From assembly GCF_030845175.1 (NCBI RefSeq), contig NZ_CP132542.1, positions 2,887,501-2,951,500 of the forward strand: a DNA stretch of 64,000 bases, in the 5' to 3' direction. The position numbers and the translations under genes are program-made. This DNA comes from Coralliovum pocilloporae. GTDB taxonomy: Bacteria; Pseudomonadota; Alphaproteobacteria; Rhizobiales; Cohaesibacteraceae. The notes beneath the pieces are model-generated. The model had not been told where the DNA came from. It saw only the letters and a list, made by a program, of their open reading frames with translations, and searched no databases. This document shows positions 1 through 64,000 of this stretch, one piece after another (the stretch's first letter is position 1; every line of letters begins with the position of its first letter).

Positions 1-1508
1 GTCAGTTCCAGGCCCTGGAAGGCAATTGGCTTGTTGATGAGCGAGATGACCTGCTCTGCCAGCCTGCAGCATGAGGCGGTAGAGGGATCGGAGCGCACAA
101 GGATCATGAATTCATCCCCGGCAATACGGGCGACAAAATCATCCTGAACCAGATTCTCTTTCAGGCGCGTTGCAATAGTCTGAAGAACCTGATCGCCCGC
201 CACGTGGCCATGGGTGTCGTTGATAAGCTTGAAGCCATCCAGATCAATCTGCAGGGCGCTGACGGGCGTGTCTGCAGAACCGTTGCCATTGCCCATCTTG
301 TCGATGAAGGTTTCCAGATAGCGGCGATTGGGAATGCCGGTCAGACTGTCATGATGGGCGTTGTGCTCAATCATCTGATAAGTGTCGAGCAGCTTGGCGT
401 GAGCGGTGATCAGCTCTGAATTGATTGCCTCCATCTCGCCGCGCAGAGAGCGTTCGAGTTCTGCCTCGCGCTGAGCGCTCTGATACTCGATATTGGACCT
501 GAGCTCCGCCAGTTTTCGCCCGGTTTCCTGCGAGAACATCTCATCCTGAACTGTGCAGTAGTGCTTCAGATGGGTGAGTGCCATCCGCGGGTCACCGATG
601 CGCTCGTACATCTCCGAAAGACTGTGATGAAAATTGCGTTGCCAGAGCGGATAACCGACGCGTGCTGCCACATCCAGGCCACGGAGAAAGGCTGCCACAG
701 CCTTGTTGAAATTCCCCTGATGGCGCTGGCATTCACCGGTGAGATGAAGAATCTGGCAGGTGGCCCGCTGATCATTGATCTCTTCTGCAAGCGTTTCCCC
801 GCGCTCAAGATGAAGAAGAGCTTCATCATGGCGTTTGAGCCCGATCTGGGCAGACGCAAGAACTTCCAGCGCATAGGGCAGTATGACCGTGTTACGAACA
901 CGGGTTGCCTCCTGAAGCGCTTCTTCTGCAGATGACAGGGCATCCTCAAGCCTGTTTGCACGGCGATAGGACCGCGACTGATTGTGGAGAATACGGGCCC
1001 GCTCGGCTGAAAGCTTGTGTTCCTTGGCAAGGTCAAGGGCCCGCTGCAGATAGGACAGGCTTTCGTCAAAATCCTTCGAATGCTGGTAAAGGGTGCTGAG
1101 TGTCACGTTGAGATCGATTTCAGCATCAGGAAGCTGTGCGGATTTAAGATATTCAAAGCCGTCTGTGACCAGCTTATGTGCCTCAGCATGATCGCCGCGC
1201 CCATAGCTGACAACAGCCAGTGTGGAACAGGTGTGAGCGCATTGTGCTGCATCCGGGGTGTCTTTTATCAACCGGATTGCACGACGACCATAAAGAGCGG
1301 CCCCGGTGAAATCTCCTGTCCAGCGCGCATGCCAGGCCAGAATATGGCAAAGCCATCCCTCAAGGGCTGATGTGTCCGTGTCTCCCGGTGTCAGCCTGTC
1401 CAGCGCCACCTCAGACAGATGTCTGCTGAAACGCGGTGAGCGCCAGCGTAACAGCCAGGCTCTGCGATAGTGGGTAAGGGCATCAGGGAGCTGATCAGAT
1501 GAAGTCAT
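1..1508 (-). CDS. TPR-repeat diguanylate cyclase (GGDEF), C-terminus beyond window edge
   Basis: The reverse strand from the ATG at 1508 is open to the window edge, giving about 502 codons. The first 360 or so residues are helical and TPR-like, with repeated segments such as YQHSKDFDESLSYLQRALDLA. A GGDEF domain then starts around DSLTGIPNRRYL and carries the active-site signature RIAGDEF at 108-128, an accepted AGDEF variant. The slot for the RxxD inhibitory site, just upstream, reads VQDD, so product inhibition at that site is unlikely. GGDEF domains make cyclic di-GMP from two GTP. No transmembrane segment is visible, so it is probably cytoplasmic with TPRs as the protein-interaction input. 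The end of the catalytic domain is not in the window, so an attached EAL domain cannot be excluded. Confidence 0.85.
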   Translation of the reverse strand, partial: MTSSDQLPDALTHYRRAWLLRWRSPRFSRHLSEVALDRLTPGDTDTSALEGWLCHILAWHARWTGDFTGAALYGRRAIRLIKDTPDAAQCAHTCSTLAVVSYGRGDHAEAHKLVTDGFEYLKSAQLPDAEIDLNVTLSTLYQHSKDFDESLSYLQRALDLAKEHKLSAERARILHNQSRSYRRANRLEDALSSAEEALQEATRVRNTVILPYALEVLASAQIGLKRHDEALLHLERGETLAEEINDQRATCQILHLTGECQRHQGNFNKAVAAFLRGLDVAARVGYPLWQRNFHHSLSEMYERIGDPRMALTHLKHYCTVQDEMFSQETGRKLAELRSNIEYQSAQREAELERSLRGEMEAINSELITAHAKLLDTYQMIEHNAHHDSLTGIPNRRYLETFIDKMGNGNGSADTPVSALQIDLDGFKLINDTHGHVAGDQVLQTIATRLKENLVQDDFVARIAGDEFMILVRSDPSTASCCRLAEQVISLINKPIAFQGLEL

Positions 1509-1682
1509 GGGACCGGATACTAGCACGGTGCATTTAAAGGAGTCTTGTCTGTCCGACACCTGTTTGGTCAACACCGTCTAATAGCGACATATCGGAACCA
1601 GAAACGGGTAGTGCGGTTAAAAGCTACATGCTAGACGTGTTTGTGAGGTTGGGGGATACTTGGTATCAGCTGGTCCGATGAG

Positions 1683-2621
1683 ATGGCAACAAAAGGTTGC
1701 AGTCGGAGCCCGGTCTGGTGTCCTGGTCTTGCGGAGGACAGGTTTTTGACTGATCAGGCGAAGGGAGTGCTGATTACAGCACTCGGCGTTCTTGCTATTG
1801 TTCCTGATACACTTTTTATCCGTTTGATTGACGCGGATATTCTGACAATCGTGTTCTGGAGGGCTTTTCTGGCAGCGATCTCGGTCACGTTTGGTATCTG
1901 TCTGTTTTATCGGAAAGATACCATTGTCATTATCCGTGGTATGGGCCTGGCCGGTTTTACCTACGCATTCTTCATGGGTATGGGGACAATATCCTTTGTT
2001 TCTGCGGTTCAGATAACGTCGGTCGCCAATGCGGTCTTTATCGTCAGCATTTCGCCGGTCTTTGCAGCATTGATAAGCAGGATATTCCTTGGTGAACAGA
2101 TCAGTATGCGTATGGTGTGGACCATTGCCGGTGCTCTTGTCGGAGTGTGCCTGATTGCGGTTGAATCAATCCGTGGGGGCAGCTCGCATATCGGTGGAGA
2201 CCTTCTTGCGCTGCTCACGGCTTTTTCGATGGCAGCGGCCTTTGTTGTTGCGCGGGCGGCAAAGCATATCTCGATGATCCCGGCAGCGGCTATGGCCTAT
2301 TGCATCACATCGCTGATGGTTGCGCCATTTGCCTCGGTGAGTGCCATGGATGGTGCGGACTGGCTATGGGCGGTGCTGATGGGATGCTTCTTTGTTCCGA
2401 TCGGTGCCAGTCTTCTCGCGATTGGTCCGCGTTACATAACAGCCGCGGAAGTATCTCTGCTTCTGCTGCTTGAAGCGATTCTGGCGCCCTTGCTGATCTG
2501 GGCTGTTCTGGGAGAGCAGCCGGGTTTGCTGACTATCCTCGGAGGGGCGTTGATTATTTCGGTGCTGGCCATGTCCAATCTGCTGGCGCTGAGACGAACG
2601 CCTGCTGTGGTTGCCGAATAG
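1683..2621 (+). CDS. EamA/DMT-family permease
   Basis: A 312-residue hydrophobic protein with about ten membrane segments in two homologous halves, the drug/metabolite transporter layout. The second half carries the typical segment SLLLLLEAILAPLLIWAVLGEQPG. The first 20 residues are polar and poorly conserved in type, so the true start may be the in-frame TTG near 1746 rather than the ATG at 1683. It stands alone and converges with the LysR gene. The substrate cannot be read from sequence; family members export amino acids, nucleosides or metabolites across the inner membrane. Confidence 0.8.
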   Translation: MATKGCSRSPVWCPGLAEDRFLTDQAKGVLITALGVLAIVPDTLFIRLIDADILTIVFWRAFLAAISVTFGICLFYRKDTIVIIRGMGLAGFTYAFFMGMGTISFVSAVQITSVANAVFIVSISPVFAALISRIFLGEQISMRMVWTIAGALVGVCLIAVESIRGGSSHIGGDLLALLTAFSMAAAFVVARAAKHISMIPAAAMAYCITSLMVAPFASVSAMDGADWLWAVLMGCFFVPIGASLLAIGPRYITAAEVSLLLLLEAILAPLLIWAVLGEQPGLLTILGGALIISVLAMSNLLALRRTPAVVAE

Positions 2622-2655
2622 GCTGGCGGATTTTCTGGGTACTTATGCTGAAAAG

Positions 2656-3585
2656 TCAGTCGTCATTCGACCAGATATCCGGTGTGCGGATGGCATCAAG
2701 AGCAAACAGATCCCGCAGCGGCGGAATATCAATCAGAGCGTGATTGGAAATAAGATATTCCTTGCCGGGCTTCTCGGATGTGGCAATCGGGCGAATGGCC
2801 AGACGCGGATCGTGCGGTTGTTCCCTTGACAGGACACAGGACACGCCAAATCCCTGTACGACAGCTTCCGCTGTTGCTTCCCTTGTGGCGACTTCGAAAG
2901 AGACTTTCGGTTCCAGATTGGCGCGGCTCAGGGCTTCGCTGAGGAGAGCTCTGGTGTAGGAGCCTTTTTCACGCAGAATCAGGGTCTCTTCAATCATCTG
3001 CTCAAGTCGGATCTCATCCTGACCAGCCAGCGGATGATCGGCTGGAACCATGGCGAGAAGGTCCTGTTCAAACAGCAGATGGCAGTGAAATTCCGCCATC
3101 GGTGTCTGCAGCCCTGTCACCACTGTGTCCACTTCAAACGCTGCAAGCTTTTTGAGCAGAGTTTCCGTGTTGGCCATCACCAGGCTGACACGGGCACCGG
3201 GGTAGATATCCTGATAATGTTTGAGGATTCTGAGGCCGGTCTGAGGAGCACTGCAGCCAAGCCGCAGGATCTGATTCCCCGCCAGAGCTACATTCTGGAT
3301 CTCTGCCAGTCCCTCATAATGCAGGGCGATCAGTCTGCGGGCGAGGAGGGCGGCTCGCCGGCCACTTTCCGTCAACTCCATGGTCCGGCCCCGGCGGATC
3401 AGTAGCTTTGTGCCGAGGGCTGCTTCAAGTGAGTTAATCTGTTGAGAAACTGCGGGTTGGCGAATGTTAAAATCACGAGCAACGTCCGACATGCTGAGCT
3501 TCTGAGCGACCGCATCGAGTAGCTCCAGCCGCCGGATTGTTATCGCGTCTGAGAGCTGTTGAAAGTCCTTGTCAGCGTCTGTCAT
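2656..3585 (-). CDS. LysR-family transcriptional regulator
   Basis: 309 residues. An N-terminal winged helix-turn-helix covers about residues 14-73 (SDVARDFNIRQPAVSQQINS, then LEAALGTKLLIRRGR), followed by a periplasmic-binding-like effector domain of normal length. It is divergent from the peptide ABC operon that starts at 3802, the usual place for a LysR protein acting on its neighbour. Two dyads lie in the shared intergenic region at 3663-3678 and 3710-3729. Control of the ABC operon is therefore inferred; the co-inducer is unknown. Confidence 0.88.
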   Translation of the reverse strand: MTDADKDFQQLSDAITIRRLELLDAVAQKLSMSDVARDFNIRQPAVSQQINSLEAALGTKLLIRRGRTMELTESGRRAALLARRLIALHYEGLAEIQNVALAGNQILRLGCSAPQTGLRILKHYQDIYPGARVSLVMANTETLLKKLAAFEVDTVVTGLQTPMAEFHCHLLFEQDLLAMVPADHPLAGQDEIRLEQMIEETLILREKGSYTRALLSEALSRANLEPKVSFEVATREATAEAVVQGFGVSCVLSREQPHDPRLAIRPIATSEKPGKEYLISNHALIDIPPLRDLFALDAIRTPDIWSNDD

Positions 3586-3662
3586 TTACCCGTCCAGTCA
3601 TCGTTCCCCTAGTCCGACCTTGCCTTGATCGTGAGGCGGTTTCAATAGTCAGGTTATCTAAT

Positions 3663-3678
3663 ATAATTCTTGAGTTAT
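3663..3678. promoter_or_regulatory. Imperfect dyad, possible LysR-type box
   Basis: ATAA-N8-TTAT with partial symmetry inside the spacer, located between the lysR-type gene and the peptide ABC operon. Length and A/T ends resemble LysR recognition sites (T-N11-A), but no consensus for this regulator is known. Confidence 0.35.
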
Positions 3679-3709
3679 AGTTTTGTGACAGACATAATCA
3701 ACATCATAA

Positions 3710-3729
3710 AACTGTCATGTGAAACAGTT
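3710..3729. promoter_or_regulatory. Perfect dyad AACTGT-N8-ACAGTT
   Basis: Six-base perfect inverted repeat with an eight-base spacer, 73 bases before the binding-protein start codon. Candidate operator for the divergent LysR protein or another dimeric regulator. Confidence 0.4.
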
Positions 3730-3801
3730 AGTCCTTCACTAGGGAGGCTGGACAGGAATACCTGCCAGCCATGCGTTCGCTTCAGAGAGGAAACCCAGAC
3801 G

Positions 3802-5853
3802 ATGAAACGTATCCTTCTTATCGGTGCGGCTTTTTGTGCATTCACAGGAAGCGCATTGGCTGCAGACTGCCCGCCGGTTACCGTTGCCAATGATCAGGGA
3901 ATCAAGGGTGAATTCCCCCAGCAGTTCGAGCTGGCCGAATTCCAGAGCCTGGCGTCCTGCACCTTGTCATTCAAGGGCAATCCGGAGGCTGCTGCGCTCA
4001 ATGCAAAGATTGTCGGTAATCCGCAGGATCTGCCTGCTGTTGAAGACCGTCTGCCGAAAGAGCCCCTCGTTGTTGCACCATATGAAGAAATCGGCGTGCA
4101 TGGCGGTATCCTGAACGGTATCTCCAAAGCAACGGAATCCGGTACATCTGATCTTCTCTCCGTCCGTCACGTCAACCTGGTCCGCTATTCGGATAACCTT
4201 CAGGACATCGTGCCGAATGTTGCGAAGAGCTGGGAATGGAATGCTGATTTCACCCAGCTGACATTTAAACTGCGTGACGGCCACAAATGGTCTGATGGCA
4301 AGCCGTTTACAGCTGATGATGTTGCCTTCTGGTACAACAATATGCTGATGGACAAGAACGTCATTGAGAAGCCGAAAGACCGCTTCCTGATTGACGGCAA
4401 GCCATGGACGGTTGAAGCGCTGGATGCGACCACGGTTCGCTTTACGCTGGCTGCTCCGAAACCGGGTCTTCTGGCCCAGTTCGCCACCGACTTTGCCCAG
4501 CCGTTCCAGCCGAAGCATTTCCTCGGCCAGTTCCACCCGGGGATCAATGCCGATGCCGACAAGCTGGCGAAAGAAGCCGGTTTCGAAAACGGTTACGAGG
4601 TCATCAAGTTCTACTACGGCGGTTCTGACTGGAAAGACGTGCCGAGCCCGTACCTGAAAGACGCATCCAAGACGACAGTTCTTCCGGCTGCCGTTGTGCC
4701 GACGCTCGAAAGCCACATCGTCTATGTGGATACCGACGAGAACCGCAAGGTTGTCGCCAACCCGTATTTCCATATGGTCGATACCCAGGGCAATCAGCTG
4801 CCTTACATCAATGAAATCGATGAGGTTTTCATTGCTGATGAGCAGGTTCAGACCCTGAAAATGGTCAATGGTGAAGTTGGCTACAAGCAGCAGGCCGTCA
4901 ACCTGGCTCAGGCTCCGGTTCTTCTCGAGAATGCAGAGAAGGGTGGTTACAAGGTTGCCATCGTGCCGACCGTTGGTGAAAACGTTATCGTTTCCTTCAA
5001 CATGACATCTGCCAATGAGGCAAAGCGGGCCGTCTTCAACGACTTTAATTTCCGCAAAGCCATGTCGATCGCCATTGATCGGGCTGAAATCATCGATTCC
5101 GTCTATCTGGGCGAAGGCAGACCAGAACAGTATACCGCCTGGGATGCCAACACCGTTGACTTCGTCACCGAGGCTCATCTGAAGGTGGCTACCGAGTACA
5201 ATGTCGATGAAGCCAACAAGCTTCTTGATGCTGCCGGTCTCAAGGATGCTGATGGTGACGGTTTCCGTGATCTGCCAAATGGTGAGCGTCTGGTACTGAA
5301 CATCCAGTTCTCGACCCAGGGCACGCCAGCCGGTATTCCGGAAATCCTGGCCACCAACTGGTCTTCTGTCGGTATCCAGGCCACAGCCAAGGAAGTGACA
5401 TCTGACGAGTATCGTGCAGCCCAGTCTGCTAACGAGCTGGACGTTCACATCTGGACCCGTGTTCGTCCGGGTGCCGTTCTGGCTTACAATCCGGGCCTGC
5501 TGATCCCGCCATTCGATAACTACTTCACCCACCGCAACGGCATGCTCTGGGCCCAGTGGATCGATACAAAGGGTGCGGAAGGTATTGAGCCACCAGCAGA
5601 CGTCAAGGCTGGCATGGCAAACATTGCCAAGTTCCAGAGCGCTGCTGCCGGTTCTGCAGAGCAGGCGAAGATTGGTGGTGAGATCGTGCAGACCCTGGTG
5701 GATAACCTCCGCTTTATCGGTCTGGTCGGCTCCATCCCGGCTCCGGTTTACCACAATGATGAGATTGGCAACTTCAAGCCGATGACAGCGAAGACATACG
5801 ACTACTACCAGATGTATCCGTATCGTCCGAACCAGTATTTCATCAAGAAATAA
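3802..5853 (+). CDS. Peptide ABC transporter, periplasmic substrate-binding protein (family 5)
   Basis: 683 residues from the ATG at 3802, chosen because a GAGAGG ribosome site precedes it and a clean signal peptide follows (MKRILLIGAAFCAFTGSALA, cleavage before ADC). An upstream in-frame ATG at 3670 would bury the signal peptide. The body is a family 5 (oligopeptide/nickel) binding protein, with the typical segments FTLKLRDG-like FKLRDGHKWSDGKPFTADDV and YLDAAGLKDADGDGFRD-like repeats. At about 680 residues it is longer than the usual 500-550 because of an N-terminal extension and inserts. First gene of a five-gene operon. The ligand is not predictable, but di- or oligopeptides or opine-like compounds are typical. 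Confidence 0.88.
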   Translation: MKRILLIGAAFCAFTGSALAADCPPVTVANDQGIKGEFPQQFELAEFQSLASCTLSFKGNPEAAALNAKIVGNPQDLPAVEDRLPKEPLVVAPYEEIGVHGGILNGISKATESGTSDLLSVRHVNLVRYSDNLQDIVPNVAKSWEWNADFTQLTFKLRDGHKWSDGKPFTADDVAFWYNNMLMDKNVIEKPKDRFLIDGKPWTVEALDATTVRFTLAAPKPGLLAQFATDFAQPFQPKHFLGQFHPGINADADKLAKEAGFENGYEVIKFYYGGSDWKDVPSPYLKDASKTTVLPAAVVPTLESHIVYVDTDENRKVVANPYFHMVDTQGNQLPYINEIDEVFIADEQVQTLKMVNGEVGYKQQAVNLAQAPVLLENAEKGGYKVAIVPTVGENVIVSFNMTSANEAKRAVFNDFNFRKAMSIAIDRAEIIDSVYLGEGRPEQYTAWDANTVDFVTEAHLKVATEYNVDEANKLLDAAGLKDADGDGFRDLPNGERLVLNIQFSTQGTPAGIPEILATNWSSVGIQATAKEVTSDEYRAAQSANELDVHIWTRVRPGAVLAYNPGLLIPPFDNYFTHRNGMLWAQWIDTKGAEGIEPPADVKAGMANIAKFQSAAAGSAEQAKIGGEIVQTLVDNLRFIGLVGSIPAPVYHNDEIGNFKPMTAKTYDYYQMYPYRPNQYFIKK

Positions 5854-5872
5854 GCTGAAAAGCGTGTCTTAA

Positions 5873-5907
5873 GGCCGGACCCCGGAGAAGAATCCCGGGG
5901 CCCGGTC
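5873..5907 (+). terminator. Intercistronic stem-loop after binding-protein gene
   Basis: A GC-rich hairpin with arms at about 5873-5886 and 5893-5907, with one bulge and one mismatch, followed by TTTC. It lies 19 bases after the binding-protein stop and before the first permease gene. It may terminate part of the transcripts or protect the upstream message; the permease genes have no other obvious promoter here. Confidence 0.65.
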
Positions 5908-5930
5908 TTTCTGTAAACGGGGATGGAAGC

Positions 5931-6935
5931 ATGGGACAGCTTGTGCAGTTCACAGCCATACGCTTTGTTATGGCATTGTTGACGCTCTTTATCGTGTCCT
6001 TCATTGTCTTTGGCCTGATGGAGCTTGTGCCGGGGAACTGTGCAGAACGCTACGTCGCCTATAAGGCAACACAAGGTGCCAGTATTTCTCAGGCCGATAT
6101 TGTTGCTGAAGAAATCCGCATGGGGCTGGACCGTCCGTTTGTTGTCCGCTGGGTTGACTGGACAACATCCATCTTCATTCATGGAGACCTGGGAGAAAGC
6201 TGCCTGCGCCGCCTGCCGGTTACACAGATCCTCAAAGACAAGGTCTGGATCTCGCTGGGTATCTGTTTTGCAGCTCTTCTTATTACCTACATGATTGCGG
6301 TTCCGCTTGGCATGCTGTCTGCCAACATCCGGAATTCCGTGACCGATTCTTCCCTGCGTTTCCTGTCTTATCTCGGCCTGGCTCTGCCGAATTTCATGAT
6401 TGCGCTCTGCATCATGCTGATTGCCACCATCTATTTTGGAGATACGCTGACCGGGCTGTTTTCGTCCGAATACAGGGATGCTCCCTGGTCGCTCGCTAAA
6501 CTGGGAGATTTCCTCAGTCGTGCCTGGCTGCCTGCCTTTATTCTCGGCTGGTCATCAACAGCGCTTCAGTTGCAGACGGTTCGGGCGCTGATGTCTGACG
6601 AGGTTGGCAAGCTGTATGTGACAGCCGCCCGGGCACGCGGGATTTCCGGCCCGAAACTGTTCTGGCGTTATCCGGCCCGCCATGCGCTGGGGCCTGTTGT
6701 GAATTCCGTTGGCTTCGACCTCAACCGGATCTTCAATGACCTGCCGATTGTGGCAGCCATCCTTGTGATGTCGGAAGCCGGCTTTGTGCTTCTGGAAGCG
6801 CTTGCCATTTCCAATGACCAGGAACTGGCGGGAGCCATCATCTTCCTTCTGACCGCCGCTATCGTGACGCTGAACTTTGCGTCCGACGTTCTGCTGGCCA
6901 TCATCGATCCGCGCGTTCGGCGCGGTGTGGTTTAG
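5931..6935 (+). CDS. Peptide ABC transporter permease (DppB/OppB type)
   Basis: 334 residues with about six membrane segments and the EAA-like loop TAARARGISGPKLFWRY at about residues 227-243, which contacts the ATPase. The N-terminal segment and the extracytoplasmic loop after it are typical of the first permease in family 5 operons. Translation starts at ATG 5931 after a GGGGATGGA ribosome site. It follows the intercistronic hairpin and is nine to twelve bases from the second permease. Confidence 0.88.
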   Translation: MGQLVQFTAIRFVMALLTLFIVSFIVFGLMELVPGNCAERYVAYKATQGASISQADIVAEEIRMGLDRPFVVRWVDWTTSIFIHGDLGESCLRRLPVTQILKDKVWISLGICFAALLITYMIAVPLGMLSANIRNSVTDSSLRFLSYLGLALPNFMIALCIMLIATIYFGDTLTGLFSSEYRDAPWSLAKLGDFLSRAWLPAFILGWSSTALQLQTVRALMSDEVGKLYVTAARARGISGPKLFWRYPARHALGPVVNSVGFDLNRIFNDLPIVAAILVMSEAGFVLLEALAISNDQELAGAIIFLLTAAIVTLNFASDVLLAIIDPRVRRGVV

Positions 6936-6946
6936 GGGAGGGTGTG

Positions 6947-8125
6947 ATGAGCACGACCGATGCCAACCTTGATCTTGAGGATCAAAAGGCGAAAGAGGCC
7001 TATTTCACCGCCTCTCAGACACAGTTGATCTGGTCTCGTTTCAAGAAGAACCGCTCTGCGCTGATAGCCGGAACCATCCTGATGTTCTTTGTGCTGGTGG
7101 GTGTGTTTGCACCATTCGTGGCGCCATACCAGCCGACCAAGGAAGGGTTTAACCCCGATTACCGCGATGGTCCGCCTCAGGCCGTTTATTTCTGGGATGA
7201 GGATGGATTGTCCTGGCCCTATGTGGCGACGTTTGAGAAGAAGCGGGACAAGAATTTCCGTGTTGTCTACAAGCCGAATTATGAGAAGAAGCGCTATGTG
7301 CAGTTCTTCGTCAAGGGCTGGGAATACAGTGTCATCGACACCTATGTGGACCTGCCGGGCAAGGCGCTGGACGGGCGTTTGAAGCTGCTGACCTTTGACC
7401 GGCATCTGTTTGGTGTGGACAAAGGCTTCATCCATCTCTTCGGGACGGACAGGCAGAAGAAAGATCTGTTCAGCCGGACTGTTTTTGCGGTGCGTGTATC
7501 GCTGGCCATTGGCGCGCTCGGTGTGGTTTTGTCCTTTGTGCTGGCTCTGATTATTGGCGGCATTGCAGGGTATTTTGGTGGCTGGATCGACCGGATTGTG
7601 CAGATGATCACGGATTCTGTGCGTGTGGTTCCGACCATCCCGCTGTTCATGGCGGTTGCGGCCTTCCTGCCCGATGAATGGTCGGCGGAGATGCGGTTCT
7701 TCTTCATATCGCTTATTCTGGGCCTGTTGGGCTGGCCAACTCTGGCGCGGCGGATCAGAACCCACATTCTGGCAGAGCGAACCGCTGACTATGTGCTGGC
7801 GGCCCAGCTTTGCGGGGCATCACCCAGCCATATTATCCGAAGGCACCTTCTGCCGAGTTTCACCAGTTACATCATTGTCGATCTGGTGATTTCCTTCCCC
7901 TATGTGGTTCTTTCCGAGACCGCCTTGTCCTTTATCGGCCTTGGCCTCAAGGACCCGGTGAACTCGCTTGGGGTACTGCTTCAGAACGTCACCAATGTGG
8001 ATGTGATGCTGAACTATCAATGGTATTTCATTCCGGTTCCGATCTTTGTGATGATTGTGCTGGCCTTTGTGTTTGTTGGTGATGGCTTGCGGGATGCAGC
8101 CGATCCTTATTCGGAGCGCAAATGA
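6947..8125 (+). CDS. Peptide ABC transporter permease (DppC/OppC type) with large periplasmic insert
   Basis: 392 residues from ATG 6947, preceded by GGGGAGGG; a GTG one codon earlier is also possible. After the first membrane segment (about residues 35-55) there is a polar stretch of roughly 120 residues rich in Lys and aromatic residues, before the permease core. The core has the EAA-like loop YVLAAQLCGASPSHIIRRHLL. Such an insert is seen in a subset of OppC/YejE-type permeases. The stop overlaps the start of the first ATPase gene, so translation is probably coupled. Confidence 0.87.
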   Translation: MSTTDANLDLEDQKAKEAYFTASQTQLIWSRFKKNRSALIAGTILMFFVLVGVFAPFVAPYQPTKEGFNPDYRDGPPQAVYFWDEDGLSWPYVATFEKKRDKNFRVVYKPNYEKKRYVQFFVKGWEYSVIDTYVDLPGKALDGRLKLLTFDRHLFGVDKGFIHLFGTDRQKKDLFSRTVFAVRVSLAIGALGVVLSFVLALIIGGIAGYFGGWIDRIVQMITDSVRVVPTIPLFMAVAAFLPDEWSAEMRFFFISLILGLLGWPTLARRIRTHILAERTADYVLAAQLCGASPSHIIRRHLLPSFTSYIIVDLVISFPYVVLSETALSFIGLGLKDPVNSLGVLLQNVTNVDVMLNYQWYFIPVPIFVMIVLAFVFVGDGLRDAADPYSERK

Positions 8126-9123
8126 TGAGTGACACATTGCTCTCTGTCGAAAACCTGACCCTCAGGTTTCGCACTGATGAGGGACTGATCACAGCCGTTG
8201 ATCAGGTCAGTTTTGATCTGAAGCCCGGCGAGATCATGGGGCTTGTGGGGGAATCCGGCTCCGGCAAATCGGTGACCGCGAAATCGATCATGCAGCTCAA
8301 TCCGGGCAATGCATCCTATGATCAGGAGAGCCGCATCAAACTGACCACGGACGGTCAGACGCTTGATGCTCTGGCACTGAAGTCATCAAAGGAAAAGATG
8401 GTCATTCGTGGCGGGGCCGTCTCGATGATTTTTCAGGAGCCGATGGCCAGTTTCGCGCCAGCTATCACAATCGGCGACCAGATGGTTGAACAGCTCATCC
8501 TGCACAAGGGTATTTCCAAAAAGGAAGCTGCGGCCATCTCGATTGAAATGCTGGAACGAGTGGGCATCTCTGAAGCGGCCAAGCGTTTCAAACAATACGC
8601 CTTTGAACTGTCAGGCGGCATGCGCCAGCGGGCGATGATCGCCATGGCGCTGTCCACAAAGCCGAAATTGCTGATTGCTGATGAGCCGACCACCGCTCTG
8701 GATGTGACCATTCAGGCCCAGGTTATTGACCTGATGAAGGACCTGGTCGCTGAATTCGGTATGGGTATCATCTTTATCACCCATGATCTTGGCGTTGTGG
8801 CGCAGACCTGCGATACGGTGTCGGTCATGTATCTGGGACGACTGGTGGAGACCGGACCGGTGCGGGATATTATCCGCAACCCTCAGCATCCCTATACGCA
8901 GGGGCTTCTGAATGCCTTGCCGAAGCTGGATGATCTGGACGCGCCGCTGACACCTGTGCCTGGCGATATTCCAAGTCCGCTTGAGCGTCCGTCCGGCTGT
9001 GTGTTCCACACACGATGTCCGAAGGTCATGGATGCCTGTAGAGCCGGTACCCCGCAGCTCAGCGCTCTCACGCCAGAGCGCAGTGTTGCCTGTTTTGTCA
9101 GTGGTGCAGGGGAGGCTGCGTAA
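8122..9123 (+). CDS. Peptide ABC transporter ATP-binding protein (DppD/OppD type)
   Basis: 333 residues with Walker A GESGSGKS, signature LSGGMRQR, and Walker B LLIADEPTTALD. A C-terminal oligopeptide-transporter domain carries the Cys motif CVFHTRCPKVMDAC, which binds an iron-sulfur cluster in some family members. The start codon overlaps the permease stop (ATGATGA), and the TAA overlaps the next ATG. It energises transport together with the following ATPase as a heterodimer. Confidence 0.92.
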   Translation: MMSDTLLSVENLTLRFRTDEGLITAVDQVSFDLKPGEIMGLVGESGSGKSVTAKSIMQLNPGNASYDQESRIKLTTDGQTLDALALKSSKEKMVIRGGAVSMIFQEPMASFAPAITIGDQMVEQLILHKGISKKEAAAISIEMLERVGISEAAKRFKQYAFELSGGMRQRAMIAMALSTKPKLLIADEPTTALDVTIQAQVIDLMKDLVAEFGMGIIFITHDLGVVAQTCDTVSVMYLGRLVETGPVRDIIRNPQHPYTQGLLNALPKLDDLDAPLTPVPGDIPSPLERPSGCVFHTRCPKVMDACRAGTPQLSALTPERSVACFVSGAGEAA

Positions 9124-10112
9124 TGTCGGGTGAAACTGTGAATATTGTCAGTGTTCGCGATCTGGCCGTGCATTTTCCCCTGCGGGGAAACTGGTTTCAG
9201 CCGACACAGATGATCAAGGCGGTTGAAGGGATTGATCTGGATATCCCGCGCGGGTCGTTTTTCGGCCTGGTGGGAGAATCCGGCTCCGGCAAGACAACCC
9301 TTGGCCGTGCCATCCTGAAGGCAGCGCCTATCACACGCGGTGATGTGACGTTTAATGATGGAGAGCGTGACTTCCATGTTCCCGAGCTCGACAAAGATGA
9401 CGTCAAGGCCTATCGCAAGCGGGCCCAGCTGATTTTCCAGGACCCTTATGCCGCTTTGTCACCGCGTATGACGGTGCGTGACATCATTGCCGAACCGCTG
9501 GAAGTGATGGGTCTGACCCAGTCCCGAGAGGAAACCGACGAGAAGGTGAGGGAGATTGCCCGGCGCTGTCGCCTCAATATCGAACATTTGCGGCGGTTCC
9601 CGCATGCCTTTTCAGGCGGTCAGCGTCAGCGTATTTCCATTGCAAGAGCTCTGGTGATGCAGGCCCAGTTTCTGGTGGCTGACGAAAGCGTGGCAGCGCT
9701 GGACGTCTCCATTCAGGCGGACATCCTGAACCTGTTAAAAGCTCTGCAGAAGGAGCTTGGGCTGACCTTCCTGTTCATCAGTCACGATCTCAGCGTTGTC
9801 GCTCATACCTGCGACCATGTGGCTGTGATGTATCTGGGGCGGTTGGTCGAGACAGCGCCAACCCGTGCCTTGTTCTCAACCCCGCGCCATCCCTATACAA
9901 AGGCGCTTTTGTCGGCGATCCCGTCACTGGATCCGGACGACCGGGATAAGGGGCAGAAGCTTGAAGGCGAAATCCCGAGCCCGGCCAATCCGCCATCCGG
10001 CTGCAAGTTCCACACACGCTGCCCGCTGGCGACAGATCGCTGCAAGGCGGAAGAGCCGCATTTGCGGGAAATGGGGCCGGAGCACTTCGCAGCCTGCCAT
10101 TTTGCAGAATAG
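9123..10112 (+). CDS. Peptide ABC transporter ATP-binding protein (DppF/OppF type)
   Basis: 329 residues with Walker A GESGSGKT, signature FSGGQRQRISIA, and a Walker B in which the usual ADEP reads ADESVAALD. The catalytic Glu is kept (LVADES). The C-terminal domain has the Cys cluster CKFHTRCPLATDRC. Last gene of the operon, ending at the tandem intergenic repeats and terminator. Confidence 0.92.
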   Translation: MSGETVNIVSVRDLAVHFPLRGNWFQPTQMIKAVEGIDLDIPRGSFFGLVGESGSGKTTLGRAILKAAPITRGDVTFNDGERDFHVPELDKDDVKAYRKRAQLIFQDPYAALSPRMTVRDIIAEPLEVMGLTQSREETDEKVREIARRCRLNIEHLRRFPHAFSGGQRQRISIARALVMQAQFLVADESVAALDVSIQADILNLLKALQKELGLTFLFISHDLSVVAHTCDHVAVMYLGRLVETAPTRALFSTPRHPYTKALLSAIPSLDPDDRDKGQKLEGEIPSPANPPSGCKFHTRCPLATDRCKAEEPHLREMGPEHFAACHFAE

Positions 10113-10236
10113 AGCGTGTTGCGCCAAAGTGGCGGCCGGTTTGGCGACAAACAACTCGCGTCATCAAAGACATAGAGCGTGTTGCGCCAAAGTGGGAACC
10201 GGTTCGGCGACAAACAATTCGCGTCATCAAAGACAT
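10111..10236 (+). repeat. Two tandem 63-base copies of a dispersed intergenic repeat
   Basis: Units 10111-10173 and 10174-10236 differ at a few positions. Each contains an inner inverted repeat (CGCCAAA with TTTGGCG or TTCGGCG) and begins AGAGCGTGTT. The first unit overlaps the stop of the preceding gene. A third copy of the same family lies at 22232-22279 in the opposite orientation. The pattern resembles intergenic elements I recall in Rhizobiales genomes. Confidence 0.8.
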
Positions 10237-10275
10237 AGAGCATGCGCATGAATCCTGTTCATCGCAAAATGCTCT
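10237..10275. repeat. Terminal inverted segment of the repeat array
   Basis: AGAGCAT at 10237-10243 pairs with ATGCTCT at 10269-10275. This closes the tandem array with a degenerate third unit that starts with the same AGAGC head. Confidence 0.55.
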
Positions 10276-10283
10276 CAACACCA

Positions 10284-10309
10284 AAAAGGCACCCGATCGG
10301 ATGCCTTTT
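10284..10309. terminator. Bidirectional terminator between peptide ABC operon and chrR
   Basis: AAAAGGCA at 10284-10291 pairs with TGCCTTTT at 10302-10309 around the palindromic core CCGATCGG. Because A and T runs flank both arms, it can end transcription from both converging operons. Confidence 0.8.
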
Positions 10310-10339
10310 CGCGTCTTCTGAACTGCTTTCGCAGAATGA

Positions 10340-11005
10340 TCAGAAGCCAAGGATTGGCTGGAGAACCTTGCCCACAATGCCGCGGAACTGCAGCGGCGCA
10401 TCGGTTACGATGAAGCAGATGCAGTCCTCTTCAGTGTCGGCTATTGGCTGGTGATCCACCTCGCCATCGGCTTCCTGAACATCGCCAACCTTGTATCGGC
10501 CGGATTCGTCGGAAAACGAGCCCTTGAGAACAAGCGTCATCTCATGACCGTGATGGCTGTGCATCGGGGTGACAAAACCGGGTGAAAGCTTCAACAGCCG
10601 TGCCTTTTCCCCGTCTTCGCAGGCGATGGGCAACTGATATTGCTTCACGCCCGGAGCAACGGTCTTCCACTGAAGCGCGTCATAATCCTGCCCCAGAAGC
10701 AGTTGCAGGGGCGCAGGAATATGGGAGAGGTCAGCAGAGGGTGTCATGTCCCCGGTCTGTTCCTCAGGCTCGGCATCAGCCTTGTCCAGCAGCGCTTCGA
10801 GATGGTCGAAGCTGTTGTCTGACAAAGGGGTCTCAGAAGCTGTTTCCAGCAGATGCCCGCCGACTAATGTGGCTTTTGCAACGCGATCCTCGCATCGTTC
10901 GCAAAGCTGCACGTGACTTGCCACGAACAGGCGGGCCGCATCAGACAACGCCCCGGCGGCATAGCTTACAAGCATCTCGTCGCTGATATGGTGATTGATC
11001 ATCAT
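10340..11005 (-). CDS. chrR: ChrR-family zinc anti-sigma factor
   Basis: 221 residues. The N-terminal anti-sigma domain has the zinc ligands of the ChrR type at His6, His31, Cys35 and Cys38 (SHVQLCERCE). The C-terminal cupin domain has PMHSHHGHEM and further His residues, the region that senses singlet oxygen in Rhodobacter sphaeroides. It holds RpoE inactive until photo-oxidative stress triggers its degradation. The ATG overlaps the stop of the sigma gene (ATGA), giving a co-translated sigma/anti-sigma pair. Identity is strong because both ligand sets and the gene order fit. Confidence 0.92.
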   Translation of the reverse strand: MMINHHISDEMLVSYAAGALSDAARLFVASHVQLCERCEDRVAKATLVGGHLLETASETPLSDNSFDHLEALLDKADAEPEEQTGDMTPSADLSHIPAPLQLLLGQDYDALQWKTVAPGVKQYQLPIACEDGEKARLLKLSPGFVTPMHSHHGHEMTLVLKGSFSDESGRYKVGDVQEADGEVDHQPIADTEEDCICFIVTDAPLQFRGIVGKVLQPILGF

Positions 11006-11571
11006 TCAAACTCTGACAATTTAGACCTCAGCCGTCCAAAGGCGAGGCGTAAACGGGATTTCACGGTCCCAAGCGGCAGTTGCAGTCTTTGAGCAATATC
11101 CGCATGGGTCGCTTCTTCGAAAAACGACAGGCTGATCACTTCGGCCTGATTGGGAGGCAGTTCAGCAATCGCATCACGAACAATATTCATCAGTTCGGAC
11201 TGATAAGTCGCGCGATCCTGGTCGCCGTCTTCAACCAGTGCTGCCTCGAAGAAGCTCTCGTCCTTCAGAACAAGGCGGTTCTGGTTGCGTGTCTTGTCGA
11301 TACGGATATTGCGGGCCACGGTGAATATCCACGTGGAGGCTGCCGCTTTTGCCGCATCATAGAGATGAGCTTTTCTCCATATCTGAAGAAAAGTCTCCTG
11401 CACCAATTCTTCTGCAAGAACCTCGTCGGTTCCGGACCGCATATAGAAGGACTTCAGGCGCGGGCCAAAATGATCAAACAAGGTGCGGAATGCCGAGCGG
11501 GATTTTTCATGCCCCACCGACAACAGAAGAGTACTCAAGTGATCCGTTGTCAAAGCGGACGCCGTCCTCAT
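11002..11571 (-). CDS. rpoE: ECF RNA polymerase sigma factor (ECF11, RpoE type)
   Basis: 189 residues from the ATG at 11571. The frame is open upstream to a GTG at 11742, but that region is not sigma-like and would span the predicted promoter at 11636-11665. The ATG at 11616 is an alternative. Region 2 is visible as EELVQETFLQIWRKAHLYD and region 4 as PLGTVKSRLRLAFGRLRSKL. R. sphaeroides RpoE is about the same length. It would direct polymerase to TGATCC-type promoters, including its own and that of the divergent lipid operon. Confidence 0.9.
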   Translation of the reverse strand: MRTASALTTDHLSTLLLSVGHEKSRSAFRTLFDHFGPRLKSFYMRSGTDEVLAEELVQETFLQIWRKAHLYDAAKAAASTWIFTVARNIRIDKTRNQNRLVLKDESFFEAALVEDGDQDRATYQSELMNIVRDAIAELPPNQAEVISLSFFEEATHADIAQRLQLPLGTVKSRLRLAFGRLRSKLSEFE

Positions 11572-11635
11572 ACTGGGTGTTTGTGGCTGCGATTGTCCGA
11601 GCACGTTTCCATTCCACATTAGTGTGTCATGGCAA

Positions 11636-11665
11636 GGTTTACGACAGAATAATAACTGCGGATCA
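11636..11665 (-). promoter_or_regulatory. RpoE-type promoter for rpoE-chrR
   Basis: On the reverse strand TGATCC (11665-11660), 18 bases, then TAAACC (11641-11636). The -35 element matches the TGATCC reported for ECF11 promoters and implies autoregulation. It predicts a transcript start near 11630, between the candidate GTG at 11742 and the chosen ATG at 11571. Confidence 0.65.
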
Positions 11666-11707
11666 GTTTGCCGCAGATTTTCCCTCTCCATAACAAAAAC
11701 TTTACAG

Positions 11708-11737
11708 TGATCCGCTTCGGCCTCGTCACCATAGAAG
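11708..11737 (+). promoter_or_regulatory. RpoE-type promoter for the flavoprotein/DUF1365/methyltransferase operon
   Basis: TGATCC at 11708-11713, 18 bases, then TAGAAG at 11732-11737. It lies 31 bases before the ATG at 11769, and has the same element and spacing as the divergent rpoE promoter. Confidence 0.65.
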
Positions 11738-11768
11738 TCCACAACAGCATCTAACTGGATGGGATTTC

Positions 11769-13115
11769 ATGCGTATTGCCATTATCGGATCAGGTGTTTC
11801 CGGCCTTTCGGCAGCCTGGCTTCTGTCTCAGAGGCACACGGTCAGTGTGTTTGAAAAAGACGACCGTCTCGGTGGCCACGCTAATACGCAGTCCATCCGG
11901 CTGGGAGACGACACGGTCGATGTGGATACCGGTTTCATTGTCTACAATGAGAAAACCTACCCCAATCTGACGGCCCTATATGAGCATGTGAACATTCCAA
12001 CGAATGCCACTGACATGTCTTTCTCGGTTTCGATGGGGGACGGGCAGTTTGAATATGCAGGCTCCGATCTTGCGGGCCTCTTCGCCCAGCCTGGCAATCT
12101 GGTCAATATGCACTTCTGGGGCATGCTCAAGGATATCCGCCGGTTCTACGCGCGCTCCGTGGAATTTGCCGAAGACCCGGCGTCAGAAGGTGTCAGCCTT
12201 GGCCATTATCTGATGCAGGAAGGTTATTCCCAGTTCTTCATCCAGCGGCATTTGCTGCCCATGGGGGCGGCCATATGGTCCATGCCGGCAGAGAAGATGC
12301 TGGCTTTCCCATTCCGGTCCTTTGTCCGGTTCTGCAAGAACCATGGTCTCCTGCAGATCAGTGACCGACCACAATGGCGCACAGTGACAGGCGGTTCGAA
12401 AAACTATGTAAGCCGTCTGGCCCGGGACTTCACCGGCCCGACCTTCCTCAACTGCGCCATCGCGGCCGTGGAGCGTAAACCCGGACATGTGGAGGTCATT
12501 GACCGGGAAGGGGAGCGCATGGCTTTTGATCATGTGGTCTTTGCCTGTCATTCTGATCAGGCCCTTCGCATCCTGAGGGCAGGAGAATCCGGCGTAACAG
12601 AAGACGAGCAGGCCATCCTTGGATCCTTGCGCTACCAGAAAAACCTGGCTTTGCTTCATACCGATGAAGCTCTGATGCCGAAGAGAAAGCGGGCCTGGAC
12701 GAGCTGGAATTATCTGACCGGTGATGCCTCTGACGATGGAACATCCCTGAGTGTCACCTATTGGATGAACAGGCTGCAGACCCTGTCAACGGACAAGGAC
12801 CTCTTTGTAACGCTAAACCCGCTCAAGCAGCCGAGAGAGGGCTCCGTTCTCCGCAGCTATGTCTATGAGCATCCGATCTTTGATGGCGATGCACTTGCAG
12901 CCCAGCATCGTCTCTGGAGCCTGCAGGGCCGTCGTCGGGCCTGGTTCTGCGGGGCCTATTTCGGACATGGGTTCCATGAGGACGGCCTTCAGGCTGGCCT
13001 TGCGGTGGCGGAACAGCTGGGCGGTGTCCGCAGGCCCTGGTCGGTGGCCGATGAATCCGGGCGTATCCCGCTTGCCACAACATCCAGTTCCGGTGCGCGT
13101 GAGGCGGCTGAGTAA
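11769..13115 (+). CDS. FAD-dependent amine-oxidase-like flavoprotein of lipid-modification operon
   Basis: 448 residues. The FAD-binding GxGxxG motif is at the very N-terminus (IAIIGSGVSGLSAAWLL), followed by FEKDDRLGGHANT; it belongs to the flavin amine oxidase/phytoene desaturase-like group. The start at 11769 follows GGATGGGA. It is immediately followed by DUF1365 and a CFA-type methyltransferase, with overlapping stop and start. As I recall, this trio is in the singlet-oxygen regulon of R. sphaeroides (RSP1091/1090 region) and linked to methylated and furan fatty acid synthesis (UfaM/UfaD/UfaO). A desaturase-like role on methylated acyl chains is therefore likely but not proven. Confidence 0.82.
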   Translation: MRIAIIGSGVSGLSAAWLLSQRHTVSVFEKDDRLGGHANTQSIRLGDDTVDVDTGFIVYNEKTYPNLTALYEHVNIPTNATDMSFSVSMGDGQFEYAGSDLAGLFAQPGNLVNMHFWGMLKDIRRFYARSVEFAEDPASEGVSLGHYLMQEGYSQFFIQRHLLPMGAAIWSMPAEKMLAFPFRSFVRFCKNHGLLQISDRPQWRTVTGGSKNYVSRLARDFTGPTFLNCAIAAVERKPGHVEVIDREGERMAFDHVVFACHSDQALRILRAGESGVTEDEQAILGSLRYQKNLALLHTDEALMPKRKRAWTSWNYLTGDASDDGTSLSVTYWMNRLQTLSTDKDLFVTLNPLKQPREGSVLRSYVYEHPIFDGDALAAQHRLWSLQGRRRAWFCGAYFGHGFHEDGLQAGLAVAEQLGGVRRPWSVADESGRIPLATTSSSGAREAAE

Positions 13116-14008
13116 TGAAGGGCCCCGACCATACGGATCAGCAGGTAAATGGCGTACAAGATGGTGCCCAAGGTGATGCCCAAGATGGTGTCCAAAATGA
13201 TGCACTGGCCGTTGGTCACTGCCTGTATGAAGGGCAGGTCGTGCATCAGCGCCATGACCGGATATCACACCGGCTGACCTATTCGGTTTTCTCGGTATTG
13301 CTGGACATCGACGGGCTGGACAAGGCCCATGCCATAAGCCCGCTGTTTTCCGTCAACAGGCGCAATCTGTTCAGCTTCATGGAAGCCGACCATATGGATC
13401 AGGGGCATGCAGATCTGCGCGCCTATGTGGATGCGCTATTGTCTGAAGTGCAGGGGCTGGACAGGCCGCACCGGATCATGGTTCTGGCTTATCCGCGTTT
13501 TCTCGGCCATACCTTTAACCCGCTCACGGTCTTCTTTTGCCATGATGATGCGGACAGGCTGACTGCGGTTCTCTATCAGGTCAGCAACACATTCGGTCAG
13601 CGCCATCACTATCTCCACCGGGTTGATGGGGCGGATGAAGTTCTGAATCACTCCTGTGACAAGAATTTCTATGTATCTCCATTCATTGAGATGGATTGCA
13701 CCTATCATTTCACCCTGCGTCCGCCGAACGCGGAGCGGGTCTCTATTCTTATTCGTCAATTCAATCAGGGCGGAAAGGTTCTGACGGCAGCTTTCAAAGG
13801 CCGTCATGTGCCATTGCGCACGGGGAAACTGATCGGTTTGGCGTTTCGATATGTCCAGAGCGGCTACAAGATTTTGGCGGCCATTCACTGGGAGGCGCTG
13901 AAACTCTGGTTGAAGGGAGCCAGGCTTGTGCATCGGCCTGATCCGCCTTCAACACCGCTGACGGACATGAAAAACAGCCGCGTAACCTTTGGCAGGGATC
14001 ATCCATGA
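13115..14008 (+). CDS. DUF1365 protein, partner of fatty-acid methyltransferase
   Basis: 297 residues. The DUF1365 core begins around LYEGQVVHQRHDRISHRLTY and includes PRFLGHTFNPLTVFFCHD and QVSNTFGQRHHY. It is preceded by a low-complexity Gln/Asp/Gly stretch encoded by a four-unit 12-base tandem repeat. The ATG shares a base with the upstream stop, and the stop overlaps the next start. The biochemical role is not established for the family; in the furan fatty acid context a member acts in an oxygen-dependent step, as I recall. Some conserved His residues could bind metal. Confidence 0.82.
   Translation: MKGPDHTDQQVNGVQDGAQGDAQDGVQNDALAVGHCLYEGQVVHQRHDRISHRLTYSVFSVLLDIDGLDKAHAISPLFSVNRRNLFSFMEADHMDQGHADLRAYVDALLSEVQGLDRPHRIMVLAYPRFLGHTFNPLTVFFCHDDADRLTAVLYQVSNTFGQRHHYLHRVDGADEVLNHSCDKNFYVSPFIEMDCTYHFTLRPPNAERVSILIRQFNQGGKVLTAAFKGRHVPLRTGKLIGLAFRYVQSGYKILAAIHWEALKLWLKGARLVHRPDPPSTPLTDMKNSRVTFGRDHP
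13157..13204 (+). repeat. Four 12-base tandem repeats inside DUF1365 gene
   Basis: Units start at 13157, 13169, 13181 and 13193, with consensus CAAGRTGRTGYC, and encode QDGA, QGDA, QDGV and QNDA. The number of codons stays in frame whatever the copy number, so length variants would be tolerated. Confidence 0.85.
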
Positions 14009-15270
14009 CGACCGACAACAATCAGATGGCAGAAACCAATCTGGCCACTCCGCTTTCTCCATCCGTTCAAATGCCTGCGTTTGCCCCTTCAGTTTTTTCA
14101 CCCTGGCAATCGATTGCGTTCAAGGCACTGGATGGCTGGTCAGAAGGCCATCTGACCCTGATTATGCCGGACAGGCGGGTTTGTTCATTCGGAACCCAGG
14201 CACCCGGCCTGCCCGATGTCACCGTAACCATTCATGCCCCCAGGGTGTTCCGCAGGCTGGTGCTTGGCGGTGTTCTGGCCTTTGCTGAATCCTATATGGA
14301 TGGCGACTGGTCCTGCTCGGATCTGACGGACCTGTTCCGCCTGTTCCTGGCCAATGGAGCGCAGAGCCGGAAGGTCTATAATTTGGGACGCCTCGCACAG
14401 TGGAGCGATCGTCTGCGGCATTTCATGAACCGCAACACAAAGCGGGGCAGCCGCCGCAACATTGCCTACCACTATGATCTGGGCAACGATTTCTACAAAG
14501 CCTGGCTTGATGCCTCGATGACCTATTCATCGGCCTATCAGACCCGGGCAGAGGAGCCGCTTGAAGAGGCGCAGGCCCGAAAATACGAGCGTGTTCTGGA
14601 TCTGGCCGGTTGTAAGGAAGGGCATTCCGTACTTGAGATCGGCTGTGGCTGGGGTGGTCTGGCGGAGCATGCCGCAAGACGTGGTGCCAGGACACATGGC
14701 GTTACCCTGTCACGAGAGCAGCTGGCCTATGCACGGGCGCGCAGCGTAGAGCACGGCTTTGCCGACAAGGCAAAGTTCGAGCTGTGTGATTATCGCGATA
14801 CGAGCGGTCAGGTGGATAATATCATTTCCATTGAAATGATAGAAGCGGTCGGGCATGAGAATTGGAACCGCTATTTCTCCGTTATCCGGGATCGGTTGAA
14901 ACCGGGAGGTTCTGCCGTTATTCAGGCAATTGTCATCGCCGATGACCGCTATGAAGACTACAAGAACGGCGTCGATTTCATCCAGCGCTATATCTTTCCG
15001 GGCGGCATGCTTCCCAGCCCGTCAGCGCTGCGAAATACAATAGAGGAAGCGGGGCTGTCGCTGGTTGAGGAAGAATATTTCGGCGAAGATTATGCCCACA
15101 CGCTTGCGGTCTGGAACAAGGATTTCCAGAAAGCCTGGCCCTCCATCGCCCCGCTGGGCTATGACGAGCGCTTCCGTCGCATGTGGGAATACTATCTCAC
15201 CTATTGTGAGGCCGGTTTCCTTGCAAAGTCCATCGATGTGGGCTTCTTCAAGATCGTCAAGCCCGCCTGA
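14005..15270 (+). CDS. Cyclopropane-fatty-acid-synthase-type SAM methyltransferase
   Basis: 421 residues. An N-terminal lipid-recognition domain is followed by the SAM-binding fold, with motif I LEIGCGWGGLAEHAA at about residues 211-225 and the CFA hallmark YHYDLGNDFYKAWLD upstream. The C-terminus has YIFPGGMLPS and the FGEDYAHTL motif. It methylates unsaturated acyl chains of membrane phospholipids. Whether the product is a cyclopropane or a methyl/methylene acyl chain (UfaM-like) cannot be decided from sequence alone. The flavoprotein and DUF1365 context and the RpoE-type promoter favour the second. Its stop codon sits in the loop of a terminator. Confidence 0.88.
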   Translation: MTTDNNQMAETNLATPLSPSVQMPAFAPSVFSPWQSIAFKALDGWSEGHLTLIMPDRRVCSFGTQAPGLPDVTVTIHAPRVFRRLVLGGVLAFAESYMDGDWSCSDLTDLFRLFLANGAQSRKVYNLGRLAQWSDRLRHFMNRNTKRGSRRNIAYHYDLGNDFYKAWLDASMTYSSAYQTRAEEPLEEAQARKYERVLDLAGCKEGHSVLEIGCGWGGLAEHAARRGARTHGVTLSREQLAYARARSVEHGFADKAKFELCDYRDTSGQVDNIISIEMIEAVGHENWNRYFSVIRDRLKPGGSAVIQAIVIADDRYEDYKNGVDFIQRYIFPGGMLPSPSALRNTIEEAGLSLVEEEYFGEDYAHTLAVWNKDFQKAWPSIAPLGYDERFRRMWEYYLTYCEAGFLAKSIDVGFFKIVKPA

Positions 15271-15277
15271 GGCGGGC
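15261..15277. terminator. Short GC hairpin containing the methyltransferase stop codon
   Basis: GCCCGCC at 15261-15267 pairs with GGCGGGC at 15271-15277, and the TGA stop forms the loop. It separates two converging operons. Confidence 0.6.
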
Positions 15278-15289
15278 GCGGGGTTTCTC

Positions 15290-15736
15290 TCACCCCACAG
15301 CGGCCTTTCTGGCAATGAAGCGGATCATCGGGCCGACGAGTGGCAGCTTGCTGTAGAAATGGCGGCTGGCGTCCCAGTAATCGTAGTGAGCAGAAACGAG
15401 GCTATCCTCTGAGAACTGAAGCTCTGTCATGCCGCGTACGGTCCAGTGGCCCAGCCAGCGCTGATGGCAGTCAAAATCCCAGCGCATGAAGCAGAGGTCC
15501 CCGGACCATGCCAGGTCAAGAATGGTGAAGGACGGCGCGTCCACATCCTCGAACATCCGATGGATGACCGTGACAAGCTTGTCCTTGCCGCGAATATCAT
15601 TGAATGGATCGATGAAATGAATGTCATCCGTCACAAGCGGTAGAATATCTCCTGCGGTCTCCGGTGTCACACTGCCGAAATAGGCCGCATAGGCTTCAGC
15701 TGTCCGTTGGCGGACGGTTTCCGGTGACGAAGACAT
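15290..15736 (-). CDS. SnoaL-like/NTF2-fold protein
   Basis: 148 residues from the ATG at 15736, which overlaps the stop of the upstream SDR gene (TGATG), giving coupled translation; longer in-frame starts upstream would run through the SDR gene. The NTF2-like fold is suggested by VTDDIHFIDPFNDIRGKDKL and later aromatic strands (FMRWDFDCH, YDYWDASRHFYSKLP). Such proteins are small isomerases, hydrolases or binding proteins. Proteins of this type sit beside the flavoprotein/DUF1365/CFA trio in many genomes, so a part in modified-lipid metabolism is likely. Confidence 0.78.
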   Translation of the reverse strand: MSSSPETVRQRTAEAYAAYFGSVTPETAGDILPLVTDDIHFIDPFNDIRGKDKLVTVIHRMFEDVDAPSFTILDLAWSGDLCFMRWDFDCHQRWLGHWTVRGMTELQFSEDSLVSAHYDYWDASRHFYSKLPLVGPMIRFIARKAAVG

Positions 15737-16491
15737 CAGAGCATACTCCTCATAACGCGGAAATAGAGCCTGTACGGCAGAAGTCGCAAGGCTTTCAGGC
15801 GACGGACAAGTGGTGCCGGGAAGGCGATTTCGAACTGCTTCCTGCGCAAGCCTTCCCACATGTGATCTGCCGCTTCTGCGGCCGAAATCAGAAACGGCAT
15901 CTCGAAGGTGTTCTTGTCCGTCATCGGTGTTTTGACAAAACCCGGATTGATAATGGTGAGGTCCAGTCCCAGCCGCTCGAACTCCGGATAAAGCGTTTCT
16001 GTCAGGTTGATCAGCGCGGCCTTGGTTGGTCCGTAATGAACGGCGTTCGGCAGGCCTCTGTAACCGGTCAGGGATGACACAAGCGCCAGATGTCCTGTGC
16101 CGCGATCCCTGAATATCGGCATCACGGCCTGAATCACCCGGATAGCACCGATATAGTTGATGTTCATATGATCTGATGCTGCATCAGCATCCAGGATTGT
16201 CAGGCCGCCCGGTTCGTAGGTTCCTGCGCAAAAGACAACCAGATCAGGTACAAGGTTTTGATCTTTCAGGGCCTGTATTGCAATGTCAACAGACTGGCCG
16301 GACGACACGTCCATTGGTACAACCTGCAGGCCGGGCAAGTCATTCGCCATCGACCAGAGTGCATCCGCACGGCGTGCGCTGACGATCACCGACAGACCGT
16401 TCCGGTGGCAGTGTCGCGCAAAGGCTTCGCCAATACCGGAACTGGCACCGATAACCCAGACCGTGGACCATGGCATTGTCGTTTTGCTCAT
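15736..16491 (-). CDS. Short-chain dehydrogenase/reductase
   Basis: 251 residues from the ATG at 16491, which follows AGGAAC. The cofactor motif is GASSGIGE near the N-terminus, followed by SARRADAL. The catalytic Ser-Tyr-Lys is visible as VSSLTGYRG and YGPTKAAL, so it should be active with NAD(P). It forms a two-gene operon with the SnoaL-like protein and lies in the photo-oxidative stress island. The substrate is unknown; an oxidised acyl or sterol-like compound would fit the neighbours. Confidence 0.85.
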   Translation of the reverse strand: MSKTTMPWSTVWVIGASSGIGEAFARHCHRNGLSVIVSARRADALWSMANDLPGLQVVPMDVSSGQSVDIAIQALKDQNLVPDLVVFCAGTYEPGGLTILDADAASDHMNINYIGAIRVIQAVMPIFRDRGTGHLALVSSLTGYRGLPNAVHYGPTKAALINLTETLYPEFERLGLDLTIINPGFVKTPMTDKNTFEMPFLISAAEAADHMWEGLRRKQFEIAFPAPLVRRLKALRLLPYRLYFRVMRSML

Positions 16492-16572
16492 AAAGTTCCT
16501 GCTTGCATTCGTTCTCACCATCATACGACACTGATGTCGCGGCAGATTAGCAAAAACGCTGTTTTCATATGG

Positions 16573-16602
16573 ATTTGAGACAGGAGAAACCGGTTTGGAT
16601 CA
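16573..16602 (-). promoter_or_regulatory. Possible RpoE-type promoter for SDR/SnoaL operon
   Basis: On the reverse strand TGATCC (16602-16597), 18 bases, then TCAAAT. The -10 element is weaker than at the other three sites, and the element overlaps the start of the divergent DUF1330 gene. Confidence 0.4.
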
Positions 16603-17032
16603 GGATGCCTATATAGATCCGGAGCGCGCAGCGTGGGAAGCGTTCAAGGCGCTGCCACGTGATCATGATATTCATATGCTGAATCTGGTCCGGTTCAGAG
16701 ACAAGGCGTGTTATCCCGATGATCATCCCAATGCTGACAAGGATATGTCCGGCGCAGAGGCTTATCAGCTCTATGGCGCCACAAGCGCTTCGGTTCTGAA
16801 GGACATTGGCGGCTCGGTTATCTGGAGCGGGGCCATGCAGACCATGGTGATTGGCCCGGAAACCGAACAGTGGGATGCTGTTTTTATCGCACATTACCCC
16901 AATGCTTCAGCCTTCATGGCCATGGTGAAACATCCTGTTTACAGCGAGGCCGTTGTCCACCGTCAGGCAGCAGTGCTGACATCACGGCTGATCCGGTGTC
17001 TGCCGAAAGGTGGCGGAGAAACCTTTGGCTGA
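16595..17032 (+). CDS. DUF1330 family protein
   Basis: 145 residues starting at TTG 16595. The rare start is supported by AGGAG eight bases upstream; the nearby ATG at 16605 is out of frame and stops at once. The DUF1330 fold (dimeric alpha-beta barrel) is recognised from IHMLNLVRFRDKA, YQLYGATSASVLKDIGGSVIWSG, and the C-terminal YPNASAFMAMVKHPVYSEAVVHRQAA. The function is undefined for the family; related ferredoxin-like barrels bind small hydrophobic ligands or haem. It diverges from the SDR operon. Confidence 0.75.
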   Translation: MDQDAYIDPERAAWEAFKALPRDHDIHMLNLVRFRDKACYPDDHPNADKDMSGAEAYQLYGATSASVLKDIGGSVIWSGAMQTMVIGPETEQWDAVFIAHYPNASAFMAMVKHPVYSEAVVHRQAAVLTSRLIRCLPKGGGETFG

Positions 17033-17037
17033 TGCCA

Positions 17038-17067
17038 CTTCGGCATATCTGGGTTGATATGCCGAAG
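17038..17067. terminator. Bidirectional terminator between DUF1330 and fasciclin genes
   Basis: A perfect 12-base stem, CTTCGGCATATC at 17038-17049 with GATATGCCGAAG at 17056-17067, and loop TGGGTT. It lies between two converging stop codons. Confidence 0.75.
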
Positions 17068-17088
17068 AGTAGTTGGTTAGCGAGGATT

Positions 17089-17577
17089 TTAGTCCGTTGG
17101 CAGCATGACCTTGTCGATCACATGGATCACACCATTGTCGGCGACAATATCCGCTGAAATCACATTGGCTCCGTCAACGGTTACACCATTGGATGATTTA
17201 TCCACTGACAGAAGACGATCTCCATCCGCCTTGATGGTTTTCACATGGATGGTGCCGCCCGGCAGCTGGTTTGACATCAGTTTGCGAGGGAGGACGTGAT
17301 AACTGAGGACAGCAGCCAGCTGAGCCTTGTTTTCTGGCTTCAGAAGGTTTTCGACAGTACCTTCAGGCAAAGCGGCAAAGGCATCGTCGGTCGGCGCAAA
17401 CACGGTCAGGTTTTCTCCATCTGCCAGAGCACCTGCCAGACCAGCAGCCTTGGCAGCAGCAAGGAGTGTTTCAAACTGGCCAGCCCCAGCGGCTGTTTCA
17501 ACAATATTTTTTGCCTGTGCTGCCGTTGCTGTAAGCAATGCTGCGGACAAAGTGGTAGCGATCGCAAAAATGCGCAT
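17089..17577 (-). CDS. Secreted fasciclin (FAS1) domain protein
   Basis: 162 residues from the ATG at 17577, which is preceded by GGGAG. An upstream frame extension to 17718 is excluded by the good ribosome site and the signal peptide that starts here (MRIFAIATTLSAALLTATAAQA). One FAS1 domain follows, with the two conserved blocks TVFAPTDDAFAALPEGTVENLL and AVLSYHVLPRKLMS, ending in NGVIHVIDKVMLP. FAS1 proteins are extracytoplasmic adhesion or stress proteins. An RpoE-type element lies upstream, consistent with membership of the stress island. Confidence 0.88.
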   Translation of the reverse strand: MRIFAIATTLSAALLTATAAQAKNIVETAAGAGQFETLLAAAKAAGLAGALADGENLTVFAPTDDAFAALPEGTVENLLKPENKAQLAAVLSYHVLPRKLMSNQLPGGTIHVKTIKADGDRLLSVDKSSNGVTVDGANVISADIVADNGVIHVIDKVMLPTD

Positions 17578-17618
17578 AACAATCTCCCGGTTTTGCTTGG
17601 AATTCGTATTACGTATGA

Positions 17619-17648
17619 AGAATACGGGGAAATAAAACTTATGGATCA
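17619..17648 (-). promoter_or_regulatory. RpoE-type promoter for fasciclin gene
   Basis: On the reverse strand TGATCC (17648-17643), 18 bases, then TATTCT (17624-17619). It has the same geometry as the rpoE and lipid-operon promoters and lies 42 bases from the start codon. Confidence 0.55.
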
Positions 17649-17760
17649 GATTTTTATTGCCAATTAATAAAATATTTATTTTGTCTATTCTTAAGGGGCT
17701 TGTTGGTTTTTTGGGCATCCAAGTTCATTGCAGATGCGTATAGACATGGTTAAGCCTAAG

Positions 17761-17788
17761 GGCTTGAACCCTAATGTACGTTCAAGCC
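17761..17788. promoter_or_regulatory. Perfect 9-base inverted repeat upstream of photolyase gene
   Basis: GGCTTGAAC at 17761-17769 and GTTCAAGCC at 17780-17788, with a ten-base spacer, 20 bases before the photolyase start codon. It could be an operator or a leader hairpin. No TGATCC-N18 element is seen here. Confidence 0.45.
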
Positions 17789-17807
17789 AAGATAAGAGAC
17801 GCCATCT

Positions 17808-19249
<1,442 letters not shown>

Positions 19250-19253
<4 letters not shown>

Positions 19254-20392
19254 CTGTTGCCGGACAGGCAGTCCCGAATGGACTTGGCCATATTGCGAAT
19301 AAGCGTTCCATAGAGCGCCGGGCCTTCGGTAATTGTCGCACCGAGCGGGTCAAGCGTGCCGGAGCGGGCAGGGGTGCCCTCCACAACAGTCGTCACCAGC
19401 TTCGGCTCGAACTGCGGCTCGGCAAAGACACAGGTCGCACCCAGTTCTTCAATCGTATGACGAACTTCTGAAAGCTGCTCTGCGCCCGGGCTGCGGTCTG
19501 GGTGGAGGGTAATGGCCCCAGCAGACTTGAGGTCAAACCGATCCTCAAAATACTGGTAAGCATCATGGAACACCACAAAACGCTTCTCGTGCACAGGCTC
19601 GAGCTTGCTTGCAACCTCTTTGGTCAGTTCGTCAAGCATGTCAACGGCTTTGGCTGCATTGGCTTTATAGACTTCCGCCTTTGACGGGTTCTGCTCGCTC
19701 AGGGCTTTGGCAATGGCATCGACCATATGCTTGGCATTGACCGGATCCAGCCAGATGTGAGGATCAAGCGAACCCTCCGCATGATTGTGGCCGTCATGGT
19801 CACCGTGTTCTTTGTCGTCATCATGCCCGTGCTCATCCTTTTCGGCATGCTTGTCATGGTCATCATGATCTTTGTGGTCATCATGCCCATGATCGTCATG
19901 CCCGTGATCATCCTTCTTCGCATGCTTCTCATGATCATGATGATCATCATGGTCTTTATGCTCTTCCCCTTTGGCGTGGTCATCGTGATCACCGTCTTCG
20001 TCATGATGGTCATGCCCTTCCCGGAAAGGGCGGGCGGCAACGCCGGTGGCATCCATCATGGCATGCTGGGCAGCCTTACTGGCAATGGTCTCAAGCGGCT
20101 TTTCCAGAAAGGTCTCCAGCTCATGGCCAATCCAGAAAACCAGGTCGGCATCGGCGAGGGATCGGGCCTGGGACGGACGCATGGTATAGGTGTGAGGAGA
20201 GGCATTGCCATCGAGCAGAAGGGTCGGCTGTCCGGTGTCTCCCATGACCTGGGCAACAAGAGAATGGAGCGGCTTGATCGACACCACAACGGACGGATCG
20301 CTGTCAGCGGCCACAGCGCCGGATGGCTGCAAGAGGATGAGGGCAAGGCCGCTGGCCATCATAAGACGATTGATAAGAGATTTACGCATCAT
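19250..20392 (-). CDS. znuA: Zinc ABC transporter periplasmic binding protein with long His-rich loop
   Basis: 380 residues with a signal peptide ending near AVAA. Zinc ligands appear in NASPHTYTMRPSQA, SLDPHIWLDPVNA, and the later FHDAY/ITLHPD segments. Residues about 126-204 form a charged His/Asp/Lys loop with some 25 histidines, longer than the loop in E. coli ZnuA; it is thought to collect or sense zinc in the periplasm. The gene diverges from znuC and shares the 20417-20454 dyad, so Zur control of both sides is expected. Confidence 0.95.
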
Positions 20393-20416
20393 AACTGCAT
20401 CGGGTCCGTAGCTGTG

Positions 20417-20454
20417 ATGTTATAAGGTTACAGGATTGTGTAACCTTGTAACAT
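20417..20454. promoter_or_regulatory. Zur-type operator dyad between znuA and znuC
   Basis: ATGTTATAAGGTTACA at 20417-20432 and TGTAACCTTGTAACAT at 20439-20454 are inverted copies with one mismatch and a six-base spacer. Each half contains GTTA...TTAC-like halves of a Fur/Zur site, so two Zur dimers could bind side by side. The zur gene is 1.9 kb away. Confidence 0.75.
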
Positions 20455-20554
20455 CTGCCATATAGAGACGCAATACGAAACAGGGTGAGGCCTGACAGCA
20501 GGCCCCTGTGCCGGGTCTGATCAAACATGTCTCGGAATGTCAGGACAGAATGTT

Positions 20555-21391
20555 ATGAGTAACGAGCATGGCGCTCTCATTTCCCTCAACCGTGCCGGGC
20601 TTTATCGCAGTGACCGCTGGCTGGTGCGTGGGGTGGACCTGTCTCTGAAGGCTGGTGAAATCGTCACGTTGATTGGGCCGAACGGCTCGGGGAAATCCAC
20701 AACCACAAAGCTGGCGCTGGGTGTTCACAAACCTGATGAGGGGAGCGTGGCACGTCAAGCAGGCCTGACGGTTGGTTATGTACCCCAGAAGCTTGTGATT
20801 GACTGGACTTTGCCGCTGACGGCTGAGCGGTTTATGGGCCTGACAGGCTCTGTTCCGAAGCGGGATCGGGACATGGCTCTTGAACGGACAGGTGTCGCCC
20901 ATCTGGCGCGCGCAGATATGCGCACCTTGTCGGGCGGGGAATTCCAGCGTGTGCTTCTGGCCCGTGCCATTGCCCGCAAGCCTCAGCTTCTGGTTCTGGA
21001 TGAGCCGGTACAGGGTGTGGATTTTTCAGGCGAGATCGCCTTGTACGATCTGATCCGGGATATTCGGGATGAACTTGGGTGCGGCGTGCTGATGGTGTCT
21101 CACGACCTGCATCTGGTTATGGCAGCCACAGACCGGGTCATCTGTCTGAACGGACATATCTGCTGCCAGGGCACGCCAACCGCCGTTGCCGAGACGGCGG
21201 AATATCGGGACCTCTTTGGGGGGCAGGCCGCAGCGACGCTGGCGGTCTATGCCCATCAGCACGATCATGTGCACCTGCCGGATGGCCGGGTTCGTCATGC
21301 AGACGGCTCCATCACCGATCATTGTCATCCTGATGATGGCCATCATCATGACCATGATCATCACCAGGGGTGCGATAGCCATGCTCGATGA
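20555..21391 (+). CDS. znuC: Zinc ABC transporter ATP-binding protein with His-rich tail
   Basis: 278 residues from the ATG at 20555, which has AGGACAG eight bases upstream; the in-frame ATG at 20537 lacks a site. Walker A is GPNGSGKS, signature LSGGEFQRVLLARA, Walker B LLVLDEPVQGVD. The C-terminus beyond about residue 228 is rich in His and Asp (HADGSITDHCHPDDGHHHD), an unusual extension for a cytoplasmic ATPase subunit that may bind incoming zinc. It overlaps znuB by 11 bases. Confidence 0.94.
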   Translation: MSNEHGALISLNRAGLYRSDRWLVRGVDLSLKAGEIVTLIGPNGSGKSTTTKLALGVHKPDEGSVARQAGLTVGYVPQKLVIDWTLPLTAERFMGLTGSVPKRDRDMALERTGVAHLARADMRTLSGGEFQRVLLARAIARKPQLLVLDEPVQGVDFSGEIALYDLIRDIRDELGCGVLMVSHDLHLVMAATDRVICLNGHICCQGTPTAVAETAEYRDLFGGQAAATLAVYAHQHDHVHLPDGRVRHADGSITDHCHPDDGHHHDHDHHQGCDSHAR

Positions 21392-22202
21392 TTTCTTTGT
21401 AAGGGCCTTGATTGCCGGGCTGGGCGTGGCACTGGTGGCCGGACCTCTCGGGTGTTTTGTTGTCTGGCGGCGGATGGCCTATTTCGGCGATACCCTGTCT
21501 CACGCCGCCCTTTTGGGCGTCGCGCTTGCTTTCCTTCTTGAGGTGGATATCACGCTGGCGGTCTTTGCGGTGGCGATCCTGATTTCGCTGGCCCTGCTGG
21601 GGTTGCAGAGGGCGGGAACCCTGTCATCGGACGTTCTGCTCGGGCTGTTGTCTCATTCAGCTCTTGCACTTGGCCTTGTGGCGCTCGCCTTCATGAGCTG
21701 GGTCAGGATTGACCTGCTGGGTCTTCTGTTTGGCGATATTCTAGCGGTCTCCAAAGGGGATCTTGCAATCATCTATGGCGGCGGGGCTGCCATTCTGGCC
21801 TGTCTGGTGTTCATTTGGCGGCCGCTGTTTGCTGCGACTGTCAATGACGAACTGGCCAAGGCTGAAGGCATGCACCCGCAACGCACCACGCTTATCTTTA
21901 TGCTGCTGATGGCCGTGACCATCGCCATCGCCATGAAAGTGGTTGGCGTGCTTCTGATCACGGCAATGCTGATTATCCCGGCTGCCACTGCGCGCCGATT
22001 TGCCAGCGGACCGGAAATCATGGCCTTGCTGTCGGCGCTGATTGGTGTCATGGCTGTGGTGGGTGGCCTGTTCGGTTCTCTCCACTGGGATACACCATCA
22101 GGCCCGAGTATTGTTGTTGCCGCGCTTCTCCTGTTTGTGATCAGCCTGTCCCCGCTGGGGCGTATGATCGAGGCCGGACTGAAGCGTACTCACAAGGTTT
22201 GA
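21381..22202 (+). CDS. znuB: Zinc ABC transporter permease
   Basis: 273 residues from the ATG at 21381, inside the end of znuC. About eight hydrophobic segments of the ABC-3 family are visible, with the family motif VVWRRMAYFGDTLSHAALLGVALAF near the N-terminus. An upstream in-frame extension (from 21186) covers znuC codons and is not real. It forms the membrane channel for Zn uptake with ZnuA and ZnuC. Confidence 0.94.
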   Translation: MLDDFFVRALIAGLGVALVAGPLGCFVVWRRMAYFGDTLSHAALLGVALAFLLEVDITLAVFAVAILISLALLGLQRAGTLSSDVLLGLLSHSALALGLVALAFMSWVRIDLLGLLFGDILAVSKGDLAIIYGGGAAILACLVFIWRPLFAATVNDELAKAEGMHPQRTTLIFMLLMAVTIAIAMKVVGVLLITAMLIIPAATARRFASGPEIMALLSALIGVMAVVGGLFGSLHWDTPSGPSIVVAALLLFVISLSPLGRMIEAGLKRTHKV

Positions 22203-22231
22203 ACCACAGGTCCTGACCCTGGTTGCTTGTA

Positions 22232-22279
22232 AGCATAGTCTTGTCCGAAAACCGCACACACTTTTCGGGAATATGCTCT
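22232..22279 (-). repeat. Third copy of the dispersed intergenic repeat, inverted
   Basis: On the reverse strand it begins AGAGCATATT and continues with AAAAGTG and CGGTTTTCGGACAA, matching the 10111 and 10174 units at most conserved positions. The outer arms AGCATA/TATGCT and inner arms CCGAAAA/TTTTCGG make a nested hairpin between znuB and zur. Confidence 0.7.
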
Positions 22280-22292
22280 AACGGAGTTGAGA

Positions 22293-22712
22293 ATGGCAGA
22301 AAGTGCTGGTGCAGAACGTGCACTGACAAAGAACCAGACACTGGTTCTGAATGCTCTTGAAGCAGCTGATGGACCATTGAGTGCCTATGGTATTCTTGAC
22401 CTGCTGCGCGAGCATGGCTTCAGGGCACCATTGCAGGTCTACAGGGCTTTGGAACGTTTGACGGAGATCGGTCTGGTCCATCGCCTGGAAAGCCTGAATG
22501 CCTTTGTTGCCTGCTGTCACAAGGGCTGTTCGTCCCATGCCGAGGCCATTGTCTTTACCATCTGCGAAGACTGTGGTTCCGTTGCCGAAATCAGCGACAG
22601 CTCCCTTGCGGAGCAGCTTGCCCATGTGGCAGGCAGGGATGGATTCCGCTTGAAGAAATCAACCGTCGAGCTGCGCGGTCTATGCGCGGCTTGCCAGCAG
22701 CCTGCCGCCTAA
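22293..22712 (+). CDS. zur: Zinc uptake regulator, Fur family
   Basis: 139 residues. A winged helix with QVYRALERLTEIGLVHRLESLNAFVACCH precedes a dimer/metal domain with the CxxC pairs CEDCGS and CAACQ for structural zinc. The position downstream of znuCB and the operator-like dyad at 20417-20454 mark it as Zur rather than Fur. With Zn bound it should repress znuA and znuCB. It may be cotranscribed with znuCB through the repeat. Confidence 0.92.
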   Translation: MAESAGAERALTKNQTLVLNALEAADGPLSAYGILDLLREHGFRAPLQVYRALERLTEIGLVHRLESLNAFVACCHKGCSSHAEAIVFTICEDCGSVAEISDSSLAEQLAHVAGRDGFRLKKSTVELRGLCAACQQPAA

Positions 22713-22835
22713 TTGAATTTTCAAATTTCTAGTGAAGCGAAATGTAAGCATTATTATTCAAGAGTCTGAAATATAAATAGAATGTGAGAATAGAAATTCT
22801 CGTTCATTTCAGAGTCAATGACAATAATAGTTGTT

Positions 22836-24002
22836 TCAGACCAATTTCCTGGACAGCTTTTCCAGTACAGAAAGAGCTTTTTCCAGCTCCGAAATGGCAA
22901 TGAACTCATCAGGCTTGTGTGCCTGTTCAATGGAACCGGGGCCACAGACCACGGCACTGAGTCCAAGCCGCTGAAACAGGCCTGCTTCTGTGCCGAAAGA
23001 GACCACATCGGTGTGATTTGCTCCAGTCAGTTCAGAAAGGATCCGGACAGCCTCGTTGTCCGGCACAGGCTCAAGACCATCGATCTCGCTGATTGTCTCC
23101 GTGATGATGTCAGCCCTGTCGGAAACCGCCTGCATTTCTGGTCGAAGATGACCATCCACATAAGCCTCGATCTGCTCTTTGATGAAGTCGCGATCGCTGT
23201 TCTGGATAGGCCTCATTTCCCAGTCCAGCGTGCATTGACCCGGGATCACATTACGGGCAATGCCGCCTGAGATAGTGCCCACCTGAAGACTGGTCCAGGG
23301 CGGGCTGAACCGGGAGACGGATGGGGCCCGGGTCTTGACCTCATCTGCGAGTTCCATCAGCCGGGTAATGTACCGCACCGCATACGCAATGGCATTGACC
23401 CCGGCTTCCGGGTCTGACGCGTGACCGTCTGTGCCGGTGAATGTAGTGGTATATTCGCAGCCACCCTTGTGTCCTTCGATAAGACGCATCTCGGTGGGCT
23501 CGCCGATAATCGCCACAGAGGGCTGGATGCCCGCCTGCTGAAGGGCATCAATAAGCGCCATGCCCCCATAGCAGCCGACTTCCTCATCATAGGTCAGTGC
23601 GATGTGGAGCGGGCGTTTGAGGTCCAGGCTGGCATAATGGGGAACAGTTGCGAGAGCAGCCGCGATGAACCCTTTCATATCGCATGTGCCACGCCCGTAC
23701 AGCCGTCCGTCAGATTCCCGCAGAGTGAAGGGATCGCTACTCCACTCCTGATTTTCCACTGGCACCACGTCAGTGTGACCGGAGAGGACAATACCACCGG
23801 GCCCATCAGGCCCGAGGGTTGCGAAAAGGTTGGCCTTCTTTCCGCTGTCATCTGCCCAGATGTTGAGCTTTGCACCATGTCCGGCAAGGTAGTCGGCAGC
23901 ATAGTCAATCAGTGCCCGGTTGCTGTCGCTTGAGACAGTCGGGAAGGCCACCAGGTCTGTCAGCAACCTGATGGTTTCCTGCAGGCGCTCTGCTGCTGTC
24001 AT
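22836..24002 (-). CDS. ArgE/DapE-family (M20) deacylase
   Basis: 388 residues from the ATG at 24002, overlapping the stop of the upstream M24 gene. Metal-site motifs of M20 hydrolases are present: SGHTDVVPV, YGRGTCDMKGFIAA, and the general-base pair in YDEEVGCYG. The dimerisation domain follows. The family label for this length is acetylornithine deacetylase. Because it is coupled to an ectoine-hydrolase-like gene, it could deacetylate N-acetyl-diaminobutyrate rather than N-acetylornithine. The known DoeB belongs to another fold, so this is an inference. Confidence 0.82.
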   Translation of the reverse strand: MTAAERLQETIRLLTDLVAFPTVSSDSNRALIDYAADYLAGHGAKLNIWADDSGKKANLFATLGPDGPGGIVLSGHTDVVPVENQEWSSDPFTLRESDGRLYGRGTCDMKGFIAAALATVPHYASLDLKRPLHIALTYDEEVGCYGGMALIDALQQAGIQPSVAIIGEPTEMRLIEGHKGGCEYTTTFTGTDGHASDPEAGVNAIAYAVRYITRLMELADEVKTRAPSVSRFSPPWTSLQVGTISGGIARNVIPGQCTLDWEMRPIQNSDRDFIKEQIEAYVDGHLRPEMQAVSDRADIITETISEIDGLEPVPDNEAVRILSELTGANHTDVVSFGTEAGLFQRLGLSAVVCGPGSIEQAHKPDEFIAISELEKALSVLEKLSRKLV

Positions 24003-25192
24003 GATTTCACCACCATGGCACGGGGAACATTGGCCAGGCATTCAGCCGGACCCTCATCGCGGATCAGGAGTGTCTCGGTAATTTCCATACCCCAGTCATC
24101 CATCCAGAGTCCGGGCATGAAATGAAACGTCATGCCGGGGCGCAGCTCTGTTGTGTCAGATGCGCGAATGGAATAGGTGCGCTCTCCCCAGTCCGGTGGA
24201 TAGCTGAGGCCGATGGGATAACCACATCGGGCGTCCCGTTTGATGCCGAACCGTTCCAGAACCGCCTGAAAGGCCCGGGCAACATCGCCGGTCGTATTGC
24301 CTGCGCGGGCTGCCTGAATGCCGGCATCCAGTCCTTCGAGAACAGCCTCTTCAGCCCTGAGCATGTGGTCCGGTGGTGTCCCGAGATAAATCGTTCGGCA
24401 GAGCGGTGCATGATAGCGGCGATAGCAGCCGGACAGCTCGAAAAAGGTTCCAGCACCGGTCTCCAGCACTTTGTCGTCCCAGGTGAGGTGAGGGGCCGCC
24501 GCATCCGACCCGGTGGGCAGAAGCGGAACGATGGCAGGATAATCACCACCAAAGGCTCCCGCTTCATCTTCACTGCCGATGAGAGCCGTCCGGTAGATTT
24601 CCGCCACAAGCTCATTCTTGCGAAGGCCTGGCCGGATGGTTTCAGCCACAGAACGATGCATGTCCTCAACGATGCGGGCCGCGCGGCGCATATAGCTCAG
24701 CTCAGCGTCTGACTTGCAGGCCCGTTGCCAGTTCACAAGTGCCGTGGCGTCAGCAATCGACGGGCCTAGTTCCCGGCTCAGGACCGCATGAGCCCTGGCG
24801 GAGTAATAGTAGTTCTCCATCTCCACGCCCAGGCGGAGTGAAGACCAGCCGCGTTCGCGGATCAGGCCTGCCAGATGTTCCATCGGATGGCAATCCGTCG
24901 CCATCACGTAGTGATCCGGATAGCCGATAATGTTGTCTGCATCCATGTAGCAGGTGCGAAGGCCACCATTGGCATCCTGGCTGCGGCACCACAGAACCGG
25001 CTCACCGTCCGGTCCGATTAGAACGCCCTGGTGTACATAAAACGACCAGCCATCATAGCCGGTCAGCCAGGCCATATTGGATGGGTCTGCCACAAACAGC
25101 ACATCGATTCCCGCCTCTGCCATGGCAGAGCGCGTACGGGACAGGCGGCTTGCATATTCTGTTCGAGCGAACGGCAGGGCGACGTCAGGCAT
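23999..25192 (-). CDS. doeA: M24-family ectoine hydrolase-like protein (DoeA/EutD type)
   Basis: 397 residues. Creatinase/prolidase-like two-domain architecture. The N-terminal segment DPSNMAWLTGYDGWSFYVHQ and the C-terminal FHFMPGLWMDDWGMEITE are ones I associate with ectoine hydrolase. The usual M24 metal ligands are degraded: the first Asp is replaced in TFFELSGCYRRYHAPLCR, and GHGIG reads GYPIGLSYPPDW, as in creatinase-like members that work without the dinuclear metal site. Cleaving the ectoine ring yields N-acetyl-diaminobutyrate. No ectoine transporter or other doe gene is adjacent, so substrate assignment is moderate. Confidence 0.68.
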   Translation of the reverse strand: MPDVALPFARTEYASRLSRTRSAMAEAGIDVLFVADPSNMAWLTGYDGWSFYVHQGVLIGPDGEPVLWCRSQDANGGLRTCYMDADNIIGYPDHYVMATDCHPMEHLAGLIRERGWSSLRLGVEMENYYYSARAHAVLSRELGPSIADATALVNWQRACKSDAELSYMRRAARIVEDMHRSVAETIRPGLRKNELVAEIYRTALIGSEDEAGAFGGDYPAIVPLLPTGSDAAAPHLTWDDKVLETGAGTFFELSGCYRRYHAPLCRTIYLGTPPDHMLRAEEAVLEGLDAGIQAARAGNTTGDVARAFQAVLERFGIKRDARCGYPIGLSYPPDWGERTYSIRASDTTELRPGMTFHFMPGLWMDDWGMEITETLLIRDEGPAECLANVPRAMVVKS

Positions 25193-25630
25193 GGATCACC
25201 TCCGGCAGGAAGAGTTATTCCTTTCGGGAACTCTACATCAATTCAGCCCGTTGAAAAGCAGCTTGTTCGTAGAGTGTATCCTGTGGATATTGCGGAGGAA
25301 AAATACAATCAGAATATGCGTTGAAAGCAGGGCATACATCTGATTCAGGAATCTTTAAAAGCTCTAAGCTACAAAAGGTCCGCGAGAATTTAAGGTCTGT
25401 CTTTGAGTGAATTGATCTAAGAAAGCTTTGTTTTGGGGCACGGTGGTCAGCTTCCGGGTGGACCGCAATTTGTAACAGCTTTCTTGTTGTTTGAGACGTC
25501 GCTGGGTGCTGCTTGAAAGCCGCCTGTGTTTGGCCATGACAAGGCCATGATGTCTTGGGACAATTCCTTGAGGTGGGCGTTGCATAACAAGGCCACGGGG
25601 AGGTCTGCAGACGTGCCTGAACCAGATAAA
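25193..25630. other. 438-base intergenic region, no gene recognised
   Basis: AT-richer than the flanks. It must hold the promoters of the divergent doeA-like and amidotransferase genes. A direct repeat of GGCCATGA occurs at about 25533-25552. Frames are open toward 25526 without a ribosome site. I see no RNA gene or strong hairpin. Confidence 0.4.
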
Positions 25631-26347
25631 ATGCCGGATAGCCGCCCGATACTTATTGTTCTTCACCAGGAGTGGTCCACACCTGGTCGCGTTGGCCAGA
25701 TGCTTGAGGCAAAAGGCCGGAAACTGGACATCCGCAAGCCTGTTATGGGAGATCCATTGCCTGAGACAATGGATGATCATGCTGGCGCCATCATCTTTGG
25801 CGGCCCCATGAGTGCCAATGCCAATGAGGACTTTATCAAGAAGGAAATCGACTGGGTCTCTGTTCCGTTGAGAGACAAAGCCCCGTTTTTCGGAATCTGC
25901 CTCGGCGCGCAGATGCTGGCCAAGCAGCTTGGCGCAGGAGTGACCAAGCATGATACGGATTTTGCTGAGATCGGTTACTACCAGCTTGAGCCGACGGAAG
26001 AGGGCAAGACCCTGATGGCAAATTGGCCGGGCTGGGTCTACCATTGGCATACGGAAGGGTTCGAGCTGCCCAGTGGTGCGGAACTGCTGGCGCGTGGCGG
26101 CAATGAATTTCCCAATCAGGCCTATCGTTATGGACCGTCTGCCATGGCTGTGCAGTTCCATGCGGAACTGACCCTGCGGATGATGTATCGCTGGACCACA
26201 CTTGGCGATCCGTGGCTGGTCCTGCCGGGCGCACGGCCAAGGAAGGAACATTTCGAAGGCCGTATGCTGCATGATGGTCCTGTCCGTGCGTGGCTGGACC
26301 AGTTTCTCGATCGCTGGCTGGAGACCGATCAGCGAGAGGCTGCATAA
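25631..26347 (+). CDS. Class I glutamine amidotransferase-like protein
   Basis: 238 residues from the ATG at 25631; the frame is open from a GTG at 25526, but the extra residues do not fit the fold. The nucleophile elbow FFGICLGAQMLAKQLG contains the catalytic Cys, and the catalytic His-Glu lies in AVQFHAELT. It resembles stand-alone GuaA-N-type proteins, which hydrolyse glutamine or gamma-glutamyl amides such as gamma-glutamyl-putrescine. Its own ammonia acceptor domain is absent. The following gene is a dimethylglycine dehydrogenase-like flavoprotein; a shared amine-catabolic role is possible. Confidence 0.8.
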   Translation: MPDSRPILIVLHQEWSTPGRVGQMLEAKGRKLDIRKPVMGDPLPETMDDHAGAIIFGGPMSANANEDFIKKEIDWVSVPLRDKAPFFGICLGAQMLAKQLGAGVTKHDTDFAEIGYYQLEPTEEGKTLMANWPGWVYHWHTEGFELPSGAELLARGGNEFPNQAYRYGPSAMAVQFHAELTLRMMYRWTTLGDPWLVLPGARPRKEHFEGRMLHDGPVRAWLDQFLDRWLETDQREAA

Positions 26348-26406
26348 GCCTCCGGAATTTTCTGTACATATGTGTATAGACGCATCCCGTATTTTTTGCT
26401 TAGCTT

Positions 26407-26428
26407 CTCCCCGGGTTCACTCGGGGAG
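26407..26428 (+). promoter_or_regulatory. Hairpin that covers the ribosome-binding site of the next gene
   Basis: CTCCCCG at 26407-26413 pairs with CGGGGAG at 26422-26428, loop of eight. The right arm contains most of the GGGGAGGG ribosome site for the ATG at 26437, so folding would reduce translation. Confidence 0.55.
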
Positions 26429-26436
26429 GGTTCAGC

Positions 26437-28842
26437 ATGAAATCTCACTATCGTGTTGTGGTGATTGGCGGCGGGGTCGTTGGAGCCTCTGTTCTTTATC
26501 ATCTGGCCAGGTTCGGCTGGACAGACGTCGCGCTTGTTGAGCGATCCGTACTGACAGCCGGGTCAAGCTGGCATGCCGCTGGTGGCTTCCATGCTCTGAA
26601 TGCTGACCCGAACATCGCCGCGCTTCAGGCCTATACCATTGATCTTCTGGGAGAGATCGAGAAGGAATCCGGCCAGTCCATCGGTATGCATATGACCGGT
26701 GGTCTGACCCTCGCAGGGACGCCAGACCGTTGGGAATGGCTGCAATCCGCTTACCGTGTGTTCCAGACAATCGGCATAGATGATTGTCGTCTTGTCACGC
26801 CGGAAGAGGCCGGGGAGCTTTGCCCTGTCATGTCAACCGACGGGCTTCTCGGTGGTCTCTGGGCAGACCGGGAAGGCTATATCGATACCACAGGCACAGT
26901 GCACGCCTATGCAGGCGCTGCCAAAAAACGCGGCGCTGACGTTATCGAGCATAATCGCGTGCTGGAGCTGAACCAGACAGCAGACGGTTGGCAGGTTGTA
27001 ACGGAAAAAGGCACGATCAGTTGCGAGCATGTGGTGAATGCCGCAGGTCTCTGGGCCAAGCAGGTTGGTCGGATGGCCGGAGTTGAGCTGCCGGTTTCGC
27101 CTCTTGAGCATCACTATCTCGTCACGGACAGCATTCCGGAAGTGGCCGCACTGGACCACGAACTGCCAATGACCGTGGATCTGGAAGGGTTCACCTATAT
27201 GCGGCAGGACCAGAAAGGCATGCTGCTTGGTATTTACGAGATCAAACACCAGCACTGGATGATGGACGGCGCGCCCTGGGATTACGGCATTGAACTGCTG
27301 CAGGAAGATCTGGATCGGATCGAAAATGAGCTGACACTTGGGTTCAGCCGCTATCCGTGCCTTCAGGAGGCAGGGATCAAGACCTGGGTCAATGGTGCTT
27401 TCACCTTCTCGCCTGACGGCAACCCTCTGGTTGGCCCGGTCCCCGGCAAGCGCGGATACTGGTGCGCCTGCGCGGTTATGGCCGGATTCCTGCAAGGGGG
27501 AGGAGTTGGCAAGTCTCTGGCTGAGTGGATTATCCATGGTGAGCCGGAAGCCGATGTTTTTGGCATGGATGTAGCCCGCTACGGCGCATTTGCCACCAAC
27601 AAACAGTATATCAGGGAAACCACCGGTCAGTTTTACACCCGCCGGTTTGTGATGAGTTATCCCAACGAGCAATTGCCCGCCGGGCGGCCGCTGAAGATGG
27701 CGCCAGCCCACGATGCGATGACGGAAGCCGGATGCAAATGGGGTGTGAGCTGGGGGCTGGAAGTTCCCTTGTATTTTGCACCGAGCGGCTTTGAGGAAAC
27801 GCCATCGCTGAAGCGCTCCAATGCGTTTGATCTTGTCGGAGAGGAATGCCGGGCCGTGCGTGACGGTGTCGGGCTTCTGGATATTTCCGGCTTCTCGCGT
27901 TTTGAGATTTCAGGTCCCAACGCGGAACGCTGGCTTGACCGGCTTCTGGCCACACGTCTGCCCGGGCCCGGGCGCTCCCGCCTGGCGGTTATGTTGTCAC
28001 CGGAAGGCCGCCTGAAGGGAGATCTGACCCTGTTCAACTGGGGCAATGGCACCTGGTGGCTGATGGGCAGCTATTACCTGCGTGACTGGCATATGCGCTG
28101 GTTCAATGATCACCTGGATGACGGTGTGATGGTGCGGGATATTGCTGATGACGTGGTCGGATTTTCTCTTTCCGGGCCGAAATCCCGTCAGGTTGTCGAG
28201 AACCTGACCGATCAGGATATCGGTAGTCTGCCCTTTATGGGCTGCGGCACATTCGATATCGGTCTGATCCGCGCCAGGGTCGGACGTCTCTCTGTAGCCG
28301 GAGAGCTGGGCTACGAGATCCATTGTTCGGCTGCAGAGCATATCGCGCTGCGTCGTCTGCTATTGGCTGCAGGTCATGACGTCGGCATCCGGGAGTTTGG
28401 TTTCAATGCGCTTCTAAGCCTGCGACTGGAGAAGAGTTTTGGCATCTGGTCGGCTGAATTTACCCAGGGCTACACACCGGGCATGACGGGCATGGATCGC
28501 TGGATAGACTGGAACAAGCCGGACTTCATAGGCCAGGCAGCAGCCAGGGCTGAGCGGGATGAGCAGAGTGCTGCCCAGGTTCTGGTGACGCTTGATGTGG
28601 AGGCCGATGGTGCCGATACCAGCGGGTATGAGCCCATCTGGTCGAATGGACAACGGGTGGGGTTTGTGACTTCCGGCGGATATGGCCACACCGTGGGTAA
28701 GTCATTGGCACTGGCTCTGGTGAACCGTGACCTGGCCAAGCCGGGAACCCGTCTGTCTGTCCATGTCGTGGGCGTAGAGCGTTCAACCACGGTTATCGAG
28801 GCCTCGCCCTATGATCCTGAGGGCAAGGCCATGCGTGGCTGA
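26437..28842 (+). CDS. FAD-dependent dimethylglycine/sarcosine dehydrogenase-like protein with GcvT domain
   Basis: 801 residues. The N-terminal DAO domain has VVVIGGGVVGASVLYHLARFG and SSWHAAGGFH; the His in WHAAG is where dimethylglycine and sarcosine dehydrogenases attach FAD covalently. A central FAO domain is followed by the aminomethyltransferase (GcvT) fold from about residue 430, ending with GQRVGFVTSGGYGHTVGKSLALALV. These enzymes oxidatively demethylate N-methyl amino acids and pass the methyl group to tetrahydrofolate. Related proteins act on other methylamines, so the exact substrate is open. Confidence 0.85.
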   Translation: MKSHYRVVVIGGGVVGASVLYHLARFGWTDVALVERSVLTAGSSWHAAGGFHALNADPNIAALQAYTIDLLGEIEKESGQSIGMHMTGGLTLAGTPDRWEWLQSAYRVFQTIGIDDCRLVTPEEAGELCPVMSTDGLLGGLWADREGYIDTTGTVHAYAGAAKKRGADVIEHNRVLELNQTADGWQVVTEKGTISCEHVVNAAGLWAKQVGRMAGVELPVSPLEHHYLVTDSIPEVAALDHELPMTVDLEGFTYMRQDQKGMLLGIYEIKHQHWMMDGAPWDYGIELLQEDLDRIENELTLGFSRYPCLQEAGIKTWVNGAFTFSPDGNPLVGPVPGKRGYWCACAVMAGFLQGGGVGKSLAEWIIHGEPEADVFGMDVARYGAFATNKQYIRETTGQFYTRRFVMSYPNEQLPAGRPLKMAPAHDAMTEAGCKWGVSWGLEVPLYFAPSGFEETPSLKRSNAFDLVGEECRAVRDGVGLLDISGFSRFEISGPNAERWLDRLLATRLPGPGRSRLAVMLSPEGRLKGDLTLFNWGNGTWWLMGSYYLRDWHMRWFNDHLDDGVMVRDIADDVVGFSLSGPKSRQVVENLTDQDIGSLPFMGCGTFDIGLIRARVGRLSVAGELGYEIHCSAAEHIALRRLLLAAGHDVGIREFGFNALLSLRLEKSFGIWSAEFTQGYTPGMTGMDRWIDWNKPDFIGQAAARAERDEQSAAQVLVTLDVEADGADTSGYEPIWSNGQRVGFVTSGGYGHTVGKSLALALVNRDLAKPGTRLSVHVVGVERSTTVIEASPYDPEGKAMRG

Positions 28843-28849
28843 TGGAGTG

Positions 28850-29578
28850 TCAGAAACTCGGGCCGAAGCTGTTGTCGGATGTATTCTGATACAGATTGAC
28901 CGCCAGCGCTCCGGCCAGTGCGCTGCGCAACTCGTCCGGTCGGCTGAGGTTCGGTAGATGAAGTGTGCGGGTGTTGAGGTCTGCCGTTGCCACCGGATAA
29001 CCAGCGCGTTTGAAGATATATCCGAGTGGCTTGTCAACCTGTAGAGCAACCCCTTGCGCTTTATGACTGGATGCAATGCTCAGTGCCTGGCCATTCACCC
29101 AGACGCGTCCTTCCAGCGCGCTTTTGGTGTCGAACTGAATGAGCCCGTTTGGTTTTGGTTCTCCAAGAACGAGTCCGCCGATTTCCTCCCCAGAACTGCT
29201 CTTGAACGTGCACTTGTAGGCGCCCTCTGCCAACTCGAAGCTTAGAAAATCAAGGGAAAGTGCCGAGTCGCGATAGGCGCACTGGGCGACAAGGCCCTGG
29301 TCAAAGCCTGGCCCCGAGATAGTGAAGCCGGATGACGACTTGCTGCTGGTGAACAGGTTATCAAATGCACCAAAGGCTGATGCGGATGTGGTGTATTCGC
29401 CCTGCCATTGCCCCACAGTATAACGCCCTGAAGATGAGCCCAGCCCTGTGAGGGCCAGGCGCTGGATGGAGCTGTCCTGAGCAATGGAGGAGGGAACATC
29501 AAGCTGGGCAAGCTGAACGGCCTGGCAGGCGGCAAGCAGGGACAATGCCAGCCCCGCGGTCATGATCTTGAGTGTCAT
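28850..29578 (-). CDS. Putative outer-membrane lipoprotein, unknown function
   Basis: 242 residues with a lipoprotein signal whose lipobox is LSLLAAC, Cys at about residue 18. The mature part is rich in Ser and Gly and contains SGRYTVGQWQGEYTTSASAFG and a single pair-like Cys in VAQCAYRD and GAYKCTF. I do not recognise a domain. It converges with the flavoprotein gene and is separated by a 295-base region from the CelD-like gene. Confidence 0.7.
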   Translation of the reverse strand: MTLKIMTAGLALSLLAACQAVQLAQLDVPSSIAQDSSIQRLALTGLGSSSGRYTVGQWQGEYTTSASAFGAFDNLFTSSKSSSGFTISGPGFDQGLVAQCAYRDSALSLDFLSFELAEGAYKCTFKSSSGEEIGGLVLGEPKPNGLIQFDTKSALEGRVWVNGQALSIASSHKAQGVALQVDKPLGYIFKRAGYPVATADLNTRTLHLPNLSRPDELRSALAGALAVNLYQNTSDNSFGPSF

Positions 29579-29873
29579 GTTCAATCTTTCTGAAACAGGT
29601 GAATGTGAATGAGTTTGTATAGATTTTGACGAATAGCGGTACTCAAATGCAGCAATTGTGGCGAATTTATAACCTCTCTTTGCTGTTAACGAATGAGTAT
29701 TTGAGGCCGGCTGTACTGCTTTCCTGGGTGCAACCTGGAAAATTTGATCGTTTCTGTTCTGAGCTTGTTAACCAGTTTCGTGGGTATGAGCTCCTGCCTC
29801 ACCGCATTTAACTAAATTTGAATGGCTCCTGCTTATGGTGGTTGAAAGCAACAAAACCGGTCCGGTGAGAAAA

Positions 29874-31118
29874 ATGAGCGTCGTTGAGCACGCAATAGCA
29901 GGGATGGATGGACAGGCCGCTGATGCCCGTTTGGCAGAAAGCCTGCGCCTTGGCCAGACGTGCGGATTGTCTGTTTCTCTAAGCCGGAATTTCCACGGTC
30001 TTGAAGGCCAGTGGGGGATGGTCTCCGCTGACGCTATTCACACGCCATTTCAAGAATTCGACTGGCTGGAAAACTGGCTGTCCGAGTATGACGCTTCAGA
30101 GCGACCAGAGCCAATTATTGTCATGCTGCGTGACAACGAGACGCTGGTTGGAATACTGCCACTGTGCCTCGAAAAAAAGATGGGCGCGACTGTGCTTGGC
30201 TGGATGGGCGGTGATATCAGCGATTATTGCGCTCCTATTCTTGCCCGAGACTGGCTTCAGAAACTGACAGGCGAAGATCTGGATGAACTGCTGAAGATGG
30301 TGGCGAAATCCGTTCCTGAGACAGACGCGATTGCACTTTGTTATCAGCCGGACTTCTTGTCGGGGCTCCAGAATCCTTTCGTGTCCTATGGTCAGTCCAT
30401 CCGCTCTGGGGAGTCGCACTGTCTTGAGCTGAATGGACCCTGGTCAGACTATTACCCTGCGCTCCGGTCATCAAAAACGCGTCGGCGTCTGCAGCAGAAA
30501 TGGAATCGTCTATCGAAGCGGGGCGTCCTGAGCTTCAGAACTGTCCGGGGCTCTGCTTCGCTCAAAGAGGCCATGGACAAAATCATTGATTGGAAAATCG
30601 AGCAGCTTGATGCACGTGGAAGCCGGAACCCGTTTCGCAGTAGTGACGGTTCAACGACGCCTCTGCGCTCGACAATCACGCGCTATGTGACCCGTCGCGG
30701 GTCTGGTCGCACGAGGCCAATTCGGATTTATGGCCTGTTCCTGGATGACGAGATGATCGCCGGTTATGTCACCTTTACAGAAGGGGGCAGAGTATCGGTC
30801 TTTATCAACGCCTATGCGGCTGATCAGCATACGGATTGCTCGCCTGGACAATTGCTGATGGTGAAAATCCTGGAACTTGCGGTGCGTGCGGGACAAAGCT
30901 CGTTTGACCTCATGCGGGGTGGTGAGCCTTACAAGATCGAGTGGTGCCGCTCCCACCATGTCCTCACGGATAATCTCAAAGCGTATTCAGCACTGGGCAT
31001 CCTCTCCCTGAAGATGCACCTGGCCAAGAAGGCACTGAAAAACTACCTGCTGGCGAGGCCCGAGCTGATGAATATTCTGCAGAGCGGTAACCGCCTTGTT
31101 GGGGGGAGGGGCAACTGA
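29874..31118 (+). CDS. CelD/BcsL-like acyltransferase (GNAT fold), first gene of unknown cluster
   Basis: 414 residues from the ATG at 29874, which has GGTGAG upstream; the ATG at 29835 lacks a site. The central region matches the acetyltransferase-6 type: SSKTRRRLQQKWNRLSKRG and FRTVRGSASLKEAMDKIIDWKIEQL, then GLFLDDEMIAGYVTF and YKIEWCRSHHVLTDN. This family occurs in polysaccharide clusters and transfers acyl groups to sugars or amines. It is the first of five genes that overlap by one to four bases, so it belongs to one translational unit. Confidence 0.78.
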   Translation: MSVVEHAIAGMDGQAADARLAESLRLGQTCGLSVSLSRNFHGLEGQWGMVSADAIHTPFQEFDWLENWLSEYDASERPEPIIVMLRDNETLVGILPLCLEKKMGATVLGWMGGDISDYCAPILARDWLQKLTGEDLDELLKMVAKSVPETDAIALCYQPDFLSGLQNPFVSYGQSIRSGESHCLELNGPWSDYYPALRSSKTRRRLQQKWNRLSKRGVLSFRTVRGSASLKEAMDKIIDWKIEQLDARGSRNPFRSSDGSTTPLRSTITRYVTRRGSGRTRPIRIYGLFLDDEMIAGYVTFTEGGRVSVFINAYAADQHTDCSPGQLLMVKILELAVRAGQSSFDLMRGGEPYKIEWCRSHHVLTDNLKAYSALGILSLKMHLAKKALKNYLLARPELMNILQSGNRLVGGRGN

Positions 31119-31837
31119 TGACAATTCAAAATGTCGTACCGACCTATGAAGCGGCCGCAGACAACCGCGGCAAGCTGACAATCATGCAGCGTCTTGTGGT
31201 GGCTGCACTGGCGATTGTTGCACCATCCATTCTGCTTGCCATTGTGTTCATGCAGCCCTGGGCAGAGCCAAAATGGATGTTCCTTGATACGCTGACGGCT
31301 GCCGAGCTGTCTGGTGATTGCTGCCATGTCTACTACGGGTTTCTCTCCAATATCGGCATTCTGCTCTGGGCTGGAACGGCAGCGGTCTGCCTGGTCGCCA
31401 TGCTGATTTTCTTCCGTGTCGATGCACCAACGGATCTGAAGCGCTTTGCGATGACAGCCTGCTTCCTGACCGGCTGGCTCGCCCTTGATGACATGTTCCT
31501 GCTGCATGAATTGGTTTTGCCTTCGCTTGGTATTCCGCAGCTGGCCGTGATCGCTATCTATGGCGTGCTCAGCCTGTCCTATGTGGGGATGAACTGGCGG
31601 TTCATCCTTGGACAGGAGTACTGGATTCTGGGAGTAGGTTTTGCGACTCTCGGCTTGTCTGTGGCTGTTGATACGATCATGCATAGCCTGTTGCCTCACC
31701 TTGTCTATCTGGAAGACAGCGCGAAACTCATAGGGATCTGCTGCTGGGCCGGGTTCCATCTGGTGACTATCTACGCAAACAGTGCCGAGCTGATCGAAAC
31801 CAGACAGTCGCATGATGCGTCAGGGAGGCACGCATGA
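31118..31837 (+). CDS. Polytopic membrane protein of unknown function
   Basis: 239 residues with about seven hydrophobic segments and short loops. Conspicuous features are paired Cys (GDCCHVYYG near residue 66 and GICCWAGFH near residue 207) and acidic pairs in LALDDMFLLHE. No named domain is recognised. Its ATG shares a base with the stop of the acyltransferase gene and its stop overlaps the ATP-grasp start. The acid/His motif DDMFLLHE resembles ceramidase/PAQR-like hydrolase signatures only loosely. Confidence 0.65.
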   Translation: MTIQNVVPTYEAAADNRGKLTIMQRLVVAALAIVAPSILLAIVFMQPWAEPKWMFLDTLTAAELSGDCCHVYYGFLSNIGILLWAGTAAVCLVAMLIFFRVDAPTDLKRFAMTACFLTGWLALDDMFLLHELVLPSLGIPQLAVIAIYGVLSLSYVGMNWRFILGQEYWILGVGFATLGLSVAVDTIMHSLLPHLVYLEDSAKLIGICCWAGFHLVTIYANSAELIETRQSHDASGRHA

Positions 31838-33081
31838 TCAGCCACCAGACAATCCTGCTTCTTGGCAACTACCGGCCAACCCTGACACTTGCGCGCACGT
31901 TTGGCGCGGCTGGTCACAGAGTGATCGTGGGTATGGAAGGCTGTGACGGTGGTGCTGAATTCTCCCGGTTTACCAACGAGAGTTGGAATCATCCTCTGAT
32001 CGGTGAAGACGAAGGTGCGTTTCTGGATGCGCTGGAGAACTATGTCAGAGAACAGCGCGTCACGCTGCTGTTTCCCGTCTCCGAGGAGTTTGTGACACTC
32101 TTCGTCCGCCATCGGAAGCGGGTCGAACGTCTTGTTCCCATTGCCATGGTTGACCCGGATCTGGTGCGGTCCTGCCTCGACAAGATAAGCATGATGGAGC
32201 GGGTGACCCGCCTTGGTATTCCTTGTGCGCCGTTTGCGATGGTCAGGACGCCAAGACAATTGCGCGAACAGGCACAGTCAATCGGGTTTCCGCTTGTGGT
32301 CCGCTCCGAACGCTCCACCTGCCGTCTTGATGGCAAGAAGGCGCTGACGATCGAGAGCGAACAGGAGCTGGCATGGCTGCTTGATATCTGGCCTATGGAA
32401 GAGACCGGGCTGATTATTCAGCGGCAATTTGCCGGACGCCGCTACAATGTCTATTTCGCCGCTCACAACGGCAAGCTTATCCGCCATGTTCAGGCGTCCA
32501 TTCTCCGCACAGACAATCCCGATGGCTCCGGCCTCGCTGTTGAAGGTCTGACGATTGAACCAATCAGCGGTCTTCAGGATTATACGGAATGGCTGGCGGC
32601 TGACATGAACTACACAGGTATCGGCTGTGCCCAATACCTGCTGAATGAAGAGACTGGTGCTGTCAGCTTTCTCGAAGTGAATGCCCGTATCCCTGGTAAT
32701 CTCAATGTCCCGGAAGCAGCAGGTCTCGGGCTGAGTCCGATCCTTATGCAGCTGGCATTGGGTGAGGAGCCGGATCAAACGTTTGTTCAGGGCAAGAGCG
32801 GGCTGCGTTACGTGTGGGTCTCAGGCGAGATGATGGCAGCGATTGTCAACTATCTTCGGAATGAAATCTCCTTTGTAGAAATGTTGCGTCGAGGCCTTCG
32901 TGCTGTACGCAGTGGTATCGGCGCTGATCTGCATATGGTTTTTGCCCTGCATGATCCGGTGCCGGGATATCTTGCCATGGCTCGGTTGCTGCCGTCATGG
33001 TCCGGATTTGTCCGGCGCGTAAAAACAAAACTGGGCCTGCCTTCCGATGCCGACTCCAGCCAGGTGGAATTTCGATCATGA
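31834..33081 (+). CDS. ATP-grasp carboxylate-amine ligase
   Basis: 415 residues. ATP-grasp order is clear: an N-terminal Rossmann-like domain (LLLGNYRPTLTLARTFGAAGH), a middle segment FPLVVRSERSTCRLDGKKALTI that binds ATP, and the Mg site FLEVNARIPGNLNVPEAAGLG. Such enzymes join a carboxylate to an amine through an acyl phosphate. Its place between acyltransferases and a flippase suggests it adds an amino acid or polyamine to a cell-surface precursor. Confidence 0.82.
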   Translation: MISHQTILLLGNYRPTLTLARTFGAAGHRVIVGMEGCDGGAEFSRFTNESWNHPLIGEDEGAFLDALENYVREQRVTLLFPVSEEFVTLFVRHRKRVERLVPIAMVDPDLVRSCLDKISMMERVTRLGIPCAPFAMVRTPRQLREQAQSIGFPLVVRSERSTCRLDGKKALTIESEQELAWLLDIWPMEETGLIIQRQFAGRRYNVYFAAHNGKLIRHVQASILRTDNPDGSGLAVEGLTIEPISGLQDYTEWLAADMNYTGIGCAQYLLNEETGAVSFLEVNARIPGNLNVPEAAGLGLSPILMQLALGEEPDQTFVQGKSGLRYVWVSGEMMAAIVNYLRNEISFVEMLRRGLRAVRSGIGADLHMVFALHDPVPGYLAMARLLPSWSGFVRRVKTKLGLPSDADSSQVEFRS

Positions 33082-34241
33082 TTCATGCAACAGTTGCCGA
33101 AGTTGAAGATGAGGTCCTGGGATCTGCCAAAGGTGAGCTTGCACCCGCAGAGACTGTTCGGCTGGAGCATCTGAGTGCTACGGACTGGGACGATCTTGTC
33201 GGCGAGTTCGACGATATCTTCCATGAGCAGATTGCCATGTTCAATCTGCTGCGCTGGGGTGAGAAACGCTGCGAGTTTATCCAGGTTCGGCGGAATGAGC
33301 AGATTATCGGCGGGGCCTGCATTATTGTTTTGACCGTACCGATGCTCAATGCAGGTCTTGCGATTCTGAAATGGGGCCCGGTCTGGCGTCGTCAGGGTGA
33401 GGAGGCTGATCCCAAAAACCTTGAGCTGATCCTTCAGGCTGTGAAGCAGGAATATGCGGTTGAGCGTAAACTCTATCTGACTGTCATGCCGCGGGCCGAC
33501 GCGGATTATCAGGAAATTACGCCGAAGACACTCAATATGCTGGGCTTCCGAAGAGGCAAGAAACTGCCAGCTCCCGCGCGTTATCTGGTAAAAACCGGCC
33601 AGACGGATGACGAGCTTCGCAAATCTCTGTCCCAGAAATGGCGTTACAATCTCAAGAAGGCTGAGAAAAACAACTTTTCGCACAAAATCCTACCATCCAG
33701 CGAGGGTATCGAGCCCTTTATGGAGCTGTATGAGATCATGTTGGAGCGCAAAGGCTTCAGCGATCACTCGGCCATCTACACTCTGAGGGATTATGTGGCC
33801 AAGGCTCCGGCTCATCTGCAGCCAAAATTTGTCTTTACCTATTACGAAGGCGAAGCCTGCGCTGCCGGTGTTATTGATGTGAGTGGCGAATGCGCAATTT
33901 ACCTTTATGGCGCCACCAATGATCGGGCTCTTGGCCTGAGAGCCGGTTACGCCATGCATTGGGAAGTGGTGAAGATGCTGTGCGCTGATCCCAAGTCCAA
34001 ATGGTATGATCTGGGTGGCAACGATCTCGACAACGGGCTTCACCAGTTCAAGAGTGGCTTTGTTGGCAAAACCGGTGTTCAGTGTGACTGTCCGGAAAGC
34101 TATCACTATGGCAAAGCGCCTTTGTCCTGCCTCATCGGCAAAAGCGTCTTTGCCGCACGGGAAGCGAAACACGCCCTGTCCCAGCTTCAGAACCGGATTC
34201 CCCAACTCAAAAGCAGGCTCGGGAGCCTGATAAAGCGGTGA
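33078..34241 (+). CDS. FemAB/GNAT-like aminoacyl or acyl transferase
   Basis: 387 residues from the ATG at 33078, overlapping the previous stop; longer in-frame starts lie inside the ATP-grasp gene. The hallmark of FemAB-like proteins, LRKSLSQKWRYNLKKAEKN, is followed by YEIMLERKGFSDHSA and the second GNAT half ending GGNDLDNGLHQFKSGF. Characterised members transfer amino acids from aminoacyl-tRNA to peptidoglycan precursors or act in exopolysaccharide systems. It differs enough from MurM/FemX that the acceptor cannot be named. Confidence 0.8.
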   Translation: MIHATVAEVEDEVLGSAKGELAPAETVRLEHLSATDWDDLVGEFDDIFHEQIAMFNLLRWGEKRCEFIQVRRNEQIIGGACIIVLTVPMLNAGLAILKWGPVWRRQGEEADPKNLELILQAVKQEYAVERKLYLTVMPRADADYQEITPKTLNMLGFRRGKKLPAPARYLVKTGQTDDELRKSLSQKWRYNLKKAEKNNFSHKILPSSEGIEPFMELYEIMLERKGFSDHSAIYTLRDYVAKAPAHLQPKFVFTYYEGEACAAGVIDVSGECAIYLYGATNDRALGLRAGYAMHWEVVKMLCADPKSKWYDLGGNDLDNGLHQFKSGFVGKTGVQCDCPESYHYGKAPLSCLIGKSVFAAREAKHALSQLQNRIPQLKSRLGSLIKR

Positions 34242-35533
34242 CCGAAAGGCGGCGGCTGACCGGTCTTGCCGGACGTTTCCTGTCTCTGTCTGGCGGCCGT
34301 GTTATCGGCGCAGGTGCTGTTTTCCTGGCTAATCTGCTGATTGCCCGGACCTGGTCAGATGAAACACTGGGTATGTTCTCCGTACTTATGGCAATCAGCG
34401 CCATTCTTATCCAGATCTGTAGCGGCGGTTATCACAGCATTGCCACAGTCTATACCGCCCGCTATCGAGCCAATAAGCAATGGGGTTTGCTGAACGGCTT
34501 TATCCGTCAGGCGAGCAAGGTTCGTCTGATTGGAACAGTGCTGGCGGCCTTTATCAGCCTTGTCTATCTGCTTTGGGGCATGAATGCTGAGCTGACACCG
34601 ACGATCCTGTCTGCGTTGATGATTGCCGCGTCTGTTTATATCGGAACCACGCTCTATTTCTGTTCTGGCGTTCTGGTGGGATATGAACAGCAGGAACGTG
34701 CGCTTCTGCCCGAGACAATCATCAGACCCTTGTTCTTTCTGGTCAGCCTTGGTGCTTTTGCAGCACTCGGTCTGGCTCTGTCTGCCAGCCTGATCTTTCT
34801 GCTCTTTACAGCTATCAATGGTCTGGCTTGTCTGACGATCTGGCATTTCTTCACGCGTGCCCGTCCTGAAACACGGGATGATACATCGGATAAGGATCAG
34901 AAATCCCGTTGGAACAAGGCGGCCACGCCCTGGATTATCACCAGCCTGGTTTGGGATTTCTTTGTTGAGCTTCACATTCTGGCGGCCGGCATGATTGTCG
35001 CTCCGGCACAGATCGCAATCCTGCATGTGTGCTTCCGCTTCCGGATTCTGGCGGGCTTCGGTATGCGGACGATCTATATGCTGATGTTGCCGGATGTTTA
35101 TGCGGCACATGCCCGCAAAGAGCCGGTCGGTCATAAGATCCGTCGCATGTGTCTGGTTGGGACGGCCTATGCCCTCTGTGTCATGGCGGGTTTCTACGTT
35201 CTGGGCGAGCGGATGCTGTCTCTGTTCGGTCCCCAGTTTGCTCAGGCGCTCGATATTCTGCTGATCATGTCCGGGGCTATTCTGGTGCGAGGCCTTCTTG
35301 GTCCGGTTCCCGCGCTTTTGTCCATGTATGACCAGCATCTGCCGCAGTCCATCGTCATGTCGGCCTGTCTTGTTGCATCTCTCACGGCGATCCCGTTTGC
35401 CTATGATGCGATGGGTATCGCAGGCATCGCCTGGTGCTATGTCATTTCAAATGCGGTGGGAACGGCAATCCTGTGGCTCTGGCTCACCTGCGTGGTGATG
35501 CGGCGGCCGGTAGATGGTCAGGAACCTGCCTGA
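34238..35533 (+). CDS. Oligosaccharide/lipid-linked precursor flippase (Wzx-like)
   Basis: 431 residues starting at GTG 34238 (GTGA overlap). Hydrophobic profile of about 12-14 segments, as in the MOP superfamily of polysaccharide flippases; it opens with AGRFLSLSGGRVIGAGAVFLANLLIART. It would move the cluster product across the inner membrane. Its 3' end overlaps the 3' end of the convergent AbrB-type gene by 16 bases. No glycosyltransferase gene accompanies it within the cluster. Confidence 0.82.
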   Translation: MTERRRLTGLAGRFLSLSGGRVIGAGAVFLANLLIARTWSDETLGMFSVLMAISAILIQICSGGYHSIATVYTARYRANKQWGLLNGFIRQASKVRLIGTVLAAFISLVYLLWGMNAELTPTILSALMIAASVYIGTTLYFCSGVLVGYEQQERALLPETIIRPLFFLVSLGAFAALGLALSASLIFLLFTAINGLACLTIWHFFTRARPETRDDTSDKDQKSRWNKAATPWIITSLVWDFFVELHILAAGMIVAPAQIAILHVCFRFRILAGFGMRTIYMLMLPDVYAAHARKEPVGHKIRRMCLVGTAYALCVMAGFYVLGERMLSLFGPQFAQALDILLIMSGAILVRGLLGPVPALLSMYDQHLPQSIVMSACLVASLTAIPFAYDAMGIAGIAWCYVISNAVGTAILWLWLTCVVMRRPVDGQEPA

Positions 35534-36561
35534 TCAAGATGACGATCGGTCATTCTCAGCACGAACGGGATGAGAAAGCTTAGGAAGATCAGTCTTGAGA
35601 CGTGATGCGCGGCAATAAAGGCCGGATTAGCGCCCAGCAGAACACCCATGGCGGCCATGGCTTCAAGCCCTCCCGGAGCGACAGCCACCAGTATCTGGGG
35701 CAAAGACATGCCGAGAAACCAGGACAGAAGCGCAGCAACACCCACTGAAACAAGCATTGAGACCAGCGTAATGTAACCGGCACCGGCCAGAGCAGCCCTG
35801 AGGCGCGGCCAGCTTACATTGCTGAACCGGGTTCCGATAATGGTACCCATGACGGCAAAAGCCGGAAAGGCCAGCCAGTCCGGTACGGCTCCGTGAGAGA
35901 ACTCTGTTGCATGCGCGATTGCGGAGACAAAAAGCCCTCCTAGCAGGAGAGCTGCGGGTACATTCAGGCGCAAAAAAGTGAAGCCGATCAGAAGAGCAAC
36001 GCCAGTCAATGGCAGCAATCCCCAAATGTCCATTGTGATCGCGGCTGGTGATCCGGTGTCCAGCGTTGAGCCGGACAGTGCAACCACCAGAAAAGGAACC
36101 ACCAGAGTGAGAAACAGCACTCGGCAGCTCTGCATAATGCTGAGGGCAGTCAGGTCCGCTTTGACGTCAGTGCTGAGACTGAGAACAAAGCTGAGATGAC
36201 CAGGTGTTGAAGAGAGCAGGGCTGTTCTGAGATCGTAGCCGAACAGGCGATTGAGGCCGATTGTACCAAACGCCATGATGAGGATGAGGCCCGCAAACAG
36301 CAGAAGAATACTGCCGGGCCAGCGCTGGGCTGTCTCAATGGCCTCAGGTGTGACACCGGCCCCCATGGTAAGGCCGATGATCAGGAAGCAGATATGTCTG
36401 AGGGGAACAGGGACTGCAGTTTTCAGCCCCAGAAGAGCGGCAAGCGTCACAAGAAGGGCAGGTCCGGTCAGCCAGGGAGCCGGAAAAGCAAGTGCCCAGG
36501 CTGCAAGGGCACCCACCATTCCGGTCAGAAGTGTCAGTCCGACTGCCCGGGCCCGCTCCAA
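35518..36561 (-). CDS. AbrB-family membrane protein (putative transporter)
   Basis: 347 residues from a TTG at 36561 that directly follows the tctA stop and has AGGGG nine bases upstream; the open frame extends to 36636, inside tctA. It is made of two repeated hydrophobic halves with signatures GLTMGAGVTPEAIE and ALAPGGLEAMAAMGVLLGANPAFIAAHH, as in the duplicated membrane AbrB family (unrelated to the DNA-binding AbrB). It is the last gene of the tct operon. A role in efflux of the same substrate is sometimes assumed; I keep it open. Confidence 0.78.
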   Translation of the reverse strand: MERARAVGLTLLTGMVGALAAWALAFPAPWLTGPALLVTLAALLGLKTAVPVPLRHICFLIIGLTMGAGVTPEAIETAQRWPGSILLLFAGLILIMAFGTIGLNRLFGYDLRTALLSSTPGHLSFVLSLSTDVKADLTALSIMQSCRVLFLTLVVPFLVVALSGSTLDTGSPAAITMDIWGLLPLTGVALLIGFTFLRLNVPAALLLGGLFVSAIAHATEFSHGAVPDWLAFPAFAVMGTIIGTRFSNVSWPRLRAALAGAGYITLVSMLVSVGVAALLSWFLGMSLPQILVAVAPGGLEAMAAMGVLLGANPAFIAAHHVSRLIFLSFLIPFVLRMTDRHLDQAGS

Positions 36562-36562
36562 C

Positions 36563-38101
36563 TTAATCCCCTTCCAATTCCGGTTCTGATTTCGCCTGCC
36601 GCCAAGCCGCGATGCGGGCCGAGACGAACGGAGCAATCAGGCAAAGTCCGGCAATGACAAGAATGCTCAATGTCAAAGGACGCTCCCAAAGGAAGGACCA
36701 GCTGTCGTTGTTGATCAGCAAAGCCCGCCGCAGGTTCTCTTCCATCATGCCGCCGAGGATGAAGCCCAGAATCATCGGAGCCATCGGGAAGTCCAGGATC
36801 CGCAGAATAATCGCCGCAATCGCGAAGACAACCATCAGCTGGATGTCGAACGTGTTGAAGCTGACGAAATAGACGCCAATCAGCGAGAAGAACAGGATCA
36901 GCGGCAGAAGGAACCGGGATGGAATGGCCAGAATCCGCGCAATATAGGGAATGAGCGGCAGATTGAGGATCAGCAGAATGATATTGCCGATCCACATGGA
37001 CACAATAACCGACCAGAACACATCAGGCTGATCGATATAGAGCCGCGGGCCCGGCTGAATACCATAACCGATCAGAGCACCCAGCATGATGGCAGTGGTG
37101 CCTGAGCCGGGAATGCCAAGGGTCAGCAGTGGCACAAAAGAGCCGGTGGCTGCTGCGTTGTTGGCGGTTTCAGGTGCGGAAAGACCGCGCACTGACCCTT
37201 TACCAAATTCCTTGCCTTTTTTCGGACCTGCCAGACGTTGCTCGGTTCCGTAAGCCAGGAAGCTGGCAATGGTGGCGCCTGCACCCGGGAGAACGCCAAT
37301 CAGGAAACCGAGAAGGGATGACCGGCCAATGACAGGAGCCATTTCCTTCACTTCTTCCTTGCTGACGGCCATAGATCCCAGATTGGCCGAGGCTTCCTTT
37401 TCCTTCAGGCGATCAGCATCTCCTTTGGGTTTCAGAACAGCCATCAGGGCCTCAGACAGGGCAAAGGTGGCCATGACCAGAAGCAGGAAGGAAATTCCAT
37501 CAATAAGGTCAATCATGCCAAGGGTGAAACGGGGAACCCCCTGGGTCTGGTCGGTGCCGACCGTTGACAGCATCAGCCCGACCACGGTCATCAGCAATGC
37601 CTTGGCCATATCCCCCTTGCCGGCAAAGGCGGCAACGGCCACAAGGCCCAGAACCATAAGGGCAAAGTAATCGGTTGACTGGAAGCTCAGGGATACGCTG
37701 GCAAGAAACGGAGCTGCGATCAGCAGGAACAGCGCTGCGATGACACCGCCTGAGAAGGATGAATAGGCTGCGATGGCCAGAGCCTTCCCCGCCATGCCCT
37801 TCTTGGCCATGGGGTAGCCGTCAAAGGATGTCGCTACCGTACTGGCCACACCCGGCGCATTGATCAGGATGGACGACGTGGAGCCACCAAAAATCGCACC
37901 ATAATAAACCGCAGCCATGAGAATGATCCCTGCTGACGGTTCAAGGCTGGCTGCAATCGGAATCATCAGTGCGATCGCAGACATCGGGCCAAGCCCGGGG
38001 AGCATGCCGATAAAGGTGCCGACAAGACAACCGAGCATCACAAACAGCAGGTTTTGAAAGGTGAGGGCCGTTGAAAGGCCAATGAGAATACCGTCCAGCA
38101 T
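36563..38101 (-). CDS. tctA: Tripartite tricarboxylate transporter large permease
   Basis: 512 residues with about 12 membrane segments and the family motif GMLPGLGPMSAIALMIPIAASL near the N-terminus; a second copy of the motif, GVLPGAGATIASFLAYGTEQ, lies in the middle. These are the two halves that form the substrate site. It works with TctB and periplasmic TctC to take up di- or tricarboxylates by ion symport. The operon order is tctC, tctB, tctA, then the AbrB-type gene. Confidence 0.92.
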   Translation of the reverse strand: MLDGILIGLSTALTFQNLLFVMLGCLVGTFIGMLPGLGPMSAIALMIPIAASLEPSAGIILMAAVYYGAIFGGSTSSILINAPGVASTVATSFDGYPMAKKGMAGKALAIAAYSSFSGGVIAALFLLIAAPFLASVSLSFQSTDYFALMVLGLVAVAAFAGKGDMAKALLMTVVGLMLSTVGTDQTQGVPRFTLGMIDLIDGISFLLLVMATFALSEALMAVLKPKGDADRLKEKEASANLGSMAVSKEEVKEMAPVIGRSSLLGFLIGVLPGAGATIASFLAYGTEQRLAGPKKGKEFGKGSVRGLSAPETANNAAATGSFVPLLTLGIPGSGTTAIMLGALIGYGIQPGPRLYIDQPDVFWSVIVSMWIGNIILLILNLPLIPYIARILAIPSRFLLPLILFFSLIGVYFVSFNTFDIQLMVVFAIAAIILRILDFPMAPMILGFILGGMMEENLRRALLINNDSWSFLWERPLTLSILVIAGLCLIAPFVSARIAAWRQAKSEPELEGD

Positions 38102-38104
38102 GGC

Positions 38105-38569
38105 TTATCCTTTCTTCGTCAGGAAGGAGGGAAGCGGCTCGATGAACACATCAAGACCCTGTGTCATCAGCACCCAGAACGCCACAACCAGTGGCACGGC
38201 CACCATCAGCAGGACCGGAATCTTGCGCTCGCCGAGAAGGCGGAAGCCGATCATGAGAAACAGTGAGGTGGAGATAATAAAGCCAAGCGGTCGGATGGTC
38301 AGCCCGTAGGCAGACATCAGCACCAGGAAGACAATGACCTTCGGCCAGTCATAGCCTCGCATGTCGAGGCCCTCGGATGAACCTGGGAAGACAATGACGA
38401 TCAGCGACAGACCAATACCCAGCACTGCCAGAACTTCCGGCATGGTTCGGGCATGAAACGCCACATTGGCCTGGAATGGCAGTAGGCGGATATCCTGGCT
38501 GAGATAGCCATAAGTCAGGCAGAACAACAGCAACAGGACGCCGCCAATCCGGTCTTTCGACAGCAGCAT
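38105..38569 (-). CDS. tctB: Tripartite tricarboxylate transporter small permease
   Basis: 154 residues from the ATG at 38569, preceded by CGGAG; an upstream extension to 38647 runs into the intercistronic hairpin. Four hydrophobic segments as in TctB proteins, including VLLLLFCLTYGYLSQ and the C-terminal VPLVVAFWVLMTQGLDVFIEP. It stabilises or couples TctA. Confidence 0.87.
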   Translation of the reverse strand: MLLSKDRIGGVLLLLFCLTYGYLSQDIRLLPFQANVAFHARTMPEVLAVLGIGLSLIVIVFPGSSEGLDMRGYDWPKVIVFLVLMSAYGLTIRPLGFIISTSLFLMIGFRLLGERKIPVLLMVAVPLVVAFWVLMTQGLDVFIEPLPSFLTKKG

Positions 38570-38605
38570 GATGGTGACTCCGGGAGATCGATTTGTTTGG
38601 AGAAA

Positions 38606-38633
38606 CGGCCAAGGCTTGTACAAGCCTTGGCCG
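38606..38633. terminator. Perfect 14-base intercistronic stem-loop between tctC and tctB
   Basis: CGGCCAAGGCTTGT at 38606-38619 and ACAAGCCTTGGCCG at 38620-38633 form an uninterrupted palindrome. It lies about 60 bases after the tctC stop, in the transcribed direction before tctB, and is followed by TTTCTCC on that strand. Confidence 0.75.
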
Positions 38634-38694
38634 TCCGTTGGTCTCAACAGTGGTGCGCCCTCTTAGTGCTCAGTGTGGGGCGCTTAGTTGTTGA

Positions 38695-39669
38695 TCAAAG
38701 GAAGCCAAGTTCCTTCATCAGGCCACCAATCTGGGCTTCCTGGGCTTCCAGGAATGTGGTGAAGTCATCACCTTTGTTGAAGATATCAACCCAGCCGTTG
38801 CGATCGCGAACTGTTGCCCATTCCGGGGTGGAGTACATCGCTTCCAGAGCTTTTTGATATCCCGCAGCCTGCTCGTCAGAAAGGCCAGGTGCTGCAAAGA
38901 AACCACGCCAGTTGACGAATTCCGCGCCTGTTGCACCAGCTTCACTGCAGGTTGGCGTATCTTTTGAAACTTCGAGCCGGGCCTTTGAGGTAACGCAGAG
39001 AATATTCACTTCACCCTGACGAGCAAGCTCAATTGCCTCGCCGAAACCGGTGGACAGTGCCTTGATCTCGCCGGAGAGAAGACCTGCCATGGCTTTGCCG
39101 CCAGCATCATAGGGGATGTACTTGACCTTGGTTGGATCTGTTCCGGCTGATTTCATCACGAGAGCGGTGACCAGATGGTCCATGCCGCCTGCAACAGACC
39201 CACCGCCGATAGCAACATTGGTCGGGTCCGCCTTGTAAGTATCGACAAGCTGCTGAAGGCTGGTAATGGATGAGCCCTTGTTGACCACGATGGCCGCATA
39301 ATCACCAATCGTACCGGCAATCGGTGTCAGGTCGCGGAAGGACTGCGGAAAGACTTTCTGCAGGGAGCGGATAACGATCGGCGTTGAGTTCACCATCAAC
39401 GTGCCGGAATCCTTGGTTTCGATCAGATGGGCAATGGCCTTGCCGCCGCCGCCGCCGGACATGTTTTCATATGTGGCATTAGCCACGATGCCGGATTTTG
39501 TCAGCGCTTCGCCTGTGCCACGCGCAGTGCCGTCCCAACCGCCACCAGCGCCACCTGGGATCAGGAAGTGAACCTTGTCGAGGGCCTTTTCAGAGCCAGC
39601 ATAGGCACCGGACGTGGCCATGACAGCAAAAGAAGCCGCGACCGCAGCCGCTTTCAGAAGTTTGAGCAT
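38695..39669 (-). CDS. tctC: Tripartite tricarboxylate transporter periplasmic binding protein
   Basis: 324 residues with a signal peptide ending near SGAYA (mature GSEKALDKVHF). Bug/TctC family signs are PGGAGGGWDGTARGTGEAL at the ligand loop and VAIGGGSVAGGMDHLV. It captures a carboxylate and delivers it to TctAB. Direct repeats upstream (39720-39738) and the nearby tctDE genes suggest two-component control. A palindromic CATCT-N4-AGATG lies in the leader. Confidence 0.92.
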   Translation of the reverse strand: MLKLLKAAAVAASFAVMATSGAYAGSEKALDKVHFLIPGGAGGGWDGTARGTGEALTKSGIVANATYENMSGGGGGKAIAHLIETKDSGTLMVNSTPIVIRSLQKVFPQSFRDLTPIAGTIGDYAAIVVNKGSSITSLQQLVDTYKADPTNVAIGGGSVAGGMDHLVTALVMKSAGTDPTKVKYIPYDAGGKAMAGLLSGEIKALSTGFGEAIELARQGEVNILCVTSKARLEVSKDTPTCSEAGATGAEFVNWRGFFAAPGLSDEQAAGYQKALEAMYSTPEWATVRDRNGWVDIFNKGDDFTTFLEAQEAQIGGLMKELGFL

Positions 39670-39719
39670 GATATCCTCCCAACATGCATCTCATCAGATG
39701 TGATATTCGGAGAAAATCA

Positions 39720-39738
39720 TATGAAACTGTTATGAACC
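39720..39738. promoter_or_regulatory. Direct repeat upstream of tctC, candidate TctD site
   Basis: TATGAAAC at 39720 and TATGAACC at 39731 are spaced 11 bases, one helical turn, the usual format for OmpR-family regulators. Confidence 0.35.
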
Positions 39739-39755
39739 TGACGGTCTGTCAGGTT
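39735..39755 (-). terminator. Hairpin after the orphan binding-protein gene
   Basis: AACCTGAC at 39735-39742 pairs with GTCAGGTT at 39748-39755, three bases after the stop codon. No U tract follows on the transcribed strand, so termination may be weak. Confidence 0.5.
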
Positions 39756-39757
39756 TA

Positions 39758-40855
39758 TCACCTTTGCTGCAGGGTCTTGTTCCATTTGTTGATAAACCGT
39801 GCCCGTTTGACCTGATCCAGATAGACGAGAAGCCCGGGGCTGACGGAAATCGGTCGCAGTTGAAAGCCCGATTCCTGTTTGAGCGTTGCTGCCGTGTTCG
39901 GGCCGGTGACCAATGGATGGAGAGAGGGAATCTTGGCCTGACGTGCCATGACACTCTGTCCTTCAAAGGACATCAGGTAATCCATGAAGAGACGGCCAAG
40001 TGCCGGGTTGGATGCGGCATTGGGTACAAGGGCAATGCGTGACATGACAATGGTGTAATCTGTGGGGAAGACTATGCCGAGCGTCGGGTTGTTCTGGGCC
40101 CATGCTGCCGCATAGGAGCCGAGAATGTTATATCCAATGGCAAACCGCCCGTCTGCCACGCGTTCCAGAATGGCTGATGAACTTGAATAGAGTTTTACTC
40201 CGGCCTGACCCATGGCCTTGACCAGCCCCCAAAGATCACGATTGTGTTCCGCATCACGGGCCAGGAACAGGAAGCCAACCCCGGCCCGCTCGATATCGTA
40301 GGTGGCAACCCGACCGTAAAGAGCATCGCTGCGACGTTCCAGCAATCCGGTCAGAGCAGCTCGGGTGCGGGGGATATCCGCCTCACTCAGGCTTGGTTTA
40401 TGATAGATAAGAACCGATGGTTCATAGGTCAGTGCAATAGCTGTGTCACGCCAGTTCGCCCATTTGGGCCATTGCCCGCCATTCGCGAGCTTTAGTTTCT
40501 GGGCGTAGCCGTCATTGGCCAGTTTCATCTGCAGATCCATGGCCGAAGAGATGACAATGTCAGCTGTTACCGAGCCCTCATCACTCTCTTCAAGAACCCG
40601 TTCGTAGATCTCAAGACTCTGCAGTTCATGATAGTGAACGCTGATACCGCGGTTCCTTGTCTGGAAGTCCCGGATCAGCGGTTCAGCAGCCTCAAGGTCT
40701 AGCGAAGAATAGATGTTCAGCCGCCGCTCCCCCGTGTTTCCGGCCTGAGCAGACGGGAAAATCGTCTGGGCCGTACCCGGAAGAATACTGAGAGTCAAAA
40801 GAATAAATGCCCCTGAAAGAGTAGAAAAAACAGAGTGATAACAGCATTTAAACAC
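39758..40855 (-). CDS. Family 1 periplasmic binding protein without permease, beside tctDE
   Basis: 365 residues with a signal peptide near FILLTLSILPGTAQ. The mature part resembles iron/thiamine-type binding proteins: LNIYSSLDLEAAEPLIRDF and ADIVISSAMDLQMKLANDG. No ABC permease or ATPase gene follows, and the gene is divergent from tctD. The likely job is periplasmic ligand sensing that feeds the TctE kinase rather than transport. It is tightly linked to tct genes in this arrangement in other bacteria, as I recall. Confidence 0.75.
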   Translation of the reverse strand: MFKCCYHSVFSTLSGAFILLTLSILPGTAQTIFPSAQAGNTGERRLNIYSSLDLEAAEPLIRDFQTRNRGISVHYHELQSLEIYERVLEESDEGSVTADIVISSAMDLQMKLANDGYAQKLKLANGGQWPKWANWRDTAIALTYEPSVLIYHKPSLSEADIPRTRAALTGLLERRSDALYGRVATYDIERAGVGFLFLARDAEHNRDLWGLVKAMGQAGVKLYSSSSAILERVADGRFAIGYNILGSYAAAWAQNNPTLGIVFPTDYTIVMSRIALVPNAASNPALGRLFMDYLMSFEGQSVMARQAKIPSLHPLVTGPNTAATLKQESGFQLRPISVSPGLLVYLDQVKRARFINKWNKTLQQR

Positions 40856-40934
40856 AGGCGTTTCCTCGTTTGGAGGCGGAAGGGCGGTTCACATTGCCGG
40901 ATTATGGCAGTACCAATACCGACGGGAGGACAGA

Positions 40935-41615
40935 ATGCGAATTCTTCTTGTGGAAGACAATTCAAAACTCGCGGCGGGCATTTGTGATGTTTTGCAGGGC
41001 GGTGGGTTTCAGGTGGATGTGGTGGAAAATGGCCTTGATGCAGATGCGGCTATTGCCACCACCACCTTTGATCTGATTGTGCTTGATCTGACCCTGCCGG
41101 ATCTGGATGGCCTTGAAGTGTTGACCAATCTCAGAAACCGGGGTGTTGCGGTTCCTGTGCTGATCGTCACGGCCAGGGGGGATCTGGATGACCGTATTCG
41201 CGGGCTGGATCTGGGGGCTGATGACTATCTGACCAAGCCTTTCGACGTGGCAGAACTTGAGGCTCGGGTACGAGCGCTGATCAGACGAAGCTCCGGGCGG
41301 GCGCAATCCACCATTCGTGTGGCACAACTGACGCTGGACCTGAGCAGTAATGCGTTGAGCTCGGAGACCGGGTTGATTGAAATTCCGCCGCGCGAACTGG
41401 CGGTTCTGCGCCTGATGCTGCTGTCGAAAAGCGATGTGGTGCCAAAATCAAAACTGATGGAATCTCTTTCCACGTTTGACAGTGATCCGAGCGAAAATGC
41501 CATTGAGCAGATTATCAGCCGTTTGCGCAAACGGCTGGCACCGCACGGTATCAGCATCAAGACAGCACGCGGGATTGGCTATTTCATTCTGGTTGATGAG
41601 GAGCAGGAGGCGTGA
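40935..41615 (+). CDS. tctD: OmpR-family response regulator (TctD type)
   Basis: 226 residues. Receiver domain with LLVEDNSKLA and the phosphoacceptor Asp in IVLDLTLPDLDG, Lys in YLTKPF. The C-terminal winged helix ends with ISRLRKKLAPHGISIKTARGIGYF. The stop overlaps the start of the kinase. Regulation of the tct operon is inferred from linkage. Confidence 0.9.
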   Translation: MRILLVEDNSKLAAGICDVLQGGGFQVDVVENGLDADAAIATTTFDLIVLDLTLPDLDGLEVLTNLRNRGVAVPVLIVTARGDLDDRIRGLDLGADDYLTKPFDVAELEARVRALIRRSSGRAQSTIRVAQLTLDLSSNALSSETGLIEIPPRELAVLRLMLLSKSDVVPKSKLMESLSTFDSDPSENAIEQIISRLRKRLAPHGISIKTARGIGYFILVDEEQEA

Positions 41616-43048
41616 TCCCAAGACGCTCTTCTCCCAAACAGGTCACATCCAGGCGATTCTCTGTCAGGCGTTATTCTCTCCGGCGCAGATTGCTGGTCTT
41701 CCTTCTCGTTCCCCTGTCGGCAATTGGCGTTCTGGCCATCTACGGGGCCTATCAATCCGCCATTGATACGGCGAATGAAGTGTTTGATCGGGTGCTGTCC
41801 GGCTCTGCCCTGGCCATTGCTGAGCGGGTGTTTGTCAACGACGATGCAGCCCTTGATGTCGATATCCCGTATGTCGCGCTGGAAATGCTCACATCCTCGG
41901 CCCAGGATCGGGTGTTCTACAGGGTGGAGACTGCGGATGGTGCGCTTGTGACAGGCTATGAAGGCCTTGGAGAGGTCCTGTCAGGCGTAACAACCGATGA
42001 CCGGTTCTCCTATGCGGACTCAGTCTATCGCGGGGCTCCCATCCGGCTTGCTGTGTATCACAGCGCCAGCTCTACCGGAGAACGTTCGATTTCCTATCGG
42101 GTGATGGTGGCTGAAACCACCAATGCCCGCACAGCTCTTGCCCAACAGCTGATCCTGAGGGCTGCTCTCAGACAATTGATGCTGATTGGCGCTGCTGCCG
42201 TTCTGGTCTGGGTCGCTGTGACGCGCTCATTGAGACCGCTCAAGCGTCTGGAAGAAGCCATTGATCGCAGAAGCCCGGATGACCTGCGGCCCATTGAACA
42301 TGACGTGCCGGAGGAAGTCGGTGGGCTGGTGGACCGGATCAATGATTTCATGGCCCGGCTTGATCAGGCGCTGAATGCCCTGAGGCACTTCACCGGTAAT
42401 GTCAGTCACCAGTTGCGGACGCCGATGACCATCCTCAGAACCCAGATAGCGCTGGCCTCGCGGTCCTCTGATCCCGAGCAGATCCGTGCGGTTCTGAAAG
42501 ATGGTGATGAAGCGATTTCCGATGCTGAGCGGACATTGAACCAGCTTCTCCTGATGGCACGGGTGGATGAATGGTCTTCCACTGCGTTACTGAGTGAAAC
42601 CGTCAATCTCAATCAGCTTGTTCGCGAGGTCGGTGCAGCACATGCAGTAGCCTGCGCACGGGCCGGGTTCGATCTGGAATTCCAGGGCGAGCAGGATGTC
42701 ATGTGCTCTGGAGATGCTGTTCTTCTTCAGGAGCTTGTCGGTAATCTGATCGACAATGCGGTCAAACATGCAAAGGGTGGCTCACGGATCATTCTTGCTG
42801 TTGATCGAACGGATGATGAAGCCCGTATCCGGGTTGAGGACAACGGGGCGGGAATCCCGGAAGACAGGCGCGAGGCCGTTCTGTCACGGTTTCAGACGAC
42901 CGGGCGCAACGGTTCTGGGCAGCATGGTCTCGGTTTGCCGATAGCAGTTGAGATTACGCGTCTATTTGGTGGTAAATTGTGTCTGTTCGAGACCACACCG
43001 GACGGAGGACTCAGCGTTCATATCCAGCTTCCCGCACAGACTTGCTAG
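41612..43048 (+). CDS. tctE: Sensor histidine kinase (TctE type)
   Basis: 478 residues beginning at GTG 41612 (GTGA overlap). A membrane segment lies near residues 30-52, a periplasmic sensor domain to about residue 185, and a second membrane segment near 188-208, then HAMP. The H-box is NVSHQLRTPM, the N-box LVGNLIDNAVKHA, and the G-box DNGAGIPEDRR, so it should be catalytically complete. The N-terminal tail is unusually basic and Ser/Arg rich. Confidence 0.9.
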   Translation: MIPRRSSPKQVTSRRFSVRRYSLRRRLLVFLLVPLSAIGVLAIYGAYQSAIDTANEVFDRVLSGSALAIAERVFVNDDAALDVDIPYVALEMLTSSAQDRVFYRVETADGALVTGYEGLGEVLSGVTTDDRFSYADSVYRGAPIRLAVYHSASSTGERSISYRVMVAETTNARTALAQQLILRAALRQLMLIGAAAVLVWVAVTRSLRPLKRLEEAIDRRSPDDLRPIEHDVPEEVGGLVDRINDFMARLDQALNALRHFTGNVSHQLRTPMTILRTQIALASRSSDPEQIRAVLKDGDEAISDAERTLNQLLLMARVDEWSSTALLSETVNLNQLVREVGAAHAVACARAGFDLEFQGEQDVMCSGDAVLLQELVGNLIDNAVKHAKGGSRIILAVDRTDDEARIRVEDNGAGIPEDRREAVLSRFQTTGRNGSGQHGLGLPIAVEITRLFGGKLCLFETTPDGGLSVHIQLPAQTC

Positions 43049-43090
43049 CAAGCGGATCCGCATCGTGATTCTGCCTTATTTTAGGGTCAG

Positions 43091-44095
43091 ATGCACAAGG
43101 AACGTATTTTGATTGGTAGAATGCTCATGGTGTTCAGAACTGCTTTTGCCCGCTTTGCGCGGCTTCTTGTTGCCCTCCTGGCGTTGAGTACAGGTGTGCA
43201 ATCTATCGATCAGGCCGTTGCCCAAGACAAAGCGACAGACCGAAACAGCGGATCGGTGGTTTTGTCAGGAACACACTGGATTTTTCAGGCGATTGATCTG
43301 GGGGAAGTCTGGTGGGGACCTGCAAGAGGGACGGAAGTCTTCCTGAGATTCTCGGACAAACGCGTGACCGGCTCTTCAGGGTGTAATCGATTTTTCGGAG
43401 AGTATACGCAATCGGGAAAAGAGCTTGCACTGTCGGAGCTGGGCAAGACGCGCATTGCATGTGACCCGGAAATCATGAAACAGGAGAGCGCCTTTCTTGA
43501 CCTTCTGAGCGGTGTCACAGAAGTCACGTTTGACGGACAATTGGCGACGTTCAGCAATCCGGACAAGGGCCACCTCGTGCTGCGCCGCAAGATTATTGGT
43601 GAGCCGAAGACACAGCACCAGAGCGATAGCCGGTATGACCGGTGCAAACAGGCTGGTGGTGCCCTGGTTGGTGCTCAGAACAGCCAGTGCGTCAGTCATG
43701 GCGAGGTAGCCTTTTCCGATGGCCGCACGCCAATCAGCCTTGATCAGTGCACCGGCTATTTCGATGGCTGTAACACCTGTCAGGTCGAGAATGGGGTTCT
43801 GAAAGGCTGTACGCGCAAAGCCTGTTCAGCAGAGCACAGCGCACCCCTATGCCTTGTCGGTGATGAAACTCTGCTTGATGGGGTTGGGCGGATTGTCGAA
43901 CGGCGCGGCCGGTCCATCGAAATCGTCTTTGATGACATCGTCGAACGGTTCACCCTGAAAAAGGGGTTGAAGACAACAGGGCTTGAAAAAGGCGATGAGG
44001 TCTTCATCCGTTACCTGACGTCAGCCGCCAGACAGAGGCCGAAGATCATTGAAATCAGGCGCTGGAAGATGCCGGAAAATGGCACCGAACAATGA
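43091..44095 (+). CDS. Secreted META-domain protein with Cys-rich C-terminal segment
   Basis: 334 residues. The signal peptide is around RLLVALLALSTGVQSIDQAVAQ. The META (HslJ-like) domain follows: GTHWIFQAIDLGEV, VTGSSGCNRFFGEYT and IMKQESAFLDLLSG. A second region from about residue 180 carries a Cys cluster, CTGYFDGCNTCQVENGVLKGCTR then CSAEHSAPLC, and ends with a small beta domain. Start could also be the ATG at 43127. META proteins are envelope stress or protease-inhibitor-like; the Cys-rich part probably forms disulfides in the periplasm. Confidence 0.72.
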   Translation: MHKERILIGRMLMVFRTAFARFARLLVALLALSTGVQSIDQAVAQDKATDRNSGSVVLSGTHWIFQAIDLGEVWWGPARGTEVFLRFSDKRVTGSSGCNRFFGEYTQSGKELALSELGKTRIACDPEIMKQESAFLDLLSGVTEVTFDGQLATFSNPDKGHLVLRRKIIGEPKTQHQSDSRYDRCKQAGGALVGAQNSQCVSHGEVAFSDGRTPISLDQCTGYFDGCNTCQVENGVLKGCTRKACSAEHSAPLCLVGDETLLDGVGRIVERRGRSIEIVFDDIVERFTLKKGLKTTGLEKGDEVFIRYLTSAARQRPKIIEIRRWKMPENGTEQ

Positions 44096-44121
44096 CCCCG
44101 GCATTCTCCCCCTTTGCTAAT

Positions 44122-45267
44122 CTAGTTCGTCAGCTGCGGAGGAGGAAGCTTTCGGTAAATGGCATCTGCAAGTTTGGATGTAAGGTTTCTGTTCCCATCT
44201 GTTACAGAACCGCCATGCTGGAACTGACTCCATTTCGTAACCGTTCGCCAGCCGTTGGCCTGTTTCGGACCGAATAAAACAGCAGTTTTTGTATCCTGTG
44301 GGATGGTGGCATTGCTATTCCACAAGGCGCGAAGACCTCTGTAGTCTCTCGGCATGCCAGTCGGGTATTTATGACCTCCGCGCAGAATGTTCAGTCGGTT
44401 GCCCGGGGAATCTGCCGGTGCATCTGTCCAGATTGCAATAAGAGGATAAACCAGTTCATCGCTGTTGCTGGGTTGCGTCCATTTGGATGTCATCGCTTCA
44501 TAAAAACATTCGAGGCCAGATTCGGACCGGTCTCCACCGCCAATAGCGCGCTGTTTGGAGACGAAGGAGAAGAAGCGGCTTCTATCTGCCGGCAGCTTGT
44601 AAAATGGACCTGGTTGTAAAGCTACATACCCCAGTCGATCATATAGGGATCCCGGTCCTTCGGTATCAAAGTCTCTGTAATAGATTGGCCTGACGTTAAT
44701 CTGATCCACATGGCGATTTCTGTCAGCAAGGGCCTGCCTGAGGTTCTGATCAAGTGCCAGCGCATTTTTCTTAACTGCGTTGAGCGTATTGGTCATGCTG
44801 CCAGTCGCGTCAATGCACATGGCAATGTCTACGATGATGGTTCGACCACTACCCAATCCCGTAGCGGTAACTGGAACATCGATATAGTCTTTCCCAAGCA
44901 TGCCCATAAGGGTGAGTGGAACCCTGACAACAGCATCAACCGTTACCTGGTTCGTGTTCTGATCAATCGTCGACTTGAATTCGACAACTTGATATCGTCG
45001 CTGATCGTTGTAATTGGCTTCAAAGTACCGTTTTACAATGGCCTCTATCTGCGCTTTCGATGCGTCAGTTCCAATTTGAACCGATCCTGCAAGAACAGCA
45101 CTGTCGATGGATTCCTGAACCTCTGCCCTGGAGTTCATCGTTCTCGTGTAATCGATTGCCGCGCCAATTGCTATGAGCAGCATACCTGCAATGGGAGCGA
45201 ACATGATGACGACAGCGGCCTGAGAGTCCTGGGCGAAGCGTTTTGCAAAGGTGATAAAGCGTCTCAT
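44122..45267 (-). CDS. TadG-like protein with von Willebrand factor A domain
   Basis: 381 residues. An N-terminal TadE/TadG-type anchor (SQAAVVIMFAPIAGMLLIAIG, then AIDYTRTMNSRAEVQESID) is followed by a vWA domain with MIDAS motif DIAMCIDATGSMTN, where the usual DxSxS has Thr at the second position. Tad pilus operons contain such proteins, but no other tad gene is within the window, so it may be a stand-alone surface protein. The dyad at 45271-45290 lies just upstream of the start. Confidence 0.78.
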   Translation of the reverse strand: MRRFITFAKRFAQDSQAAVVIMFAPIAGMLLIAIGAAIDYTRTMNSRAEVQESIDSAVLAGSVQIGTDASKAQIEAIVKRYFEANYNDQRRYQVVEFKSTIDQNTNQVTVDAVVRVPLTLMGMLGKDYIDVPVTATGLGSGRTIIVDIAMCIDATGSMTNTLNAVKKNALALDQNLRQALADRNRHVDQINVRPIYYRDFDTEGPGSLYDRLGYVALQPGPFYKLPADRSRFFSFVSKQRAIGGGDRSESGLECFYEAMTSKWTQPSNSDELVYPLIAIWTDAPADSPGNRLNILRGGHKYPTGMPRDYRGLRALWNSNATIPQDTKTAVLFGPKQANGWRTVTKWSQFQHGGSVTDGNRNLTSKLADAIYRKLPPPQLTN

Positions 45268-45270
45268 AAT

Positions 45271-45290
45271 TTTGAATAATAGTATTCAAA
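45271..45290. promoter_or_regulatory. AT-rich perfect dyad upstream of TadG-like gene
   Basis: TTTGAATA at 45271-45278 and TATTCAAA at 45283-45290, with a four-base spacer, directly before the start codon at 45267. Possible operator or translation-blocking hairpin; no ribosome site is visible. Confidence 0.4.
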
Positions 45291-45401
45291 TCTTAAAATG
45301 TTTTTGCGGTTGAGACGGATTCGCTCCAAGAAATTCATAGAAATGCAGGCGGACTACCAGAGACTGGCTGAAAGCCGCGGTATGGAAATCGACGAAATGT
45401 C

Positions 45402-46187
45402 CTATGCACAGGCGGCAGCGCTTGTCGGGCTGACATGTGTCGGGGTATTGGTCGTGCCTGTTGAGCATTTTGATACATTGGAAATGAAGCAATATCCAAT
45501 ACCATGTATCGTCTTGATATAAATGGGTTCTGCAGGGTCCGGCTCGATTTTCTTGCGCAACCGCATGATATGAACATCGACGGTGCGGTCGCCCACATAG
45601 CACTCTCGGCCACGGGCTATATCGAGAAGCTGGTTACGGGAAAGAACCGCGTGAGGGTGCCGGACGAGCGCGTGCAGCAGTTCAAACTCTGTTGTGGTCA
45701 GCGGCATGTCTTCATTGTCTGCAACCGCGCGCAGGGTCCGGTCCTGAAGATTCATCTCCCAGTCACCGAACTGGAGCAGCGTCGCGTCTGTCTCAATCTG
45801 GCGAACGGCCAGTGCTTCCACCTTGCAGCGTCTGAGAATGGTCTTGATCCGGGCCAGAAGCTCTCGGGCCTCGAACGGTTTCACCACATAGTCATCGGCG
45901 CCGAATTCCAGTCCGATGACCCGGTCAAACGGATCGTCACGGCCGCTCAGAACAATAATCGGCAGGTTGGAATTGACGCGGAGATCCCGGGTGATTTCAA
46001 ACCCGTCACGGTCCGGCAGATTGATGTCGAGAATGCAGAGATCAATTGCCTCGTTTTTCAGAATGCTATCCATCTCGGCACCGGTTGCGGCACACGAAAC
46101 CTGATAGTGCTGTTTTTCAAGATAACGCTTTAGAAAGTCTGTGATTTGCGGGTCGTCATCAACAACGAGAATATGGTCGGCAGACAT
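45402..46187 (-). CDS. OmpR-family response regulator
   Basis: 261 residues from the ATG at 46187, preceded by GGAGAG. The receiver has ILVVDDDPQIT with the acceptor Asp in CILDINLPDRDG and Lys in YVVKPF. The winged helix has LTTTEFELLHALVRHPHAVLSRNQLLD and VDVHIMRLRKKIEPDP. About 25 Ser/Thr-rich residues follow the usual end at GIGYCFI, an odd tail. It diverges from the hybrid kinase and lies just upstream of the molybdoenzyme operon, so it may regulate it. Confidence 0.88.
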   Translation of the reverse strand: MSADHILVVDDDPQITDFLKRYLEKQHYQVSCAATGAEMDSILKNEAIDLCILDINLPDRDGFEITRDLRVNSNLPIIVLSGRDDPFDRVIGLEFGADDYVVKPFEARELLARIKTILRRCKVEALAVRQIETDATLLQFGDWEMNLQDRTLRAVADNEDMPLTTTEFELLHALVRHPHAVLSRNQLLDIARGRECYVGDRTVDVHIMRLRKKIEPDPAEPIYIKTIHGIGYCFISNVSKCSTGTTNTPTHVSPTSAAACA

Positions 46188-46319
46188 TGGGGCTCTCCTC
46201 ACAATCCCGGAAACCACGTGGGGCCAGTGATGGTATCTCGGGAATGTTCAGACCCTAAACCCACGAGAAAATACGGACATTGACCTGAATCAACAGCAGA
46301 CCAATCCAAGTCTGGCAGT

Positions 46320-48611
46320 ATGCGGTTTTATACGGATAGCGCGGACAGGTGGAGTGGCGGCGTGACAACAACTGAGAGCGAGAGTGAAGCGGCGCGGTGG
46401 AGCACGCATATCCGGCCTATCGGTTTTCTTGTGGCAGTCCTGCTTTTGGCCATCGTGGCGGCTTCGGTCTTCCTGGGCAGTGAAACAAGCCGCCGTTTCA
46501 ATGACATGAAAACCAGCTGGATAGGCTATGCGGATGAAGCCGGACGCAAAAGCGTCTGGATCAGCGATATCCGAGGCCATTTCGGTTATGGCGGCATGAT
46601 CCACAATTTCAAGAACTATGTTCTGAGACAGGATCCGGCCTATCGCTCCACCATGAAGCGGGATTTCGCCAATCTCTACAGGACGATTGATGCATATGCG
46701 AGTAGCAACCCGACCGAGCGCGAGCGGGTGGCACTCTTTGCCATTCGTGACGTGGCCCGGGTTTACGAACGTCAGATCGACCGGATCGACAGCGGTATCA
46801 GTCGACAACTGGATGCAGAAGCCATTGATGCCCATGTCCGGGTTGATGACACAGAAGCGCTTGCGGCGCTGAAAGAGCTGGAACTGATCTGGCAGGAACA
46901 GAACGCTTCCCATGTTTCGCGAGTGGTGGGGGCAATCTCCGAAGGCGAACAGCTCACAGGCTGGGTCATCCTCGTGGTGACAGGAATGGCGGCTCTGGTG
47001 CTGATCATCTTCGGTCTTCTGCATCAACTTGTCCGGCATTCGCTGGATGCGACCCATCAATTGTTCCGGGAATTGTTTGAACGCAAGCGGGCCCAGGACG
47101 CCGAGAAAAAACTGGCCCGCGCCGTAGAGCAAAGCCCGAGCACGATCATCATTACAGATGTGAACGGGCGGATTGAGTTTGTGAACCGGAAGTTCGCCGA
47201 GCTGACGGGCTTTGGACCTCAAGAGGCAATTGGCAAGAGGCCGAATCTGCTCAAATCCGGTCACACCACGAATGAGGCCTATCGGCAGATGTGGGAGATG
47301 TTGAAGGCGGGCCGGGAATGGCGCGGTATCTTCAAGAACAGAAAGCGTGATGGTAGCCATTACTGGGCCTCCACCGCCATTCTGCCGCTGCTGGATGATG
47401 AAGGCGCAATCACCAATTTCATCGGTATCGGTGAGGATATCACTGAGAAAAAGATGGTGAAGGAACAGATAGCCCGTGCCCAGAAGATGGAAGCCGTGGG
47501 AGTGCTTGCAGGTGGCGTCGCCCATGATTTCAACAATGTGTTGATGGCAATCACCGGTAATGTGCAGCTGGCCCGCATGGGCGTTGAAGATGGAGACAGC
47601 CCGGCTGAAATCGACGAATCCCTCGGCCATATTGATCTCGCGGCTCGCCGGGCCCAGGGGCTGGTGCGGCAATTGCTGGCGTTTGCCCGCCGACAGCCCA
47701 CACGGTCGCGCCCCATTGATCTGCATGATCATCTGGAAGCCACCATCAAGCTGCTGCGGGCGGCCATCCCCACAAACATTGCACTGTCCGTGGCAGGAAG
47801 CGCACCAGGGCTTGTCGTGGAAGCTGATCCAACCGTGATGGACCAGATCATCATGAATCTCTGTCGCAATGCGGCCGAGGCGTTTGGTGGCAAAGCGGGC
47901 AATATCCGGCTCAGCCTTTCTGTTGCCGAGGCCGGGTCTAAAGAGGCTTCCGAGCTTCTGCCGAGCTGTGAAGGAAATGTGGTCAGGCTCATCGTGGCCG
48001 ATGATGGCCCCGGCATGCCTGAGCCGGTCCGTCAGCGGGTGTTTGATCCGTTCTATTCCACCAAGCCAATTGGCAAGGGCACGGGGCTTGGGCTTGCGGT
48101 TGTCAAAAATGCGATGGATGACCTTGGCGGTGCCATCGCGCTTGAAACCGAGCCGGGTGAGGGCACGCGCTTTACGCTGGCTTTCCCGCTCATCCATGGT
48201 GAAGTCCCGGAAAGAATGGCCCCTGCAGAGCTGCCTCGCGGTCATGAGGCGATCCTGCTTGTTGATGATGAAGAAGATGTTCTCTTCACCCTGCGGCGCA
48301 TGCTGACCCGGCTTGGATACCGCATAGATGCATACTCCGATCCGCTTCTGGCCCGCCAGGCTTTCGAGGCTGATCCAGGACGGTTCGACATCCTTGTTAC
48401 AGACATGATGATGCCGAATATGAATGGAACAGAGCTGATCGAAGTTCTGCGTCAGATCAGGCCGGACCTGCCGGTGCTGCTGTGCAGTGCCTACCACACT
48501 GAGCAGGGTGACATGGAGAGCGAACGAATCTGGCGGGTTGAGAAACCGGTCGATATGGCCGGGCTGTCAGAGGTGCTCCGCCAGATGATCACGTCCGGGA
48601 ACACTCGATAG
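46320..48611 (+). CDS. PAS-containing hybrid sensor histidine kinase
   Basis: 763 residues. Membrane segments are at about residues 37-57 and 215-237 with a periplasmic domain between. A PAS domain (NGRIEFVNRKFAELTGFGPQ) is followed by HisKA with GGVAHDFNNVLMAI, the ATPase domain with DDGPGMPEPVRQ, and a C-terminal receiver (ILLVDDEEDVLFTLRRM, acceptor Asp in ILVTDMMMPNMNG). It lies between a divergent response regulator and the iodate-reductase-like operon 200 bases downstream. Sensing of an electron acceptor or redox state is an inference from position. Confidence 0.88.
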   Translation: MRFYTDSADRWSGGVTTTESESEAARWSTHIRPIGFLVAVLLLAIVAASVFLGSETSRRFNDMKTSWIGYADEAGRKSVWISDIRGHFGYGGMIHNFKNYVLRQDPAYRSTMKRDFANLYRTIDAYASSNPTERERVALFAIRDVARVYERQIDRIDSGISRQLDAEAIDAHVRVDDTEALAALKELELIWQEQNASHVSRVVGAISEGEQLTGWVILVVTGMAALVLIIFGLLHQLVRHSLDATHQLFRELFERKRAQDAEKKLARAVEQSPSTIIITDVNGRIEFVNRKFAELTGFGPQEAIGKRPNLLKSGHTTNEAYRQMWEMLKAGREWRGIFKNRKRDGSHYWASTAILPLLDDEGAITNFIGIGEDITEKKMVKEQIARAQKMEAVGVLAGGVAHDFNNVLMAITGNVQLARMGVEDGDSPAEIDESLGHIDLAARRAQGLVRQLLAFARRQPTRSRPIDLHDHLEATIKLLRAAIPTNIALSVAGSAPGLVVEADPTVMDQIIMNLCRNAAEAFGGKAGNIRLSLSVAEAGSKEASELLPSCEGNVVRLIVADDGPGMPEPVRQRVFDPFYSTKPIGKGTGLGLAVVKNAMDDLGGAIALETEPGEGTRFTLAFPLIHGEVPERMAPAELPRGHEAILLVDDEEDVLFTLRRMLTRLGYRIDAYSDPLLARQAFEADPGRFDILVTDMMMPNMNGTELIEVLRQIRPDLPVLLCSAYHTEQGDMESERIWRVEKPVDMAGLSEVLRQMITSGNTR

Positions 48612-48657
48612 GAGAAGGGGGGCTGACTTTCCCTTATCGCGGGAGTTCAGCCGTTGT

Positions 48658-48676
48658 TTGTTACAAGTTTTAACAA
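48658..48676. promoter_or_regulatory. Dyad TTGTTA-N7-TAACAA upstream of molybdoenzyme operon
   Basis: Perfect six-base inverted repeat. The core GTTACA recurs at 48660, 48690 and 48723, spaced about three helical turns, which suggests regulator binding sites ahead of the operon. Confidence 0.45.
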
Positions 48677-48760
48677 CTCGACATAATTCGTTACACAAAC
48701 CGTTCGATCTCGAAAATTCCTCGTTACAGCGGCTTTCTAGGTTCCTCTTGTGGCTGATTT

Positions 48761-48782
48761 GCCGGGTGGTGTGTCACCCGGC
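48761..48782 (+). promoter_or_regulatory. Leader hairpin of molybdoenzyme operon
   Basis: GCCGGGTG at 48761-48768 pairs with CACCCGGC at 48775-48782, loop GTGTGT. It sits 15 bases before the AGAGG ribosome site, so it may be a stability element or an attenuator. Confidence 0.5.
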
Positions 48783-48810
48783 GCCGGTCTGATCCAAGAG
48801 GATGTTTTCA

Positions 48811-49926
48811 ATGACACCAAGAAAAACTGGACGGATCAGTCTTCTTGCAGCGGTCTCCGCAGCGGCTCTCATGGGCATGGCTGTCGTTTCCACTGCGCAG
48901 GCAGATGATCCGGGCCCGATCTCCCCGCTGGAGGTCGATGCCAAAAAAGCGGAATTGGGAAAACGACTGTTCTTCGATCCACGCCTGTCCGGCGACGGAG
49001 AACTGTCCTGCTCAAGTTGTCACCAGCCGGAAAAAGGCTTTACCGACGGTCAGGCATTGTCTGACGCCTATGCCGGTTCGCTCGGCTTCCGTAACGTGCC
49101 AACCCTGATCAACACCGCGATGCGTGAAGCCTGGTTCCATGACGGACGTTTGGGCACCAACCTGAACGACGTGACGCGTGAATCGATCACCGAGACCTAC
49201 AACATGAACATGGACATGCGTCTGATGCAGGAGCGTCTGAAGCAGGATCCGGTTTATGTGAAGATGTTCAAGGAAGCCGGTTACGGCGAGCCGTCCAACG
49301 GTTCTGTCCGCAAGGCCATTCCGGAATATCTGAAAACGCTGACGTCTCGTGGCGCACCGTTCGACAAGGGCGAAATGTCCGAAGCGGCACAGGCCGGGTA
49401 TGAGCTCTTCAAGGGCAAGGCCGGCTGTGTCCAGTGTCACTCCGGCAACCGTTTCACCGACGATCAGCCGCATAATATAGGCACCCCGGAAAATCCTGAA
49501 ATCTTCAAGGACCCACTGCGGCACATCACATATGTGACCTTCACCAAGTTCCTTGGTGTTGAGAACTACATGAACCTGCGCCGTGACGTTGGTGCCTATG
49601 TGCGTGCGCATCCGTCCGACAGATCCACGGTCGGAAGCTTCATGACGCCAACTCTGCGCGAGCTGAAGCAGACAGGTCCGTACATGCACAACGGCATGTT
49701 CAACACCCTGTTCGAGGTTGTGGCCTTCTACAATCAGGGCGGTGGTGAAGACCCGAACAAGGATCCTCTGATCCAGCCGCTGGGCCTGACATTCGAGGAA
49801 GAGAAAAATCTCGTCGCATTCCTTGAAGCTCTGTCCGGTGATGTGCTGACCGGTCCGGAATTCGTCCCTGACGAAATCGACACCGACTATCAGCCGATCG
49901 CCAACTGGCGCAAAACCCCGAACTAG
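48811..49926 (+). CDS. idrP1: Di-haem cytochrome c peroxidase-like protein (IdrP type)
   Basis: 371 residues from the ATG at 48811, nine bases after AGAGG; the ATG at 48802 overlaps the ribosome site. Signal peptide MGMAVVSTAQA. Two haem c motifs, CSSCH (residues 67-71) and CVQCH (206-210), and the conserved YMHNGMFNTLFEVVAFYNQGGG are as in the CcpA/MauG family. First gene of an operon that ends at 57932. In iodate-reducing Pseudomonas and Denitromonas, two such proteins (IdrP1 and IdrP2) accompany the Mo enzyme and are proposed to remove peroxide. Which of the two this is cannot be decided, so the number is provisional. Confidence 0.8.
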   Translation: MTPRKTGRISLLAAVSAAALMGMAVVSTAQADDPGPISPLEVDAKKAELGKRLFFDPRLSGDGELSCSSCHQPEKGFTDGQALSDAYAGSLGFRNVPTLINTAMREAWFHDGRLGTNLNDVTRESITETYNMNMDMRLMQERLKQDPVYVKMFKEAGYGEPSNGSVRKAIPEYLKTLTSRGAPFDKGEMSEAAQAGYELFKGKAGCVQCHSGNRFTDDQPHNIGTPENPEIFKDPLRHITYVTFTKFLGVENYMNLRRDVGAYVRAHPSDRSTVGSFMTPTLRELKQTGPYMHNGMFNTLFEVVAFYNQGGGEDPNKDPLIQPLGLTFEEEKNLVAFLEALSGDVLTGPEFVPDEIDTDYQPIANWRKTPN

Positions 49927-49937
49927 GAGGCAAGACA

Positions 49938-51143
49938 ATGACACGTGAACTGTCACGACTTTTGAGCACGATTGCCTCCGCTGCTGTTATCACAGCACTT
50001 GGGGCAGGGACGATGACGCTCACCGCTCAGCCGTCAAATGCGGCTGAAAGCCTGAAAATCGAATCCGCCATCAAAGGCGGTGATCCGGATGTGGATCCGG
50101 CACTGGAAGCCCTCGGCCCACCGCCGATCCCGGCTGACAACCCCCAGACGCCCGAAAAGATCGAGCTTGGCAAAAAGCTGTTCTTTGATCCGCGTCTTGG
50201 CGGTAATCCGTCCACACCATGTTCTGCCTGTCACCTGCCATCTGTTGGCTGGGATGTGGAAGACAAGGTCTCGTTCGGTTATCCGGGCACCGTTCACTGG
50301 CGCAACAGCCAGACCATCGTCAACTCCGCTTACTATGGCAAACTGTTCTGGGCAGGCTCTTCGAAGTCTCTTGAATCCCAGGCCAAGTCTGCTGCAGGCG
50401 GCGCGGTTGCCGGTAACGGTGAAGCCGATATGATGGAAGCACGCTTGGCGTTTGTTCCGGAATATCGTGAAGCCTTCAACAAGGTCTTCGGCGATCAGTG
50501 GCCGAAAATCGGCAATGCATGGCGCGCTATTGCAGCCTTCGAGCGGACCATCGTCCAGACGGATACTCCGTTCGACAATTATCTGCGTGGCGACAAGAAT
50601 GCCCTGACAGCAAGCCAGAAGCGCGGTCTTGAACTGTTCCGCGGCAAGGCAGGCTGCATCGAGTGCCACAACGGTGCGCTTCTCTCTGACGAGAAGTACT
50701 ACAACACCGGTGTTCCGCCACTTGATCAGTGGAATGATGATGGCCTGAAACAGGTGACATTCCGCTACGAGCTTTATGCCAAGGGCTCAACGGAGAAGAT
50801 GTACCGGCATACGAAAGATGATCCGGGCTTCTACTTCCGGTCCAAGGAAAAAGCCGACAAGGGCAAATTCCGCACACCATCCCTGCGCTACACCCTCTAC
50901 ACCGAGCCTTACATGCACAACGGCATGCTGGCGACGCTTGAGGATGTTGTCGAGTTCTACAACCAGGGCGGTGGCACAAACGAGTTCGCCAAGAACAAGA
51001 CCAAGCTTATCAAGCCTCTCGGCCTGAAGAAGAAGGAAAAAGCTGATCTGGTGAACTTCCTCAAATCTCTGTCCGGCCCGGAAATCCTGATGGATGAACC
51101 GGAACTGCCTGACTACGCCCCGCTTCCTGACGCGGCGAACTAG
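49938..51143 (+). CDS. idrP2: Di-haem cytochrome c peroxidase-like protein (second IdrP)
   Basis: 401 residues, 11 bases after the previous stop and preceded by GGAGG. Signal peptide ends near QPSNAAE. Haem motifs are CSACH and CIECH, with EPYMHNGMLATLEDVVEFYNQGGG toward the C-terminus. It is clearly paralogous to the preceding gene but diverged, so the two are not interchangeable duplicates. Periplasmic, taking electrons from a c-type cytochrome or cupredoxin; the pseudoazurin at 57468 is a candidate donor. Confidence 0.8.
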   Translation: MTRELSRLLSTIASAAVITALGAGTMTLTAQPSNAAESLKIESAIKGGDPDVDPALEALGPPPIPADNPQTPEKIELGKKLFFDPRLGGNPSTPCSACHLPSVGWDVEDKVSFGYPGTVHWRNSQTIVNSAYYGKLFWAGSSKSLESQAKSAAGGAVAGNGEADMMEARLAFVPEYREAFNKVFGDQWPKIGNAWRAIAAFERTIVQTDTPFDNYLRGDKNALTASQKRGLELFRGKAGCIECHNGALLSDEKYYNTGVPPLDQWNDDGLKQVTFRYELYAKGSTEKMYRHTKDDPGFYFRSKEKADKGKFRTPSLRYTLYTEPYMHNGMLATLEDVVEFYNQGGGTNEFAKNKTKLIKPLGLKKKEKADLVNFLKSLSGPEILMDEPELPDYAPLPDAAN

Positions 51144-51156
51144 AGAGGGACCCCCA

Positions 51157-51726
51157 ATGACAAACGCAAAGTCCCATAAGTGCAGCTGTACGGGCAATGC
51201 CAAGAAGGCCTGCACCATCAACCGCCGACAGTTCCTGTTTGCATCAGGCGCGACCGCTTTCACCGTCATGGTGACAGTGCCGACCGCCGACGGCAAAGCG
51301 GAGCAGGTTCCGGCTCTCGTCTCCACCTATCCACGCAAGAAGATCGCCAAACTGTCCGATCTGAAGCAGGACGTTCCGGTTGAATTCGAATATCCGGACG
51401 AAGGTGACTACGCAGCCTCCATGCTGGTGAAGACCGGCGTTGAGTGCGGCGGTGGTATCGGCAAGGACAAGGACATCGTGGCCTTTAACCTGACCTGTAC
51501 CCACCAGGGTGGCGATCTGACGGATACCTATGTGGCTGAACACAAGGCCCTCGGCCCCTGTCCGCTGCATCTGTCGACCTATGATCTGACCCGCCACGGC
51601 ATTCTGATCTCCGGCCAGGCTTACCAGTCTCTGCCGCAGGTGCTGCTGGAGCTGGATGGCGACGATATCTACGCCGTCGGCATGTTCGGGCTGATCTACG
51701 GCCGCTACGACAACCTGATTTCGTAA
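51157..51726 (+). CDS. idrB: Rieske small subunit of arsenite-oxidase-family enzyme (IdrB type), Tat-exported
   Basis: 189 residues from the ATG at 51157. The Tat signal NRRQFLFASGATAFTVMV starts near residue 22, after a Cys/Lys-rich tip. The Rieske [2Fe-2S] ligands are CTHQGG and CPLH, 18 residues between His and the next Cys. It pairs with the next gene, which has no signal of its own and would be carried through Tat with it, as in AioBA. Electron flow runs between the periplasmic carrier and the Mo subunit. Confidence 0.88.
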   Translation: MTNAKSHKCSCTGNAKKACTINRRQFLFASGATAFTVMVTVPTADGKAEQVPALVSTYPRKKIAKLSDLKQDVPVEFEYPDEGDYAASMLVKTGVECGGGIGKDKDIVAFNLTCTHQGGDLTDTYVAEHKALGPCPLHLSTYDLTRHGILISGQAYQSLPQVLLELDGDDIYAVGMFGLIYGRYDNLIS

Positions 51727-51739
51727 AGGAGGAACGATC

Positions 51740-54421
51740 ATGGCTACTCCATACTACGTTCCTGAGACCAACGTTCCGCTTCCCCCCAAGGGCGCCGACG
51801 TTATCTCAACAGCGTGTGACTACTGTATTGTCGCTTGCGGCTACAAGGTCTACCGCTGGCCGGTCACGGCCAAGCCGGGTGGTCCATCTGCAGATGAAAA
51901 CGCATTCGGTGAAGATTTCCCGGTCGCGCCACTGGGTGCCTGGGTTGCTCCCAACCAGCACAACATCGTGCTGCACAAGGGCAAGCCACACCATGTGGTG
52001 ATCATTCCGGACAAGGATGCGAAACACGTCAACACCGATGGTGACAGCTCCCTGCGTGGCGGCTGTATCGCTCAGAAGTGTTACAATCCGCAGACCCCGA
52101 CTCGTGACCGCCTGAAAACACCACTGATGCGTATCTATGGTACGCTGATGCCGGTTCCGTGGGATCTGGCGCTGGATGTGGCGGCAGAAGTCGGTAATCA
52201 CGTCATCAAGAAACACGGCACCAATGCCTATGGCGTGAAGACCTTCTCCTACCAGTATATCGAGAACACCTATGCGATCTCGAAATACGCGCTCCGTCAC
52301 GTCAACACGGCCAACTTCACGTTCCACGACACACCGTCTGACGTGACATCCACACCGGGTTTCCGGGATGCCGGTTTCGACAATTTCGGTCCTGCCTATG
52401 AAGACTGGATGAATGCGGAAACGCTTCTGGTCTGCGGTACCGACCCGTATGAAACCAAAACCATCCTCTACACCCAGTGGATGATGAAGGGCATGCAGAA
52501 CGGTCAGAAAGAGATCTATCTCATTCCGCGTCGTTCCGCAGGTGTTGCATATGCCGAGAAAATGGGCGGCCTGCACATCGACATCACCCCGGGTACTGAC
52601 CTTCTGGTCGTCAACGCAATCGCTCGCGTGATTGTCGAGAACGGCTGGGAAGATAGCGACTGGATCCAGAAATGGGTCAACAACAAGTGGGAAAGCTCTT
52701 CAGGCTTCGGCCAGGGCACCCGCAACACGCCATGGCAGTGGCGGACAACCTGGGGCAAATTCCAGACCAAAGGCTTTGAGGACTGGAAGGAATGGCTCCT
52801 GTCGCAGGACGAGTTCAAGCCTGAAAATGCAGCAGAAATCGCTGAGATCGACGTTCAGAAGATCTACACCGCTGCTGAATGGATGGCCAAGCCGAAAGCT
52901 GATGGAACCCGTCCGAAGACATCTGTGATGATCGAAAAGGGCTTCTACTGGTCAAACAATACCGGTAACACCCAGGCGATTTCCGCTCTCGGTATCATCG
53001 TCGGTGCCGGTGGACGTCCGGGTCAGGTTATTGGTCGTGCCGGTGGTCACCAGCGTGGTGGCGTCAAGGGCGGCAAATATCCGCGCAACAAGTCGCCGGA
53101 GAAAGTCCCTGGTCGTCGTCGTCGCGCCATGGATACGGACCGTTACCTGATTTCAGGTCACACACGGTTCGCCCATGTGATCGGCACCACCTGGATCCAG
53201 TCCATGTGCGGCAGCCAGCAGCTTGCTGACAAGTTTGAGCAGCTGACGGTTCAGAACCCGCATCAGGTCCGGTCGTTCGACAAGAAAGACATTGTCGATA
53301 CGCTCAAGGCTCGTGCGGACAGCGGTGGCATGGTCGTCATCAACCAGGATATCTACCTGCAGGATCCGATTGGTAACCGCTATGCGGATATCATCTTCCC
53401 GGCAGCGACCTGGGGTGAGGAAGACTTCCTCCGTGCCAATGGTGAGCGTCGCGTCCGTCTGTATCAGAAGTTCTATGATGCACCGGGTGCTGCGAAACCG
53501 GACTGGTGGATTATCGCCAACCTCGCCAAGCGTATGGGCTTTGACGGCTTCGATTGGGAAAACTCCAACGAAGTGGCTGAAGAGGCCGTCCGCTTCACCC
53601 GCGGCAGCCGCAAGGACTTCTTCGTCCTGAAGAAACTGGCACAGCAGGAAGGCAAGACACTTCATGCCAAGATCCGTGAATTCGGAACAGACGGCATTCA
53701 GTGCCCGGCCATGCTCGGAGATGACGGCAAGACCATCATCGAATCCAAGCGCCTGCATGACACGACCCGTGTTCTGCCGGTCAATGGGGCCGCAGGTGTC
53801 AACGTCATCGGCAAGAAAGCCACGCACTTCAACAGCCAGACCGGCAAGTGCAACATCCAGAAATCACCATGGAGCCTGTTCTCCGATTACTGGGCATGGC
53901 TGAAGCCGAAGAAAGACGAAGGCGAGCTGTGGTGCACATCTGGTCGTATCAATGAGCGCTGGCAGTCCGGTTTCGATGACCGCCGTCGTCCGTATATCGT
54001 CCAGCGCTGGCCGGAAAACTGGGTGGAAATCCATCCCGATGATGCCAAGGAACGCGGAATTGAATCCGGTGACTATGTCATGGTCTATTCCGAGCGTGTT
54101 CCAGGGCAGAAAAACACCATTATTGGTGTTGAGGGTGATGACTTCCAGTTCTCCAAGCTGATGGAAAACGGTCACATTGAAACCACGAAAGCTGCCATCA
54201 CCGCAGTGGCCATGGTGACAACAGCGATCAAGAAGAACGTTATCTATATGGACTTCCTGCACATGCAGCAGCCCGCTAACGCTCTTGAAGGTCGTGTGGT
54301 CGACTGGATCTCCGGCAACTACAACTACAAGATGGGCGTTGCCAAGATCCGGAAGCTCGGACCGTCTCCTTACAAGACATCGTTCCGCACCATGTCATTT
54401 GCTCCGCGCGATATCGCATAG
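51740..54421 (+). CDS. idrA: Molybdopterin large subunit, iodate reductase/arsenite oxidase family
   Basis: 893 residues, 13 bases after the Rieske stop. Close to the N-terminus CDYCIVAC gives the three Cys of a [3Fe-4S] cluster, as in AioA. RGGCIAQKCYNP follows at about residue 107. Aspects of the arsenite pocket differ: the segment after FHDTPSDV lacks the His and Glu I expect from AioA, while the RAGGHQ motif near residue 433 keeps Arg and His. The partner genes (two di-haem peroxidases, Rieske) are those of idrABP1P2, not of aio operons, which carry aioXSR and cytochrome c instead. Iodate is therefore the best guess; arsenite or another oxyanion remains possible. Length exceeds the roughly 825 residues of AioA. 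Confidence 0.75.
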   Translation: MATPYYVPETNVPLPPKGADVISTACDYCIVACGYKVYRWPVTAKPGGPSADENAFGEDFPVAPLGAWVAPNQHNIVLHKGKPHHVVIIPDKDAKHVNTDGDSSLRGGCIAQKCYNPQTPTRDRLKTPLMRIYGTLMPVPWDLALDVAAEVGNHVIKKHGTNAYGVKTFSYQYIENTYAISKYALRHVNTANFTFHDTPSDVTSTPGFRDAGFDNFGPAYEDWMNAETLLVCGTDPYETKTILYTQWMMKGMQNGQKEIYLIPRRSAGVAYAEKMGGLHIDITPGTDLLVVNAIARVIVENGWEDSDWIQKWVNNKWESSSGFGQGTRNTPWQWRTTWGKFQTKGFEDWKEWLLSQDEFKPENAAEIAEIDVQKIYTAAEWMAKPKADGTRPKTSVMIEKGFYWSNNTGNTQAISALGIIVGAGGRPGQVIGRAGGHQRGGVKGGKYPRNKSPEKVPGRRRRAMDTDRYLISGHTRFAHVIGTTWIQSMCGSQQLADKFEQLTVQNPHQVRSFDKKDIVDTLKARADSGGMVVINQDIYLQDPIGNRYADIIFPAATWGEEDFLRANGERRVRLYQKFYDAPGAAKPDWWIIANLAKRMGFDGFDWENSNEVAEEAVRFTRGSRKDFFVLKKLAQQEGKTLHAKIREFGTDGIQCPAMLGDDGKTIIESKRLHDTTRVLPVNGAAGVNVIGKKATHFNSQTGKCNIQKSPWSLFSDYWAWLKPKKDEGELWCTSGRINERWQSGFDDRRRPYIVQRWPENWVEIHPDDAKERGIESGDYVMVYSERVPGQKNTIIGVEGDDFQFSKLMENGHIETTKAAITAVAMVTTAIKKNVIYMDFLHMQQPANALEGRVVDWISGNYNYKMGVAKIRKLGPSPYKTSFRTMSFAPRDIA

Positions 54422-54515
54422 AGCAAGGAACGACACCGAAATTGGGGCTGGCTGATTGCCATGTTTGCCAGCCTCAGCACCGGGTTTGCTCAGTCATACG
54501 GCCGACCCGGACTGG

Positions 54516-54548
54516 CGGGAGCCTCTCAAATTGGGGGAGGGGCTCCCG
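54516..54548 (+). terminator. Hairpin between idrA and the HEAT-repeat gene
   Basis: CGGGAGCC at 54516-54523 pairs with GGCTCCCG at 54541-54548. It lies 95 bases after the idrA stop, separating catalytic genes from the accessory genes. Confidence 0.6.
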
Positions 54549-54595
54549 TCCCCCCAATCCCCATATCCCCCAAGCAAAAACATGGCAGGTTTATC

Positions 54596-56851
54596 ATGAG
54601 TGTTTCAGAAACTGGCAAAACCCCGTTCGGCCTTGATGATGCCAAAGCGGTTTTCCGTACTCTTGTCTCCAGTGACTACGATATCGTCCGCTTGAAAGCG
54701 GTCCAGGCGCTGCACCAGGTGCAGGCGACGGACAGTGCGGATTGTCTGGTGGAAGCTCTGAGAGATGATGATGAAGACGTCCGGATTGATGCGGTCAGCG
54801 CTCTTGCTGACCTTGGCGATGAGGCTGTTATTCCGGCCTTGCTTGAAAATCTGGTTTACGACCCCTGTGGTGAGGTGAAGCTGGCCTGCGTCAAGGCTCT
54901 TGGCAAGCTCGGCGGTCGCGATGCTATTCCCTATCTCAGAAAGCTTGTCACCTCCCGCAGTGATGATGATGAGATGATCTGGGATGAGGATGAAGCCTAT
55001 CAGACGGAATGGGATGACTGGCTGGATATCCAGATTGCCGCTATTGAAACCCTTGGCCGATTTGGTGATGAAGAAGCCGTTGAGCCGATTGTCCTGGCGG
55101 TCAATGATGACGAGGCGCAGGATCTGGGGCCGGTGGCCATGGAAGCTCTGGGCCGGATTGGTGATGCAGCACTGCCGTCTCTTGGCATGTTCATGAACTC
55201 GACCCGCCGCAGGCTCCGCTATCAGGCAACCCGTGCCGTTGCGGGCCTGGACGGTGAAAAGGCCGAAGCCCTGCTGAACCGTGCACTGGACGACAAGGAC
55301 GCGTCTATCCGTCTGGTCGCCTTTGAAACGCTGCTTGATCGGGACGCAAGCCTTGACCTGTTCGAGCGTGCTCTGGGTGATGCCCATGAAGATATCCGCA
55401 TTGCGGCTTTTGCCCGGCTTGATCTGGCGGAGGAAGCCCTGCTGAACCGGGTTCTGAATGACCCGAGCCCCGTCGTCCAGCTTTCCCTCATCAACCGGAT
55501 CGACCCCACAGAATCTTGCGAGAGGCGGGATGACACGCGGTTCCGGACCCTTGAGCTTCTGTCCCGCTCCGGCAATGGCGAAGTGGCTGCCACAGCCTTT
55601 GGCCGACTGGCGGCCATTGCAACGCCGCTTGTGAAGAATGAATTGATTGACCTCTTCGGTGATCGGGAAGACAAGCCCGATGATCTGGAGCGTCGCCAGT
55701 GGGCTGCCGTGGACGGGCTTGCCGCCTCTGCAAATCCGGACGCTATGGAATGGCTGCAGAAGGCCTGCCGGTCTGAGTTTCGTGCGGTTCGTCTGAAAGC
55801 GCTTACCGCTGTTGGTGTCTGCCTTGAACGTGGCGACAAGACACTGGTTGCCCGTCAGCAGGCCAGCGAGATTGTGCTCAGTCTGGCGCTACCGGCACCT
55901 GCCGCTGATCCGGGCGATGAAGACGCGGATATCGGGGAGCAGGAAGCTGTCAAGGATGACCGGCATGCACTGAAGGCGGCAGGGCTTGATATTGGTGACG
56001 GCGATGCCGATGCAGAGCAGGGCCCGACGTCAAGCCTTGGCGCTATTCTGGGCCATGAGGAAATCGCCGAGGAACTGGTGGAAGAGGCAGCGGCTGATAA
56101 TTCGGCGACCATCCTGTCTCCCAACGAGGAAATCCTGCTGAACCGGGCGCGCCGCAACATCTCCCGCCGCAAAGTGGCTCTGGATGCAGATGCGGCTTCG
56201 CTTGATCAGGAAACACAGCTGACGGCAATCCAGCTTCTGGGAACCTTGCCGGACTGGCAGGGCAATCTGCTGTCTCTTGCAACAGAGACGGATGTAGATC
56301 GCGCAACGGCTGCTCTGGATGGCTTGTTGAGGTCGATTGACCGCTTTGGTCTGAAGGCTGGCGAAGATGCTCTCGCCGATGTCATTCCGAACCTGATTGT
56401 GGCAACGGATGCCGGTATCAGATTGCGGGCCGTCCGTCTGACAGCTTTCCTTCCCCTTGATAAGGCCTCTGACATCCTGCTGGCTGTGCTCGGCGATGAA
56501 GATGCCAATGTTCGGGCAGAAGCAATCCGGCTCCTCGGTGGAATGACGGTAACGGCAGAGGCTGTCACACCTCTCTTAGGCGACAGCTCTTCTCTGGTTC
56601 GCCAACAGGCCATGCGGACTCTTTGTGTGGTTGATCCCGCTCAGGCCCGCGACCATTTGCTCTCTTTCCTTCTGGACAATCCCGAGCAATCCTTGACGGC
56701 CTATATGCCTGACGACAGCAGTGCAGCACCGGTGATCGGAGCGCATATTGCTGACCGTCTGGCCAATGACAATGAACGTGCGACCTGGCCTGTGCTCCTC
56801 CCGGCTCTGGCCAGTCTGTATCAGACTAATGGATTGGCGGTGGCGTCATGA
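54596..56851 (+). CDS. HEAT-repeat protein of the molybdoenzyme operon
   Basis: 751 residues from the ATG at 54596; longer in-frame starts lie in the hairpin region. Many HEAT/PBS-lyase-like repeats are visible, for example LVEALRDDDEDVRIDAVSAL, VKLACVKALGKLGGRDAIPYL and VLGDEDANVRAEAIRLLGGM. It is strongly acidic and has no signal peptide, so it is a cytoplasmic scaffold. The stop overlaps the nitroreductase start. I infer a maturation or cofactor-insertion role for the Mo subunit, because no TorD-type chaperone is in the operon; this is not established. Confidence 0.8.
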   Translation: MSVSETGKTPFGLDDAKAVFRTLVSSDYDIVRLKAVQALHQVQATDSADCLVEALRDDDEDVRIDAVSALADLGDEAVIPALLENLVYDPCGEVKLACVKALGKLGGRDAIPYLRKLVTSRSDDDEMIWDEDEAYQTEWDDWLDIQIAAIETLGRFGDEEAVEPIVLAVNDDEAQDLGPVAMEALGRIGDAALPSLGMFMNSTRRRLRYQATRAVAGLDGEKAEALLNRALDDKDASIRLVAFETLLDRDASLDLFERALGDAHEDIRIAAFARLDLAEEALLNRVLNDPSPVVQLSLINRIDPTESCERRDDTRFRTLELLSRSGNGEVAATAFGRLAAIATPLVKNELIDLFGDREDKPDDLERRQWAAVDGLAASANPDAMEWLQKACRSEFRAVRLKALTAVGVCLERGDKTLVARQQASEIVLSLALPAPAADPGDEDADIGEQEAVKDDRHALKAAGLDIGDGDADAEQGPTSSLGAILGHEEIAEELVEEAAADNSATILSPNEEILLNRARRNISRRKVALDADAASLDQETQLTAIQLLGTLPDWQGNLLSLATETDVDRATAALDGLLRSIDRFGLKAGEDALADVIPNLIVATDAGIRLRAVRLTAFLPLDKASDILLAVLGDEDANVRAEAIRLLGGMTVTAEAVTPLLGDSSSLVRQQAMRTLCVVDPAQARDHLLSFLLDNPEQSLTAYMPDDSSAAPVIGAHIADRLANDNERATWPVLLPALASLYQTNGLAVAS

Positions 56852-57471
56852 TAAGCCCGGCAACCTATGATTCCTATGACGACGACTATGCGGATATCGT
56901 CACAGAGACGATTCTGTCCCGTCATTCTGTCTCCCCGAAGGTTCTGGAAGCACCAGGGCCTTCAACGGATCAGCTCCGGACCATGATCAAGGCGGCGGCT
57001 TCCGCTCCTGATCACGGTCTGATCCGCCCGTGGCGCTTCATCGATTTTCCGGGGCGGTCCCGGAAAATGCTGGCGGATGTGTTCGAACGGGCTCTGCTTG
57101 AGCGGTTCTCGGACGCAGATGATGAAGACCGCAGGCGGGCCCGCGAAAAAGCGGCACGCGCACCCACGTTGCTGGGGCTTGTGGCCCAGATTGCTGAAGA
57201 TGAGATGCGCGTGACCCGCGATGACCAGATCGCGTCCTGCGGTGCTGCGCTTCAGAATATTCTGCTGACGGCCCATGCCATGGGCTATGGCGCACGCGCC
57301 ATGAGTGGCCGGGCCGTGAGAACGGAATCGTTCCGTTCTGCTATCGGTCTGGCAGATAATGAAGAATTCCTTTGTTTTATCGCCATGGGCACGCCGTCAC
57401 GATGCGGTCGCGAGCGACAGAGACCTGAGCCGGAAACCATTTTGAGTGTCTGGGAAGGCTGGAGCCAATGA
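56848..57471 (+). CDS. Nitroreductase-fold flavoprotein of the molybdoenzyme operon
   Basis: 207 residues. The nitroreductase fold is recognised from LSRHSVSPKVLEAPGPS, AAASAPDHGLIRPWRF (the RPWRF FMN phosphate region), SCGAALQNILLTAHAMGYGA and CFIAMGTPSR. It should bind FMN and use NAD(P)H. Start and stop overlap the neighbouring genes. A nitroreductase-like protein (AioE) also occurs in arsenite oxidase operons, as I recall. A role in repair or maturation of the Mo enzyme is possible. Confidence 0.85.
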   Translation: MISPATYDSYDDDYADIVTETILSRHSVSPKVLEAPGPSTDQLRTMIKAAASAPDHGLIRPWRFIDFPGRSRKMLADVFERALLERFSDADDEDRRRAREKAARAPTLLGLVAQIAEDEMRVTRDDQIASCGAALQNILLTAHAMGYGARAMSGRAVRTESFRSAIGLADNEEFLCFIAMGTPSRCGRERQRPEPETILSVWEGWSQ

Positions 57472-57932
57472 TCAAAACCACATTATCGGCCCTTTGTGTC
57501 GCGCTGAGCCTTGGGCTTGGCGCGGCTTTCGCTGCTGAACCGCAGCATGAAGTCAAACAGGTCATCGATCTTCAGGCAACATCAAGCCTGCATGCGTTCC
57601 GGTTTGAACCAAGCTATCTCAGGATTGCCAAAGGTGAGGTGGTCCGCTTCACAGGTTCAACCGGCAGACATACGGTGTCTTCCATTCCGGGCATGATCCC
57701 GGACGGGGCAAAGCCGTTTGAAATCCGTGGCAAGCCGGTGATGGATCTGGCCTTTGATGTGGAAGGTGTCTATGGCGTCCGCTGCCGCGTCCATGGCCGC
57801 CATGGCATGGTCATGCTGCTGGTGGTCGGTGAGGATCGCGCCAATCTGCCTACCGCACGTGAGCGGGTGAAACGGGTCAAGCCAGCGGAGCAGGTGCAGT
57901 TTATCGACCTGTTCAAGAAACTGGACGAGTAA
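57468..57932 (+). CDS. Pseudoazurin-like cupredoxin
   Basis: 154 residues with signal peptide LGLGAAFAAEP. The type 1 copper ligands fit pseudoazurin: His in GRHTVSS and Cys-x2-His-x4-Met in GVRCRVHGRHGM. The N-terminal strand HAFRFEPSYLRIAKGEVVRF is typical. Placed last in the operon, it is the likely periplasmic electron donor to the Rieske/Mo enzyme and the peroxidases. It could equally accept electrons if the enzyme ran as an oxidase. Confidence 0.87.
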   Translation: MIKTTLSALCVALSLGLGAAFAAEPQHEVKQVIDLQATSSLHAFRFEPSYLRIAKGEVVRFTGSTGRHTVSSIPGMIPDGAKPFEIRGKPVMDLAFDVEGVYGVRCRVHGRHGMVMLLVVGEDRANLPTARERVKRVKPAEQVQFIDLFKKLDE

Positions 57933-57970
57933 TCTCGAAGCTCTCAGGTGGCGGTCTCAAACGGAAACCA

Positions 57971-59944
57971 TCACTTGTTTTCAATGAAGATACGTGCCGC
58001 CTCTGTGACCTTCTTGATCGGTTTTGACCAGTCTTCCGGTGTTTCCTGTCGGAAGAGCTGTAATGCACCCTGATACCAGTCTATCGGGTTCTCTTCAGGC
58101 ATCCAGCGCCAGTCCGGTGCGGTTGGGAGCAGAGTGAAGCAGGTTTTTCCCAACGCGCCAGCAAAATGCACCGTTGAGTTGTCGATGCTGATTACCAGGT
58201 CAAGTGCGGCAACCTGCGCTGTGAAATTGTCCAGATCCTTCAACGGATCCGCATCATCCCAATCATGAATTGAAACTCCGAGTGCCTCTGAAACCCGGTC
58301 CGCGTCGGCCTTGTGCGCACCATATTGCAGATTAATGAAATTGGCTGGCAGATTGAGGATGGGAGCCCAGTCTTCGAGCTGGATGGATCGGGCAAGCCTG
58401 GTGGTCAGAATATTGCCGCCATACCAGGAAATCCCAATGGAAACCGGATGAGGCAAAGCCTCCAGACGGTCTTTCCAGAGAGTAAGCCGGTCTGTATCAG
58501 GCTTGAGATAGGGCTCAGCCCTGAGCGGCAGGCCTTTCTTCCGGGCCAGACGCAACAGAGAGCCGGACGCAATCATTCGGTCGGGCGGGGCAGGCAGGTG
58601 CGTATAGCGGTTGGTCTCATCCCGGCTGATAAACGTCATATCCGGAAAAGAGCGCTCAAACAGCGGTATCAGCCTTTTGTCACAGCCCGCGATTATGTCT
58701 GCGTTCACATGACTGGACAGGTGTTTGAACATGCTGGCGAACATTACTTCGTCACCGACGCCCTGTTCCGGCCAGACAAAGAGGCGTTCGACCTTCTCAT
58801 CAAGGCTGTTCAAAGAGGGCAGAGGCAGTTGCGGAGGAGGGGCTGTCACCGACTGGCTTCTGCGATCCATACGCCATTCATACTCGTCCAGTCCCTGATC
58901 CACATGGCCCAGAGACAGAAGAACCCTCGCCAGACCATGGTGGGCGTCCGGGTAGTCCTGTCTTAGTTTCAGAGTGTGTATATAGGTTTGCAGAGCCTGC
59001 TGGTTTTGGCCAAGTGCATGCTGGACACAGGCCAGATTGTTGTAACCTTCTGCTCGGTCAGGGGCGGCTTTCACAGAGAGAACAGCGTGCTGCAAGGCGT
59101 TATCGTAATCAGCCTCTTTCAACAGAAAGGTTGCCAGATTGCCATGCGCTGCGGCGTGATCCGGTTGGAGTTGGACCGTGGTTCGCAATGCATCAATCGC
59201 CAGATGTGGTTGTTCAAGGCCATAGAGCGCAGTGCTGAGATTGAAATGAGCCTCAGCTTCATCTGGCTTGATCTCAATAGCATTTGCACAGCATCGCGCA
59301 GCTTCTTCATACCGCTTGAGATCATTCAGGGTGACCGCAAGGTTGATATGAGCATGATAATATTGCGGATTGAGCCGGATGGCTGCGATATAGTTGGGGA
59401 TTGCCTCAAGACGTTTCCCCGCATCCTTTTGAGTGGCGGCCAGATTATTGAACAGTTCCGGCTTGTCAGGACTTTGCTTGATAGCCTGTTGAAAGATGTC
59501 TTCCGCATCCGCATAGCGCTTCAGTGCGCGGAAGGCGTTCCCGAGATTGTTGAGGATATTGGTGTTCTCGGGATCGAGCTTGAGTGCTGTCTGATAATGG
59601 TCAATCGCGCCTTGGGTCTGCCCCGCGGCAGCGTAGAGAATTCCAATCAGATTATGCAGCTCTGAACGATCTGGGTGCTGTTCTGCAAGTGAGACGGCAT
59701 CAGACAGAAGTGTCGCATCTGAACCCGATTTGTATCGGTTCACGAGACTTGCGAACTGGCCTTCAAAGGATCCCGAGCCGCTGTCCTGTCCCAGCTGCCG
59801 TAAGCCGTCTTTGGCTCTCTGGTTTGAGGGATAGCGCTCTGCAATTGCTTCAAAAAGCGCGCGAGCTTCCTGAACCCGACCCTTGCGGGCGAGCTTGTTG
59901 GCCTTTTTCAGGTCTCGGTCGAGCGAAATGGCAGTCAGAGACAT
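57971..59944 (-). CDS. TPR protein with C-terminal glycosyltransferase-like domain
   Basis: 657 residues. About nine to ten TPR units fill residues 1-370, for example YQTALKLDPENTNILNNLGNAFRAL and AIRLNPQYYHAHINLAVTLNDL. The C-terminal 280 residues look like a GT9/GT41-type fold: LFVWPEQGVGDEVMFASMF and ISIDNSTVHFAGALGKTCFTLLP. Members of this architecture glycosylate proteins or act in flagellin or surface modification. It converges with the cupredoxin gene. Confidence 0.82.
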   Translation of the reverse strand: MSLTAISLDRDLKKANKLARKGRVQEARALFEAIAERYPSNQRAKDGLRQLGQDSGSGSFEGQFASLVNRYKSGSDATLLSDAVSLAEQHPDRSELHNLIGILYAAAGQTQGAIDHYQTALKLDPENTNILNNLGNAFRALKRYADAEDIFQQAIKQSPDKPELFNNLAATQKDAGKRLEAIPNYIAAIRLNPQYYHAHINLAVTLNDLKRYEEAARCCANAIEIKPDEAEAHFNLSTALYGLEQPHLAIDALRTTVQLQPDHAAAHGNLATFLLKEADYDNALQHAVLSVKAAPDRAEGYNNLACVQHALGQNQQALQTYIHTLKLRQDYPDAHHGLARVLLSLGHVDQGLDEYEWRMDRRSQSVTAPPPQLPLPSLNSLDEKVERLFVWPEQGVGDEVMFASMFKHLSSHVNADIIAGCDKRLIPLFERSFPDMTFISRDETNRYTHLPAPPDRMIASGSLLRLARKKGLPLRAEPYLKPDTDRLTLWKDRLEALPHPVSIGISWYGGNILTTRLARSIQLEDWAPILNLPANFINLQYGAHKADADRVSEALGVSIHDWDDADPLKDLDNFTAQVAALDLVISIDNSTVHFAGALGKTCFTLLPTAPDWRWMPEENPIDWYQGALQLFRQETPEDWSKPIKKVTEAARIFIENK

Positions 59945-60054
59945 AGGTCGGCTCCGTTGAGCATTCTGTGTCAGGCCTTACTTTCTGAAACGTTCTGATT
60001 CTGTGTGGAAGCTTATCATTGTCGCAGGGGAGTGTCCTGCTGCAGCTGTCTGGC

Positions 60055-61512
60055 TCATCCGTCAGACCGACGGGATGACCCATCATCGCGTGGCAGGATC
60101 ACCTGGGCCAGAAGGCCGGGATCCTGATTGGTCAGACTCAGATTGCCTCCATGACGATGGATGATGCCGTGCGCGATGCTGAGGCCCAGGCCACTGCCTT
60201 GCGGCATGTTGGCCCTCTGCCCGCGTACGAAGGGAAGAAGCATCTTCTCCATTTGACCATCAGGTATGCCCGGGCCATTGTCCTGAACAGAAACGAGAAG
60301 GCTTTCCGCACTGTCATAATGGACGGAAACCGTGACACGCGATCCGAACTTGAGCCCGTTGTCGATCAGATTGGAAAAGGCGCGTCGCAGGCTGTTGGGG
60401 CGCCCCAGCATCATGCCGTTCGGGGCATAATCCACGGGTGCCGCACTGCTGAGACTGAACACTGATCCCACATAGCCCAGATCAAGAGTGGCTTCTGGCT
60501 GGAAATCAACTGCGCGACCGGAATCCGTATAATCATCACACAGGCTCTCAAGCAGGGTGACAAGAGAAAACCGGGCCTGCTCCTCAGGGTCATGGCCGAG
60601 CGACAGAAGATCAAGAGCACCGCTGACCAGGTCAGACAATTCTTCAAGGTCATGACTGAATTTATTGCGCAGGGTCTCGTCATCAATCATCTCGGCCCGC
60701 AATCGCATCCGGGTGACAGGCGTTCTGAGGTCATGGGAAATGGCAGCGAGGCTGCGGTTCTGGGATTCCTGCTCCAGATCGAAATCCCGTTGCAATCGCC
60801 TTAGCATGTCGCCGACTGCCACGGCCTCCTCAGATGCCAGAGCGCCAAGATCGTCGGGAGAGCGAATGCCATCCTTGCGCGCCAGCATTCTGAAGGGTCG
60901 GGACAGAGAAACCGCCAACGGGATTGTTGCTGCCAGCAGAAGCGAGAAAATGACAAGACCAAGCAGAAGGCTCTGGGTCTCGGAATACCGGTTGGCCCAG
61001 AGCATTTCTGATTGAACCTCAACAACGTTTTCATCATCCAGGTAGACCAGAAGCCGGGCTCCCTTGTCCTGCCGGGCGATGTTGCGTGAAAGGTCTGCAA
61101 GGCGCTGCTCGCCCCTGTTCTCCTGTCTGCCCGCCTGCCTGCTGGCACGCAGAAGGTTGGGGCGAGGGGGCACACTGTCGAAAATCACAGCTGATCTGTA
61201 GCGGACTCCATCAAGAACCAGGATAAGCGGATAGATCTCTCCGTCGACCTGGCTGGGGAATTGATCCAGAAGCCGGGTTTGATAGAGAAGGGTGCTGCCG
61301 TTGAGCTTCGCTGATGCGGGACGTCGGACAAGGTCAAGCAGGGTTCGGCCAGATGAGAATGCTGTACTGAGGATATTCTGGCGCTGGTAATAATTGGCCA
61401 CGGTCCAACCGGTTACGGCAGCGCCCGTCAGGAAGGCCGTAATGACCAGTAACGGCAGACGGGCTGTGAGAGAGTGCGGCAGAAGTCGCAGAAATCTCGA
61501 AAATACAGTCAT
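60055..61512 (-). CDS. Sensor histidine kinase (EnvZ/GtrS type)
   Basis: 485 residues. Two membrane segments (about 15-35 and 185-205) flank a periplasmic domain. HAMP follows with SLSRPFRMLARKDG; the H-box is LAAISHDLRTPVTRMRLRAEM, the N-box SNLIDNGLKFG, and the G-box DNGPGIPDGQME. The ATG overlaps the stop of the upstream response regulator (ATGA). It lies beside a glucose-type ABC operon, the arrangement of GltR-GtrS in Pseudomonas. Confidence 0.9.
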   Translation of the reverse strand: MTVFSRFLRLLPHSLTARLPLLVITAFLTGAAVTGWTVANYYQRQNILSTAFSSGRTLLDLVRRPASAKLNGSTLLYQTRLLDQFPSQVDGEIYPLILVLDGVRYRSAVIFDSVPPRPNLLRASRQAGRQENRGEQRLADLSRNIARQDKGARLLVYLDDENVVEVQSEMLWANRYSETQSLLLGLVIFSLLLAATIPLAVSLSRPFRMLARKDGIRSPDDLGALASEEAVAVGDMLRRLQRDFDLEQESQNRSLAAISHDLRTPVTRMRLRAEMIDDETLRNKFSHDLEELSDLVSGALDLLSLGHDPEEQARFSLVTLLESLCDDYTDSGRAVDFQPEATLDLGYVGSVFSLSSAAPVDYAPNGMMLGRPNSLRRAFSNLIDNGLKFGSRVTVSVHYDSAESLLVSVQDNGPGIPDGQMEKMLLPFVRGQRANMPQGSGLGLSIAHGIIHRHGGNLSLTNQDPGLLAQVILPRDDGSSRRSDG

Positions 61513-62210
61513 TCCGGTTCGAACTCGGCGCAGAATTTGTAACCTTCATTGCGAACCGAGCGGATAAAATCGGCAGTCGGGTCCGTATCCATAAGCTTCT
61601 TGCGCAGACGGCTGACCAGAATATCGATGCGTCGGTCACCGGGAGAGACTTCAATACCATCCAGCAGCATGGAGATATGGTCTCGTGACACCGGCTCAGG
61701 TGATGCATGAACCAGCTCCATCAGAACAGACAACTCGCGTGTGCTGAGAGGAACAAGAACGGCATTAGGAGCATGGAGTTGCTGCCGGGCCCTATCAAGT
61801 GACCAGCCGGAAAAACGGATCTGGCCGTTGGGTTTCTGTGTGCTGACCTCAGTCTGCGCCCGTCGCAGCAGCGCGTTCATCCGCGCCAGAAGTTCCCTTG
61901 GGTTGAACGGCTTTTCCAGATAGTCATCCGCACCCAGTTCGATGCCGATAATTCGTTCCATATCACCTTTGACCGCTGACAGGATAATGATTGGAACGGA
62001 GGATGTCTGACGCACATACTTGCAGTAATCGAGCCCGGATTGTCCGGGGAGCATGATGTCGATGATCAGAATGTCAAAATCATCGCCGGAATGTGTCCGA
62101 GCTTCTTCAACCGATCCGGAAACCGTACAGTTAAAGTCCCGTTCTGACAGATACTCTGATAGCAATGAGGAGATTTCCGGATCATCCTCAATCACATGAA
62201 CACGACGCAC
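61509..62210 (-). CDS. OmpR-family response regulator (GltR-like)
   Basis: 233 residues from a GTG at 62210 with GGGAGGAG upstream; the frame extends further to 62483 but without sense. The receiver has VHVIEDDPEIS, the acceptor Asp in ILIIDIMLPGQSG and YLEKPF; the winged helix has PLSTRELSVLMELVHASPEPVSRD and VSRLRKKLMDTDP. It is divergent from the sugar-binding protein gene. A direct repeat at 62275-62292 may be its site. Confidence 0.9.
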   Translation of the reverse strand: MRRVHVIEDDPEISSLLSEYLSERDFNCTVSGSVEEARTHSGDDFDILIIDIMLPGQSGLDYCKYVRQTSSVPIIILSAVKGDMERIIGIELGADDYLEKPFNPRELLARMNALLRRAQTEVSTQKPNGQIRFSGWSLDRARQQLHAPNAVLVPLSTRELSVLMELVHASPEPVSRDHISMLLDGIEVSPGDRRIDILVSRLRKKLMDTDPTADFIRSVRNEGYKFCAEFEPE

Positions 62211-62274
62211 TTGCTCCTCCCGCGTCTGGTCTTGGTCACAGTATCTATCATATTTGTCCGCCTGTACGGCCAGT

Positions 62275-62292
62275 TTTGTAACACTTTGTAAC
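62275..62292. promoter_or_regulatory. Direct repeat TTTGTAAC-N2-TTTGTAAC, candidate response-regulator site
   Basis: Two perfect copies at 62275-62282 and 62285-62292 with a ten-base period, one helical turn, between the divergent two-component genes and the sugar ABC operon. Confidence 0.55.
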
Positions 62293-62442
62293 GTCAGGCG
62301 GTATCGGGCGCATGGTCTGAAACAAAAACATACAAAAAGCTGCATCTGGCAGGCCCTGCCTTGCTGTACAAAGATAGCAAGACTCGGTCCGTTGATGGGT
62401 AACGGGCCGATCGGGATCAGATCTGGATTCTGGGAGGGAACC

Positions 62443-63687
62443 ATGAAATCGCTGAAATTTGCCCTGATGGGCGCTGTTGTCATGCTGGCATCTGCGGCAC
62501 ATGCCGAGCCGAAGGCCGAAGTGCTCCATTACTGGACATCCGGTGGAGAGGCGAAAGCTCTGAAAGAACTTCAGAAAGCGTTCAATGCCCGCGGCGGAAA
62601 ATGGGTGGATGCACCCGTTGCCGGTGGCGGCGGAGATGCGCAGGCTGCCGTTCTGCGGGCCCGCGTTCTGTCTGGTGACCCGCCTGCTGCTGTGCAGATC
62701 AAGGGGCCGAACATCAAGGAATGGGCGGAAGCAGGTGCTCTTGGCGATCTGTCCGAAGTGGCCAGTGCGCAGGGCTGGGATGATGTCCTGCCTGAAGCCA
62801 TCAAGGACATCGTCAAGTATGAAGGCAAATATGTTGCCGTCCCGGTGAATGTGCATCGTGTTGACTGGATCTGGGCCAACCCCGCCGTATTGGCCAAGGT
62901 GGGAGCAAAGGTTCCGACCACCTGGGATGAGTTCAACGAAACCGCAGAAAAGCTGAAAGCCGCAGGCATTATTCCGCTGGCGCATGGTGGGCAGCCCTGG
63001 CAGGACGCAACTGTGTTTGAAACCGTTGTGCTGGGTGTTGGCGGTATCGATTTCTACAGAAAGGCGCTGGTTGAGCTCGATGAGGAGGCCCTCGGTTCCG
63101 AAACCATGGTCAAGGTCTTTGACCAGATGCGCAAAATCCGCGGCTTTGTTGACCCTGATTTCCCGGGCCGTGACTGGAACCTGGCAACAGGCATGGTGAT
63201 GCGCGGAGAAGCCGCAATGCAGATCATGGGCGACTGGGCCAAGGGTGAGTTCGTCGCTGCTGGCAAGAAACCGGGCGTGGATTACATCTGTGCGCCAACA
63301 CCATCCGCTGGGGGCTATCTTCTGAACTCGGACAGTTTTGCCATGTTCAATGTGTCTGGAGATGACAATGAGGCAGGCCAGGCGATCCTGGCTGAACTGA
63401 TCCTGGGTGAGGAGTTTCAGGAGACCTTCAACCTCTTCAAGGGGTCTGTTCCGGCGCGGATTGGTGTGAAGCGGGACAACTTCGATGAATGCGCCATCCG
63501 GTCCATGGATGATATGGTGTCATCTGCCAAAAATGGCACACTTCTGGGCTCCATGGCTCATGAGATCGCGCAGGCCGGTGCTGTTCGCGGTGCCTTCATT
63601 GATGTGGCAACAGCGCATTTCAACTCGGATATGTCGTCGGAAGACGCGGCCAGCAAGCTGGTTGATGCAATCCGTCTTGCCAAATAA
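62443..63687 (+). CDS. gtsA: Sugar ABC transporter periplasmic binding protein (glucose/mannose type)
   Basis: 414 residues from the ATG at 62443, after GGGAGGGA. Signal peptide MKSLKFALMGAVVMLASAAHA. Family 1 features are AEVLHYWTSGGEAKALKELQ, QIKGPNIKEWAEAGALGDLS, and MQIMGDWAKGEF. The combination with an adjacent two-component system and a MalF-type permease fits glucose/mannose GtsA of Pseudomonas. The substrate is inferred. Confidence 0.85.
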   Translation: MKSLKFALMGAVVMLASAAHAEPKAEVLHYWTSGGEAKALKELQKAFNARGGKWVDAPVAGGGGDAQAAVLRARVLSGDPPAAVQIKGPNIKEWAEAGALGDLSEVASAQGWDDVLPEAIKDIVKYEGKYVAVPVNVHRVDWIWANPAVLAKVGAKVPTTWDEFNETAEKLKAAGIIPLAHGGQPWQDATVFETVVLGVGGIDFYRKALVELDEEALGSETMVKVFDQMRKIRGFVDPDFPGRDWNLATGMVMRGEAAMQIMGDWAKGEFVAAGKKPGVDYICAPTPSAGGYLLNSDSFAMFNVSGDDNEAGQAILAELILGEEFQETFNLFKGSVPARIGVKRDNFDECAIRSMDDMVSSAKNGTLLGSMAHEIAQAGAVRGAFIDVATAHFNSDMSSEDAASKLVDAIRLAK

Positions 63688-63701
63688 TCGGCTCTGAACC
63701 A

Positions 63702-63737
63702 TCACCACCAGTCTGCCCAGGTGCAGACTGGTGGTGA
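63702..63737 (+). terminator. Perfect 15-base intercistronic stem-loop after gtsA-like gene
   Basis: The arms 63702-63716 and 63723-63737 pair without mismatch, loop CCAGGT. It lies 15 bases after the binding-protein stop and 43 before the permease start. Confidence 0.8.
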
Positions 63738-63780
63738 GACACAGCTGATAGTCTCTTCTGTCTCATGATCGGAGTCTGAA

Positions 63781-64000
63781 ATGGCACGCCCGTCAGCCGG
63801 GGGTTCGTGGCGCCTTGATCGTCTGATCCCGCAAATTGTTGTCTCGCCGGGTTTTCTGGCCATCCTGCTCTTTGTCTACGGTTTCATTCTGTGGACGGGT
63901 TATGTCTCCATGACCAAGTCCCGCATGCTGCCGAAATACGACTTTGCCGGACTGATCCAGTATGAGCGCCTGTTTCAGATGGATCGCTGGAATGTGGCCA
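63781..64000 (+). CDS. Sugar ABC transporter permease (MalF type), N-terminus only
   Basis: Frame open from the ATG at 63781 to the window edge, 73 codons visible. After a basic start (MARPSAGGSWRLDRLIPQIV) comes the first membrane segment SPGFLAILLFVYGFILWTGY, then SMTKSRMLPKYDFAGLIQYERLF, typical of sugar permeases following the binding protein. Confidence 0.85.
   Translation, partial: MARPSAGGSWRLDRLIPQIVVSPGFLAILLFVYGFILWTGYVSMTKSRMLPKYDFAGLIQYERLFQMDRWNVA

Follow-up and report, generated by a model that had tools for sequence, protein, structure and literature searches.

Bacterial iodate reduction supplies iodide to surface seawater and thereby affects atmospheric ozone chemistry. For the iodate reductase (Idr) of Azoarcus DN11, a CX2CX3CX70S motif was described in the large subunit IdrA and a CXHX18CX2H motif in the Rieske subunit IdrB (PMC10149662), and IdrA, which lacks a signal of its own, is thought to travel with the Tat-targeted IdrB (PMC8692401). 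In Ca. M. iodofontis the genes run idrP2,P1,B,A; Pseudomonas SCT and Denitromonas IR-12 share this order, which seems typical of iodate reductases (PMC10989891), and the two peroxidase genes were reported always to precede idrAB (PMC8801600). Abiotic disproportionation of the product HIO was proposed for Denitromonas (PMC8692401). Alphaproteobacterial carriers of idr have been published as well, and three of them reduce iodate under oxygen limitation (PMC11445184). Horizontal transfer of idr is likewise on record.

The locus described here lies in the window, the whole stretch of 64,000 nucleotides from Coralliovum pocilloporae that was analysed. Four open reading frames on the + strand, separated by 11-13 bases, encode two CCP_MauG proteins, a Tat Rieske protein and a molybdenum subunit of the AioA/IdrA family, and they may be read as one operon, idrP2, idrP1, idrB and idrA. 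That these genes are adjacent and codirectional had been recognised in an earlier sequence-only reading, and the reading frames together with the CCP_MauG, TIGR02694 and TIGR02693 matches bear it out. IdrP2 (48802-49926, 374 aa; CCP_MauG E 1.3e-39) and IdrP1 (49938-51143, 401 aa; E 1e-41) each carry a Sec signal and two CXXCH motifs; the name IdrP2 is taken from the gene's place next to idrP1 in the order idrP2,P1,B,A, and the frame begins at 48802, the previously reported start at 48811 being the second ATG. IdrB (51157-51726), a Rieske [2Fe-2S] protein with the Tat signal NRRQFLF, scores 113 bits with TIGR02694 (cut-off 95.65); its 189 aa are counted from the Met preceding the Tat motif, the mechanical start of the frame being 51094. 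IdrA (51740-54421, 893 aa), the Mo-bisMGD catalytic subunit, matches PF18465 and TIGR02693, the latter above cut-off; it contains the [3Fe-4S] motif CX2CX3CX70S (C26, C29, C33, S104), and by eye no signal peptide is apparent.

The cluster is bigger than these four genes, with three more codirectional genes extending to 57932. Behind idrA, a + strand spacer (54425-54595) has three predicted hairpins, one with 14 pairs, of a stability not beyond that expected from composition (z = -1.49 vs shuffles). It is followed on the + strand by a gene for a HEAT-repeat protein (54596-56851; Pfam HEAT_2 7.9e-44), with an alternative in-frame ATG at 54461. A nitroreductase-family flavoprotein gene (56848-57471, + strand; Pfam Nitroreductase 1.1e-21) overlaps the HEAT gene by 4 bases; its product is 57-59% identical to idr neighbours in Cohaesibacteraceae and 42-43% identical to nitroreductases encoded 3' of aioBA on two plasmids. 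A further 4-base overlap leads into the last gene (57468-57932, + strand), for a pseudoazurin-like cupredoxin with a Sec signal, a likely electron carrier, which scores 73.5 bits with TIGR02375, below the cut-off of 109.85, and in which a Cu-ligand motif C-x2-H-x4-M can be read; idr loci of Ruegeria, Labrenzia and Vibrio also encode homologues. Upstream, a conserved two-component system occupies 45402-48611. Its OmpR-type response regulator (45402-46217, - strand; Pfam Response_reg and Trans_reg_C) is divergent from the operon, has orthologues of 40-73% identity in other alphaproteobacterial idr loci and is a putative iodate-responsive regulator. Its membrane hybrid PAS sensor histidine kinase (46320-48611, + strand; Pfam PAS/HisKA/HATPase/RR) stands immediately 5' of the operon, and many idr loci of Alphaproteobacteria have an orthologue 5' of idrP2, with 41-50% identity over ~720 aa. 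There is no tRNA within the window, and G+C is raised only slightly over the cluster, with no sharp island boundary visible.

The comparison that the sequence-only reading had proposed was made as a maximum-likelihood tree with 97 large subunits. In it, the window protein joins those of Cohaesibacter and Ruegeria within an IdrA clade (SH-aLRT 100) in which proxies represent verified IdrA, and stands outside a separate clade (support 100) formed by 14 AioA rows, NT-26, Thermus HB8 and Acidiphilium among them. The stand-ins for SCT, IR-12, DN11 and R. azorensis are an Azonexus plasmid with an SCT-like gene neighbourhood, Thalassovita taeanensis and an Aliiroseovarius; long branches meet near the base of the tree, and no exact root between the two clades is claimed. 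The same reading had taken the peroxidase-first arrangement for a departure from SCT and Denitromonas and, together with the alphaproteobacterial host, for the sign of a separate lineage. In fact, 72 of the 80 best loci in named genomes have P-P-B-A on one strand, the remaining 8 being interrupted by contig ends, and this is also the order on the annotated Azonexus plasmid and in Thalassovita taeanensis, which is apparently the organism named 'Litorimicrobium taeanense'. The latter name is listed among candidate iodate reducers (PMC8692401). P-P-B-A is the usual transcription order of idr, and 'idrABP1P2' is a naming order. As a marker of a separate lineage the arrangement is ruled out, being universal in the loci compared and in the published order, and alphaproteobacterial hosts are known; the window carries an ordinary iodate reductase operon, and the argument for novelty from order and host fails.

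What is added is one more alphaproteobacterial carrier, a Cohaesibacteraceae genome. Full-length IdrA is present in 4 of 20 genomes of this family (the window's included), among them two Cohaesibacter metagenome-assembled genomes whose IdrA is 90% identical to the window's. The nearest IdrA outside the family comes from Ruegeria, a different order, and this distribution is consistent with horizontal transfer. No second AioA/IdrA was found elsewhere in the host genome.

The two di-haem proteins call into question the accepted view of IdrP1 and IdrP2 as ordinary cytochrome c peroxidases. Tyr310 of IdrP2 (Tyr in 77 of 78 orthologues) and Tyr341 of IdrP1 (81 of 81) align with the Met haem ligand of the classical bacterial enzymes, at the predicted ligand position of the 6-coordinate (electron-accepting) haem, and neither protein has at this position the Met by which a classical peroxidase is recognised. 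MauG and BthA have Tyr at the same position, and the closest solved relative of IdrP1 is the 'di-heme enzyme' 6e1c. This suggests, from the aligned residues, that the haem sites of both IdrPs are MauG/BthA-like. Neither IdrP reaches the cut-offs of the MauG and MbnH models (TIGR03791, 200 of 443.85 bits; TIGR04039, 223 of 362.85 bits), and no mau or mbn genes were recognised near the window's idr genes; a literature search on MauG and iodate returned nothing relevant in main texts. In BthA, formation of a bis-Fe(IV) state goes together with retained H2O2 reduction (PMC6405878), so the published role of the IdrPs in H2O2 removal could be exerted through MauG/BthA-like chemistry.

The HEAT gene is a previously undescribed companion of alphaproteobacterial idr; the main texts of the idr literature searched hold no mention of it. 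A profile search of 53 named alphaproteobacterial loci (two carry just the title 'Proteobacteria' and are placed in the alphaproteobacterial part of the tree) puts it directly 3' of idrA on the same strand in 52, and in the sole exception there is no sequence past idrA. In 26 host-related genomes, its relatives occur only beside idrA or on short contigs of fragmented idr-positive assemblies, apart from one weak and unrelated match. Among 387 sampled Alphaproteobacteria, a profile survey at E <= 1e-30 detected the family in 12 of the 14 genomes with idr and in none of the 373 without it (Fisher p ~5e-21, a figure that ignores shared ancestry). As for the two misses, a more diverged HEAT gene stands directly behind idrA in one (G167), and the assembly stops inside idrA in the other (G108); in another genome (G302) the HEAT gene is ~13.5 kb away from idrA. 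A phylum-wide sample yielded one more strong match, again behind idrA, and one weak match to an unrelated HEAT protein. Seven gammaproteobacterial loci have the gene nearby, mostly divergent and upstream. Its absence near the Azonexus cluster and from most gammaproteobacterial loci shows that it is not a general requirement. The family changes fast, with 22-45% identity where IdrA keeps 67-90% across comparable lineages, and it conserves W129, W139, W142, D144 and Q146 (W129...W139DDWxDxQ146) as well as a PxSTLxAI motif. An AlphaFold2 model (mean pLDDT 82.9) shows a pair of alpha-solenoids with a disordered linker between them; the PxSTLxAI motif sits in this linker. The gene offers a second marker of idr, more specific than generic arsenite-oxidase models.

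A rival reading is that the cluster encodes an arsenite oxidase (AioAB) flanked by two peroxidase genes. TIGR02693 and TIGR02694 are both above cut-off, the NCBIfam models would label both subunits 'arsenate reductase (azurin)', and the pseudoazurin and nitroreductase resemble neighbours of aio clusters. Beside the position of the large subunit outside the AioA clade, however, IdrA is only ~30% identical to plasmid-borne AioA, no ars genes or aioX were seen among the flanking genes examined, and the substrate site is of Idr type. Four positions compared there are presumably those that bind arsenite in AioA, as in the A. faecalis structure. The Glu among them (NT-26 E207; A. faecalis E203) is present in 13 of 13 AioA and 1 of 83 IdrA, and is replaced by Ser204 in the window protein, as in 77 of 83 IdrA; the other three residues of this site, His, Arg and His, are conserved in all AioA and IdrA compared. 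Furthermore, Glu453 of AioA (NT-26 numbering) corresponds to Arg439 (Arg in 81 of 83 IdrA), and the Rieske motif of IdrB is CXHX18CX2H, as opposed to x13/x15 spacing in the AioB examined. Clade and substrate-site residues thus reject the arsenite oxidase identity, to which we give hardly any credence, and the NCBIfam name would mislabel the cluster. With a large subunit that falls within the IdrA clade and has IdrA-type residues, the identification of the locus as an idr cluster is well supported, with Rieske spacing and synteny in agreement, and the gene content claimed by the sequence-only reading stands. The nearest solved structure is that of NT-26 AioA, none of an Idr having been found. 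Another oxyanion, such as bromate, chlorate or selenate, might be the substrate in vivo, with iodate incidental. Azonexus and Thiothrix IdrA have Asp where the window's marine clade has Ser, two subtypes which may differ in kinetics, and the idr literature covered does not report the substrate range of alphaproteobacterial Idr. Against this, iodate is reduced by R. azorensis and its relatives, and idr shows a transcriptional response to iodate at 0.1 uM (PMC11445184), which makes a different substrate very unlikely. The locus is very probably an operon for a periplasmic iodate reductase of the Idr type already known, carried by a member of the Cohaesibacteraceae (Hyphomicrobiales), and the window's enzyme would be expected to reduce iodate.

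For such an operon we infer the following path. Electrons would pass from quinol through the bc1 complex, whose Rieske protein is encoded in the host genome, to a cupredoxin or c-type cytochrome, IdrB and finally IdrA; the cupredoxin encoded last in the operon could plausibly pass electrons to IdrB. The host genome also has a nap nitrate reductase cluster. The molybdenum site of IdrA would reduce iodate, probably to HIO, which would then disproportionate to iodide and iodate. The host genome contains no chlorite dismutase (Cld), and on this ground the step proposed for SCT with that enzyme is rejected and abiotic disproportionation favoured. Peroxide or other oxidants arising on the way would be removed by IdrP1 and IdrP2, and the upstream two-component system probably induces the operon in response to iodate and/or low oxygen. 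IdrA would probably fold and receive its cofactors in the cytoplasm and then be exported together with the Tat-targeted IdrB; for the assembly step, the linked HEAT protein is the best candidate.

Molybdenum-cofactor enzymes of the Tat pathway commonly need a private cytoplasmic chaperone, as established for TorD, DmsD and NarJ. No chaperone gene of these types was recognised in the idr neighbourhoods. The HEAT protein, tied to idrA and predicted to be cytoplasmic since no signal peptide is seen, would fit this role; it is proposed as a dedicated maturation factor of IdrA, which gives the question of how the molybdenum enzyme is assembled an answer open to experiment. The absence of the gene near the Azonexus cluster means that other lineages must manage IdrA assembly differently. 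A somewhat less likely but serious alternative is that the protein is a regulator or scaffold, for example in two-component signalling. HEAT solenoids are generic binding scaffolds, a Foldseek search with the model returned generic solenoids only (karyopherins, PP2A, SF3b), and a two-component system is often encoded nearby; but the gene is found as well in idr loci with other two-component neighbours or none, which indicates that its linkage follows idrA and not the kinase. We put forward, tentatively and at a little short of an even chance, a composite proposal for alphaproteobacterial Idr, in which the HEAT protein is a dedicated fifth component, a cytoplasmic assembly factor without which active IdrAB would not be made and exported, unrelated to TorD/NarJ chaperones, and in which IdrP1 and IdrP2 are Tyr-ligated enzymes of the MauG/BthA kind and not classical peroxidases. 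The regulator and cupredoxin context of the operon is of further value.

Compared with known systems, the aioBA arsenite oxidases of NT-26 and Thermus HB8 share fold, cofactors, B-A order and TIGR models with the window's enzyme, and they differ in having the substrate-site Glu, a Rieske spacing of x13-x15 and a separate clade, without peroxidase genes. The idrABP1P2 genes of the iodate reduction island in Pseudomonas sp. SCT, Denitromonas IR-12 and Azoarcus DN11 are alike in content and in transcription order P2-P1-B-A, in the CX2CX3CX70S motif, in the Rieske CXHX18CX2H with its Tat signal and in two Sec di-haem proteins. Their neighbours are a sigma-54 regulator/kinase, c551 and moaA, whereas the window has an OmpR-type regulator with a hybrid kinase, the HEAT protein, a nitroreductase and a pseudoazurin. 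The marine alphaproteobacterial idr loci (Roseovarius azorensis, Notoacmeibacter marinus, Aliiroseovarius sediminilitoris, and those of Ruegeria, Thalassovita, Labrenzia and Cohaesibacter) share clade and gene order with the window, IdrA being 91% identical to that of Ruegeria arenilitoris. Among these loci the nitroreductase gene was found only in Cohaesibacteraceae and the pseudoazurin gene only in some, while in those examined the HEAT gene lies 3' of idrA, as in the window.

An enzyme related to both IdrA and AioA is encoded at L031 (genome and contig G057:C228, 6785-16452), the large subunit of which was placed between AioA and IdrA on a long branch of the tree. The enzyme is 46% identical to IdrA, its Rieske spacing is x18, which is of the IdrB type, and the locus is devoid of peroxidase genes. 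Alongside it lie genes for an ECF sigma factor with its anti-sigma partner, for a di-haem cytochrome c and for subunits of a cbb3-type oxidase, and the enzyme may be oxidase-coupled.

Downstream of the HEAT-repeat gene, some idr loci from uncultured Alphaproteobacteria, such as L081 (12696 to end), encode a secreted protein (about 260 aa), a large membrane protein and a di-haem cytochrome c, which belong to protein clusters c7, c8 and c10 of the idr-locus neighbours. This set suggests a further electron supply module in those loci. In the window, three hairpins were predicted in the spacer between idrA and the HEAT-repeat gene (54425-54595), one of them with 14 pairs; their stability is no greater than that of shuffles, and a role in attenuation or mRNA processing is possible.

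The nitroreductase encoded towards the end of the window's idr operon (56848-57471) is 42-43% identical to those located 3' of aioBA on two plasmids (L119, 6495-7082; L122, 6832-7512). Judged by the substrate-site residue, IdrA comprises two subtypes: the IdrA-like large subunits of an Azonexus plasmid (L035) and a Thiothrix plasmid (L036) carry Asp, whereas marine IdrA carries Ser; AioA carries Glu at the same position.
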